From: Chloroflexota bacterium
GTDB lineage: Bacteria > Chloroflexota > Anaerolineae > Anaerolineales > Villigracilaceae
DNA: 37,114 bases
Direction: 5' to 3'
Assembly: GCA_021824575.1 (NCBI GenBank)
Contig: JAKAKJ010000096.1
Location: 1 to 37,114 of the forward strand
Positions within the stretch are counted from its first letter, which is position 1. Each line of letters begins with the position of its first letter. Below the pieces are notes generated by a model. It did no database searches. It saw only the letters and a list, made by a program, of their open reading frames with translations, and was not told where the DNA came from. Shown one piece after another: positions 1-37,114 of this stretch. The position numbers were made by a program, and so were the translations under genes.

Positions 1-104
1 GTGACCAGTGAATCGTAAACCGTGACAGAATGTCCCGCCTTGAGTAAAGCTTCAGCGGTTGCAGAGCCAATATAGCCAGCTCCACCCGTGACAAAAATAT
101 TCAT
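1..104 (-). CDS. UDP-glucose 4-epimerase-like NAD-dependent epimerase, N-terminal part only
   Basis: The minus strand from 104 to the window edge encodes 34 residues starting [20 protein letters not shown]. This is the Rossmann NAD-binding start (TGGAGYIGS, a GxxGxxG motif) of the extended short-chain dehydrogenase family, typified by GalE. The gene leaves the window, so the catalytic YxxxK motif is not visible and the sugar substrate cannot be fixed. A 23-bp palindrome lies just upstream, between it and the end of gatA. The family call is firm; the GalE assignment is a guess among nucleotide-sugar epimerases and dehydratases. Confidence 0.75.
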
Positions 105-115
105 ATTGCCTCCGA

Positions 116-138
116 GGGGCACAGCGTCGCTGTGCCCC
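116..138. repeat. Short palindromic (REP-like) repeat
   Basis: A perfect 11-bp inverted repeat (GGGGCACAGCG / CGCTGTGCCCC) around a single T, in the 41-bp gap between the epimerase start and the gatA stop. It shares the GGGGC...GCCCCTA layout of the palindromes at 1390, 7679, 12810 and 12873. Its 3' flank reads CCCCTACA, like the copy inside gatA. Confidence 0.6.
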
Positions 139-145
139 TACATAT

Positions 146-1609
146 TTACAATTTTGGTGATTGCTTATGCCAATCCGTGACTTGCTGATACGCGTGCGTA
201 ACCCGCAATAACAAATCTTCGCGGAAGTACGGACCAATCAATTGCAATCCAATCGGCAGATGATTTTTGTCGAAGCCGCAGTTGAATGAAATGCCCGGCA
301 CACCCGCCAGACTCGCGGGCAGAGTGAATACATCCTCCAAATACATCGCCAGCGGATCGTCCACATGTTCGCCGATCTTGAACGCGGTCTCGGGCGCGGT
401 CGGAGCGGCGATCAAATCCACGTCGCGGAACGCCGCTTCAAAGTCCTGCTTGATGAGCGTGCGGACTTTTTGCGCCTGTCCGTAATACGCGTCGTAATAT
501 CCTGTTGAAAGCGCATACGTTCCAATCATGATTCTGCGCGTTGCTTCGGGGCCGAACTTTTGTCCGCGCGTTTTGAAGAACACATCCCACAGATTATCCG
601 CGTCGACGCGCGGGCCATAGCGGATACCGTCAAAGCGCGCCAGATTTGCAGATGCCTCGGCGGGTGCGATGATGTAATAAACCGGAAGCGCATATTCGGT
701 ATGCGGCAGACTGATCTCACGAATTTCTGCGCCGAGTTCCTTCAATTGTTGAATGGCAGTTCGCGTCTTTTCTTCGACTTCGGGCTGGATGCCGCTAATA
801 AAATATTCCTTCGGCACGCCGATCTTTAATCCGCGCAACGCGTCGCCATCAAAATTGATTTCTGGAACCGGCATGTCTGCGGACGTCGCATCTAATTCAT
901 CGCGTCCTGCCATCGCAGAAAAAATTTGTGCAACATCTTCAGCTGTTCTGCCTAACGCGCCGACCGTATCGAGCGACGAGCCAAAAGCGATCAAGCCAAA
1001 ACGTGAGACGCGACCATACGTTGTTTTGAGTCCGGTGACACCGCACAGTGACGCGGGCTGGCGGACGCTTCCGCCTGTGTCCGTGCCAAGCGCGGCAGGG
1101 ACGCAGCGTGCTGCCACCGACGCGGCGCTTCCGCCCGACGAGCCGCCAGGAACGCGCGTCAAATCCCAGGGATTGTGTGTATAACCGTAAGCCGAGTGTT
1201 CGGTGGACGATCCCATGGCGAACTCATCGTTATTGGTTTTGCCGATGATGACCGCACCAGCATCTTTCAATCTCGTCACGGATGTAGCAGTAAATGGGGG
1301 AACATATCCTTCAAGAATTTTCGAGCCAGCCGTGCAGGGCAAATCTTCAACCGTCAGCACATCTTTGACCGCGATGGGAATACCGAGCAGGGGAAACTGG
1401 CCAGTCGCCCCTACAGATTTACGCTTCTTATCCGCTTCAGCTGCTGCTGCGAGAGCCTCCTCACTAGCGATATACAGAAACGCGTGCAAAGCCGGTTCGA
1501 CTTTTGATAAACGATCCAGCGCGGCTTGCACAAGTTCGCGGCTGGAAAAATCGCCAGTTCGCAATCCGGCCTGCATTTCAGCGATGGTGAGTTCAGTAAG
1601 GTTGGTCAT
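146..1609 (-). CDS. gatA: Glutamyl-tRNA(Gln)/aspartyl-tRNA(Asn) amidotransferase subunit A
   Basis: The amidase subunit of GatCAB frees ammonia from glutamine to convert Glu-tRNA(Gln) or Asp-tRNA(Asn) to the amidated form. The product has 487 residues, the usual GatA length. The amidase-signature catalytic set is visible: the lysine in GIPIAVKDVLT, the serine-glycine stretch PGGSSGGSAASVAA, and GTDTGGSVRQPASLCG holding the cis-serine. I chose the ATG at 1609 (MTNLTELTI) because family homology begins there; an in-frame start at 1648 adds 13 unlikely residues. gatC ends 52 bases upstream, so the two probably form one transcript. gatB is not in this window. A palindromic repeat sits in frame in the N-terminal part (1390-1414), just before the conserved PLLGIP motif. 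Confidence 0.95.
   Translation of the reverse strand: MTNLTELTIAEMQAGLRTGDFSSRELVQAALDRLSKVEPALHAFLYIASEEALAAAAEADKKRKSVGATGQFPLLGIPIAVKDVLTVEDLPCTAGSKILEGYVPPFTATSVTRLKDAGAVIIGKTNNDEFAMGSSTEHSAYGYTHNPWDLTRVPGGSSGGSAASVAARCVPAALGTDTGGSVRQPASLCGVTGLKTTYGRVSRFGLIAFGSSLDTVGALGRTAEDVAQIFSAMAGRDELDATSADMPVPEINFDGDALRGLKIGVPKEYFISGIQPEVEEKTRTAIQQLKELGAEIREISLPHTEYALPVYYIIAPAEASANLARFDGIRYGPRVDADNLWDVFFKTRGQKFGPEATRRIMIGTYALSTGYYDAYYGQAQKVRTLIKQDFEAAFRDVDLIAAPTAPETAFKIGEHVDDPLAMYLEDVFTLPASLAGVPGISFNCGFDKNHLPIGLQLIGPYFREDLLLRVTHAYQQVTDWHKQSPKL
1390..1414 (-). repeat. Palindromic repeat inserted in frame within gatA
   Basis: On the gatA coding strand this 25-bp stretch reads GTAGGGGCGACTGGCCAGTT then TCCCC, a palindrome centred on ACTGGCCAGT. 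It encodes roughly VGATGQFP between the helical N-terminus and the conserved LLGIPIAVKD. It shares the GTAGGGGCGA start and the reading frame with the copy at 12873-12897 in the SHMT-GcvT linker. Confidence 0.55.
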
Positions 1610-1661
1610 TGATTTATCAGACTGCGGAGACAGACTGCTGCCGTTCACGGTTTACAGTCGC

Positions 1662-1949
1662 TCATTCAAACACCGGCGGAATCTTGAACTGATCATCTTC
1701 AGATTTTGGCGCATTCTTGAGCAACGCATCTTTCGGCAAACTCGGACGCAATTCATCTTCGCGCAGAATCATTTGCGTCAATCCGCCGCCCGCGGTTGGC
1801 AGGACATCTTTTGTGTCCAGTTCGCGAAGTTTTGCCATGTAATCCAAAATCGCCGAAAGTTGCTCGCGATAAAGTTCTTTCTGTTCCCCGGTCAACTCGA
1901 GGCGCGCTAACCTGGCAATATGTTCAACTTCTTTTAGGGTGAGAGCCAT
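1662..1949 (-). CDS. gatC: Glutamyl-tRNA(Gln)/aspartyl-tRNA(Asn) amidotransferase subunit C
   Basis: A 95-residue protein with the classic GatC sequence: MALTLKEVEHIARLARLEL at the start, then the helix around QLSAILDYMAKLRELDT, then DVLPTAGG and a C-terminal segment ending near PKSEDDQFKIPPVFE. GatC wraps around GatA and GatB and stabilises the complex. It lies directly upstream of gatA on the same strand. No Shine-Dalgarno sequence is visible. Instead an extended -10 box lies 6 bases before the ATG, so the message is probably leaderless. Confidence 0.95.
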   Translation of the reverse strand: MALTLKEVEHIARLARLELTGEQKELYREQLSAILDYMAKLRELDTKDVLPTAGGGLTQMILREDELRPSLPKDALLKNAPKSEDDQFKIPPVFE

Positions 1950-1955
1950 GACAAA

Positions 1956-1982
1956 ATTATATCAGTTTAGGACTTATGCAAA
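1956..1982 (-). promoter_or_regulatory. Promoter of gatCA, predicted leaderless
   Basis: On the minus strand, TATAAT (1961-1956) is preceded by TG one base upstream, an extended -10. TTTGCA (1982-1977) could act as a -35 with a short 15-bp spacer. Only 6 bases separate the -10 box from the gatC ATG, so transcription should start at or next to the start codon. Confidence 0.6.
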
Positions 1983-2041
1983 GCGTTAATGACACTTTCT
2001 TTTATTGCCCATCGTTCGATTTTGTGCAAGTCTTGTTAAAC

Positions 2042-2064
2042 AAAAATCATGGCTTTCGCCATGA
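2042..2064 (-). terminator. Rho-independent terminator of rpmB
   Basis: Read on the minus strand, a 7-bp stem TCATGGC/GCCATGA with loop GAAA is followed by TTTTTG. It lies 23 bases after the rpmB stop codon. Confidence 0.75.
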
Positions 2065-2086
2065 CTTTGTGGGCAATTGAAGATTA

Positions 2087-2272
2087 CTACGCCGCCGCTT
2101 TACCAAGCGCCTTGATGCACTTGGCGCATAAAACCTGTTTAACCTTGCGGCCATTCTTCATGATCGTCACCTTTTGCAGATTGGGCTTATAGTTCCGGTT
2201 GGTGGCGCGCATGGAGAACGAGCGGTTATGCCCGAAAGTAGTGGTCTTGCCGCAGTTTGCACATTTAGCCAT
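2087..2272 (-). CDS. rpmB: Large ribosomal subunit protein bL28
   Basis: A 61-residue basic protein with the bL28 sequence (MAKCANCGKTTTFGHNRSFS at the start, RATNRNYKPNLQKV in the middle). It is the zinc-binding form, with two CxxC pairs (KCANCGK near residues 4-7 and LCAKCIK near 49-52). The start at 2272 follows a strong GGAAAGGAAG ribosome-binding site. A longer reading frame upstream is not needed and would run through the leader hairpin. It is transcribed divergently from the Asp23 gene, the same arrangement as rpmB and yloU in Bacillus subtilis. Confidence 0.95.
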   Translation of the reverse strand: MAKCANCGKTTTFGHNRSFSMRATNRNYKPNLQKVTIMKNGRKVKQVLCAKCIKALGKAAA

Positions 2273-2293
2273 CGTACACTTCCTTTCCAAAAT

Positions 2294-2312
2294 GGCAGGT
2301 ATTTTTCCTGCC
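2294..2312 (-). promoter_or_regulatory. Leader hairpin of rpmB
   Basis: In the roughly 100-base leader of rpmB, GGCAGG AAAAATA CCTGCC forms a perfect 6-bp stem that ends about 12 bases before the Shine-Dalgarno sequence. Ribosomal protein leaders often carry autoregulatory structures, but nothing here identifies a known class. Confidence 0.35.
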
Positions 2313-2377
2313 GAATGATTACAATTGCCTTCCTGCCCGTGTGCAGAAGAACGCCTGCATCTTCGACAAGGCACGGC

Positions 2378-2406
2378 ATTGTACCACAGAACGCAACCTT
2401 CCTCAA
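2378..2406 (-). promoter_or_regulatory. Sigma-70-type promoter of rpmB
   Basis: On the minus strand TTGAGG (2406-2401), a 17-bp spacer and TACAAT (2383-2378) form a near-consensus promoter. On the plus strand a TACAAT at 2417-2422 may serve the divergent Asp23 operon, without a clear -35, so the two promoters would nearly abut. Confidence 0.65.
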
Positions 2407-2441
2407 AGCAATTTGTTACAATAGGAGGACGAGAGGAAACT

Positions 2442-2798
2442 ATGGGCGAAGAAACTACTTCACTGGGTGGAATCCACATTTCACCGAGCGCGGTCGCGAC
2501 GATTGCGTATCATGCCACGCTGGAATCGTATGGCGTGGTCGGCCTGGCGCCGAAGAATCTGGCAGAGGGCCTGGCGCAGACCATTACGCACGAACCGGCG
2601 CGCGGCGTTTCCGTGCGCTACGACGGCGAGAACATTGACATTGATATTTACATCATCATCGAATATGGCACGCGCGTCACAACGGTGGCGGATAGCGTTG
2701 CCAACACGGTCAAGTTCCATGTTGAAAAAGCATTGGGGATGCCAGTTCACGAAGTCAACATTCATGTCGCTGGGCTGCGCGTCAGCAATTCGGACTAG
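2442..2798 (+). CDS. Asp23/Gls24 (YloU) family protein
   Basis: A 118-residue Asp23/Gls24 family protein (PF03780). Typical features are the start GGIHISPSAVATIAYHATLE, the centre GVVGL and the C-terminal VEKALGMPVHEVNIHVAGLRV. Members are small soluble or membrane-associated proteins tied to the envelope stress response in Firmicutes; the molecular role is not settled. The start at 2442 is set by GAGAGG upstream and by the family start. It is first in a plus-strand block with FakA (12-base gap, own AGGAGA) and DegV, the yloU-yloV order of B. subtilis. Confidence 0.9.
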   Translation: MGEETTSLGGIHISPSAVATIAYHATLESYGVVGLAPKNLAEGLAQTITHEPARGVSVRYDGENIDIDIYIIIEYGTRVTTVADSVANTVKFHVEKALGMPVHEVNIHVAGLRVSNSD

Positions 2799-2810
2799 GA
2801 GAAAGATTTA

Positions 2811-4481
2811 ATGAGTGTGGATCGCGCACGCCTCGATAGATTGCGTAATCGGCCATACGATGGTCAGGCAGTCAAACATTTGGTCGAAGCCGGTTTGATG
2901 TGGCTCAAAACCAACCAGCAAACAGTCAATTCTTTAAATGTATTCCCCGTTCCCGATGGCGACACGGGAACGAACATGATGCTTACCATGACCTCCGCAT
3001 GGAATGAGATCAAGGATTCGGCAGAGAGACATGCGGGCCGGATGATGGCCATGGTTGCCAAGGGCGCGCTGATGGGCGCGCGCGGCAACTCAGGCGTGAT
3101 CCTCTCGCAGTTGTGGCGCGGCTTCGCGCGTGGACTTCAGGATTGCGAGGTGATCGACGCGGCTTCTCTCGTGCGCGGCTTTATCGAAGCGCGCGACACA
3201 GCCTATAAAGGCGTGGTCAAACCTGTTGAGGGAACGATCCTCACCGTTGCGAAAGACACGGCAGCCGCAGCGGAGTCGGCGCTGTCAGAAACGCAGGACC
3301 CGCTTGAAGTCCTGGCGAGATGCGTGCCCGCCGCGGACGCGTCCGTCAATCGTACGCCGGAATTGCTTCCGGTTCTGAAGCAGGCTGGTGTCGTCGATTC
3401 CGGCGGCAAAGGTTTATTTTATATTTTGGAAGGAATGATGCGTCACATCAACGGCGAGCCGCTCGATATGCCGCTCGCTGCCGTCCAACCGCTTTCGTCC
3501 TTGAATTTCGAGAATGCCATGGAAGAGGTTGAAGAGGGGCAGGATTTTGAAGTTGTTGTAGATTTTTTCCCAAACAGTCATTTTGAACTGCAGAAGTTTT
3601 ATAACAAGCTGGAAGCAATGGGCACATCCATTCAGGTGGGCGAGGGCGAAGGCATGTACCGCATGCACATCCATGTGCCGACCGACAAACGCTATGAGCC
3701 GATTGATTACATCATGGGCATCGGCACGATCACAAAGGTGGCAATGGAAAACCTTGTGGCGCAATTGGATGAGATCAATGCAAAGTCGTACGGCGGGAAA
3801 CTGGAACTGGTCAAGATTGAACCGAATCAAATTGCGGTGGTGATCGTATCTCCCGGTCCCGGTTTGAGCCGCATCTTTGCCAGTCTCGGCGCGGCCGCCA
3901 TCGTCGAAGGCGGACAAACGATGAATCCATCCACGCAGGAAATTTTATCGGCGTTTGAAAATCTGCCAACGGATAAAGTTATCATTCTTCCGAACAATAA
4001 AAACATTGTGATGGCCGCCAATCAAGCCAAAGATGTGACGGTGAAAAAAGTAGCCGTGGTACCAAGCAAATCGGTGCCGCAGGGATTGGCCGCCATGCTC
4101 GTTCACAACCCGGACGGCGAACTGGATTCCGTTGTTGAGAAGATGACCAAATCTTTGGCTTCCGTCAAATCAGGCGAGGTGACGACGGCGACGCGCTCGG
4201 TCGAGATTGACGGCGTCAATGTGAAAGAGGGCCAGGTCATTGCGCTGCTGGATGACAAGCTGGTGGCTTCAGCCAAATCCGTTGAAGAAGGCTTGCTTGA
4301 TTTGTTGAAGAAAGCCAGCGCTGAAGAACACGAACTCGTTACATTGATCTACGGCGAGGAGATGAACCAGTCTGAGGCGAATCGCATTGTGGATGTGGTG
4401 CGCCAGGCTTATCCCAACCTCGAGATCGAATTGCAGGATGGCGGTCAGCCGCATTATCAATTCATTGTTTCAATAGAATAG
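2811..4481 (+). CDS. fakA: Fatty-acid kinase ATP-binding subunit (DAK2/YloV family)
   Basis: A 556-residue FakA-type protein. The N-terminal DhaL-like kinase domain (about 1-210) carries NVFPVPDGDTGTNM, which binds ATP-Mg through aspartates, and KGALMGARGNSGVILSQL. A middle region and a C-terminal DAK1-like domain follow, with the conserved ending YGGQP.H-type sequence (QDGGQPHYQFIVSIE). FakA phosphorylates fatty acids presented by a DegV/FakB protein to give acyl-phosphate for phospholipid synthesis. The DegV gene next to it supports this role. The kinase role is known from Firmicutes and is inferred here. Confidence 0.9.
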   Translation: MSVDRARLDRLRNRPYDGQAVKHLVEAGLMWLKTNQQTVNSLNVFPVPDGDTGTNMMLTMTSAWNEIKDSAERHAGRMMAMVAKGALMGARGNSGVILSQLWRGFARGLQDCEVIDAASLVRGFIEARDTAYKGVVKPVEGTILTVAKDTAAAAESALSETQDPLEVLARCVPAADASVNRTPELLPVLKQAGVVDSGGKGLFYILEGMMRHINGEPLDMPLAAVQPLSSLNFENAMEEVEEGQDFEVVVDFFPNSHFELQKFYNKLEAMGTSIQVGEGEGMYRMHIHVPTDKRYEPIDYIMGIGTITKVAMENLVAQLDEINAKSYGGKLELVKIEPNQIAVVIVSPGPGLSRIFASLGAAAIVEGGQTMNPSTQEILSAFENLPTDKVIILPNNKNIVMAANQAKDVTVKKVAVVPSKSVPQGLAAMLVHNPDGELDSVVEKMTKSLASVKSGEVTTATRSVEIDGVNVKEGQVIALLDDKLVASAKSVEEGLLDLLKKASAEEHELVTLIYGEEMNQSEANRIVDVVRQAYPNLEIELQDGGQPHYQFIVSIE

Positions 4482-4494
4482 CCCTCCCCCCTAA

Positions 4495-4520
4495 CCCCTC
4501 TCCCAAAATTGGGAGGGGGG
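4495..4520. repeat. Short inverted repeat between fakA and degV
   Basis: CCCCTCTCCCAA-AA-TTGGGAGGGGGG forms a strong inverted repeat in the gap between the two genes. It lacks a T-run, so it is more likely an interspersed palindrome or mRNA-processing structure than a terminator. Confidence 0.5.
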
Positions 4521-4565
4521 AATCGTTTTAAATCTTTGTTCATCCTCGTTGATCTCTGGTTAAAC

Positions 4566-5408
4566 ATGAAACTTGGCATCGTCACTGATTCCACCTGCGA
4601 CCTTCCGCAATATCTCGTTGATCAATACGGCGTCGAAGTTGTGCCGTCCATTTTGATCATTGAAGGAAAAGAATATGCAGACGGCAATGGAATCACGCGC
4701 GAAGAATTTTACAAACGATTGCCTGAATTCAAAATTTCACCGACCACCGCTGCGCCCTCCATTGGGGAATTTGCCTCGCGTTATCAAAGGTTATTAAGCA
4801 AAGGCTGTGACCAGATCATTTCCATCCACGCTGCCGGGCCGCTGACTTCGATGGTCGGAACAGCGCAGCAAGCGGCGAATGAATTTCCCAATCGCATCAC
4901 AGTTGTTGACAGCCGTTCGCTTTCGCTCGGACTTGGCTTTCAAGTATTAGCTGCGGCGGAGGCTGCTGATAATGGGCTTGATTTTGATGCCGCGTTGGCC
5001 GCCATCGAATCGACGCGTTCGCGTTTGCATGTCTTTGCCGCATTGGATACCATCGAATATGTCCGCCGCAGCGGACGCATTCCCGGCACAATTGCATTGC
5101 TGGGAAGTTTATTAAGCATCAAACCAGTCATTGAATTAACCGATGGACAGGTCAAAGCCATCAGTGCCGTGCGGACAACGAAACAAGCAGACGAACGCAT
5201 GATGTCATTCATGCGCGCGGGCGGGAAGCTAGAACGATTAGCCATCCTTCATACAAACGCAGAGCCGCGTGCCCGCGAATTTTTGAATCGAATCATGAGC
5301 GAAATGAGCCAGTCCGTGCCCCGGGATATTTTGATGGTCAACGTGACAACGGTCATCGGCACGCACGTCGGGCCGAATGGCTTGGGATTCGCATCGGTGA
5401 AGGCGTAA
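4566..5408 (+). CDS. DegV family fatty-acid-binding protein (FakB-like)
   Basis: A 280-residue DegV protein: start MKLGIVTDSTCDLPQYLVDQ, then FYKRLPE, SPTTAAPSIGEF, the helix around GTAQQAANE, and RSGRIPGTIALLGSLLSIKP. The STC and TTAAPS segments form the fatty-acid carboxylate site in family structures. DegV/FakB proteins hold a fatty acid in a buried tunnel for phosphorylation by FakA, encoded just upstream. The start at 4566 is chosen by family alignment; a TTG-started extension from 4509 lies in the inverted repeat and is rejected. No clear ribosome-binding site precedes this ATG, so coupling to fakA or an unusual start is possible. Confidence 0.9.
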   Translation: MKLGIVTDSTCDLPQYLVDQYGVEVVPSILIIEGKEYADGNGITREEFYKRLPEFKISPTTAAPSIGEFASRYQRLLSKGCDQIISIHAAGPLTSMVGTAQQAANEFPNRITVVDSRSLSLGLGFQVLAAAEAADNGLDFDAALAAIESTRSRLHVFAALDTIEYVRRSGRIPGTIALLGSLLSIKPVIELTDGQVKAISAVRTTKQADERMMSFMRAGGKLERLAILHTNAEPRAREFLNRIMSEMSQSVPRDILMVNVTTVIGTHVGPNGLGFASVKA

Positions 5409-5475
5409 AAATCATTTCAAATGTTGATCGAAGAAATTCACGATCATTTGAGTCAGCTCGGAGCATGGAACGATG

Positions 5476-5520
5476 TATAATGCCGATATGAACAGATTCC
5501 TTATCAGACCACCCTGTTGA
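5476..5520 (+). other. Possible promoter and 10-residue leader peptide upstream of the rRNA methyltransferase
   Basis: TATAAT at 5476-5481 has no good -35 match. Seven bases after it an ATG opens a 33-base frame (5488-5520) coding MNRFLIRPPC. A GGCCC-AAT-GGGCC hairpin lies at 5553-5565. The stretch 5409-5707 holds no other gene. Together with the hairpin at 5662-5700 the layout resembles leaders of antibiotic-inducible methyltransferase genes, but the leader peptide has no clear ribosome-binding site. Confidence 0.25.
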
Positions 5521-5661
5521 TCCTCGTCTGAATTAAGACTCAATATTCACGCGGCCCAATGGGCCTGGTCCGTATTTTCCCCAACTCGTAAAAAACCTAC
5601 ACCTGATGATCTCGACGGTGCCTGATGCAGCCGCCTGTTTTCACGCGCCCGCGGTCCGCCG

Positions 5662-5700
5662 CTCCATTCTGTCTCTCTTTTTCACTTCGACAGAATGGAG
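5662..5700 (+). promoter_or_regulatory. Hairpin that sequesters the ribosome-binding site of the rRNA methyltransferase gene
   Basis: CTCCATTCTGTC (5662-5673) is perfectly complementary to GACAGAATGGAG (5689-5700), with a 15-base pyrimidine-rich loop. The right arm contains most of the GGAGG Shine-Dalgarno (5697-5701), 6 bases before the ATG at 5708. In mRNA this 12-bp stem should block initiation unless opened by an upstream ribosome or a protein. ATG codons at 5606 (in frame with the gene) and 5625 (out of frame) could carry ribosomes through the stem. Confidence 0.6.
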
Positions 5701-5707
5701 GTTTCTC

Positions 5708-6307
5708 ATGGAAACGATCCGAGGGAAGACTTCTCTCGACTTGGACTTCAACGGATTTACGGAACGCCTCGCGGATTACAACCGCATCATGCTGGACCTC
5801 GGAACGGGTGATGGCCGCTATGTGCATTTCCTCGCCAATAAATTCCACGACCGATTCGTCATCGGTGTTGACTCGTGCCGCGAAAATTTGCATACGCCTT
5901 CGCGGACAAAATTACGAAACGTGTTGTTCGTCATTGCCAGCGCACAAAACCTGCCGCAGGAATTGAATGGTCTCGCCTCGCATGTGACCATCAACTTTCC
6001 GTGGGGCAGTCTACTTGAAAGTTTATTAGATGGTGACATCAGCTTGATGCAAAGCCTCGCATCCATTTCAAAATCAGCTGCATCCATAGATATTCGTTTG
6101 AACAGTGGCGCGTTGAATGAAGTCGGGGCGAGTCTTAATGCCGGTACGCAGAAGATTTACAGCAACATGCTTCAAGTTGGCTGGAAAATGAATGATCCAG
6201 TGACGATGAACACAGCTGCCTTACGCGCTTTCCCGTCAACATGGGCAAAACGTTTGGCTTTCGGTCGCGATCCGCGCGCAGTGTCAATGAGTGGTTTCGT
6301 TAAATAA
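5708..6307 (+). CDS. 16S rRNA (adenine(1408)-N1)-methyltransferase-like protein (KamB/NpmA family)
   Basis: A 199-residue protein matching the KamB/NpmA family, which methylates N1 of A1408 in the 16S decoding site and confers aminoglycoside resistance. Visible family marks: SAM-binding DLGTGDGR (residues 30-37); GVDSCRENL; NVLFVIASAQNLPQEL; FPWGSLL with W99; and the C-terminal TWAKRLAFGR with W179, R182 and R187. The two tryptophans match those that hold the flipped adenine in NpmA (W107, W197). The start at 5708 is set by GGAGG and by the family length; a longer in-frame start at 5606 is possible. It stands alone, without transposon or resistance neighbours, so it may be native. Activity is inferred. 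Confidence 0.85.
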   Translation: METIRGKTSLDLDFNGFTERLADYNRIMLDLGTGDGRYVHFLANKFHDRFVIGVDSCRENLHTPSRTKLRNVLFVIASAQNLPQELNGLASHVTINFPWGSLLESLLDGDISLMQSLASISKSAASIDIRLNSGALNEVGASLNAGTQKIYSNMLQVGWKMNDPVTMNTAALRAFPSTWAKRLAFGRDPRAVSMSGFVK

Positions 6308-6311
6308 TAAT

Positions 6312-6338
6312 GCAGGTCACACTTGAAGTGTGACCTGC
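6312..6338. terminator. Bidirectional terminator between convergent genes
   Basis: GCAGGTCACACTT-G-AAGTGTGACCTGC is a perfect 13-bp inverted repeat between the stop codons of the rRNA methyltransferase and the minus-strand exonuclease. A T-rich tail (TTTGTTGT) follows on the plus side. Confidence 0.75.
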
Positions 6339-6353
6339 TTTGTTGTAAAAAGT

Positions 6354-7232
6354 TTAACGCCAACGAGGAACGCGCTCGGGGATTCGCTCGTCGCCCAATT
6401 CATGACATAGCTTTTTCAATCGCGGATATGCCCCCTGCCATTTGAGATCCTCGAGACTTTCCTTGAGCGGAACATCCTTGCGAAGCGTGGCCAGCTTTCT
6501 AAAAAGCATGGCTTCATCGTGATGTTGCACAAGACTTTCAGCCAAACTTGCGGCGCGGCCGGGGCTGATCGTACTTAATTTCCATTTCGTCGGGTCACTT
6601 GGAATCGACTCAAGATGCTTAAAGCGCGCAAGCACCGCGGATGATGATTTGGCTCCCCAACCCGGAACGCCGGGATAGCCGTCAGCCGAATCGCCGACCA
6701 AAGCGAGCCAGTCTGGGATTGATTGCGGACGAACGCCAAATTTCTCAATCACGCCCGCCTCGTCAACAATAATGTCGCGCCGACGATCCCAATAGACAAT
6801 GCGCTTGCCAGAGACCAATTGAGCGAGGTCTTTGTCTGGCGAGCAAATCACCATTTGCTCGACAGTCTTATTGTTTCCTAAACGCTCTACAGAAGAAGCA
6901 ATTGCATCGTCTGCTTCAAATTTGACCATCGGCCAGACCGTCACACCGAGCGCAGAGACAGCTTTTTCGGCCAACGAAAATTGAGCCAGCAGGTTAGGGT
7001 CAACGCCTGCGCCGGTTTTATATCCCGGATAAAGATCGTTACGAAATGATTCAATGACGTGGTCGAAAGCACAAGCAATATGCGTGACCCCTGGACTCGC
7101 CAGTAACATCAACAGACTCCTCAAAAGTCCAAGCGTGGCTCCGACTTCTTGTCCGTTGGGCGCTTTCTTTGGAGGTACGCCAAAATGATTGCGGAATAAC
7201 TCATACGTGCCATCTACCAGATAAATTTTCAT
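6354..7232 (-). CDS. 5'-3' exonuclease (DNA polymerase I N-terminal / flap endonuclease family)
   Basis: A 292-residue stand-alone 5'-3' exonuclease. It shows the FEN/Pol I acidic metal-binding residues: D in MKIYLVDGTYELFR, the FEADDAIAS pair, CSPDKDLAQLV, and D in VGDSADGYPGVPGWGAKSS, which also begins the helix-hairpin-helix DNA-binding motif. It has no polymerase domain. Such proteins process flaps or RNA primers and may back up Pol I. The start at 7232 is where family homology begins, with AGGAA upstream; an extension to 7280 overlaps non-conserved sequence. It follows the cupin gene by 54 bases on the same strand. Confidence 0.85.
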   Translation of the reverse strand: MKIYLVDGTYELFRNHFGVPPKKAPNGQEVGATLGLLRSLLMLLASPGVTHIACAFDHVIESFRNDLYPGYKTGAGVDPNLLAQFSLAEKAVSALGVTVWPMVKFEADDAIASSVERLGNNKTVEQMVICSPDKDLAQLVSGKRIVYWDRRRDIIVDEAGVIEKFGVRPQSIPDWLALVGDSADGYPGVPGWGAKSSSAVLARFKHLESIPSDPTKWKLSTISPGRAASLAESLVQHHDEAMLFRKLATLRKDVPLKESLEDLKWQGAYPRLKKLCHELGDERIPERVPRWR

Positions 7233-7286
7233 GACTGTAAATTCCTGTAAATTGAGATTGGTTTTCAAGCACTGGGCCAACCTCTC

Positions 7287-7622
7287 TCAATTTTTATTTT
7301 TCAGCGAATGCTCCGCCGGCGCAAAGAAAACCAGCACAATTAAATCCTCTTCAATGGAATGGAATCTGTGCGCGACATTCTTCGCAACATAAATGACCGA
7401 ACCCGCCCTCACATCGCGGTCTTCGTCTGCAACCTTGATCTTCGCTTTGCCTTCCACCACGTAATAAACTTCATCTTCCGTGTGCGGCATTTGAATGTCG
7501 GTGTCGCCCACGAGCAATTGATAGACTCCCATGCTCAAGTCGGGAACGCGTAGGAATTCAAAATACGGTTTTCCGCTTCTGGATTGTTGTTTGATAACGT
7601 TGAGTAATTCAAAAGCCTGCAT
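7287..7622 (-). CDS. Cupin-domain protein
   Basis: A 111-residue single-domain cupin. The first cupin motif reads PHTEDEVYYVVEGKAKIKV and the second has RAGSVIYVAKNVAHRFHSI, giving histidines and a glutamate suited to a metal site in a small beta-barrel. The ATG at 7622 follows GAGGAGA at good spacing; a longer frame to 7688 is rejected. It lies between an FAH-family hydrolase gene and the exonuclease on the same strand. Substrate unknown; small cupins range from dioxygenases to sugar or metal binders. Confidence 0.8.
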   Translation of the reverse strand: MQAFELLNVIKQQSRSGKPYFEFLRVPDLSMGVYQLLVGDTDIQMPHTEDEVYYVVEGKAKIKVADEDRDVRAGSVIYVAKNVAHRFHSIEEDLIVLVFFAPAEHSLKNKN

Positions 7623-7678
7623 AAGATTCTCCTCGCCAAAATAGCAGTAATTCGATTCGGGTTTTACTCTAACAAAAT

Positions 7679-7700
7679 GGGCGGACACATAGGTCCGCCC
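7679..7700. repeat. Short palindromic (REP-like) repeat
   Basis: GGGCGGAC-ACATAG-GTCCGCCC, a perfect 8-bp stem followed by CCGAC, in the gap between the cupin and FAH-family genes. It belongs with the other GGGGC-type palindromes in the window. Confidence 0.5.
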
Positions 7701-7729
7701 CGACCGATTCCCAAATTCCGAATATCGAA

Positions 7730-8497
7730 TTATCGGCTCTCGCCCCTGACTGGATTCCTCAGTACGCCCAGCCCTTCAATCTCCACCACCACTTCATCGC
7801 CATCCTTCAACGGCCCGATGCCGGACGGCGTGCCGGTAAAAATAATGTCGCCCGGCTCGAGCGTCATCACGGATGACATAAAAGCAATTTGGGTTGGGAC
7901 GCTGAAGACCATGTCGCGCGTCGACGCCATTTGGCGCGGCTGTCCGTTGACCTTGCAGGTGATGAGCGCATCCGCGATGTCGAAGTCGGTATCAATCCAG
8001 GGGCCGAACGGGCAGAACGTGTCGAAGCCTTTGGCGCGCGTCCATTGCTCGTCCGTGCGCTGCAAGTCGCGGGCCGTGACATCATTGCCAACCGTGTAGC
8101 CGAAGATGTAATTCTTCGCGTCCTCCGCCGTGACGTAGCGGGCGCGCTTGCCAATGACAACCACCAGCTCCGCTTCATGCTCAATCTGTTTCGATTGCGG
8201 CGGCAAAATGATCGTATCGCCGGGATTGATGATCGAAGACGGCGGCTTGAAAAAGATCAACGGGATTTTCGGCACGCTGTTTCCAAGTTCCCTGGCATGT
8301 TCGACATAATTGCGTCCCATGCAAATGATTTTGCTCGGCGTGGAAGGAGCCAGCAGTTTCACCGACGCGACGGGTGTCTTGGCGTCCAGCCGTTTATACG
8401 CGCCGAACAGGTCGCCTTCGATCTCGCCGATCTTGTCATCCAGCATCCAGCCGAACTTTGGCGCTTCGCCATTGAGTTGATATCGTACAGTACGCAT
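7730..8497 (-). CDS. Fumarylacetoacetate hydrolase family protein
   Basis: A 255-residue FAH-family enzyme (PF01557). Visible marks are the start of the catalytic domain, KIICMGRNYVEHARELG, with the catalytic histidine; FFKPPSSIINPGD; the metal-binding glutamates in EHEAELVVVIGK; GYTVGNDVTARDLQ; KGFDTFCPFGPW; and the C-terminal GDIIFTGTPSGIGPL. Enzymes of this kind cleave or isomerise carbon-carbon bonds in acylpyruvates or homoprotocatechuate intermediates, or decarboxylate oxaloacetate. No catabolic cluster is present, so the substrate is open. GAGGT precedes the ATG at 8497. Confidence 0.9.
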   Translation of the reverse strand: MRTVRYQLNGEAPKFGWMLDDKIGEIEGDLFGAYKRLDAKTPVASVKLLAPSTPSKIICMGRNYVEHARELGNSVPKIPLIFFKPPSSIINPGDTIILPPQSKQIEHEAELVVVIGKRARYVTAEDAKNYIFGYTVGNDVTARDLQRTDEQWTRAKGFDTFCPFGPWIDTDFDIADALITCKVNGQPRQMASTRDMVFSVPTQIAFMSSVMTLEPGDIIFTGTPSGIGPLKDGDEVVVEIEGLGVLRNPVRGESR

Positions 8498-8543
8498 ATT
8501 TACCTCGATTGCAAATCAAGTTTTATAGAGTCTAATCCCCAAC

Positions 8544-8572
8544 TTGCCAACCCGCAACCTTCAACTTATAAT
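8544..8572 (+). promoter_or_regulatory. Sigma-70-type promoter of tRNA-Val
   Basis: TTGCCA (8544-8549), a 17-bp spacer and TATAAT (8567-8572) lie 13 bases before the mature 5' end of the tRNA, a typical stable-RNA promoter distance. Confidence 0.8.
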
Positions 8573-8585
8573 GGCTGCATAGCAT

Positions 8586-8662
8586 GGGCGCATAGCTCAG
8601 TTGGTTAGAGCGTCTCTCTTACACAGAGAAGGTCAGGGGTTCGAGTCCCTTTGCGCCCACCA
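8586..8662 (+). tRNA. tRNA-Val (anticodon TAC)
   Basis: A full cloverleaf is visible: acceptor stem GGGCGCA/TGCGCCC, D arm GCTC-AGTTGGTTA-GAGC, anticodon stem TCTCT/AGAGA enclosing CTTACAC with TAC at 8620-8622 (reads GUA and other Val codons), T arm AGGGG-TTCGAGT-CCCTT, discriminator A at 8659, and a genome-encoded CCA (8660-8662). It has its own promoter and terminator, so it is a single-gene transcription unit. Confidence 0.97.
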
Positions 8663-8668
8663 GAATCA

Positions 8669-8700
8669 AACCTGACAGGCTTTTAACCTGCCAGGTTTTT
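8669..8700 (+). terminator. Rho-independent terminator after tRNA-Val
   Basis: AACCTGACAGG and CCTGCCAGGTT form a 10-bp stem with one mismatch, followed by a run of T, starting 7 bases after the tRNA CCA end. Confidence 0.85.
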
Positions 8701-8719
8701 ATTTCCTTAATTCTAAACT

Positions 8720-10612
8720 TTACTTGTGAATAACGATTGATCCTCCTTCGATTGTTGTGGACGGATCGGCGTTATCTGCTGCACCAATCATGTTGTCATA
8801 AACAATTTGGCTTGTAGCTTTATCCCATATCTTGATGCGGAACTTGTCCTGTGTGTCGTCAGTAGCAGTAAGCATAAACCCATAATTACTAACGCCATTG
8901 ATCGTGCCGGTCCCTTTGTATTGCGCCTTGCTTCCAGCAATCACCAGCCAGTCATATGATGTGCTCTTGAAGTTCATATTGGCAATATGGAACTGGAATT
9001 CTGTATTTCCAGTTGGAACATTCGCTCCTTTTTGGTATTTTGACACGAAGCCGAAGGTCGCCTTACCGGTTAAGGTCGGATCAGGCGTATACGCACCTAC
9101 AGGCGAATTGATCCACCCGTTTCCGGTGACGAATCCACCGTCGGGATCGTAGATAACCGCATACTGGAATATAGCCGAAGCGGATGCACCTGCTTTATCA
9201 GTGATTTGTACAGTTATGGTGTAAACTCCCGCAGATTTATAGGTATGAGTAGCGGTTGCAGAAGGCACTGTTGCAGATGCGGTTGCCGTTGAACCATCGC
9301 CCCAATCCCATGCAGCAGTATGCGTATCGCCAACATCAGGGTCGCTGAATACAACAGTTGCATCGATGCTTTGTCCAAGTCGTACAGGGACGGCTGGGGC
9401 AATAATGGATGTAATCTGAGGCGGTTGATTCGACAGTGCCTGCCAATGATACATGTATTCATCGCCATCTAAATCAATCTCACTGACCGAGAAGTCCGTA
9501 CCAGGCGCGATATCCACGGTTTGCTGCTCATCTGGCTGGCTGCCCGGATTTCGATAATCTGCTAGCCAAGTGCCTGCCTCGCCTGCGGTCACATAACGGC
9601 TGATGCAGTTGTCACCCACGTTGGCGCAAACCCGGACCCGCGTGCCCGCCTCGGCCACGCCCGCGACTGTATCGGCCTGCACATTAATATCCGTCACATC
9701 CAGCGTGATGACTAGTGTCTTGGTTACCTGCGGCCCGGAGATTGTCACTATAAAGCCGGGCTTCAGACCCATTTCCGGCCAGCCAAAATCTGCAAAGGCA
9801 GCATAATCCTCGTCTTGGGTGTTTGTTTGCATATAAGCTGTAGTAGTGTAATCCACCCCTACACCATTGCTTGGATCATCGATTGTCAGGGTGAGCTGCG
9901 TTCCTGCTGTCCAGAGAGCTAGCGGCAACCAATCCCGCTCGTCCGCTTGGATCGATCTTTCATTGGCATTGGCTACAATGTAAGGTTGTGGCACTGACCA
10001 GCCTTGGACGGTAGCATTGCCATAGCCATCCTCTTGAATCAATCCGAAGCCTCTCATGCCTGGCTGGGTATATTGCGGACCGAGCACGGCTGTCCAATTT
10101 CCGTTCGCGTCGGGGATTGCGGATATGTTCTGGGGACTGCCAACTATTACACCGACAGGTTGGCCGGGGTTGGCGATGCCGGACAGCGTGCCAGCGTTTA
10201 TATCAATTCCTGTGGCTTGCAGAATCGAGACAGTCATGCTGCGGCTAATGTCCCCGCCGATCAAGGTGATCACATCGCCGCCTTGAACAATCACTGGCGG
10301 CGTGCCTGTGAGCTGGTCGCTAATATCAAAATAAACATCATTGGGGCCACATGGTCCTAACGCCGGACTGCCGGACCCGCAAGGTCCTACGATGGCATTT
10401 GCCTCGTAGATCGTGTCGACTCCCCTCTGCACGGTCATATGAACAGCAACACCATTGGGCCATCCGAACCCATATACATAGCCTTGGTTCGGGCTGACGC
10501 CGATGACTGGATCAAGTGGAGGTTCCTGCGCCAATGAAAGCGTAGGCATTCCCACCAGCGATAGTGCAAAGATCACAGACATTCCCAAATTGAAAAGCTT
10601 GTGAGCGTTCAT
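8720..10612 (-). CDS. Secreted PKD-domain protein
   Basis: A 630-residue exported protein. The start MNAHKLFNLGMSVIFALSLV is a Sec signal peptide ending near TLSLAQ. The central part has repeated beta-rich segments with VxGxAxxGxxV patterns (GTLSGIANPGQPVGV, DTVAGVAEAGTRVRV), resembling bacterial Ig-like adhesin repeats. A PKD domain follows at about residues 400-485 (WDWGDGS, THTYKSAGVYTITVQITD). The last 140 residues form a separate domain (GWINSPVGAYTPDPTLTGKA to WDKATSQIVYDN) seen at the C-terminus of other surface proteins. There is no enzyme domain or cell-wall anchor. The start at 10612 has GGGAGGG upstream. It probably acts in surface binding or matrix. Confidence 0.8.
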   Translation of the reverse strand: MNAHKLFNLGMSVIFALSLVGMPTLSLAQEPPLDPVIGVSPNQGYVYGFGWPNGVAVHMTVQRGVDTIYEANAIVGPCGSGSPALGPCGPNDVYFDISDQLTGTPPVIVQGGDVITLIGGDISRSMTVSILQATGIDINAGTLSGIANPGQPVGVIVGSPQNISAIPDANGNWTAVLGPQYTQPGMRGFGLIQEDGYGNATVQGWSVPQPYIVANANERSIQADERDWLPLALWTAGTQLTLTIDDPSNGVGVDYTTTAYMQTNTQDEDYAAFADFGWPEMGLKPGFIVTISGPQVTKTLVITLDVTDINVQADTVAGVAEAGTRVRVCANVGDNCISRYVTAGEAGTWLADYRNPGSQPDEQQTVDIAPGTDFSVSEIDLDGDEYMYHWQALSNQPPQITSIIAPAVPVRLGQSIDATVVFSDPDVGDTHTAAWDWGDGSTATASATVPSATATHTYKSAGVYTITVQITDKAGASASAIFQYAVIYDPDGGFVTGNGWINSPVGAYTPDPTLTGKATFGFVSKYQKGANVPTGNTEFQFHIANMNFKSTSYDWLVIAGSKAQYKGTGTINGVSNYGFMLTATDDTQDKFRIKIWDKATSQIVYDNMIGAADNADPSTTIEGGSIVIHK

Positions 10613-10629
10613 GGGTTCCCTCCCGGAAC

Positions 10630-10700
10630 AGAAAACAAATAACCGGCCAGAAAAGGCCGGTTTCGCTATTGGCTTGCCAATGCCCGCACCCATCATGGGT
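10630..10700 (-). promoter_or_regulatory. Structured leader with terminator-like hairpin before the PKD-domain gene
   Basis: Three perfect hairpins lie in a row in the transcript leader: ACCCAT-G-ATGGGT (10700-10688), ATTGGC-TT-type stem (10681-10668) and ACCGGCC-TTTTCT-GGCCGGT (10661-10642). The last is GC-rich and followed on the minus strand by TATTTGTTTT. It ends about 20 bases before the GGGAGGG ribosome-binding site, the order expected of a transcription-attenuation riboswitch. I do not recognise a known class with certainty. Confidence 0.45.
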
Positions 10701-10845
10701 TGAGCGACCAACACCAGAGCATTGGTTCATTGCCGCCGTCTTGATTTTCTGCAACAATGAGACAGGATGGTTGGATTGTCTGTTAACGTATTGGTTTACC
10801 AATAATCCACTTGCCTAATCCGCGTTCGACAATAATCCCCACGGT

Positions 10846-10859
10846 CTCATTATAATGAG
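10846..10859. promoter_or_regulatory. Perfect 14-bp palindrome CTCATTATAATGAG
   Basis: A fully self-complementary site with an embedded TATAAT, between the PKD-domain leader and the SHMT-GcvT gene. It could be an operator or an accessory promoter. Confidence 0.35.
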
Positions 10860-10918
10860 TTGTCTATCTGAATTCAATATACGATTTATCCACAAATGGT
10901 TTCTGCGATGGATGGAAA

Positions 10919-10931
10919 TCGATATTATCGA
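10919..10931. promoter_or_regulatory. Palindrome TCGATA-T-TATCGA upstream of the SHMT-GcvT promoter
   Basis: A perfect 6+6 bp inverted repeat that ends 17 bases before the -35 box of the SHMT-GcvT promoter, a position suited to an activator or repressor site. No regulator is encoded nearby. Confidence 0.35.
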
Positions 10932-10948
10932 ATCGTGCCATTTTCCAC

Positions 10949-10977
10949 TTGACCCTCATTCTCTCCCGTCCTACAAT
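10949..10977 (+). promoter_or_regulatory. Sigma-70-type promoter of the SHMT-GcvT gene
   Basis: TTGACC (10949-10954), a 17-bp spacer and TACAAT (10972-10977), 47 bases before the ATG. GAGGAG precedes the start codon. I see no glycine-riboswitch core in the short leader. Confidence 0.75.
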
Positions 10978-11024
10978 TCAAATGCAACCATTGATTTTCA
11001 TGGACTTCAACAGAGGAGTACATC

Positions 11025-14000
11025 ATGACTGACTTTCTCGTCCGCGGCAACCTCGCCAAGCTCGACCCCGATGTTTTCGAATTGACCCAACTCGAGGCCG
11101 AACGTCAGGCCCGCAAATTGATTTTGATCCCATCTGAATCGACCGCTCCGCTCGCGGTCCGCGAGGCCCTGGCCTCGGCCTTCCAAAACATTTACGCCGA
11201 AGGCTATCCCGAAGAAGAGACGCGCTGGATGTCCGAAGAAGAAATTTTGGATTATCCGGCGCGTTTAGGCGAGTATCGCCGCAACGGTGACCCGCGCTAT
11301 TACAAAGGCGTGGAATATGCCGATGTGGTCGAGTCGCTGGCGCGCCGACGCGCGGCGGAAGCCTTTGCCACGAAGGAATATCCCGCCGATAAAATCTTTG
11401 TCAACGTGCAGGCGCTTTCGGGCGGACCCGCCAACAATGCGGTGTATCAGGCGCTGCTCAACATCGGCGATACCGTGATGGGACTCAACCTCCTGCACGG
11501 CGGACATCTCTCACACGGCTCGTCGGTCAACCGCTCGGGCAAGTGGTTCAAGGCTGTTCATTACAACGTGGACGAGAACGAAAGACTCGACTACGACAAG
11601 ATCCGCGCACTGGCTTTGGAGAACAAACCCAAACTCATCATCGCCGGTTATTCATCCTATTCGTGGATTCCAGATTGGAAGAAGTTCCGCAAGATCGCAG
11701 ACGAAGTCGGCGCGTACTTGCTGGCCGACATTTCACACATCGGTGGACTCGTTGCGGCGGGCGTGGTTCCTTCGCCAATCGGGATTGCTCATGTCGTCAT
11801 GTCAACCACGCACAAGAGCCTCGACGGCCCGCGCGGCGCAGTGTTGATGACAACTGATTCAGCAATCGCAAAGAAACTTGATAAAGCTGTCTTCCCCGGT
11901 GAGCAGGGCGGACCGCATGTCAATGTCTTCGCGGCATTGGCATTGACCTTCAAGTTGGCTCAAACCAAAGAGTTCAAGAAGCTTCAAGCGCAAACCATCA
12001 GGAACGCACAAGCCATGGCGGATCAATTCATCAAGCGCGGACTGCGCGTCCCGTTTGGCGGCACGGACTGCCACATGCTCAATGTGGATTGCACGATGGT
12101 CATCGGTGAGGATGGAACAAAACTCAGCGGCGATCAGGCCGCGCGCATTCTCGATATTGTCGGTATTGTTGTCAATCGCAACACAATTCCCGGCGATAAG
12201 AATTCGGCTGATCCATCCGGCATTCGCCTCGGCACACCGTGGATTACACAGCGCGGCTTCACAGAAAAAACCTCGCGCGAACTGGCTGATGTGATGGCTG
12301 ATGTGCTGCTTGCCTGCGCGCCGCATTCCGTGGACACGCCGCGGCATGGACGCCAACGCCGCGCCAAGCTGGATTTCAATGTATTGAATGAGGCACGTTT
12401 GAAAGTTAGAAAGCTGGCAGGTTCAGCAGGGATTGATTTCAAATTCGAGAAGAGCGGCTATCCACATTTCTATTACATTGACGATAAATCCACGACAGGC
12501 GCATTTCAATTAAGCGGCACGCGCGTTCGGCAGGTTTTGGATTATGCCGCGTCCAGTGATCTGTCTGTTTTGAAGAAAGGCAAATCACAGGAGACTTCCA
12601 TCGCGACGCCGAAAGGAATCGTCAACGGCACGTTGACCTGCGTGGATGCGAACACCTACACATTGCAAGTCCCGGTTGCAAAGGCTGGCGTCGTTGCCGC
12701 GTGGCTGCGCGATCTGTCGGATGGATACGCATCCTTCAACCTGGATGGCACAAAAGATTTCAGCGCGAAGCGCATGCCCGGCCCGTTTGTGGTTGCCAAC
12801 GGCAAGGCAGGGGCGAAGCGTGCTTCGCCCGCAGCCAAAGGCGAGGAAAAGCCCTGGTTTATCGGAGTCCCTGTAGGGGCGAGGCATGACTCGCCCTTGC
12901 CGCCATTCATCTGGAAAGAAGTCGAGGGCGAATTAAAGAAGACTCGTTTGAATCAAGTCCATCGAGACTTGGGCGGCAGAATGGTCCCGTTCGCGGGCTG
13001 GGAAATGCCGGTCGTGTACACCAGCATCTATGAAGAACATCTTGCCACGCGTCAGGCGGCGGGACTGTTCGATGTCAGTCACATGGGCGTGTACGATGTG
13101 CGCGGGGCGGACGCGGCTTCGTTCCTCGACACGGTCTGCGGAAACGATTGCGGCGGGCTGATGCCCGGCGAAAGCCTGTACACGCATTTTCTCACGCCCG
13201 ATGCGGACGTGATTGATGACACGCTCGTTTATCGCCGCGGCTTCGATAATTATCTGGTGGTCGTGAACGCATCGAATGATGACAAGGATCGCACGTGGCT
13301 CGAAAGTGTGCGCGATGGAAAAGTGAAGATTGACAACGCGCGGCCGTGGGCGCGGACGTATGGATACAACGCCAACATCCGCAACTTACGGGACCCGAAA
13401 GCGGGTTCCGCCATGCGGGTTGACATCGCCCTTCAAGGACCGAAGTCCCGCGAGACGCTGCTTGCCATGGGCATGGACGATAAGACCAAGGCCCGCGTGA
13501 TGAAGTTGAAACGCACCGAGTTATGCGATGCAGTCGTTGGCGGATTCGATTTGATCGTCTCGCGCACAGGCTATACCGGTGAGAAGATGGCTTTCGAATT
13601 GTTCGTCCATCCCGACCGCGCCGTTGAGTTTTGGAACGCGGTCTTGAAAGCGGGCGAGCCGTTCGGAGTCAAGCCGATCGGTTTGGGTGCGCGCGATAGT
13701 CTGCGCACGGAAGCCGGTCTGCCGTTATACGGCGATGAGATGGGACTTGGCTCCGGCAAGCACGGACACCGCGACCTCGGTGTTGCCGAAGGCGGATTCG
13801 GTTCGTATGTCAAACCGTATAAGCCGTGGTTCATCGGACGCGATGCGTATGTTGCGAGAGAGAAAGAACGCAAGGAAGTTGTCGTGCGCTTCCGCTTCGA
13901 TGACCAGCGCGTACGCATGGCGCATAACAGCGACCCGGTGACGAATGCCGAAGGCAAGACTATCGGTTATGTCACTTCCTGCGCGATTGACATGGATCGT

Positions 14001-14132
14001 TTCTTAACCGGTCAGGCATTTATTGACATGAAATATGCAGTTGAAGGCACGCCGATTATGATCTATCAAGGCGGCGTGATGGATCGTCCGGCAACGCCCG
14101 CGAAGGTGGTGAGCCGGTTCGCAAAGTTGTAA
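11025..14132 (+). CDS. glyA-gcvT: Serine hydroxymethyltransferase-aminomethyltransferase fusion (SHMT-GcvT)
   Basis: A 1035-residue fusion. Residues 1-440 form a PLP-dependent SHMT: LILIPSEST, YAEGYPEEE, a roughly 30-residue insert before YYKGVEYADVVE, LADISHIGGLVAAG, and STTHKSLDGPRGA with Schiff-base lysine K264. Residues 440-640 are a linker region holding a globular part (GYPHFYYIDD, GTRVRQVLDYA) and two in-frame palindromic repeats. Residues 645-1035 form GcvT: GWEMPV, GLFDVSHMGVYDV, YLVVVNASN, ALQGPKSRETLL, GYTGEKMAFELFV, GLGARDSLRTEAGLPLYGDEM. SHMT makes glycine and methylene-tetrahydrofolate; GcvT transfers the glycine-derived methylene group to tetrahydrofolate. Fusion would place two folate enzymes of glycine metabolism together. 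The SHMT half departs from canonical GlyA, so its substrate may differ. Confidence 0.9.
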   Translation: MTDFLVRGNLAKLDPDVFELTQLEAERQARKLILIPSESTAPLAVREALASAFQNIYAEGYPEEETRWMSEEEILDYPARLGEYRRNGDPRYYKGVEYADVVESLARRRAAEAFATKEYPADKIFVNVQALSGGPANNAVYQALLNIGDTVMGLNLLHGGHLSHGSSVNRSGKWFKAVHYNVDENERLDYDKIRALALENKPKLIIAGYSSYSWIPDWKKFRKIADEVGAYLLADISHIGGLVAAGVVPSPIGIAHVVMSTTHKSLDGPRGAVLMTTDSAIAKKLDKAVFPGEQGGPHVNVFAALALTFKLAQTKEFKKLQAQTIRNAQAMADQFIKRGLRVPFGGTDCHMLNVDCTMVIGEDGTKLSGDQAARILDIVGIVVNRNTIPGDKNSADPSGIRLGTPWITQRGFTEKTSRELADVMADVLLACAPHSVDTPRHGRQRRAKLDFNVLNEARLKVRKLAGSAGIDFKFEKSGYPHFYYIDDKSTTGAFQLSGTRVRQVLDYAASSDLSVLKKGKSQETSIATPKGIVNGTLTCVDANTYTLQVPVAKAGVVAAWLRDLSDGYASFNLDGTKDFSAKRMPGPFVVANGKAGAKRASPAAKGEEKPWFIGVPVGARHDSPLPPFIWKEVEGELKKTRLNQVHRDLGGRMVPFAGWEMPVVYTSIYEEHLATRQAAGLFDVSHMGVYDVRGADAASFLDTVCGNDCGGLMPGESLYTHFLTPDADVIDDTLVYRRGFDNYLVVVNASNDDKDRTWLESVRDGKVKIDNARPWARTYGYNANIRNLRDPKAGSAMRVDIALQGPKSRETLLAMGMDDKTKARVMKLKRTELCDAVVGGFDLIVSRTGYTGEKMAFELFVHPDRAVEFWNAVLKAGEPFGVKPIGLGARDSLRTEAGLPLYGDEMGLGSGKHGHRDLGVAEGGFGSYVKPYKPWFIGRDAYVAREKERKEVVVRFRFDDQRVRMAHNSDPVTNAEGKTIGYVTSCAIDMDRFLTGQAFIDMKYAVEGTPIMIYQGGVMDRPATPAKVVSRFAKL
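12810..12830 (+). repeat. Palindromic repeat in frame in the SHMT-GcvT linker (copy 1)
   Basis: GGGGCGAAGCGTGCTTCGCC plus C forms a near-perfect palindrome inside the coding sequence, read as residues 596-602 (GAKRASP) of the linker. It is the same type and frame as the copy 63 bases downstream. Confidence 0.6.
12873..12897 (+). repeat. Palindromic repeat in frame in the SHMT-GcvT linker (copy 2)
   Basis: GTAGGGGCGAGGCATGACTC followed by GCCCT, stem GGGCGAG/CTCGCCC, encoding V617-G-A-R-H-D-S-P-L. The GTA-GGG-GCG frame is the one used by the copy in gatA. Confidence 0.6.
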
Positions 14133-14165
14133 GTGAATAGAAAGTAGAGAATTGGAAGCAGAAGA

Positions 14166-14193
14166 TGGGATGGCAAAATTCTGCCATCCCATT
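14166..14193 (+). terminator. Rho-independent terminator after SHMT-GcvT
   Basis: ATGGGATGGCA (14166-14176) and TGCCATCCCAT (14183-14193) form a perfect 11-bp stem with a 6-base loop, then TTTAC. It begins 33 bases after the stop codon. Confidence 0.75.
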
Positions 14194-14201
14194 TACATTC
14201 A

Positions 14202-14296
14202 TGTCATTGCGAGGAGCGCAAAGCGCGACACGGCAATCCCAAGTAAGCACCCAACAGGAGATTGCCGCGCTCACTCCGTTCGCTCGCAGCGACATT
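14202..14296. repeat. MITE-like inverted-repeat element, copy 1
   Basis: A 95-bp element with ends ATGTCATTGCGAGGAGCGC and the imperfect complement CTCGCAGCGACAT. Inner arms CGGCAATC and GATTGCCG also pair. A second member of the family is at 31503-31610. There is no coding capacity, so it would depend on a transposase elsewhere. Confidence 0.65.
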
Positions 14297-14361
14297 TGCA
14301 AAAGCTGTATAATAATCCTGGAATGATTTTTATAAGATTATGGTCGGGAGTGAAATAATCA

Positions 14362-14409
14362 ATCATCCCGCCACAGCGACAAGGTGGTGTGATGTTCGCG
14401 AAGTTGTAG
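14362..14409 (+). repeat. Degenerate second copy of the gcvT 3' end
   Basis: This stretch aligns with 14083-14132, the last 16 codons and stop of gcvT: both contain ATC-TCC-GC-AC, AAGGTGGTG and GTTCGC-AAGTTGTA. It has lost one base relative to the gene and no longer keeps the frame. The ATG of the low-complexity gene lies 22 bases further on. Confidence 0.55.
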
Positions 14410-14430
14410 AGGCTGAAAGAGGAAAGCAGA

Positions 14431-14772
14431 ATGTCACAGAAACAACAAGAGGAATCAGAGCAGGAACAGAAACGAAAACTACAGCAACAGCTTGAGCTGG
14501 AACAGGAACAGAAACGAAAACAGCAAAAGGCGGAACGGCAGCAACTGGAACTGGAACAAGAGCAGAAGGAAAAACTGCAAAAAGAGGAACGGCAAAAACT
14601 GGAGCAGGAACAGGTCCAGAGTCAAAAATTGCGTCAGCAGGAACGGGTGCAACTGGAGCAGGAACAGGTACAGAAACTAAAACAGCGGCAACTGGAACAG
14701 GTGCAGTTGGAGCAGGAACAGGAACTGAAACGAAAACTGCAGAAACAGGAAGAGCAACAGAAGAAAAAGTAA
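14431..14772 (+). CDS. Low-complexity protein of five 18-residue Q/E/K/L/R repeats
   Basis: A 113-residue protein made almost only of Gln, Glu, Lys, Leu and Arg. After an 18-residue start (MSQKQQEESEQEQKRKLQ) come five tandem 18-residue units (19-36, 37-54, 55-72, 73-90, 91-108) of the type QQLELEQEQKEKLQKEER, then QQKKK. The 54-bp DNA period is imperfect, so the repeats are old. Eighteen residues equal five turns of alpha-helix, which fits a long single or coiled-coil helix. AGAGGAAAGC upstream is a reasonable ribosome-binding site. Flanked by two degenerate gcvT-end copies. I recognise no family; a real protein is likely because the frame stays open and codons stay within the same five amino acids. 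Confidence 0.55.
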   Translation: MSQKQQEESEQEQKRKLQQQLELEQEQKRKQQKAERQQLELEQEQKEKLQKEERQKLEQEQVQSQKLRQQERVQLEQEQVQKLKQRQLEQVQLEQEQELKRKLQKQEEQQKKK

Positions 14773-14777
14773 AAGCT

Positions 14778-14812
14778 GCGGCGAGGTGGTGAGCAGGTTT
14801 GCGAAGTTCTGA
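14778..14812 (+). repeat. Third copy of the gcvT 3' end
   Basis: GAGGTGGTGAGC-GGTT-GC-AAGTT matches the end of gcvT (14101-14132). One frame still reads EVVSRFAKF-stop against KVVSRFAKL-stop in the gene. It starts 6 bases after the stop of the 18-residue-repeat gene and marks the left edge of the AT-rich region. Confidence 0.65.
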
Positions 14813-14854
14813 ACTACACGTGCGTGTCGATAAACAAAGGTTGTTAATGAATGA

Positions 14855-14878
14855 CGGGCTCTTCTCTCGAAAAGCCCG
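14855..14878 (+). terminator. Weak terminator-like hairpin before the restriction-modification-like pair
   Basis: CGGGCT (14855-14860) pairs with AGCCCG (14873-14878), with further partial pairing in the loop (CTTCTC/GAAAAG region), followed by CCATTTCC. It may isolate the downstream genes from read-through. Confidence 0.4.
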
Positions 14879-14911
14879 CCATTTCCTAGTTGTTATGAAT
14901 TGAAATCCAAT

Positions 14912-14942
14912 TTGATGACGTTTGGAGTTGATAAGCTATAAT
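14912..14942 (+). promoter_or_regulatory. Possible promoter of the ATPase-methyltransferase pair
   Basis: TTGATG (14912-14917), a 19-bp spacer and TATAAT (14937-14942). The spacer is long, but the -10 box is perfect. The start codon is 111 bases downstream, leaving a long AT-rich leader. Confidence 0.4.
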
Positions 14943-15015
14943 ACAAAACAAACAGTTAGAGTCATCGCATACAATGATTAGCCATATTCCTGTGATGGAA
15001 CAAAAAATGTGTGTC

Positions 15016-15035
15016 ATACTAGTAATATACTAATA
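15016..15035. promoter_or_regulatory. Direct repeat ATACTAGTA / ATACTAATA before the ATPase start
   Basis: Two 9-bp near-identical sites separated by 2 bp (11-bp period, one helical turn), ending 18 bases before the ATG. The spacing suits a dimeric regulator, or repression at the start of the message. No regulator gene is adjacent. Confidence 0.35.
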
Positions 15036-15053
15036 ACAGTGAGGGTATGTTAA

Positions 15054-17633
15054 ATGGCAAAAGAAGAATTTGTATCTCGCGGGCGAAAGATCGATACAAT
15101 TGATGTTCGTATTAGCCACCGAATCATTCAGTTATTTTCTGAAGGCTTGTATTCTAGCCCCCATAAAGCGATTGAAGAACTCGTTTCCAATTCGTTTGAT
15201 GCCTCTGCCGCAAATGTACACGTAATTCTGTCCCCTGACCTTACGGCATCAGATGCAGTTATTGTTGTTATTGATGATGGCGAAGGAATGGATCTAAGTG
15301 CATTAAAAGAACATTGGATTATTGGACGAAGTAGGCGAAGGTACGAATCGGGAAGAAACGGGCGAAAGATGATTGGTAAGTTTGGAATTGGCAAGCTTGC
15401 TACTTACGTCTTGGCAGAACGTTTGACACATATTTGTAAATCCAATGGAGATTTCTTTTCTACAACAATGGATTACACCGCCGCTTTGGCACCTTCAAAA
15501 CAAGCAGATAAGCTCAATCTGGGCGAAGAAGGGGTATTTAACGATAATAAAATCACAATCCCGATTCGAAAGCTCACTGAAGAGGATGCTGAACAGTTGT
15601 TACTTCCGTGGATTAAGGGTCAAAAAGAGGGTTACAAAGCATTAAAGTTGTTTGGTAAAAATGCTGCTTCTTCTTGGACTGTGGCGATTATGTCTGGATT
15701 AAAACCAATGGGGGAGAAAATCCAACGCGGTAAGCTAAAATGGATTTTGAGTACTGCTATGCCACTACGAGACGACTTTAGACTATTCCTCGATGGCGAG
15801 CGCGTGCGACCATCAAAGCTTGAAGTGCCCATTATTCAAAAATGGATTATCGGCAAAGATATTGTTAAAGATGTATTGAGAGATCCTTGTCCTGAAGACT
15901 TTGAAACCACAGAGGATAAAAGCGTTCCAAAAGACTCTATACACCGCTATGGTCTTTCTCATCCTAAATTGGGCCGCATTACAGGATATATGGAACTTTA
16001 TCAGGATGACATAACCACCGGCAAATCATCTAACTTGTTAGGACGGAGTAACGGCTTTTTCGTATATGTTCATGGACGCATGATTAACACATCTGATGAA
16101 GATGATGGTTTTGGTATACCAAGGAATTTACTGAGACATGGAACATTCTCCCAATTTCGAATGGTCGTTCATATCGACAGTTTGGATGATGTCTTGCGGT
16201 CGTCAAGAGAATCATTGCAACAAGGAGAATTGTATAAGCTAACACAGGATTTTCTTCATGCGTCGTTCAACTTGGCTCGCAATCGGCTAGTTGAGCATGA
16301 GAAGATGCAAACTCCAGGCGCGCTCCTTGGCGCTCGTCTATCTGCGACACCTGGGAGTTTAACAAGAACGCCTCTTTTTGCTTTAGCAAAATTGACGATC
16401 GAGGGTAAGGTCAGACCCATTTATACAAAGTTTCGCGAAACTCTCGATGAAATTGGTAAAGCAGAATTAATTGAACAACTTAATGTTCAACTTCATTCGA
16501 AAGTCGATATTGTTCAGTTAACCGAGTTAGTCACTTTAGACAGTAAAGATGGCATCGCAATCTACGATGTAGAGAACAGCAAACTGCTTATTAATTCATC
16601 GCACCCTTTTGTTGCAGCGTTTCAAGAACTTTACACAAAACCTGCAATTAATATGCCGTTAGAGATGTATGCCATGACAGAAGTGTTGACTGAAGCTTAC
16701 CTCTATTACATGGGATATGAGGAGAGTAGAATTCGGGACATTCTGCACCAAAGAGACGAATTGCTCCGATATTTTGTTCGGTCTGCCATTCATCGAACGC
16801 CGGGAATGATTGCATTGGCTCTCAGTGATGCAAAAGACGATGAGAACAATTTAGAAATTGAACTGCGAGCAGCTTTTGAAGCTATAGGGTTTGATAATGT
16901 CATTCGAATTGGAGGCAAGGGTAATCCTGATGGCACAGCGGAAGCATATCTAGCCGCATCAGAAGATGGCACTGTGCAAAATTATAAGGTTGGCTTGGAG
17001 GCTAAGAGCGGCGGAAGAGTGAGTGCCAAACGACTGGGTGTTTCTGGAATTGCTCGACATATGAGTAATTTTAAGTGCGATCATCACGTTGTTATTGGAA
17101 ATGGTTTCGAAACCTCTACAGGTGATGATTCGGCATCAGTAATAGAGATAAAAGAACTCATAGAAAAAACTAGGAAAACTATTACCCTATTACACGTTGA
17201 CGATCTTGCGCGGCTTGTAAGGCTAGTTCCTGCTAAACGAATAAGCCTCTTGCGTTTGCGAGAGTTGTTCCAGACTTGTATTACTCCTGAGGAATCCAGA
17301 GATTGGATCAATGACGTTGAGAAAGAGGTATCCGAAAAATTACCGTACAAGGAAATCCTTGAAACTATATGGGATCGAGCCAAGAGTAGGCCAGATCATG
17401 CCGTTGAATACGCAGCAGTAATGACCGCCTTAGAATATCGTAAGCCATCAATAAAGATATCTAAACACGATCTAATAAACTATTGCAAAGCAATGCAAGC
17501 CATGGCCCCCGGTGTTGTCTTTGCGCGAGAGGCAAATGTAGAAATCAGGCGTCGACCTGACCTCGTTCTAAAGGATATTCAAGAATCGATTGATGAATAC
17601 CCCGAGGACGAAAGAAAAAACATCAGAATATGA
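15054..17633 (+). CDS. GHKL (MORC/MutL-like) ATPase with C-terminal PD-(D/E)xK nuclease-like domain
   Basis: An 859-residue protein. The N-terminal Bergerat-fold ATPase shows all three boxes: N-box IEELVSNSFDAS (41-51), G1 VIDDGEGMD (72-80) and G2 GKFGIGKLA (108-116), of the Hsp90/MutL/MORC type. An S5-like middle domain follows (RSNGFFVYVHGRMIN, FRMVVHIDSLDDVLRSSRESL). Near residues 600-680 a restriction-endonuclease-like core is visible: ELRAAFEAIGF helix, D626 in GNPDG, and E649-A-K651 in VGLEAKSGG. The gene overlaps the methyltransferase gene by ATGA, so translation is coupled. GHKL ATPases fused to nuclease domains beside methylases were described computationally as restriction-modification components (the group around MORC). 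Base composition is AT-richer than the neighbours. Predicted role: ATP-dependent restriction subunit. Confidence 0.8.
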   Translation: MAKEEFVSRGRKIDTIDVRISHRIIQLFSEGLYSSPHKAIEELVSNSFDASAANVHVILSPDLTASDAVIVVIDDGEGMDLSALKEHWIIGRSRRRYESGRNGRKMIGKFGIGKLATYVLAERLTHICKSNGDFFSTTMDYTAALAPSKQADKLNLGEEGVFNDNKITIPIRKLTEEDAEQLLLPWIKGQKEGYKALKLFGKNAASSWTVAIMSGLKPMGEKIQRGKLKWILSTAMPLRDDFRLFLDGERVRPSKLEVPIIQKWIIGKDIVKDVLRDPCPEDFETTEDKSVPKDSIHRYGLSHPKLGRITGYMELYQDDITTGKSSNLLGRSNGFFVYVHGRMINTSDEDDGFGIPRNLLRHGTFSQFRMVVHIDSLDDVLRSSRESLQQGELYKLTQDFLHASFNLARNRLVEHEKMQTPGALLGARLSATPGSLTRTPLFALAKLTIEGKVRPIYTKFRETLDEIGKAELIEQLNVQLHSKVDIVQLTELVTLDSKDGIAIYDVENSKLLINSSHPFVAAFQELYTKPAINMPLEMYAMTEVLTEAYLYYMGYEESRIRDILHQRDELLRYFVRSAIHRTPGMIALALSDAKDDENNLEIELRAAFEAIGFDNVIRIGGKGNPDGTAEAYLAASEDGTVQNYKVGLEAKSGGRVSAKRLGVSGIARHMSNFKCDHHVVIGNGFETSTGDDSASVIEIKELIEKTRKTITLLHVDDLARLVRLVPAKRISLLRLRELFQTCITPEESRDWINDVEKEVSEKLPYKEILETIWDRAKSRPDHAVEYAAVMTALEYRKPSIKISKHDLINYCKAMQAMAPGVVFAREANVEIRRRPDLVLKDIQESIDEYPEDERKNIRI

Positions 17634-18847
17634 GCGAAAAAGAGAGAATTTTACAAGTATCTCCAATTCACCCCTTTCCTGCAAGAATGGCCCCTTCAAT
17701 AGTTTGGGATAATTTACCAAATTATGGGAGGCCGATGAAAATTCTTGACCCTATGGCAGGATCAGGTACATCTCTTGTAATTGCCAAAGCATTAGGCCAT
17801 CGTGCAATCGGATGTGATACAGACCCATTAGCGATCCTGCTTGCTAGTGCTTGGTGCTCAGGTGTTTCATCTGACATACTTTTACGACACGCTAATTTAG
17901 TTCTTGGCAATGCGGTTAACCTAGCCAAAAAGCTCACTCTAAAGAATGCTTATCCAACATACGCAGACAATGAAACCAAGCAATTTATAGATTTTTGGTT
18001 TGATGATAAAAACCGCATTCAGCTAACTGCCTTAGCGAATAGTATATCGAAAATTTCTAATACTAGTGAAAAGAATCTGCTTTGGACTGCTTTTTCCCGT
18101 ATGATTATCACTAAGAAAATTGGCGTATCTCTTGCTATGGATGTTTCTCATAGTCGTCCACATAGGAAATATGAGATAGCACCTGTTAGTCCATTTGAAA
18201 GGTTTCTTGATGCCGTAGAATATTTGGTCAAGAAAGCGCCATTTCGCGATATCGACCCTAAAGTTAATCCTGCTATTGTGGTAAAGGGAGACGCTAGGGC
18301 TTTATCCTTCAAAAGCAAGAGCATTGATATGGTGATTACATCCCCCCCTTATCTTAATGCTTTGGATTATATTCGTGGTCACAAACTTTCCCTGGTTTGG
18401 ATGGGATATCCCATAAAAACGTTAAGAACTGTGCGCTCGACCAATATTGGAGTGGAACGTTCATTATTGTCATATAGCACTCAAGAGTTTGCCAAGGTTA
18501 TTAGACAAACAATAGATTTAGATAATCTTACATCACGATATCACGGGATGCTCATTCGTTATCTCACAGATATGAGCAATGTTCTAAAAGAGTGTAGCCG
18601 TGTGCTAAAGGATAATGGACAGGCTATCTTTGTAGTTGGAAATTCCACCATTCAAGGGACTTATATAAATAATTCGGAAATGTTAATAAGCTTGGCTGAG
18701 AAAAGAGGCCTAAAACTTCTTTCAAAATCTAGCCGAGCATTGCCTGAATCTAGGAGATATCTTCCTCCTCCAAATTCAGATAGGGCGGGTCAGCAACTGC
18801 AAAATCGAATGAGAGAAGAAGCCATCTTGCAGTTTGTTGTTGCATAG
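17630..18847 (+). CDS. DNA methyltransferase (N4-cytosine/N6-adenine type)
   Basis: A 405-residue amino-methyltransferase. Motif X-like HPFPARM lies at 14-20, motif I DPMAGSGTS at 40-48, the acidic SAM ribose residue in GCDTDPLA (61-68), and catalytic motif IV TSPPY at 237-241, followed by LNALDYIRG. Motif I comes first and a roughly 170-residue variable segment, probably target recognition, separates it from motif IV, as in alpha-type ordering. The C-terminal half holds a VLKDNGQAIFVVGNS strand. It starts within the stop of the ATPase gene (ATGA overlap). By context it should protect host DNA at the site attacked by the partner. TSPPY fits either N4-C or N6-A, so the base is undecided. Confidence 0.85.
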   Translation: MSEKERILQVSPIHPFPARMAPSIVWDNLPNYGRPMKILDPMAGSGTSLVIAKALGHRAIGCDTDPLAILLASAWCSGVSSDILLRHANLVLGNAVNLAKKLTLKNAYPTYADNETKQFIDFWFDDKNRIQLTALANSISKISNTSEKNLLWTAFSRMIITKKIGVSLAMDVSHSRPHRKYEIAPVSPFERFLDAVEYLVKKAPFRDIDPKVNPAIVVKGDARALSFKSKSIDMVITSPPYLNALDYIRGHKLSLVWMGYPIKTLRTVRSTNIGVERSLLSYSTQEFAKVIRQTIDLDNLTSRYHGMLIRYLTDMSNVLKECSRVLKDNGQAIFVVGNSTIQGTYINNSEMLISLAEKRGLKLLSKSSRALPESRRYLPPPNSDRAGQQLQNRMREEAILQFVVA

Positions 18848-18892
18848 TTGCATAATAAATATCAATAATGCCATTTCGTTTACACAACGATG

Positions 18893-19036
18893 ATGGTTAT
18901 CAATAGCATTATCATCATAGACATCGCTGGCTGCGGTAAAAGTACCATTGCGCGTCTGATGGCAGAAATTAGCCGGCAACTTTCAGGTTTCAATACAAAC
19001 TCCAAAGTTTCAACCATAAACCTGCCCGTGCTGTGA
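18893..19036 (+). pseudogene. P-loop NTPase fragment, 47 codons
   Basis: A short open frame coding INSIIIIDIAGCGKSTIARL and about 27 more residues. It has a kinase-type Walker A (AGCGKST) after a hydrophobic strand, as in small nucleotide or sugar kinases, but stops before any other motif. It starts 46 bases after the methyltransferase stop with no clear ribosome-binding site. A second, more decayed copy of the same 50 bp is at 20296-20347. Most likely a remnant, although a short peptide cannot be excluded. Confidence 0.5.
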
Positions 19037-19092
19037 GTCCACAGGCAAACCAGACAAACAGCGTCCAAATCGCGCAAAAGCCTCGGTCATCC

Positions 19093-19136
19093 TATATTCA
19101 TCATCCAATCATCATATATTCATCATCCAATCATCC
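19093..19136. repeat. Two tandem 22-bp repeats
   Basis: TATATTCATCATCCAATCAT plus CA is repeated head to tail (19093-19114, 19115-19136) in the 315-bp gap before the TspO-like gene. Only two units are present. The ATCATCCAATCATCC theme continues loosely on both sides. No coding function is apparent. Confidence 0.6.
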
Positions 19137-19164
19137 TATACACTCTCTCATAATTCACAAAACG

Positions 19165-19214
19165 CTGAAAAAGCCCCAAAATCCGCGTGAATTTGCGGGA
19201 TTCTGGCTTTTCAG
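19165..19214. terminator. Inverted repeat, possible terminator at the end of the AT-rich region
   Basis: CTGAAAAAGCC (19165-19175) pairs with GGCTTTTCAG (19205-19214). Inner arms ATCCGC and GCGGGAT extend the stem. It could terminate transcripts coming from the methyltransferase side. Confidence 0.4.
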
Positions 19215-19224
19215 TATTGAAACC

Positions 19225-19254
19225 CTTTGCGAAGTCCCCGCAATGGGCGCGGGC
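19225..19254. repeat. Dispersed 30-bp repeat, copy 1 (copy 2 at 20191-20220)
   Basis: CTTTGCGAAGTCCCC is identical in both copies and 25 of 30 positions match overall. With the P-loop remnants it flanks the TspO-like gene on both sides in the same orientation. Confidence 0.5.
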
Positions 19255-19351
19255 GTGGAAATCGTTTCGTCAATCTCATGGTAGCAATTAATAGCGACAA
19301 GTCGTATGATGAACTTGGGCTCGCGGGCCATATTTCAAAATGGAGAATACC

Positions 19352-20113
19352 ATGTCAAAAGATGCGCTTCGCCAACTTGCCAACATAGTTTCAGTCATAC
19401 TTGCGCTAACGGTCAACATCCTTGCCAGCGTCCTGCCGCTCAACGGACAAAACACAGGCGAAATATCCGACCGCTTCAAAGTCTACTTCGTCCCTGCGGG
19501 ATACGTCTTTGCGATTTGGGGCATCATCTACATCGGCTGGATCGCATTCACCGTTTATCAGGCCCGGCCCATGCAAAAGGAGAATCCGCGCCTGCGGAAT
19601 TTGGGCTATCTCTTCGCCGTGAGCTGTCTGTTCAATGCCGCCTGGCTTTTCTGCTGGCACTACAACCAGTTCGGTCTGAGCGTGATCGTCATGCTCGTCC
19701 TGCTTGGCCTGCTGATCGCAAGCTACCTGAAGCTGAACGTTGGGAAAACGCCCGTGAGCAATGCCGAAAAATGGTTTGTGGATATTCCCTTCAGCATCTA
19801 TCTCGGCTGGATCAGCGTGGCGACCATCGCCAATATCGCCGATTGGCTGTACTTTATAAACTGGAACGGGTTTGGAATCGCTCCGCAGCGTTGGGCGGTC
19901 CTGATGATAATGATTGCGGCGCTGCTTGGATTGGTCATGGCGCTCTCACGCAGGGACAGCGGATACCTTCTCGTTTTGGTCTGGTCCTTCGCTGGGATCG
20001 CGGTCAAGCAATCCGCCGCGCCGGATGTGGCGAACTCCGCCATTTTCTTTGCTGTGACTGCCTTCGTGCTCGTACTCTTTAGCATCTTTGAGCGACGGCG
20101 CGTGAAAATATAG
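19352..20113 (+). CDS. TspO/MBR-related tryptophan-rich membrane protein
   Basis: A 253-residue integral membrane protein with about seven hydrophobic segments, larger than classical five-helix TspO (about 160). TspO-like marks are FVPAGYVFAIWGIIYIGW, FNAAWLFCWHY, and a tryptophan-rich PFSIYLGWISVATIANIADWLY. Family proteins bind porphyrins or other hydrophobic ligands and act as sensors or transporters; the role of the long variants is unclear. The ATG at 19352 is chosen over 19340 because GGAGAA lies 6 bases before it. The gene stands alone, closed by a strong terminator, and is flanked by direct repeats, so it may have moved as a cassette. Confidence 0.75.
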   Translation: MSKDALRQLANIVSVILALTVNILASVLPLNGQNTGEISDRFKVYFVPAGYVFAIWGIIYIGWIAFTVYQARPMQKENPRLRNLGYLFAVSCLFNAAWLFCWHYNQFGLSVIVMLVLLGLLIASYLKLNVGKTPVSNAEKWFVDIPFSIYLGWISVATIANIADWLYFINWNGFGIAPQRWAVLMIMIAALLGLVMALSRRDSGYLLVLVWSFAGIAVKQSAAPDVANSAIFFAVTAFVLVLFSIFERRRVKI

Positions 20114-20156
20114 TCTTTATTTATATGGGGTTATCAAAGTGGAAAGATGATGGATG

Positions 20157-20188
20157 AACGCCCGATGGCAAATTGTCCATCGGGCGTT
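20157..20188 (+). terminator. Rho-independent terminator after the TspO-like gene
   Basis: AACGCCCGATGG and CCATCGGGCGTT form a perfect 12-bp stem with an 8-base loop, then TGCTTTG. Confidence 0.7.
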
Positions 20189-20190
20189 TG

Positions 20191-20220
20191 CTTTGCGAAG
20201 TCCCCACAGGGGAGGCGGGC
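20191..20220. repeat. Dispersed 30-bp repeat, copy 2
   Basis: Shares CTTTGCGAAGTCCCC and the GCGGGC end with 19225-19254 (25 of 30 positions). It immediately follows the terminator of the TspO-like gene. Confidence 0.5.
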
Positions 20221-20295
20221 TGTACAGCGCGGAACAAACCAAAGGACTTCCACAAACGGAGTGAGGGTTTCAATCCGATGCATTAGCCAACGAGC

Positions 20296-20347
20296 ATCAA
20301 TGACTCTATCTTCATGGCCGCCGCTGGCTGCGGAAAGTCCAAATTGC
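20296..20347 (+). pseudogene. Decayed P-loop fragment, second copy
   Basis: Reads INDSIFMAAAGCGKSKLPG in one frame, with a stop just upstream and another soon after. It aligns base for base with 18899-18951 (ATCAAT, ATC-TCAT, CGCTGGCTGCGG, ATTGC shared). No open frame remains. Confidence 0.5.
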
Positions 20348-20354
20348 CGGGACA

Positions 20355-20388
20355 GGTTGGAAATCCAACCTGAGCGATGGACTATAAT
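20355..20388 (+). promoter_or_regulatory. Inverted repeat and -10 box before the desulfurase-like gene
   Basis: GGTTGGA-AA-TCCAACC (20355-20370) is a perfect 7-bp inverted repeat over the expected -35 region, and TATAAT (20383-20388) follows. TTGGAA inside the palindrome would be a -35 with a 20-bp spacer. It could be an operator, or another dispersed palindrome. Confidence 0.4.
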
Positions 20389-20426
20389 TCGGCCAGCCCG
20401 TTCTCATTCCCTTTTGGAGACAATCC

Positions 20427-21692
20427 ATGACGCTTGACTTGTCCGCAATTCGCAGTCAATTCCCATCCCTGAATCGCCCTGCCATTTTCTTCGATAATCC
20501 CGGCGGCACGCAAATCGCAAAGCAATCCCTGGACCGGATCAATAAATACCTGCTGGAGTCCAACGCCAACCACGAAGGGGCGTTCGCCACGAGCGTCGCT
20601 TCGGATGCCATTCTCGATGAAGCCCACCGCGCCATGGCGGATTTCTACAACGCCTCCTCGCCCGAGGAAATCGTCTTCGGAAACAACATGACCACGCTGA
20701 CTCTTCACATCAGCCGCTCGATCGCGCACGAGTGGAAGCAGGGCGATGAGATCGTGGTCACCCGTCTCGATCACGATGCGAACGTGACTCCGTGGATACT
20801 GGCCGCGCAGGACCGCGGCGTCAAAGTCAGCTGGGTGGACTTCGATGTGGAAGACGGCACGCTGAAACTGGACAATCTGCAAAAGGCTCTCGAACGAAAG
20901 CCGCGGCTCCTGGCCGTTGGGTACGCGTCCAATTCACTTGGCACCATCAATCCAATTTCCAGGATCATCAAGCTGGCGCACGACGCCGGAACGATGGTTT
21001 ATGTCGACGCGGTTCAATATGCGCCGCATGGCCCGATAGACGTTCAAAGACTGGATTGCGATTTCCTGGTTTCATCCAGCTATAAATTTTTTGGGCCGCA
21101 TTGCGGCATTCTTTACGGCAAGCGCGAACATCTGGAGAAATTATTCGCATACAAAGTCCGCCCTGCGACCCATGAACTGCCCGGCAAGTTCGAGACCGGC
21201 ACGCAAAATCACGAAGGCATCGCGGGCGTGCTGGGAGCCATCGAGTACTTCGAATGGGTCGGCAAAAAATTCGGCAGCGAACATCTCGAAGCGTTGAGCG
21301 AAGATGGCTACAGCGGACGCCCTCTGGATTTGAAAACGGCGATGCTTTCCATCCGCGCCTATGAATACGAATTGAGCCGGGCGCTTCTTTCCGCCCTGCA
21401 AGCGGTCCCCGGCATCACGATCTTTGGTCTCACCGACAGCCGGCGGCTGGAAGAGCGCGTGGCGACTTATTCCTTCCGCATAAAAAATCTGTCCCCGCGC
21501 AAGGCCGCCGAGCAACTCGCAAAACAGGGCATCTATGTTTGGGATGGAAATTACTATGCCATCAACGTCACCGAACGGCTCGGTCTGGAAGACAGCGGCG
21601 GCATGGTCCGCGTGGGAGCGGCTCATTACAACACGCTGGAAGAAGTGGGACGCCTGAAAGAAGCATTGATGAAGATTTCGAGCGCGGCCTGA
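20427..21692 (+). CDS. Cysteine desulfurase-like PLP-dependent aminotransferase (class V)
   Basis: A 421-residue class V aminotransferase fold enzyme. Visible marks: FFDNPGGTQI, the GNNMTTLTLHIS loop, VTRLDHDANVTPW, VDAVQYAPHGPIDVQRLDCDF, and PLP lysine K220 in VSSSYKFFGPHCGILYG. The C-terminus has VWDGNYYAINV and VRVGAAHYNTLEEV, typical of the cysteine desulfurase-like family TIGR01976. No cysteine exists in the C-terminal half, so the nucleophile of true cysteine desulfurases (SufS/IscS) is missing. The reaction is therefore likely another PLP chemistry such as a lyase or an epimerisation. TTGGAGAC precedes the ATG. It stands alone; no Suf or Isc genes are nearby. Confidence 0.85.
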   Translation: MTLDLSAIRSQFPSLNRPAIFFDNPGGTQIAKQSLDRINKYLLESNANHEGAFATSVASDAILDEAHRAMADFYNASSPEEIVFGNNMTTLTLHISRSIAHEWKQGDEIVVTRLDHDANVTPWILAAQDRGVKVSWVDFDVEDGTLKLDNLQKALERKPRLLAVGYASNSLGTINPISRIIKLAHDAGTMVYVDAVQYAPHGPIDVQRLDCDFLVSSSYKFFGPHCGILYGKREHLEKLFAYKVRPATHELPGKFETGTQNHEGIAGVLGAIEYFEWVGKKFGSEHLEALSEDGYSGRPLDLKTAMLSIRAYEYELSRALLSALQAVPGITIFGLTDSRRLEERVATYSFRIKNLSPRKAAEQLAKQGIYVWDGNYYAINVTERLGLEDSGGMVRVGAAHYNTLEEVGRLKEALMKISSAA

Positions 21693-21719
21693 AGCCTCCG
21701 TTTTCGTTTTGATTAAATC

Positions 21720-21750
21720 ATCAGCCCGGCTCGATGTGAGTCGGGCTGAT
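21720..21750. terminator. Bidirectional terminator between convergent genes
   Basis: ATCAGCCCGGCTC-GATGT-GAGTCGGGCTGAT, a 13-bp stem with one G-T pair, between the desulfurase-like gene and the minus-strand glycosyltransferase. A-rich and T-rich flanks occur on both sides. Confidence 0.75.
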
Positions 21751-21779
21751 TTCATGGATTGGCCGAATGAAACTTCAGT

Positions 21780-23051
21780 TCACGCTTTGTTTGCATGCGA
21801 AATTTCAGCAAGATCCAAAACGCGCGTGTGAAGCGTGTGCGACCATTCCTTTTTGTTTTTGTTCCAAAAACCCTTGACGACGATTGGCGCCCACGTCAGG
21901 TTATAGAACGGGAAGGTCAGGAAGAACGCCAGGGTTTTCAGGGAATAACGCTGTTCCAGGATCAGGAAGATCACGTTGATATACAACAATCCCAGAAAGA
22001 ACAGCGACAACAAGTCCGGGCTTACGCCGGCAATCGTTGGCTGCGGCGCGGCGATCATGAAGAAGACGCCCATCACCAGACAGAAAAAGTTGACCACCAC
22101 AATCAACGGCTGGATCAGATACGCCGCCAAATCGAAGGCTATCATGTCTTTTTTCTGGATGGCGCGTCTGGCAAGCGGCATGAAGAAGCGCGCAATGCAA
22201 TCGGCCTGGCCCTGCATCCAGCGGATACGCTGTTGGATGGACTGCTGGAGCGTCAGCGGTTTTTCATCGTAAGCCACGGCATTGTGCGACCAGTAAACTT
22301 TCATGCCGCGCAAAGCCACCTTGATGGTGAATTCCAAATCTTCGGTCAGGCAGGTCGCGCCCCAGCCGATTTGCTTCAGCACATCGGTCGCGATCATCAT
22401 GCCGGTCCCGCCGAGAACATTGCTAAGTCCGAGATAATAGCGCGGCAGTTGGAACATCCGGTTGCTGATCCAGAACGCGATGGAGTTGTTGGCGGCAATC
22501 CACGAATCGAACGGGTTCTTGCTGTCGAGATAACCCTGCACCACTTTATGCCCCATGGACAGGTGCTTGTTCATCTCCAGCAGGAAATTCGGCGAGGCGA
22601 GATTATCCGCATCGAAAATGCAGACGGCATCGTATTGTTTCTCCATCTGGAAGAGCCGCGCAAACATCCACTCGAGGGAATAACCCTTCCCTTTGCGAGC
22701 GTTGTCGGCGCGTTCCATCACATTTGCGCCGAACTCTTTTGCGACCCGTGCCGTTGAATCCGTACAGTTATCGGCAATGACGAAGATGTCATATAAATCG
22801 CCGGGATAGTCCAGCGACTTCAGATTCGTCACGATTTTCCCAACCACCTTTTCCTCGTTGTGCGACGGGACGATCAAAGCAAAACGATGCTTCAACGGAA
22901 AATTCTTCGCATCCGGCTCTTTGCGGCGGAACCATCCGGCGAACGAAATGCCGATGTAATAGAAAAATGCGCCCCATGCCGGGATTTGAAGAATGACTCC
23001 CAGCGAGCTGGTCAGGAACTTAAATAACTTCCAATACGCCATGATATCCAT
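21780..23051 (-). CDS. Membrane-bound family 2 glycosyltransferase
   Basis: A 423-residue GT2 enzyme. One N-terminal membrane helix (about 15-40) is followed by the cytosolic domain with VPSHNEE (61-67), ADNCTD (93-98), the DxD metal site D147-A-D149, TEDLE (236-240) with the catalytic aspartate, and Q284xxRW288 of processive-type enzymes. Three or four C-terminal helices end near FFLTFPFYNLTWAPIVVKGFW. It resembles the hyaluronan/cellulose synthase-like group; polymer unknown, probably an exopolysaccharide or glycolipid. AGGAG lies before the ATG at 23051. The gene ends against the terminator at 21720. Confidence 0.85.
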   Translation of the reverse strand: MDIMAYWKLFKFLTSSLGVILQIPAWGAFFYYIGISFAGWFRRKEPDAKNFPLKHRFALIVPSHNEEKVVGKIVTNLKSLDYPGDLYDIFVIADNCTDSTARVAKEFGANVMERADNARKGKGYSLEWMFARLFQMEKQYDAVCIFDADNLASPNFLLEMNKHLSMGHKVVQGYLDSKNPFDSWIAANNSIAFWISNRMFQLPRYYLGLSNVLGGTGMMIATDVLKQIGWGATCLTEDLEFTIKVALRGMKVYWSHNAVAYDEKPLTLQQSIQQRIRWMQGQADCIARFFMPLARRAIQKKDMIAFDLAAYLIQPLIVVVNFFCLVMGVFFMIAAPQPTIAGVSPDLLSLFFLGLLYINVIFLILEQRYSLKTLAFFLTFPFYNLTWAPIVVKGFWNKNKKEWSHTLHTRVLDLAEISHANKA

Positions 23052-23384
23052 ATCTCTTCTCCTGCTTCTGGCGAGACTTAACCAACGCTGCCCCGTCAGG
23101 ATTTCGACGGGACGCGTGTTCTCATGCGGAAATTACGCACGATTGCGGCGAACAATAGCCGGGGTGAGCCAACCCAATGAAGGCGGCCCGGCTCACACGA
23201 ACACCTGACATCTCATGGTGATTTCGGCGTCATTCACAAGCGTCAGGTTTGTATCCAAACAAGTCCGGGCGGGAAGCGCATCCAGCTCGAACCGTTGAAT
23301 CCTATTGAGTTATTCAGAAAATCGTGAAATGGCTTTCAAAGCAAGGGACCAAAGATTTACAAATAAATCACAAGCCTGATACAG
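23052..23384 (-). promoter_or_regulatory. Long structured leader region of the glycosyltransferase gene
   Basis: These 333 bases hold no convincing gene. On the minus strand two stems can be drawn: GTGAGCC pairing with GGCTCAC across about 20 bases (near 23190-23160), and CCCGTC-GAAATCCT-GACGGG (23111-23092), about 25 bases before the ribosome-binding site. I do not recognise a riboswitch class. The upstream end holds AT-rich sequence that could carry the promoter. Confidence 0.3.
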
Positions 23385-23567
23385 TCATTCCGTCGGATGG
23401 GCTGTGTCACTTCGAGTAATCTTGAAGCCGCATCGAAGCGACAGTCCCAAAATTTTGATTTGCTGAATCTGCGCCTTCTGATGTTCATCAGGCAGCCGCA
23501 AGCGTGCGAGTATATCAGAAAATTCTGCGGAGGTCACTGTCCCCCTTAAAAACGCATTAGATATCAA
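23385..23567 (-). CDS. Hypothetical 60-residue frame after the amidohydrolase gene
   Basis: It would start at a TTG overlapping the amidohydrolase stop (TTGA). The sequence includes EFSDILARLRLPDEHQKAQI, helical and charged, then a basic tail. The overlap would allow coupled translation. There is no ribosome-binding site of note and I recognise no family, so it may be a chance frame or a remnant. Confidence 0.25.
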   Translation of the reverse strand: MISNAFLRGTVTSAEFSDILARLRLPDEHQKAQIQQIKILGLSLRCGFKITRSDTAHPTE

Positions 23568-24850
23568 TCCATTACGGACAGGCAGTCTTTGGCGAGAATC
23601 GCTTTGGGATACGAATCGGTCGGTTGGCGTGCGGCCAGCTTCCCATCCAGAAAGACCGCACGGATGTATTTCTTGTCCGCAAGCCGGCGCAAGTCGTCGA
23701 GCGGATTTTCATCCAAAATCAAAAAGTCCGCGGCCTTGCCTTCTTCGACAGAACCAAGCTGCGAATCCCAGCCAAGATTTTTGGCGGCCAAAGATGTTGA
23801 CGAAACCAGCGCGTCCATCGGCTTCATTCCGGCCTGCTGCATCCAATAAATTTCAAGCCCGTTCTCACCGTGACGATTGAGCGGCGTGCCCGCATCGCTG
23901 CCCATCGCAACCGGGACGCCTGCTTCGTACGCAAGCCGCAGTGATTTGACGCGGTCACCGCGAATGGATTTATCAACGATCCGGCGCGAGACTTTGGCCA
24001 GGTCACTGCTGACGAGGTTTGAACTCGCCTTGAGCGTCGGCACGAGGAAAGTTCCGCGCTTCGACATGTCTTCGATCACATCCGAACCTTGATGCAAAAA
24101 TGTTCCATGCTCGATGCTGCGAACTCCGGCACGCACCGCTTGGCGGATTCCGTCCATGCCGTGCGCGTGCGCCGCAACATGCTTGTTGAATTTGGCTGCT
24201 TCCTCCACAGCCGCGTGGATTTCATCTTCATTGAAATGTGTCGCGCCCGGAATGTCATCTTCGACAAGAGCCGCGCCCGTGACTCCCAACTTAATTAAAT
24301 CCGCACCATTCTTGATTTGCTCGCGCACCGCCTTGCGGACTTCTTCGACTCCGTCCGCGATTCGACACATGCCTTTGGAATGATCCGCGCCCGTTTCGGC
24401 ACTGGAGATAAAGCGCCCCGCCAGCACGAGGCGCGGTCCGCTGAATTCGCCGCGTTGGATCGAACGGCGCACCGCGAATTCGAGTTCATTCCATCCGCCC
24501 AAATCGCGGACTGTTGTAATTCCCGCCGCGAGATTCCTGCGGGCATTGCTTAATATTTTCAAAGTCATCGAGCCGAGGCCCTGCGCTTTATCAGGATCGT
24601 CCACCTTGAATTGGTTGTCCGGTTCGCCGCTCCTAGAAAGATGAACGTGCGCATCAATCAGACCCGGCAATAGATATTTTCCGCCGTAATCCAAATTGAT
24701 GACATCCTCCTCATACGAGGGCTGCCAGTGTTTGGCCTTTCCCGCATAAATGATTTTCCCACCGCGCACCGCGACGGCTGCATTTGCTATTGGCTCGCGG
24801 CCTGTCCCATCTATCAACGTGATATTCCGAAAGACAGCCAAAAAATTCAT
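23564..24850 (-). CDS. Metal-dependent amidohydrolase (imidazolonepropionase/prolidase-like)
   Basis: A 428-residue amidohydrolase (PF01979 superfamily). Metal and catalytic residues are in place: H68-V-H70 in GLIDAHVHLS, K187 in LIKLGVTGA (candidate carboxylated lysine), H228-A-H230 in AAHAHGMDG, H248 in SIEHGTF, and D319 in MGSDAGTP. The N-terminal beta domain (LIDGTG, GGKIIYAG) and C-terminal GKAADFLILDENPL are typical. Relatives include imidazolonepropionase-like and Xaa-Pro or Xaa-Arg dipeptidase enzymes; the substrate is open. It is divergent from the SnoaL-like gene. The -10 box lies 6 bases before the ATG at 24850, so the mRNA should be leaderless. Confidence 0.85.
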   Translation of the reverse strand: MNFLAVFRNITLIDGTGREPIANAAVAVRGGKIIYAGKAKHWQPSYEEDVINLDYGGKYLLPGLIDAHVHLSRSGEPDNQFKVDDPDKAQGLGSMTLKILSNARRNLAAGITTVRDLGGWNELEFAVRRSIQRGEFSGPRLVLAGRFISSAETGADHSKGMCRIADGVEEVRKAVREQIKNGADLIKLGVTGAALVEDDIPGATHFNEDEIHAAVEEAAKFNKHVAAHAHGMDGIRQAVRAGVRSIEHGTFLHQGSDVIEDMSKRGTFLVPTLKASSNLVSSDLAKVSRRIVDKSIRGDRVKSLRLAYEAGVPVAMGSDAGTPLNRHGENGLEIYWMQQAGMKPMDALVSSTSLAAKNLGWDSQLGSVEEGKAADFLILDENPLDDLRRLADKKYIRAVFLDGKLAARQPTDSYPKAILAKDCLSVMD

Positions 24851-24856
24851 GTCGCC

Positions 24857-24885
24857 AGTATAAGAGGGAATAAAAGATTAAACAA
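24857..24885 (-). promoter_or_regulatory. Promoter of the amidohydrolase gene, predicted leaderless
   Basis: On the minus strand TTGTTT (24885-24880), a 17-bp spacer and TATACT (24862-24857). Six bases separate the -10 box from the start codon, as in gatC and recG. Confidence 0.6.
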
Positions 24886-24970
24886 GCAACTATTCCAACG
24901 CAAGTCAAACTGGCATCCGGCTTACAAGAGCAAAACAATTCGGCATGAAAGAAGTGGTAACATTGAAATC

Positions 24971-25411
24971 ATGGACATAACAATTAACGATGAAATAAAA
25001 ATACAGCAAGTCATTCATCGCTTCGCCAACGCATTCGATCTCAAAGATTGGCCGGGACTGGAAAGTTGTTTTACCGCAAAAATTCGCACAGACTATTCCG
25101 ATCTGCGCGGCACCGCACCGGAAATGATCGAAGCGAAAAGATACGTTGCTTCTCGCCAGGAAACTTTAAAAGATTTGAAAACGCATCATCTGTGCGGCAA
25201 TCACGAAATCGAGATCAATGGCAAAAACGCAAGTTGCAAAACATCCATGATCATCTACCGCCTGGACGAAGCCAAACACGAACAATTCACGACACACGCC
25301 TATTACATTTTCGATCTCGAGAAAATCGATTCGGCGTGGAAAATCAACGGCATCACACAAAAAGTTTTTTGGAACGAGGGGAATCCATCCATTCACAAAG
25401 GCGCTAAATAA
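24971..25411 (+). CDS. SnoaL-like / NTF2-fold protein
   Basis: A 146-residue protein with the NTF2-like (SnoaL_4) pattern: an N-terminal helix DEIKIQQVIHRFANAFDLKDWPGLESCF, then THHLCGNHEIEINGKNASCKTSMIIYR and AYYIFDLEKIDSAWKINGITQKVFW strands forming the cone-shaped pocket. Members bind or isomerise small hydrophobic compounds, or are only folds. The ATG at 24971 matches the family start; the longer frame from 24728 runs back into the divergent amidohydrolase. The SMP-30-like gene follows by 6 bases, so the two are one operon. Confidence 0.8.
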   Translation: MDITINDEIKIQQVIHRFANAFDLKDWPGLESCFTAKIRTDYSDLRGTAPEMIEAKRYVASRQETLKDLKTHHLCGNHEIEINGKNASCKTSMIIYRLDEAKHEQFTTHAYYIFDLEKIDSAWKINGITQKVFWNEGNPSIHKGAK

Positions 25412-25417
25412 ATCACC

Positions 25418-26275
25418 ATGATGCTCCCTGAACTTTTTTACAACGTCAAAGCCACGCTTGGCGAAGGCCCCGCGTGGGACGCAAAGACTCAAACGCTGTA
25501 TTGGGTGGACGTGCTCGAAAAAAGAATCTACGCGGGATCGAAATTATTTCTTCAGTTGGATGATTTTGTCGGATGCCTCGCCCCGCGCAAAGATGGCGGA
25601 CTTGTCATTGCCCAGCGCTTCGGCTTCTGGACCTTCGAGCCGGATACCAATAAACTGGTCACGCTGGCATCTCCGAAGGGGGAACCGTCAAACAATCGCT
25701 TCAACGACGGCAAATGCGATTCGCATGGGCGCTTCGTTGCCGGGACGATGGATCACAACGAACAGGAAGCCTCCGGCGCGTTGTATTCGCTTTCGACCGA
25801 AGGCCGCGTGAAGAAACTTCTCAAGGAAGTTCGTATTTCCAATGGCATCGCGTGGTCGCCGGATTTCAAGACGATGTATTTTATTGATACGCCCACACGC
25901 GAGGTCAAGGCTTTTGATTACGATATCGAGACCGGGCAGATCGCTGACCCGCGCGTCCTCATCAAATTTGAAGACACATTCGGCTGGCCGGACGGCATGA
26001 CCTCCGACACGGACGGCAATTTATGGATCGCCATGTGGGGCGGCGCACGCGTCACTCAATGGACTTCAAAAGGCAAACTGCTCGAACAATTTGGCGTGCC
26101 CGCATTGAATGTCACATCGTGCGTCTTTGGCGGCGCGGATATGAACGAGTTATTCATCACCACTGCCCGCGTCGGCATGGACGCGGCTGCGCTGACGAAA
26201 TATCCGCTGGCGGGCGGCATCTTCCGCATTCAAACCAATCTCACCGGTATGCCGACGTTCGAATTTGGCGGGTGA
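25418..26275 (+). CDS. SMP-30/gluconolactonase family protein
   Basis: A 285-residue six-bladed propeller lactonase-like protein (PF08450). Marks: TLGEGPAWDAKTQTLYWVD with the metal glutamate, SNNRFNDGKCDSHGRFVAGTMD, RISNGIAWSPDFKTMYFIDT with asparagine, and FGWPDGMTSDTDGNLWIAMWGG with aspartate. These four residue groups form the divalent-metal site. Members hydrolyse sugar lactones or other esters. It shares a transcript with the SnoaL-like gene. ATG at 25418 or 25421 is equally possible; no strong ribosome-binding site is visible. Confidence 0.9.
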   Translation: MMLPELFYNVKATLGEGPAWDAKTQTLYWVDVLEKRIYAGSKLFLQLDDFVGCLAPRKDGGLVIAQRFGFWTFEPDTNKLVTLASPKGEPSNNRFNDGKCDSHGRFVAGTMDHNEQEASGALYSLSTEGRVKKLLKEVRISNGIAWSPDFKTMYFIDTPTREVKAFDYDIETGQIADPRVLIKFEDTFGWPDGMTSDTDGNLWIAMWGGARVTQWTSKGKLLEQFGVPALNVTSCVFGGADMNELFITTARVGMDAAALTKYPLAGGIFRIQTNLTGMPTFEFGG

Positions 26276-26286
26276 TTTAACACGTC

Positions 26287-26351
26287 GGTCTCGATACGGG
26301 CGGTGGTTGAGTAGCGTTCTTTGCATATCGAAACCTGCCGCCTACTCGACC
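26287..26351. repeat. Imperfect inverted-repeat element
   Basis: GGTCTCGATACGGGCGG on the left and CCGCCTACTCGACC on the right form imperfect arms, with an internal GTTGAGTAGCG. It lies between the SMP-30 gene and the minus-strand terminator. Non-coding and interspersed in appearance. Confidence 0.45.
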
Positions 26352-26381
26352 TGCAGTTTCTGGCAACGACATAGATCATAA

Positions 26382-26408
26382 AAAAACTTCCCGCCGTCTT
26401 GGCGGGAA
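26382..26408 (-). terminator. Rho-independent terminator of the recG-coaD-coiled-coil operon
   Basis: Read on the minus strand, TTCCCGCC-AAGAC-GGCGGGAA is followed by GTTTTTTTA. It begins 7 bases after the stop of the coiled-coil gene. Confidence 0.85.
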
Positions 26409-26414
26409 ATTGAT

Positions 26415-26915
26415 TTATTTCTCAATTTTTTCAGAAACAACCGGCGGCGAGGTTGGAATGGATTTTCGCATCTGGTCTTCCTGCATGGTGAGGATGCCAT
26501 TGCGAACCTGATTCATGACTTTATCAAGAGTATCTTGTAATTTTTCCAACGTGTCCAGCACATAATCGTCCGCATCGCGACGGACATTATCCGCCTCGGC
26601 GCGCGCCTGCGAAATGATCTGGTCGGCGCGGCGCTGGGCATCAAGCGTGACATTATCCTTCGCCGTTAATTGGTCGGCTTTATCGCGCGCCAACGCAATC
26701 GTCCGGTCAGCTTCTTCCTGCGCCTGCGCCAGGAAACGATCGCGCTGACCAATGATCTGCTGCGCCTTCTTCACCTCGTCCGGGATGACGATCCGCATCT
26801 GGTCAATGATTTCCAACATGCGGTCTTCGTCCACGACGACATTGTGCGTAAAAGGCACAGCCTTGGCATCGTTGAACAGTTCCTCTAAGCGGTCAATCAA
26901 TTGCAGGATGTCCAT
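26415..26915 (-). CDS. Coiled-coil protein, SepIVA/DivIVA-like or ATP synthase subunit B-like
   Basis: A 166-residue, nearly all-helical protein. The start MDILQLIDRLEELFNDAK is followed by MLEIIDQMRIVIPDEVKKAQQII, then a long charged coiled coil (RDRFLAQAQEEADRTIALARDKADQL ... QIISQARAEADNVRRDADDYV) with heptads. Family relatives next to coaD in other phyla are DivIVA-type cell-division proteins such as mycobacterial SepIVA; others are annotated as ATP synthase B-like. There is no membrane segment or nucleotide motif. It follows coaD by 46 bases. A scaffold or division role is inferred from fold and order. Confidence 0.65.
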   Translation of the reverse strand: MDILQLIDRLEELFNDAKAVPFTHNVVVDEDRMLEIIDQMRIVIPDEVKKAQQIIGQRDRFLAQAQEEADRTIALARDKADQLTAKDNVTLDAQRRADQIISQARAEADNVRRDADDYVLDTLEKLQDTLDKVMNQVRNGILTMQEDQMRKSIPTSPPVVSEKIEK

Positions 26916-26961
26916 AGCTTCCTCCGCGTAATCAGCGGTAGCGGCAATAACTCATTATATA

Positions 26962-27480
26962 TCAATCTCGCAGCGCGTTGGGAGGGGAATGTCCATCTCC
27001 CAAATCGCTGACCTTTGCCTTTAGCGCCTTTTCCACGTGCGGCGGGACCATACTCGACACGTCACCGTTCAACATGGCAATTTCCCGCACGGTACTGGAC
27101 GAGAGAAAAGTATGTTGTTCTGCGGTGATCAGCGCAATGGTTTCGATGTCGGTTGCCAGACGCTGATTCGCCAGTGCCATGCGAAATTCAAACTCGAAGT
27201 CCGAGAAGACGCGCAAACCGCGGACGATGACCTGTGCGTTGACCTTGCGGGCAAATTCAATCGTCAAGCCGCTGTATCCCATGACTTTGATCTTCGGATT
27301 ATCCTTCACCGCTTCCGTGACCAGCGCCATGCGTTCATCGGGATCGAACATCAAACTCTTGAGCGGCTTGTCGTAGACCGCCATCACCACTTCATCGAAC
27401 AGACGCGAGGCGCGCGCCGCGATGTCCATGTGACCATAATGGATGGGATCGAACGTACCGGGAAAAAGTGCTCTAACCAT
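26962..27480 (-). CDS. coaD: Phosphopantetheine adenylyltransferase
   Basis: A 172-residue CoaD, the enzyme that adenylates 4'-phosphopantetheine in coenzyme A synthesis. Nucleotidyltransferase motifs are clear: ALFPGTFDPIHYGHMDIAARA (T/HxGH type), YDKPLKSLMF, NAQVIVRGLRVFSDFEFEFRMALAN and FLSSSTVREIA. The start at 27480 (MVRALFPG) has GGAG 6 bases before it; an 8-residue upstream extension is unlikely. It lies between recG and the coiled-coil gene on one strand. Confidence 0.95.
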   Translation of the reverse strand: MVRALFPGTFDPIHYGHMDIAARASRLFDEVVMAVYDKPLKSLMFDPDERMALVTEAVKDNPKIKVMGYSGLTIEFARKVNAQVIVRGLRVFSDFEFEFRMALANQRLATDIETIALITAEQHTFLSSSTVREIAMLNGDVSSMVPPHVEKALKAKVSDLGDGHSPPNALRD

Positions 27481-27497
27481 GCATTCTCCAAATATAT

Positions 27498-27580
27498 TCA
27501 CCACGAAGACACGGAGTACACAGAGATTTCTTGGTGTTCACAAAGGAAAAAACTTTGTGAGCTTGGTGTCTCTGTGGTGA
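27498..27580. repeat. Inverted-repeat element between recG and coaD
   Basis: Ends TCACCACGAAGACACGGAG and the imperfect complement CTTGGTGTCTCTGTGGTGA. An inner perfect stem TCACAAAG/CTTTGTGA lies at 27538-27560. It fills almost the whole gap between the recG stop and the coaD ribosome-binding site, so it is transcribed within the operon. Confidence 0.6.
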
Positions 27581-27584
27581 CAAA

Positions 27585-30074
27585 TTAACTTACATCGCCT
27601 TTGCTTTCGCCCCAGAATCTTTGCAGGGATTCGGCCAGTAAAGCGTTTTCGGGTTTTTGCAGATCAGCATCGTCTTCAAATAATTTCCGGGCTTGTGCGC
27701 GCGCTTTCTCGATCAACGCCACATCGGTCAGGCTTGCCATCCGCAAACCGGACGCGTATCCCGATTGCCGTGTACCGAGAAATTCGCCGGGGCCGCGCTG
27801 CTGTAAATCGCGTTCGGCCAGCACAAAGCCGTCATTGGATTCAGCCATGGCCTGCAGGCGTTCATTTTCTGCATCGTCTTCGTGCGTTGGAATCAGCAGG
27901 CAATACGATTGCGCCGAGCCCCGTCCAACGCGGCCGCGCAGCTGATGCAATTGCGCCAGACCAAAATGATCCGCGCCTTCGACCAACATCACCGCCGCAT
28001 TCGGAACATCCACGCCGACTTCGACGACCGTGGTTGACACCAGGATGTCATATTGCCTATCGCGGAACTTGAGCATGGTCTCATCTTTTTCATTAGACTT
28101 CATGCGGCCATGCAAAAGTCCAAGCTTGAGATCGGGGAAGATTTCTTTCGACAGAACTTCAAAGTCATCCACCGCGGCGCGCAGGTCCCCCATTTTTTCG
28201 CTTTCTTCGATCAACGGATAAATGATGAAAGCCTGTCGCCCCTCTTGAATTTGTCCGCGGATCAACGTGTATGCGCGCTCGCGTTCCTGCGGACGCAGCA
28301 CATGGGTGCTGATCGGCTGGCGGCCTGCGGGCATTTCGTCTATGAGGGATAGATCGAGGTCGCCATAAATCGTCAATGCCAGCGAGCGCGGGATCGGCGT
28401 GGCGGTCATCACCAGCAAATGCGGATTGGTTCCCTTCGAGCGAAGTTCGGCGCGCTGCTCGACGCCGAAGCGATGTTGTTCGTCAATGACTGCAAGCTGC
28501 AAATCCTTGAATTGAACCGGACTTTCGATGACGGCGTGCGTCCCAATGACAACTTTGATCGAGCCGTCCGCCAATCCGTTGCGGATCGCTTCTTTCTCCG
28601 CCTCGGGTGTGCCGCCAACCAGCAAGCGAATCTCATCCTCGTGCATGATTCCGTTTTCGCCAGTGAGTTGATTCTTGAAACTACGATAATGCTGTTCCGC
28701 GAGGATTCCCGTTGGAGCCATGATGGCAACCTGTGCGCCGTTCGATGTAATCATCGCGGCGGCGAGCGCGGCGACAACGGTTTTGCCCGAGCCGACATCG
28801 CCTTGCAAGAGTCGATTCATCGGCTTGCCCGAATCCAAATCGGCGCGGATTTCGGCGAGGGCTCGTTGCTGGGCATTTGTCAGCGCAAAGGACAGGCTGT
28901 TTAAACGCGCCGCCAGCCAATCGTCCGGGATTGAGAAGCGGCGCGCCTCGGCTTGTTTCCAATCGCGCTTTTGTCGCATCACGCCCATCTGCAAAAAGAA
29001 AATTTCATCGAAAGCGAGTCGCTCGCGCGCAGACTTCAACGAATCCTGCGAATCGGGAAAATGCGCCTGCAATAACGCCTGTCCCAAATTCATCAGGCGC
29101 GCGGACGAACGAACGCTTTCAGGCAGCGAGTCAGCCACCGCAGGCGCCCAATACGTCACAACCTGGTTCATCAAACCGCGCAGCCACTTTTGCGTGATCT
29201 TTGTGGTGAGCGGATAAATGGGCACAATGCGATTCGTGTGCAGATGTTCGATGTCCACCGATTCCCAATCGGGCTGGTTCATCACAAGGCGGCCAAGATA
29301 CTGATCCACTTTTCCAGAGACGGAAATCTGCATTCCCTCTTTGAGTCGGTTCGCCATCCACGGCTGGTTGAACCATGAGAGCCGCAGCGCGCCAGTGCCA
29401 TCGCTGAGAATGGCCTCGACAATCGTTGCCGAGCCGCTGCGAATGGGGCGCGTATGCACAGACTGGATCGTGCCAATCACCGTGACTTGTTCGTTGTACC
29501 AGAGATTCTTGATGGGCTTGAGCTGTGAATAATCTTCGTAGCGGCGCGGGAAATAATAAAGCATGTCGCCGAGCGTCCTCATGCCGAGGCTTTCGAGCGT
29601 AGCAGCATGTTTCGGGCCGACGCCTTGAAGAACCGTCAGCGGCGCGTTGAGCGCGGCAGGAGTTTGGCTAGTTTTCGCGCCCGGGACAGATTCAGAACGC
29701 GGCGGAGGCACGGGGCGTTGCTGCTGTGGTTGCTGAGGGCGACTCGGTTGTGGACGTGGTTGTGTCGGTGCAGATTCAGATGTTTGCGGACGCGGCTTTT
29801 GCTGCGGCCTCTGCGCGGCTTCGGGATACGTTTCGCCGATGCGCTTCCACAGACCTTTCAACGCGTCAGCGCGGGACTGCGGGCTGAGTCCGTCATACGA
29901 GCGGAGTCTCTGCACGACGGCTTGAATCACTTCCTCGCTGATGCGGTCGGCGCGTGCCTCACCTTCCCAAAAGTCGAGCATCTTTGCCAAACCGCCAATA
30001 ATTGCATTGTTGCTGTATCCGTTCTCGTGTTCGAGACGGAAGAATTTTCGAAGCTTCTCTAATGAGGGCTGCAT
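27585..30074 (-). CDS. recG: ATP-dependent DNA helicase RecG with extra N-terminal domain
   Basis: An 829-residue RecG, longer than the usual 680-700. Residues 1-85 are a helical domain (KLRKFFRLEHENGYSNNAIIGGL ... ADALKGLWKRIGETYPEAA). Then comes a Pro/Gln-rich linker to about residue 140, then canonical RecG: the wedge (LTVLQGVGPKHAATLESLGM, DMLYYFPRRYEDY), Walker A GDVGSGKTV near 430, DEQHRFG near 530, TATPIPRSLALTIYGDLD, and motifs V-VI with QLRGRVGRG. It unwinds stalled forks and Holliday junctions and drives fork reversal. It heads a minus-strand operon with coaD. An extended -10 box lies 6 bases before the ATG; no Shine-Dalgarno is seen. Confidence 0.95.
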   Translation of the reverse strand: MQPSLEKLRKFFRLEHENGYSNNAIIGGLAKMLDFWEGEARADRISEEVIQAVVQRLRSYDGLSPQSRADALKGLWKRIGETYPEAAQRPQQKPRPQTSESAPTQPRPQPSRPQQPQQQRPVPPPRSESVPGAKTSQTPAALNAPLTVLQGVGPKHAATLESLGMRTLGDMLYYFPRRYEDYSQLKPIKNLWYNEQVTVIGTIQSVHTRPIRSGSATIVEAILSDGTGALRLSWFNQPWMANRLKEGMQISVSGKVDQYLGRLVMNQPDWESVDIEHLHTNRIVPIYPLTTKITQKWLRGLMNQVVTYWAPAVADSLPESVRSSARLMNLGQALLQAHFPDSQDSLKSARERLAFDEIFFLQMGVMRQKRDWKQAEARRFSIPDDWLAARLNSLSFALTNAQQRALAEIRADLDSGKPMNRLLQGDVGSGKTVVAALAAAMITSNGAQVAIMAPTGILAEQHYRSFKNQLTGENGIMHEDEIRLLVGGTPEAEKEAIRNGLADGSIKVVIGTHAVIESPVQFKDLQLAVIDEQHRFGVEQRAELRSKGTNPHLLVMTATPIPRSLALTIYGDLDLSLIDEMPAGRQPISTHVLRPQERERAYTLIRGQIQEGRQAFIIYPLIEESEKMGDLRAAVDDFEVLSKEIFPDLKLGLLHGRMKSNEKDETMLKFRDRQYDILVSTTVVEVGVDVPNAAVMLVEGADHFGLAQLHQLRGRVGRGSAQSYCLLIPTHEDDAENERLQAMAESNDGFVLAERDLQQRGPGEFLGTRQSGYASGLRMASLTDVALIEKARAQARKLFEDDADLQKPENALLAESLQRFWGESKGDVS

Positions 30075-30080
30075 GAGGTT

Positions 30081-30089
30081 ATTTTATCA
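30081..30089 (-). promoter_or_regulatory. Extended -10 promoter of recG, predicted leaderless
   Basis: TG-A-TAAAAT on the minus strand, ending 6 bases before the recG ATG. The -35 region (GGAACT) is poor, as is common with extended -10 promoters. Confidence 0.45.
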
Positions 30090-30441
30090 TGGGGAAAGAT
30101 GAAGTTCCGCCAGGATTTGTCTGTTTTGGAATAATGCGCGCTGCAAACACGGTCGGAGATATCCATCTCTGATGTTTAAGAATTAAAATCCGAATTAAGG
30201 AGAGACAGGTTCAAGACGCAGAATTTGACGAAGATTCCACTTATCGCCCCAACAGTTGCGCCAACGAATATGCCAAAGATATTACATGCCCCCTAAAGCC
30301 TATTATGAACCCGGCTCGAATGTGCTAGACTTCGGGCATGGAACGAAAAGGTTGCCTGAGCAGTGTGAATGCTGAAGGATTACACAGCAAAAATTCGCGC
30401 AGACACCGCACCCGAAGGATATCAGCAAACGACTTTTCAGA
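30090..30441. other. Intergenic stretch without a convincing gene
   Basis: Between the divergent recG and first L,D-transpeptidase genes. The minus strand has a 36-codon hydrophobic frame (about 30285-30178, NIFGIFVGATVGAISGIF) without a start codon, possibly a lost membrane protein. No strong promoter or terminator is visible, and the transpeptidase ATG has no clear ribosome-binding site. Confidence 0.4.
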
Positions 30442-31497
30442 ATGAATGACAGACCTTCCGTAACACGGCGCGACTTTCTCAAATTGAGCGGATTGGGGCT
30501 TCTCGGTTTATCCCTGCCAGGCTTTACGCAAAGAGCGGCGCATTCGCCGCTCAATCTATTTTCGCAGGATTTTTTGGATGCCCAGCAGGGACGCGTCACA
30601 ACCCGCCTGATCTGGCTTTATGACAAGCCGTCCTTAAAAGCCAATTCAGTAAAGATGTACTGGCGCGATTCGGTGTTACCCATCACGGATGTCACAGTCA
30701 GCGATGACGTGAATGCTTACAACCGCGTTTGGTACCAGATTGGCAATGAAGGCTTTGCTTATTCCGGCACGATTCAACCCGTTCGCACGATTCTCAATAC
30801 GCCGACGATGAATATTCCAACAAGCGGAGTCCTCGGCGAAGTCACCGTCCCGTTCACGGACGCGCATGAGAACGCCGACGCAAAATCCGCAGCGGCTTAT
30901 CGGATGTATTACGAAACCACACATTGGATTTTGTCTGCAGCCAAATCAGCGGATGGGAATATTTGGTATCAGGTGCTGGACGACAAATGGAACAAACGCT
31001 ATTACGCGCCCGGCGAGCATCTTCGCATCATCCCGGACGAGGAACTGGCTCCCATTTCCCCAAACGTCCCCGACACCCAAAAGCGAATCCAGGTGCAATT
31101 GGACAATCAACTTGTATTTGCTTATGAAAATGACAATCCGGTTTTCGCGACGCGCGCTTCGAGCGGAGCGCAATTCCGCGATGGGACATATTCGACCCCA
31201 ACCGGCTCGTTCATGACCTATCATAAACGTCCGACACGCCACATGGCTGCTGGTGACCTGACATCCGACGGCTACGACCTGCCCGGCGTGCCGTGGGTAA
31301 TGTACATCAACGAAGCTGGCGTTTCGCTGCACGGAACCTTCTGGCACAATGACTTCGGCCATCCACACAGCCACGGATGTGTGAACTTGAGCATTGCATC
31401 CGCCAAATGGCTTTTTCGCTGGACAACGCCGGTTGTCCCACCGGCCGATCAGTTTGCGTATGAACCAAAAGGCACGCTGGTTGAAATTGTGAAATGA
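30442..31497 (+). CDS. Tat-exported L,D-transpeptidase (YkuD family), first of a tandem pair
   Basis: A 351-residue secreted enzyme. The N-terminus has a twin-arginine signal (VTRRDFLKLSG, R9-R10, then a Leu/Gly-rich hydrophobic stretch). Residues about 50-210 hold SH3-like segments (RVWYQIGNEGFAYSG, IWYQVLDDKWNKRYYAPGEHLR). The C-terminal YkuD domain (about 215-351) has HGTFWHNDFGHPHSHGCVNLS with catalytic C313. Such enzymes form 3-3 peptidoglycan crosslinks or attach proteins. Tat export suggests folding before export. The second gene encodes a paralogue, 196 bases downstream. Confidence 0.9.
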   Translation: MNDRPSVTRRDFLKLSGLGLLGLSLPGFTQRAAHSPLNLFSQDFLDAQQGRVTTRLIWLYDKPSLKANSVKMYWRDSVLPITDVTVSDDVNAYNRVWYQIGNEGFAYSGTIQPVRTILNTPTMNIPTSGVLGEVTVPFTDAHENADAKSAAAYRMYYETTHWILSAAKSADGNIWYQVLDDKWNKRYYAPGEHLRIIPDEELAPISPNVPDTQKRIQVQLDNQLVFAYENDNPVFATRASSGAQFRDGTYSTPTGSFMTYHKRPTRHMAAGDLTSDGYDLPGVPWVMYINEAGVSLHGTFWHNDFGHPHSHGCVNLSIASAKWLFRWTTPVVPPADQFAYEPKGTLVEIVK

Positions 31498-31502
31498 ACA
31501 AG

Positions 31503-31610
31503 ATGTCACCGCGAGGAGCCAAGCGGTGCAGCGGTCTCAAGAATCAATAAAAATTGTTTGGCTGAAGTGCGAGATCGCCACACCACGAAGAACGCGGCTC
31601 GCAATGACAT
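31503..31610. repeat. MITE-like inverted-repeat element, copy 2
   Basis: A 108-bp element with ends ATGTCACCGCGAGGAGC and CGGCTCGCAATGACAT, sharing the ATGTCA-GCGAGGAGC termini with the element at 14202-14296. It lies 6 bases after the first transpeptidase stop. The inner sequence differs, with an AT-rich centre. Confidence 0.65.
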
Positions 31611-31693
31611 GAAGAAGTGGTAAGAATTGTATTAGACTTGTCACTATCCCATTTCTTGAGCCCTTTAAATCAGATACAATCCAGTTACACAAA

Positions 31694-32725
31694 ATGACAG
31701 CCTTCCCTTTATCACGCCGCGATTTTCTCAGACTTTCAGGCGCAGGTTTGCTCGGCGCAGTGCTCGCCGAACTGCGACTCGACCGTGTCCTCGCCGCATC
31801 GGTGAAACAGGCGCGCACCACCTTGAGCGGAATCAGTCTGTACAGCGAGCCATCCTACAAATCCAAACAGCTTTACATCTTCAACCGGGACCAGGTGGTG
31901 GATGTCCTTGGACAAACCGCCGGCGATTATGGAAATCCATACAACAACATCTGGTTTCAAATTGATAAAGGCTATGCCTATTCCGGTTTTCTTCAGCCGG
32001 TGGAAACAAATTATCAAAAGCCCATCTTCGATATTCCCGCCGCAGGACAATTGGGCGAGATCACGGTTCCATACAGCGACACGCATATTGATTCGAGCAC
32101 CTGGTCGGATCGCGGTTATCGCGTCTATTATGCAACGACGCATTGGGTGACGGGCGTTGCTGTCAACCGTTACGAAAAAACAATCTGGTACAAAATCTAC
32201 GATAGCGAAATTCACAACTCACTTTATGTCCAGGCTTCGGATATGCGCCTCGTGCCAAACGATGAATTGTCTCCGCTTTCGACCAATGTTCCTGCTTCCG
32301 AAAAACATATTTACGTGGATGTTGCCACACAATTAGTCACCGCGTTCGAAGGCGATAAATCCGTGTTGACGGCGCGTTGTTCCAGCGGAGGCAAAGGTAC
32401 GCGGACGCCGCTCGGCGATTTTTTGACATTCCACAAAGGCCCGACCATCCACATGACCAATGACGGCGCGGCCGGCGCGGGTCGCGGTTATGATCTGCCG
32501 GGCGTGCCGTGGGTCTCATTCTTCACCGGAACCGGCGACTCATTTCACGGCACGTACTGGCACAACGATTACGGTCAGCCGCGCAGTCATGGATGCGTGA
32601 ACCTGCTTCCAGTCGACGCGAAATTCATTTATCGCTGGACCCTGCCCGAAGTCCCGGTTGATGTTCAATATCTCTACAAGCCCGGTGAGGGGACGAACGT
32701 CCAGATCGTTTCGTCGAATTCATAA
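31694..32725 (+). CDS. Tat-exported L,D-transpeptidase (YkuD family), second of a tandem pair
   Basis: A 343-residue paralogue of the upstream gene. Twin-arginine signal LSRRDFLRLSG (R8-R9), then SH3-like segments (NNIWFQIDKGYAYSG, TIWYKIYDSEIHNSLYVQASDMR), and the YkuD domain with FHGTYWHNDYGQPRSHGCVNLL and catalytic C301. The shared RxVYYxTTHW and GYDLPGVPWV segments show recent common ancestry. TACAAT at 31675-31680 could be its own -10 box. The next small gene follows by 9 bases, so they are likely co-transcribed. Confidence 0.9.
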   Translation: MTAFPLSRRDFLRLSGAGLLGAVLAELRLDRVLAASVKQARTTLSGISLYSEPSYKSKQLYIFNRDQVVDVLGQTAGDYGNPYNNIWFQIDKGYAYSGFLQPVETNYQKPIFDIPAAGQLGEITVPYSDTHIDSSTWSDRGYRVYYATTHWVTGVAVNRYEKTIWYKIYDSEIHNSLYVQASDMRLVPNDELSPLSTNVPASEKHIYVDVATQLVTAFEGDKSVLTARCSSGGKGTRTPLGDFLTFHKGPTIHMTNDGAAGAGRGYDLPGVPWVSFFTGTGDSFHGTYWHNDYGQPRSHGCVNLLPVDAKFIYRWTLPEVPVDVQYLYKPGEGTNVQIVSSNS

Positions 32726-32734
32726 GGAATCATC

Positions 32735-33166
32735 ATGACAAGGCAACCTTTATTCGCTGGCCTCGTCGTAGACGAGAATGATCGCGCCGTCGAAGCAACG
32801 ACAGTTGGCGAAGAACCTTTTTATGTAATTGACGATGCGGGCTTTCGCCGTCACATTCCTGCAGAGCAGGTGGATCGCCAGGTGCTGACACAGATGCAGG
32901 ATATGATGAAAGGCAGTGAAGATTACATTTCCGAGCAGACTGCCAAGATGTTGGGGCAGGAGGATATTTTTACGAAAGCCGCCATCGAACAACAACTCAA
33001 GAACATGGATCAGCAATTCGATGCGTTGATGCAACAGGGCATACCCGAAGAAGGACGCGCCTATCTTGGAATGCTCGGCTTCAAAGTAGTCATCAATTAT
33101 CACGGCGATGTTCTGCGGATTGAACAGCCTGGCGCATCCGATGATGACGGGGGCGAAGAAGAATAA
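32735..33166 (+). CDS. Conserved hypothetical acidic protein
   Basis: A 143-residue protein I do not recognise by name. It starts with FAGLVVDENDRAVEATTVGEEPFYVIDDAGFRRHIPAEQVD, a beta-rich part, then a helical middle (LTQMQDMMKGSEDYISEQTAKML, AAIEQQLKNMDQQFDALMQQG) and ends in an acidic tail DDDGGEEE. No signal peptide or metal motif. AAGGAA precedes the ATG, and a terminator starts at its stop codon. Coupled to the transpeptidase gene by position. Confidence 0.6.
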   Translation: MTRQPLFAGLVVDENDRAVEATTVGEEPFYVIDDAGFRRHIPAEQVDRQVLTQMQDMMKGSEDYISEQTAKMLGQEDIFTKAAIEQQLKNMDQQFDALMQQGIPEEGRAYLGMLGFKVVINYHGDVLRIEQPGASDDDGGEEE

Positions 33167-33188
33167 AAGCAGGTAAAAGCCTGCTTTT
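33165..33188 (+). terminator. Rho-independent terminator
   Basis: AAAAGCAGG-TAAAAG-CCTGCTTTT, a 9-bp stem overlapping the stop codon of the preceding gene, then CTGTT. Confidence 0.75.
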
Positions 33189-33216
33189 CTGTTCGTTTAA
33201 TTTATGAGGAGAAGCG

Positions 33217-33669
33217 ATGTCAAAGTTTCTTGTCAATTCGCGCTATATGGCATGGGTGGGAATCGTCTGCCTTCTACTGGCTTCAGCAGCCGCCTTTGGT
33301 TGGGGCGCTCTCAAGACTTTTCATGTGATTCAATTGGTGGTGGAAACCGTTGGCAAAGATTCGGCCATCACTATTGAATTTATCGAACTGGTTGACAGCC
33401 TTCTCATCTCAATAACCTTGTTCATTTTTTCTGTAAGCCTGTATGAGATGTTCATCGGGGATTTGTCCCTGCCCACATGGATGATCGCCCACGACCTGCA
33501 CGAACTCAAATCCAAGCTAAGCAGTATGATTGTGTTGGTTATGGCAGTCAAGTTTGTAGAATCACTTTTCGTAGCTGGCGATACGGCTGACTTATTGCGT
33601 CAATCTGCGGCAATCTCGATCTTGTCCGCTGTGTTGATTGCATTTGGCTACTTGGGGAAAAAGGAATAA
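33217..33669 (+). CDS. yqhA: UPF0114 (YqhA) family membrane protein
   Basis: A 150-residue protein with four hydrophobic segments. It matches YqhA in layout: an N-terminal SRYMAWVGIVCLLLASAAAFGWG helix, FIELVDSLLISITLFIFSVSLYEMFIGDL, then ELKSKLSSMIVLVMAVKFVESLF and a final helix. Function is not established in the family; a transport or stress role has been suggested. GAGGAG lies before the ATG. The MFS gene starts 2 bases after its stop, so both are translated from one message. Confidence 0.8.
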   Translation: MSKFLVNSRYMAWVGIVCLLLASAAAFGWGALKTFHVIQLVVETVGKDSAITIEFIELVDSLLISITLFIFSVSLYEMFIGDLSLPTWMIAHDLHELKSKLSSMIVLVMAVKFVESLFVAGDTADLLRQSAAISILSAVLIAFGYLGKKE

Positions 33670-33670
33670 G

Positions 33671-34882
33671 GTGAACAATAAATCATCGCTTCAAAGTTTG
33701 CCGCGCAATATTTGGGCCGTAACACTCACATCATTCTTCACCGATGTCTCTTCGGAGATGATCTTCAATCTCGTCCCGTTGTTTCTCGCCAATGTGCTGG
33801 GCGTCGGGACGGCGATCATCGGTTTGATTGACGGCATTGCTGAAACGACCGCCAGCCTGATGAAAGTCTACGCGGGTTCGCTCTCCGATAAACTTGGCGG
33901 GCGCAAATGGCTGGCTGTCGCCGGTTATGCACTTTCCACGATTTCAAAACCTTTTCTTTTTGTTGCAGCTTCCTGGGAATGGGTGCTCGGTGTTCGGTTT
34001 TCAGATCGGCTCGGAAAGGGAATCCGCACAGCGCCGCGCGACGCGTTGGTTGCGGACAGCATTGACGATAAACAGCGCGGACTGGCTTTCGGCGTTCACC
34101 GCGCGGGAGATACTGCCGGTGCATTTCTGGGACTTGGGCTGGCTGCGCTCGTCGTCTGGTTGACCGAAGCGAACGGCCTTGATCTCACAAGACATACATT
34201 CCAAATTGCTGTGTTGATTAGTTTCATCCCGGCCGTGCTTGGCGTATTGGTATTGATCGCTGGCGCAAGCGATGTTCCGATGAAGACAAAACGCACTTCG
34301 GCCCTGCCATCGTTTGAAGGGCTTGATATCCGCTTCAAGCTTTTTCTGTCGGTGGTTGTGTTATTCACGCTTGGAAACTCATCGGATTCGTTCATCATTC
34401 TTTTGGGTCAGAATCGCGGACTGGATGTTGTCCAAATCATGTTGATGCTGATGACATTCAATTTTGTCTACGCCGCGCTTGCGGGCCCGCTTGGTTCGTG
34501 GTCCGATAAAATCGGACGCCGCCGTTTGATTATCGGCGGGTGGATCGCCTATGGATTGGTTTATCTCGGCCTCGCGCTGTCTCACGCGGGATGGCATGTT
34601 TGGGTCTTGTATGGCTTGTACGGAATCTACTACGCCGCTACGGAAGGCGCGGCTCGCGCGCTCGTTGCCGACTTTGTCCCCGTGGAGCGGCGCGGCACTG
34701 CATACGGACTCTACAACGCCGCCATCGGACTCGCCGCATTGCCTGCTTCCGTTATCGCAGGCGTGTTGTGGCAGGGCGTCGGCACGTGGACAGGATTCGG
34801 CGCGTCCGCTCCGTTTTATTTCGGCGCGGCGCTGGCGTTGCTGGCTGGATTTTTGTTTTGGAAATTGGTGCCTGCAAAGTAG
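33671..34882 (+). CDS. Major facilitator superfamily transporter
   Basis: A 403-residue protein with about 12 membrane helices. MFS motif A occurs in both halves (GSLSDKLGGRKW and GSWSDKIGRRRL). Also visible are FTDVSSEMIFNLVPLFLANVLG, DRLGKGIRTAPRDALVAD and FGVHRAGDTAGAFLG. The type is drug/proton or sugar antiporter-like; substrate unknown. The GTG at 33671 is chosen as start because AAAGGA lies just upstream and it follows the yqhA stop; an ATG start at 33638 would overlap yqhA and add an unlikely segment. Confidence 0.85.
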   Translation: MNNKSSLQSLPRNIWAVTLTSFFTDVSSEMIFNLVPLFLANVLGVGTAIIGLIDGIAETTASLMKVYAGSLSDKLGGRKWLAVAGYALSTISKPFLFVAASWEWVLGVRFSDRLGKGIRTAPRDALVADSIDDKQRGLAFGVHRAGDTAGAFLGLGLAALVVWLTEANGLDLTRHTFQIAVLISFIPAVLGVLVLIAGASDVPMKTKRTSALPSFEGLDIRFKLFLSVVVLFTLGNSSDSFIILLGQNRGLDVVQIMLMLMTFNFVYAALAGPLGSWSDKIGRRRLIIGGWIAYGLVYLGLALSHAGWHVWVLYGLYGIYYAATEGAARALVADFVPVERRGTAYGLYNAAIGLAALPASVIAGVLWQGVGTWTGFGASAPFYFGAALALLAGFLFWKLVPAK

Positions 34883-34904
34883 TACGTGTTTATCGCGCCG
34901 GGCG

Positions 34905-34980
34905 AAGGCCGCTAGATCGAAGTCGAGGCGTATAGTATCTGCTCTGCCTTTCGACTGCGCTTCGCTCAAGGCGACGAAAA
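34905..34980. repeat. Degenerate inverted-repeat element
   Basis: Contains AGTCGAGGCG facing GCCTTTCGACT, and the segment TTTCGACTGCGCTTCGCTCAA, typical of interspersed palindromes in this kind of genome. Located in the 131-bp gap after the MFS gene. Confidence 0.35.
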
Positions 34981-35013
34981 TATTTGTCGAGCTCATTTGG
35001 AATTGGAGACAAA

Positions 35014-35199
35014 ATGAAAATCGTATTGAACATTATTGGCGTCTTATGTCTTCTGCCCGGTATCATCTTTTTCCTGCAAGGAATTAACATCCTGCCCGGA
35101 AGTTTTATGACTGGTCAAACTCAATGGGCTATCAATGGCGGAATCCTGATCATCGTCGGCGCGGGATTGTTATGGTTTGCAAATCGTCGCAAGGCATGA
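35014..35199 (+). CDS. Small two-helix membrane protein
   Basis: A 61-residue protein with two hydrophobic helices (IVLNIIGVLCLLPGIIFFLQGI and INGGILIIVGAGLLWFA), a short polar loop with LPGSFMTGQTQW between them and a basic end NRRKA. The ATG at 35014 follows TTGGAG. Similar small proteins are widespread; function unknown. Confidence 0.7.
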   Translation: MKIVLNIIGVLCLLPGIIFFLQGINILPGSFMTGQTQWAINGGILIIVGAGLLWFANRRKA

Positions 35200-35270
35200 G
35201 CAAGCAACCTGACAAACGAGTTTTTCGTATAATCCTGTAATCGGTAAAATTTATTGGCAAGGATGACAAC

Positions 35271-35675
35271 ATGCGAAGATATGGCAGATACAGATATGTT
35301 CCCAGATTTGCCCGACCGTGGCGCCCGTTCCACGGAGCGATCTGGTTAATCGGTCTCGGCATCCTGTTTTTCTTTGGACACTTTTGGCCGGGCATTTTAT
35401 TGTTGATCGGATTGAGCATGATCCTCGAAGCGGTCTTTCGCGGATCGGCAACACAGTGGCCGCAGAATCCGCCGCCGGCATCCGCATCTTTTTCGCCTCC
35501 CGCCGCGTCGACACCGGCTCCCGCGCCTGCTGCGCCAGTCCATCGGATTGATGTGCTTCCCGCCGTATGTCCACGTTGCGGCGGACCAATCCGTTCCTAT
35601 GAAGTCAGATGGACAGGCGCACAATCAGCGGCCTGCCCATACTGCGGCTCGAACCTGCCGATGAAGCAGCAATAA
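35271..35675 (+). CDS. Membrane protein with C-terminal zinc ribbon
   Basis: A 134-residue protein. A basic start (MRRYGRYRYVPRFARPWRPF) leads into one or two hydrophobic helices (GAIWLIGLGILFFFGHFWPGILLLIGLSMI). A Pro/Ala-rich linker (about 68-92) ends in a zinc ribbon with CPRCGG and CPYCGS pairs (four cysteines, about 98-127). AAGGATG precedes the ATG. Function unknown; the layout suggests a membrane-tethered metal-binding module. Confidence 0.7.
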   Translation: MRRYGRYRYVPRFARPWRPFHGAIWLIGLGILFFFGHFWPGILLLIGLSMILEAVFRGSATQWPQNPPPASASFSPPAASTPAPAPAAPVHRIDVLPAVCPRCGGPIRSYEVRWTGAQSAACPYCGSNLPMKQQ

Positions 35676-35692
35676 GCCCCTGAATTGAATAT

Positions 35693-35821
35693 GTGAGATG
35701 GAAAACTTGCAGGAGCGAGGAATTGTTTCTCGGTAACTTTTTCACTTGCCGCAAGGATGCGTTTGTTCGCCCAATAATTATAATTGTAGATGAGGAGAAC
35801 ATCTTGAAGGTTTATGATGAA
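35693..35821 (-). pseudogene. Remnant of a DinB-family gene (N-terminal part)
   Basis: The minus strand encodes INLQDVLLIYNYNYWANKRI and ASEKVTEKQFLAPASFP, the start of DinB-fold proteins, then homology stops near 35693. The position of the start codon now reads ATC/ATA rather than ATG after an AAAGGAG ribosome-binding site. About two thirds of the gene and the metal-binding histidines are gone. Confidence 0.6.
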
Positions 35822-35892
35822 TCTCCTTTGTTTCCAAAATTGTACGGCGCTCAACATTGAAACAACAAATAAAACAACTGACTTGTGTTCTT

Positions 35893-36675
35893 TCAAACCG
35901 GCTTAAATCCGAAGGTCATTTTGACACATAGGTCGGAAGAAAAGGCGACGCCTTCCTTGCGGGATTCTGCATCTGCAATTGCGGACTTGATTTTCCCGAT
36001 TCCGGACTTGTATGCATCATCAGAAAGTGTTGCCAGCTGCGAAGTCGCATTCTTTTTCAGGAAGGGGTCATTCAATACGTCTCTGCCGTGATAGACATCG
36101 CGGATTTGTTCCACGACTTCCGTTGTAATATCCTGAAAGCCTTCCTCTGCAAGCCAATCCTGGATCGTTCGGCGGGATGGGAAACGCCGCAGGTCCATCG
36201 CCAGAACGCCATCAAAATAATCATACACATACCAATGGTCATCGCCGCTATGCGGATCAGAACCGACCACGGCCAGCACTCCGCCCGGTCTTACGGTGCG
36301 AAACGATTCTGCAATGAACGATTGCACATCACCAAAGTGGTGGATGGCATCCACACAGTAAACAAAGTCAAAGGAGTTGTCGCAGTAGGGGAGGCGAATG
36401 GCCGAACCCTGTGTCAATTTCAGTTGAGCTGATTGTTTGCCCGCCTCATGCAACATCTTTGCGGAGAAATCCAACCCGTACAACCCATTGGTCAGAGAGT
36501 CAAGCAGATTCAACCAATGGCCTGTGCCACATCCTGCTTCAAGGATGCGCTGTGCCTTAACTCGTTCTGCCAGCGCCAGCAATGCCCGGCTGCGTTCTTG
36601 GGATGGGTCAGATGAGTATCGCTGGTTGTATTCCGAGGCGATTTGATCGTAATCAAGGCGTGGAATTTTTGACAT
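35893..36675 (-). CDS. SAM-dependent class I methyltransferase
   Basis: A 260-residue protein with a Methyltransf_11-type core: motif I ILEAGCGTGHWL, acidic GLDFSAKML, GSAIRLPYCDNSFDFVYCVDAIHHF and RTVRPGGVLAVVG. The C-terminal 100 residues (VYDYFDGVLAMDLRRFPSRR, YHGRDVLNDPFLKKNATSQL) are a cap likely to bind the substrate. It resembles UbiE-like and small-molecule methyltransferases; substrate unknown. It has its own unit and no clear ribosome-binding site. Confidence 0.8.
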   Translation of the reverse strand: MSKIPRLDYDQIASEYNQRYSSDPSQERSRALLALAERVKAQRILEAGCGTGHWLNLLDSLTNGLYGLDFSAKMLHEAGKQSAQLKLTQGSAIRLPYCDNSFDFVYCVDAIHHFGDVQSFIAESFRTVRPGGVLAVVGSDPHSGDDHWYVYDYFDGVLAMDLRRFPSRRTIQDWLAEEGFQDITTEVVEQIRDVYHGRDVLNDPFLKKNATSQLATLSDDAYKSGIGKIKSAIADAESRKEGVAFSSDLCVKMTFGFKPV

Positions 36676-36735
36676 GGAGAATTTTCAAGTGTGGAATGCT
36701 TTGTCATCCCAACGCTGAGCATTGATACGAAAACA

Positions 36736-36990
36736 TTATACTGATGCTTTTGATGAAATAAAACTCACAAATTTTTGGGCAACATCAGTCACAATTATTT
36801 TTGGAAGAATTCCATCTTTCTTTGAATTATGAGCTATCCTTCTGTCTGGTTCATATAAGTCTTCAAAATCGTCTAGGCTCGAGCTAATTCTGATTAACCC
36901 TCGACCAATTAGATCCCCGCACTCCATCTTAAATTCATCTTTCGAAAGATCTCCATCGGTCTTTTCAGAAAAAATATTGTATAGCTCATA
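36736..36990 (-). pseudogene. 3' fragment of an unidentified gene
   Basis: An 84-codon open frame bounded upstream by TAA at 36991-36993. It reads CGDLIGRGLIRISSSLDDFE and DLYEPDRRIAHNSKKDGILP, with an internal ATG at 36927 that would give 63 residues. Sense-like composition continues upstream of that ATG until the stop, which suggests a truncated or interrupted gene. It is AT-richer than the neighbours. Family not recognised. Confidence 0.4.
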
Positions 36991-37040
36991 TTACAGCGCA
37001 AGGTTGGTAGCATAGAATTTGAATAACGTGAAATGAAGAA

Positions 37041-37097
37041 GGCATGGTATCTTTCTCCAAACACTGCCAGGTGGAAGGAGACGAAGAATACCATGCC
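37041..37097. repeat. Inverted repeat around a possible start codon at the window end
   Basis: GGCATGGTAT (37041-37050) and ATACCATGCC (37088-37097) are perfect complements. Partial pairing continues inward (CTTTCTCC with GGAGACGAAG). The right arm contains the ATG at 37093. Confidence 0.5.
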
Positions 37098-37114
37098 CAG
37101 AGAAATTGTAACCG
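37093..37114 (+). CDS. Possible gene start running off the window
   Basis: ATG at 37093 begins MPREIVT and continues past the edge. GGAAGGAG lies about 12 bases upstream. The start sits inside the inverted repeat, as in some mobile-element genes or regulated genes. Too short to identify. Confidence 0.25.

Follow-up and report, generated by a model that had tools for sequence, protein, structure and literature searches.

Restriction systems that join a GHKL ATPase to a nuclease have reportedly been proposed as kin of the eukaryotic MORC chromatin ATPases. The kind of cleavage domain considered here is that of FokI, which needs to dimerise for cutting and by itself selects sequence poorly; FokI bears separate DNA-recognition domains, and domains of its type are also found in nicking enzymes. 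According to excerpts of one paper (PMC2292703), a role in restriction has been proposed for prokaryotic MORC proteins, about 70% of MORC neighbourhoods contain a helicase, a minority of MORC-methylase neighbourhoods are without one, and a paraMORC3 with a restriction-enzyme fold and an E-D-ExK motif was described in 2008. For VcSduA, a Shedu type I-D protein, an excerpt of PMC12137116 gives a nuclease described as DUF4263 that works as a single gene, and phage defence is lost when the GHKL site or the nuclease site is mutated. In the BbrUII/HgiDII enzymes, the partner proteins M.HgiDII and M.BbrUII are given as C5-methylases in an excerpt of PMC5867850. These two kinds, BbrUII/HgiDII and paraMORC3/Shedu (VcSduA), are the nearest known ones to the locus reported here.

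The locus lies in a window of 37,114 nt, by which we mean the whole stretch of DNA analysed (contig JAKAKJ010000096.1, assembly GCA_021824575.1), from a Chloroflexota bacterium. Its features are as follows.

15054..17633, + strand: GHKL ATPase fused to a predicted FokI-type nuclease (R-like protein), 859 residues (ORF, HATPase_c_3 match, AlphaFold2 models)
15102..16304, + strand: GHKL and S5 (transducer) module, MORC/Hsp90-like, residues 17-417 (VIA-align, conserved residues)
16800..17309, + strand: predicted FokI-type PD-(D/E)xK nuclease, residues 583-752, with E601, D626, E649 and K651 (predicted fold, conserved residues)
17328..17585, + strand: uncertain winged-helix-like domain, possible DNA reader, residues 759-844 (VIA-align)
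17630..17633, + strand: ATGA start/stop overlap of the ATPase-nuclease gene with the methyltransferase gene (coordinates of both ORFs)
17630..18847, + strand: amino (m4C or m6A) DNA methyltransferase, 405 residues (N6_N4_Mtase and PADLOC matches)
17747..17770, + strand: methyltransferase motif I, DPMAGSGT, residues 40-47 (sequence; D40, G44, G46 and T47 invariant in 8/8)
18338..18352, + strand: methyltransferase motif IV, TSPPY, residues 237-241 (invariant in 8/8)
18425..18559, + strand: least conserved methyltransferase block, candidate target-recognition segment, residues 266-310 (pairwise identity)

An earlier note on this DNA had described two ATGA-coupled ORFs, and both are present with the overlap at 17630-17633. 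The gene pair is AT-rich, with a GC content of 0.413 versus 0.520 in the remainder of the window. It is missing at the equivalent site in another genome of the same genome family, and the site has variable content across relatives. The transfer that had been suggested from the AT-rich composition is thus backed by the composition itself and by the relative without the pair at the same site. As for the defence-island context that had also been raised, it was seen at the loci of some relatives and not around the pair in the window, where none of the neighbours profiled is a defence gene.

In the N-terminal part of the first protein, a profile search matched HATPase_c_3 to residues 34-144 (E 2.4e-19). 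We aligned the window protein with 21 full-length relatives, and in all 22 sequences the N-box (E42, N46), G1 (D74xG76) and G2 (G108, G111, G113, K114) residues are invariant. Of 13 residues checked in the ATPase module, G78 alone varies and the other 12 are the same in 22/22, and apart from G78 the three motifs are intact as previously described. By VIA-align on the full-length model, residues 17-417 are closest to MORC3 (5ix2_A, Z 18.2, 303 aligned, 4.5 Å), followed by MORC4, MORC2 and Hsp90/TRAP1 (Z 15-17), while in Foldseek TRAP1 came first and MORC2 seventh, their E-values differing at most threefold. The MORC S5 motif GhXhhpXXRhl keeps its G and R in 15/15 sequences and fails at its polar position, which is V or I in all 15, so the protein is MORC-like and MORC proper was rejected. 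Accordingly, the MORC/MutL-type ATPase of the earlier note stands as a fold and falls on the MORC-defining motif. We also rejected paraMORC2 and paraMORC5, since neither ExxxH nor HxH is conserved in at least 12 of the 15 sequences within residues 150-600. The full-length AlphaFold2 model has a pTM of 0.50, and the mutual placement of the domains is therefore not fixed by it.

A PD-(D/E)xK fold had been sought around residues 580-700, and structure prediction gives one at residues 583-752. The AlphaFold2 model of residues 583-859 has a pLDDT of 87.9 and a pTM of 0.83, and residues 583-752 match the FokI cleavage domain (2fok_A) by VIA-align with Z 16.3 over 151 aligned residues at 2.3 Å, followed by Nt.BspD6I (Z 15.3) and HindIII (Z 13.2). 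The FokI match recurs inside the full-length model (Z 15.8), Foldseek assigns the same type of fold (E 2.4e-5, prob 1.00), and this fold lies well above the matches past rank 10. Weaker matches include the modification-dependent enzymes MspJI and AspBHI at Z of about 8; Shedu is not among the fold matches listed, which carries no weight by itself.

The putative active site agrees with this prediction. All 22 sequences have E601, E or D at 649, and K651, and 21 of them have D626, which is replaced by E in L094. D626 and E649-x-K651 had been numbered correctly before, and such wide conservation of these residues together with a fourth, E601, is beyond chance. In a profile alignment, P625-D626-G627 falls onto the PDG of FokI and E649-A-K651 onto its D-T-K, although by sequence alone the resemblance to FokI is slight (7.6% probability in hhalign, E 0.0046). 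Pfam FokI_cleav_dom, which finds FokI itself at 4e-64, gave no match to the C-terminal part of the window protein or to six relatives at E ≤10, and hence the agreement in fold and active site is a likeness and not membership of that family. Among the same six relatives, the nuclease-type Pfam matches are Mrr_cat in one (E 0.0018, below cut-off) and, in another, the inactive-REase model NA-iREase1 (E 0.032). A PDB profile search with the C-terminal part (15 sequences) gave none named nuclease, with a best E of 0.13, and a PHROGs search matched at the ATPase end only. We therefore regard residues 583-752 as a predicted PD-(D/E)xK nuclease of FokI type, and because Nt.BspD6I, a nickase, has such a domain too, cutting of both strands is not assured. 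Beyond it, residues 759-844 match the winged helices of ORC/MCM/CDC6 by VIA-align at Z of about 7-8, the level of common arrangements, and a winged helix here is uncertain.

The second protein matches N6_N4_Mtase (E 5e-12, profile search) and PDLC03322, a PADLOC model for type II MTases (residues 13-400, E 3e-31). Together with the invariant motif residues this bears out the DNA methyltransferase with DPMAGSGTS and TSPPY proposed earlier. We then profiled variability in 14 methyltransferases, leaving out L006. Mean pairwise identity is 0.29 at residues 266-310, after motif IV (lowest bin 0.18), compared with 0.43-0.62 in the remaining four blocks. The stretch between motifs I and IV, at 0.43, is moderately conserved overall and patchy, with 15-residue bins from 0.21 up to 0.75, so the claim that it is the variable region giving specificity is doubtful. 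Taken as a whole, the earlier note was right on the architecture and loosely right on "MORC", and questionable on where specificity lies.

Like the window pair, the BbrUII/HgiDII enzymes (NF050001) consist of an N-terminal GHKL-S5 ATPase and a further C-terminal part, with an adjoining methyltransferase gene. Compared with two such proteins, of which one passes the family cut-off and the other does not, the ATPase parts aligned at 98.9% probability over 357 columns, whereas the C-terminal parts gave 0.1% and no alignment. Membership of NF050001 was rejected, as the window protein matches at its N-terminus only and, at 63.9 bits, stays below the cut-off of 550; the same model gives 751 to a phage protein that carries the annotation ParaMORC3. 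The partners differ too, with an amino-methylase (N6_N4_Mtase) in the window in place of the C5-methylase given in the PMC5867850 excerpt. By eye, the BbrUII-type C-terminus resembles Shedu. The order GHKL ATPase, then PD-(D/E)xK nuclease, is shared with paraMORC3/Shedu type I-D, as far as the excerpts describe it, but VcSduA is there a single gene with a DUF4263 nuclease, whereas the best fold match of the window nuclease is FokI. The Pfam model DUF4263 gave no match to the full window protein at E ≤1 or to its C-terminal part at E ≤10; the annotated ParaMORC3 and its plasmid cousin are equally without one at E ≤0.01, so that a missing match does not tell the two kinds apart.

With FokI (type IIS), Nt.BspD6I and HindIII the window protein shares the cleavage-domain fold and the PDG...(D/E)xK active site. 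It was nevertheless rejected as a FokI-like type IIS enzyme, since N-terminal sequence-recognition domains like those of FokI are absent and a GHKL-S5 ATPase stands in their place. The GHKL-S5 fold itself is common to MORC2 and MORC3, but where about 70% of MORC neighbourhoods include a helicase in the PMC2292703 excerpt, the conserved pair of the window has none. Helicase-type ATP-dependent restriction-modification (type I, III, ISP) was rejected as well, with no helicase match in either protein. A literature search for FokI with GHKL, judged by titles and the beginnings of abstracts, returned nothing on such a combination.

The pairing of the two genes is conserved in other genomes, where it had been sought. 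In 20 of the 21 full-length relatives the nuclease gene has a DNA methylase gene as its neighbour or one gene further on; in 15 of the 21 it is the window's own methyltransferase family, immediately downstream, and several methyltransferase types occur across the relatives. The ATPase-nuclease and the methyltransferase are the sole families common to all 16 loci compared, and no third family occurs in more than three of the 16, in keeping with the compact form, without a separate helicase or specificity subunit, that had been suggested. Moreover, divergence of the one protein goes with that of the other (Mantel r 0.59, p 0.005, over 15 pairs; L010 was left out because its methyltransferase is cut by a contig end). 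The full-length relative L058 keeps the nuclease residues and is flanked by a transporter gene and a lyase gene instead of a methyltransferase; its nearest methyltransferase, about 3.4 kb off, belongs to another copy. In L061, the only viral contig found in a scan for relatives, the nuclease gene has Vsr and C5-methylase genes by it, the Vsr gene lying between nuclease and methylase.

The system is uncommon and its distribution patchy, with 5 of 400 genomes in the phylum of the window, 6 of 392 in the phylum of L004, and in two other groups, of 289 and of 198, the centre genome itself alone. L006 comes from a Micrarchaeota MAG. Several places are duplicates (L054/L081; L057/L059/L084; L055/L082; L056/L058/L083), and L008/L089 (one contig-end fragment), L062 (a fragment) and matches to the ATPase end only were not counted as relatives. 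The plasmid locus L052 was rejected and excluded from the counts, having two weak matching pieces and no PDG...(D/E)xK pattern. In the plasmid and phage collections no place covered 80% of the query among the matches listed (in one search, 20 of 43 records).

We consider it probable that the two genes form a self-contained restriction-modification system whose clamp, driven by ATP to close on unprotected DNA, brings FokI-type domains into a pair. The active-site motifs of both nuclease and methyltransferase are intact. The methyltransferase would mark host DNA at a short sequence; the MORC/Hsp90-like GHKL-S5 module would dimerise on ATP, as GHKL clamps do, and close round DNA; and this closure would join two FokI-type cleavage domains, whose pairing would be needed for a cut in both strands, as in FokI. 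Unmethylated foreign DNA would then be cut and methylated self DNA spared. Restriction, its ATP dependence, the dimerisation and the seat of specificity are what we infer from gene order, fold and conservation. Since a cleavage domain of FokI type hardly selects sequence by itself, the target must be read elsewhere, for which the middle region (about 420-580), the possible winged helix (759-844) and a contact with the methyltransferase are candidates.

The same layout could belong to a stand-alone antiphage nuclease of the Shedu/VcSduA kind that senses phage structure, the methyltransferase only protecting or tuning it and having no part in the choice of target. VcSduA does have this GHKL-then-PD-(D/E)xK order in a single gene (PMC12137116, excerpt), and L058 is without an adjoining methyltransferase; against this, the methylase genes of several types that 20 of 21 relatives have adjacent to the nuclease gene or one gene away, and the co-divergence of the two proteins, make such a nuclease rather unlikely. 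It is less likely still that the nuclease reads and cuts a mark made by the methyltransferase or by phage enzymes: MspJI and AspBHI, which would speak for modification dependence, score far under FokI, BspD6I and HindIII (Z 13-16), and a host methylase that turned its own genome into the target would be expected to be lethal.

The combination of GHKL-S5 and nuclease also recalls MutL, Nt.BspD6I is a nickase of this fold, and the viral L061 adjoins Vsr and C5-methylase genes, all of which would suit a nickase that DNA methylation guides in repair or in strand discrimination. The patchy distribution, the site of variable content and the range of methyltransferase types are more to be expected of defence than of housekeeping repair, however, and we give the nickase very little probability. 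Equally slight is the chance that the pair is the remnant of a former restriction system whose activity was lost in this genome, since, despite the recent look of the AT-rich insert, neither frame is interrupted and none of the catalytic residues examined is lost.

If the restriction-modification reading holds, the need of FokI for dimerisation gives the MORC-like ATPase a direct and testable job. More tentatively, the family may represent a class of restriction enzyme that spends ATP on clamp closure and not on translocation. In such an enzyme a MORC/Hsp90-like clamp would topologically capture DNA and license a non-specific FokI-type nuclease, the clamp or the methyltransferase would sense the methylation state, and exchange of the partner, of which several types are seen, would re-target the nuclease. 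The small two-gene form makes reconstitution practical, and should the partner methylase set the target, the system would show that a FokI-type nuclease open to re-targeting exists in nature.

The two genes lie on the same strand and share an ATGA, so that the coupling read by the earlier note is borne out. The features of the window considered here are as follows.

11025-14132, upstream of the pair: SHMT-GcvT, a serine hydroxymethyltransferase fused to a glycine cleavage T-protein, 1035 residues
15054-17633, + strand: 859-residue protein with a GHKL ATPase at its start (HATPase_c_3 at residues 34-144, E 2.4e-19)
17630-18847, + strand: 405-residue N6/N4-type DNA methyltransferase (E 5e-12)

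The methyltransferase is spanned nearly end to end by a PADLOC type II model (E 3e-31). For the 859-residue protein, no full-length model was found in four family libraries (Pfam, PADLOC, NCBIfam and PHROGs), and none of their models significantly matched its C-terminal half. We predicted the full protein from 11 sequences (mean pLDDT 78, pTM 0.50), a model usable inside domains and weak on their arrangement, while residues 583-859 predicted alone reached pLDDT 87.9 and pTM 0.83. With the latter model, the top three Foldseek matches in the PDB are FokI chains (E 2.4e-5 to 2.4e-4, probability 1.00). In VIA-align FokI scores Z 16.3 (151 residues, 2.3 A, 16% identity), followed by Nt.BspD6I (15.3) and HindIII (13.2) before scores fall to about 9, and it is also matched from the full-length model (Z 15.8). 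A profile alignment with FokI has weak statistics (probability 7.6%, E 0.0046) and sets P625-D626-G627 against PDG and E649-A-K651 against D-T-K, where the FokI residues are numbered D450, D467 and K469.

Among 10 aligned full-length proteins, D626, G627, A650, K651 and S652 are kept in all, with E or D at 649. In the wider alignment E601, E or D at 649 and K651 are found in 22/22 and D626 in 21/22, the exception being locus L094 with E. The nuclease-like C-terminus with D626 and E649-x-K651, previously read from sequence, acquires a predicted FokI-type fold. The Pfam FokI cleavage model, which finds FokI itself at 4e-64, gave no match at E up to 10 to the C-terminal part of the window protein or to six relatives; the predicted likeness to FokI thus lies in fold and active site, while the sequences are far apart. 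Further on, residues 759-844 resemble the winged helices of ORC, MCM and CDC6 (Z about 7-8, with the tool's warning that this may be a mere common arrangement) and are a candidate DNA reader on the predicted model.

For the ATPase module (residues 17-417), the best fold match of the predicted structure is MORC3 (Z 18.2, 303 residues, 4.5 A); MORC4 and MORC2 come next, and Hsp90/TRAP1 follow closely. Foldseek orders them differently, placing TRAP1 at the top (E 1.0e-12) and MORC2 in seventh place (2.6e-12). The GHKL-S5 residues checked, including R342 and R385, are invariant in 22/22 proteins with the sole exception of G78. The MORC motif GhXhhpXXRhl, as given by Iyer and colleagues (PMC2292703), was also looked for, and it fails at its polar position, where 15/15 have V or I. 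With two BbrUII-type proteins the ATPase region can be aligned at 98.9% probability (357 columns), whereas the nuclease region cannot (0.1%); this negative is weak because the comparison alignment has only these two members, of which just one scores above the family cut-off.

The relatives counted are 21 distinct full-length proteins: 8 came from genome contigs, 1 from relatives of the window genome, 5 from the window's phylum, 3 from viral contigs and 4 from the phylum of locus L004. The gene pairing proposed earlier recurs: in 15/21 a methyltransferase of the window's family lies immediately downstream on the same strand, including a diverged one at L006 (26% identity) and one cut by the contig end at L010. 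Another 5/21 have a different kind of methyltransferase, convergent at L055, upstream at L056 and downstream at L060 and L033; at L061 (1434-5488), on a viral-collection contig, a Vsr endonuclease gene comes after the ATPase-nuclease, and then a convergent C5-methylase gene. L058, one of two copies in its genome, is flanked by a transporter gene and a lyase gene, about 3.4 kb from the methyltransferase of the other copy. When all 211 ORFs of at least 90 residues from 15 relatives and 20 kb of the window were clustered, exactly two families proved common to all 16 loci and every other family occurred in at most 3, in agreement with a system without a separate helicase or specificity subunit. 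Across 15 pairs, the identities of one protein are correlated with those of the other (Mantel r 0.59, p 0.005).

Genome G301 has two diverged ATPase-nuclease copies on opposite strands, separated by about 5 kb (L083 4983-7487 and 12256-14757), with a methyltransferase beside one only. At L082 (4953-9408) a diverged relative adjoins a Schlafen group 3 helicase-domain gene and a convergent methyltransferase, a helicase-bearing variant. L094 (3371-7140) is a pair with a four-base overlap on a viral-collection contig.

At a cut-off of E 1e-50, the nuclease protein is present in 5/400 genomes of the window's phylum, 5/399 of a sample around the Caldilineaceae locus L005 that overlaps largely with it, and 6/392 of the phylum of L004, one being the fragment L008. 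The searches around the window and around L005 gave identical further matches at identical places, which points to Chloroflexota as the window's phylum. In three other samples only the centre genome has the protein: 289 genomes from the class of L010, 198 from the phylum of L003 and 11 relatives of L002. The hosts of L002-L010 (MAGs) are Armatimonadetes, Nitrospirales, Planctomycetota, Caldilineaceae, Micrarchaeota, Zixiibacteriota, an unplaced bacterium and Xanthobacteraceae. Among selected neighbours profiled, the anticipated defence context appears at some relatives, with DUF1156 and Swt1-HEPN/DUF499 proteins at L002, a type I specificity subunit at L003 and HsdM at L081, but not at the window pair, whose profiled neighbours comprise RecG and genes of metabolic, transport-like or cell-wall type. 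Two adjacent same-strand L,D-transpeptidase (YkuD) genes occupy window 30442-32725.

The pair is AT-rich as the earlier note had stated (GC 0.413 against 0.520 in the remaining window), and its GC is lower than that of its flanks in 13/15 loci. The SHMT-GcvT gene was matched in 31/31 related genomes searched, and the pair is absent at this site in 6/6 relatives examined. SHMT-GcvT and TspO are about 1.6 kb apart in genome G018, which lacks the pair, and 5.2 kb apart in the window; in genome G012 about 11.5 kb of other genes follow SHMT-GcvT, and in the remaining four the stretch retrieved shows no TspO match after that gene. The pair therefore occupies a site of varying content. Because different genes follow SHMT-GcvT in each relative (regions L127, L128, L129 and L132), for example a nucleotidyltransferase/HEPN gene pair in genome G005 (L129 11315-12107, - strand), the region is suggested to be an insertion hotspot. 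Between SHMT-GcvT and the pair lies a 113-residue ORF (14431-14772) composed of almost nothing but repeats of Q, E, K, R and L, and similar DNA also follows SHMT-GcvT in G012 (L132 about 3290-3490).

In the methyltransferase, a motif X-like HPFPAR and motif I (DPMAGSGT) precede motif IV (TSPPY), which is the alpha-like order, and TSPPY suggests m4C, with m6A also possible. Specificity had been assigned to the region between motifs I and IV. Low-identity 15-residue bins (0.21 and 0.24) do occur there, beside well-kept bins of up to 0.70 and 0.75 (the SRPH segment), but the numbers do not favour it, mean pairwise identity being 0.43 against 0.29 at residues 266-310 (lowest bin 0.18); candidate specificity segments lie in both. 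Since the relatives carry several methyltransferase types, either the nuclease specificity changes along or the methyltransferase shares in recognition, as these types suggest.

Restriction-modification is the simplest account of the pair. A FokI-type domain requires a partner for double-strand cutting, and GHKL ATPases dimerise on ATP; fusion of the two would thus give a reason for the ATPase, which, by closing as a clamp on captured DNA, would pair the cleavage domains. VcSduA is modelled as an entwined dimer (PMC12137116), and mutation of its GHKL site (E27A) or nuclease (K557A) abolishes defence, which by analogy supports the ATPase-nuclease logic, not this particular protein. GHKL-nuclease proteins in restriction systems are already known from BbrUII/HgiDII, from VcSduA and from Iyer 2008 (PMC2292703), which describes paraMORC3 with a restriction-enzyme fold and also MORC-methylase neighbourhoods that lack a helicase. 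Since we found no precedent in the literature searched for a FokI-type cleavage domain with a MORC-like ATPase and an amino-methyltransferase partner, we count the pair as a variant of these systems. Set against that literature and the family libraries, what would be new is the joining of a predicted FokI-type cleavage domain to a MORC-like ATPase, with an amino-methyltransferase as partner.
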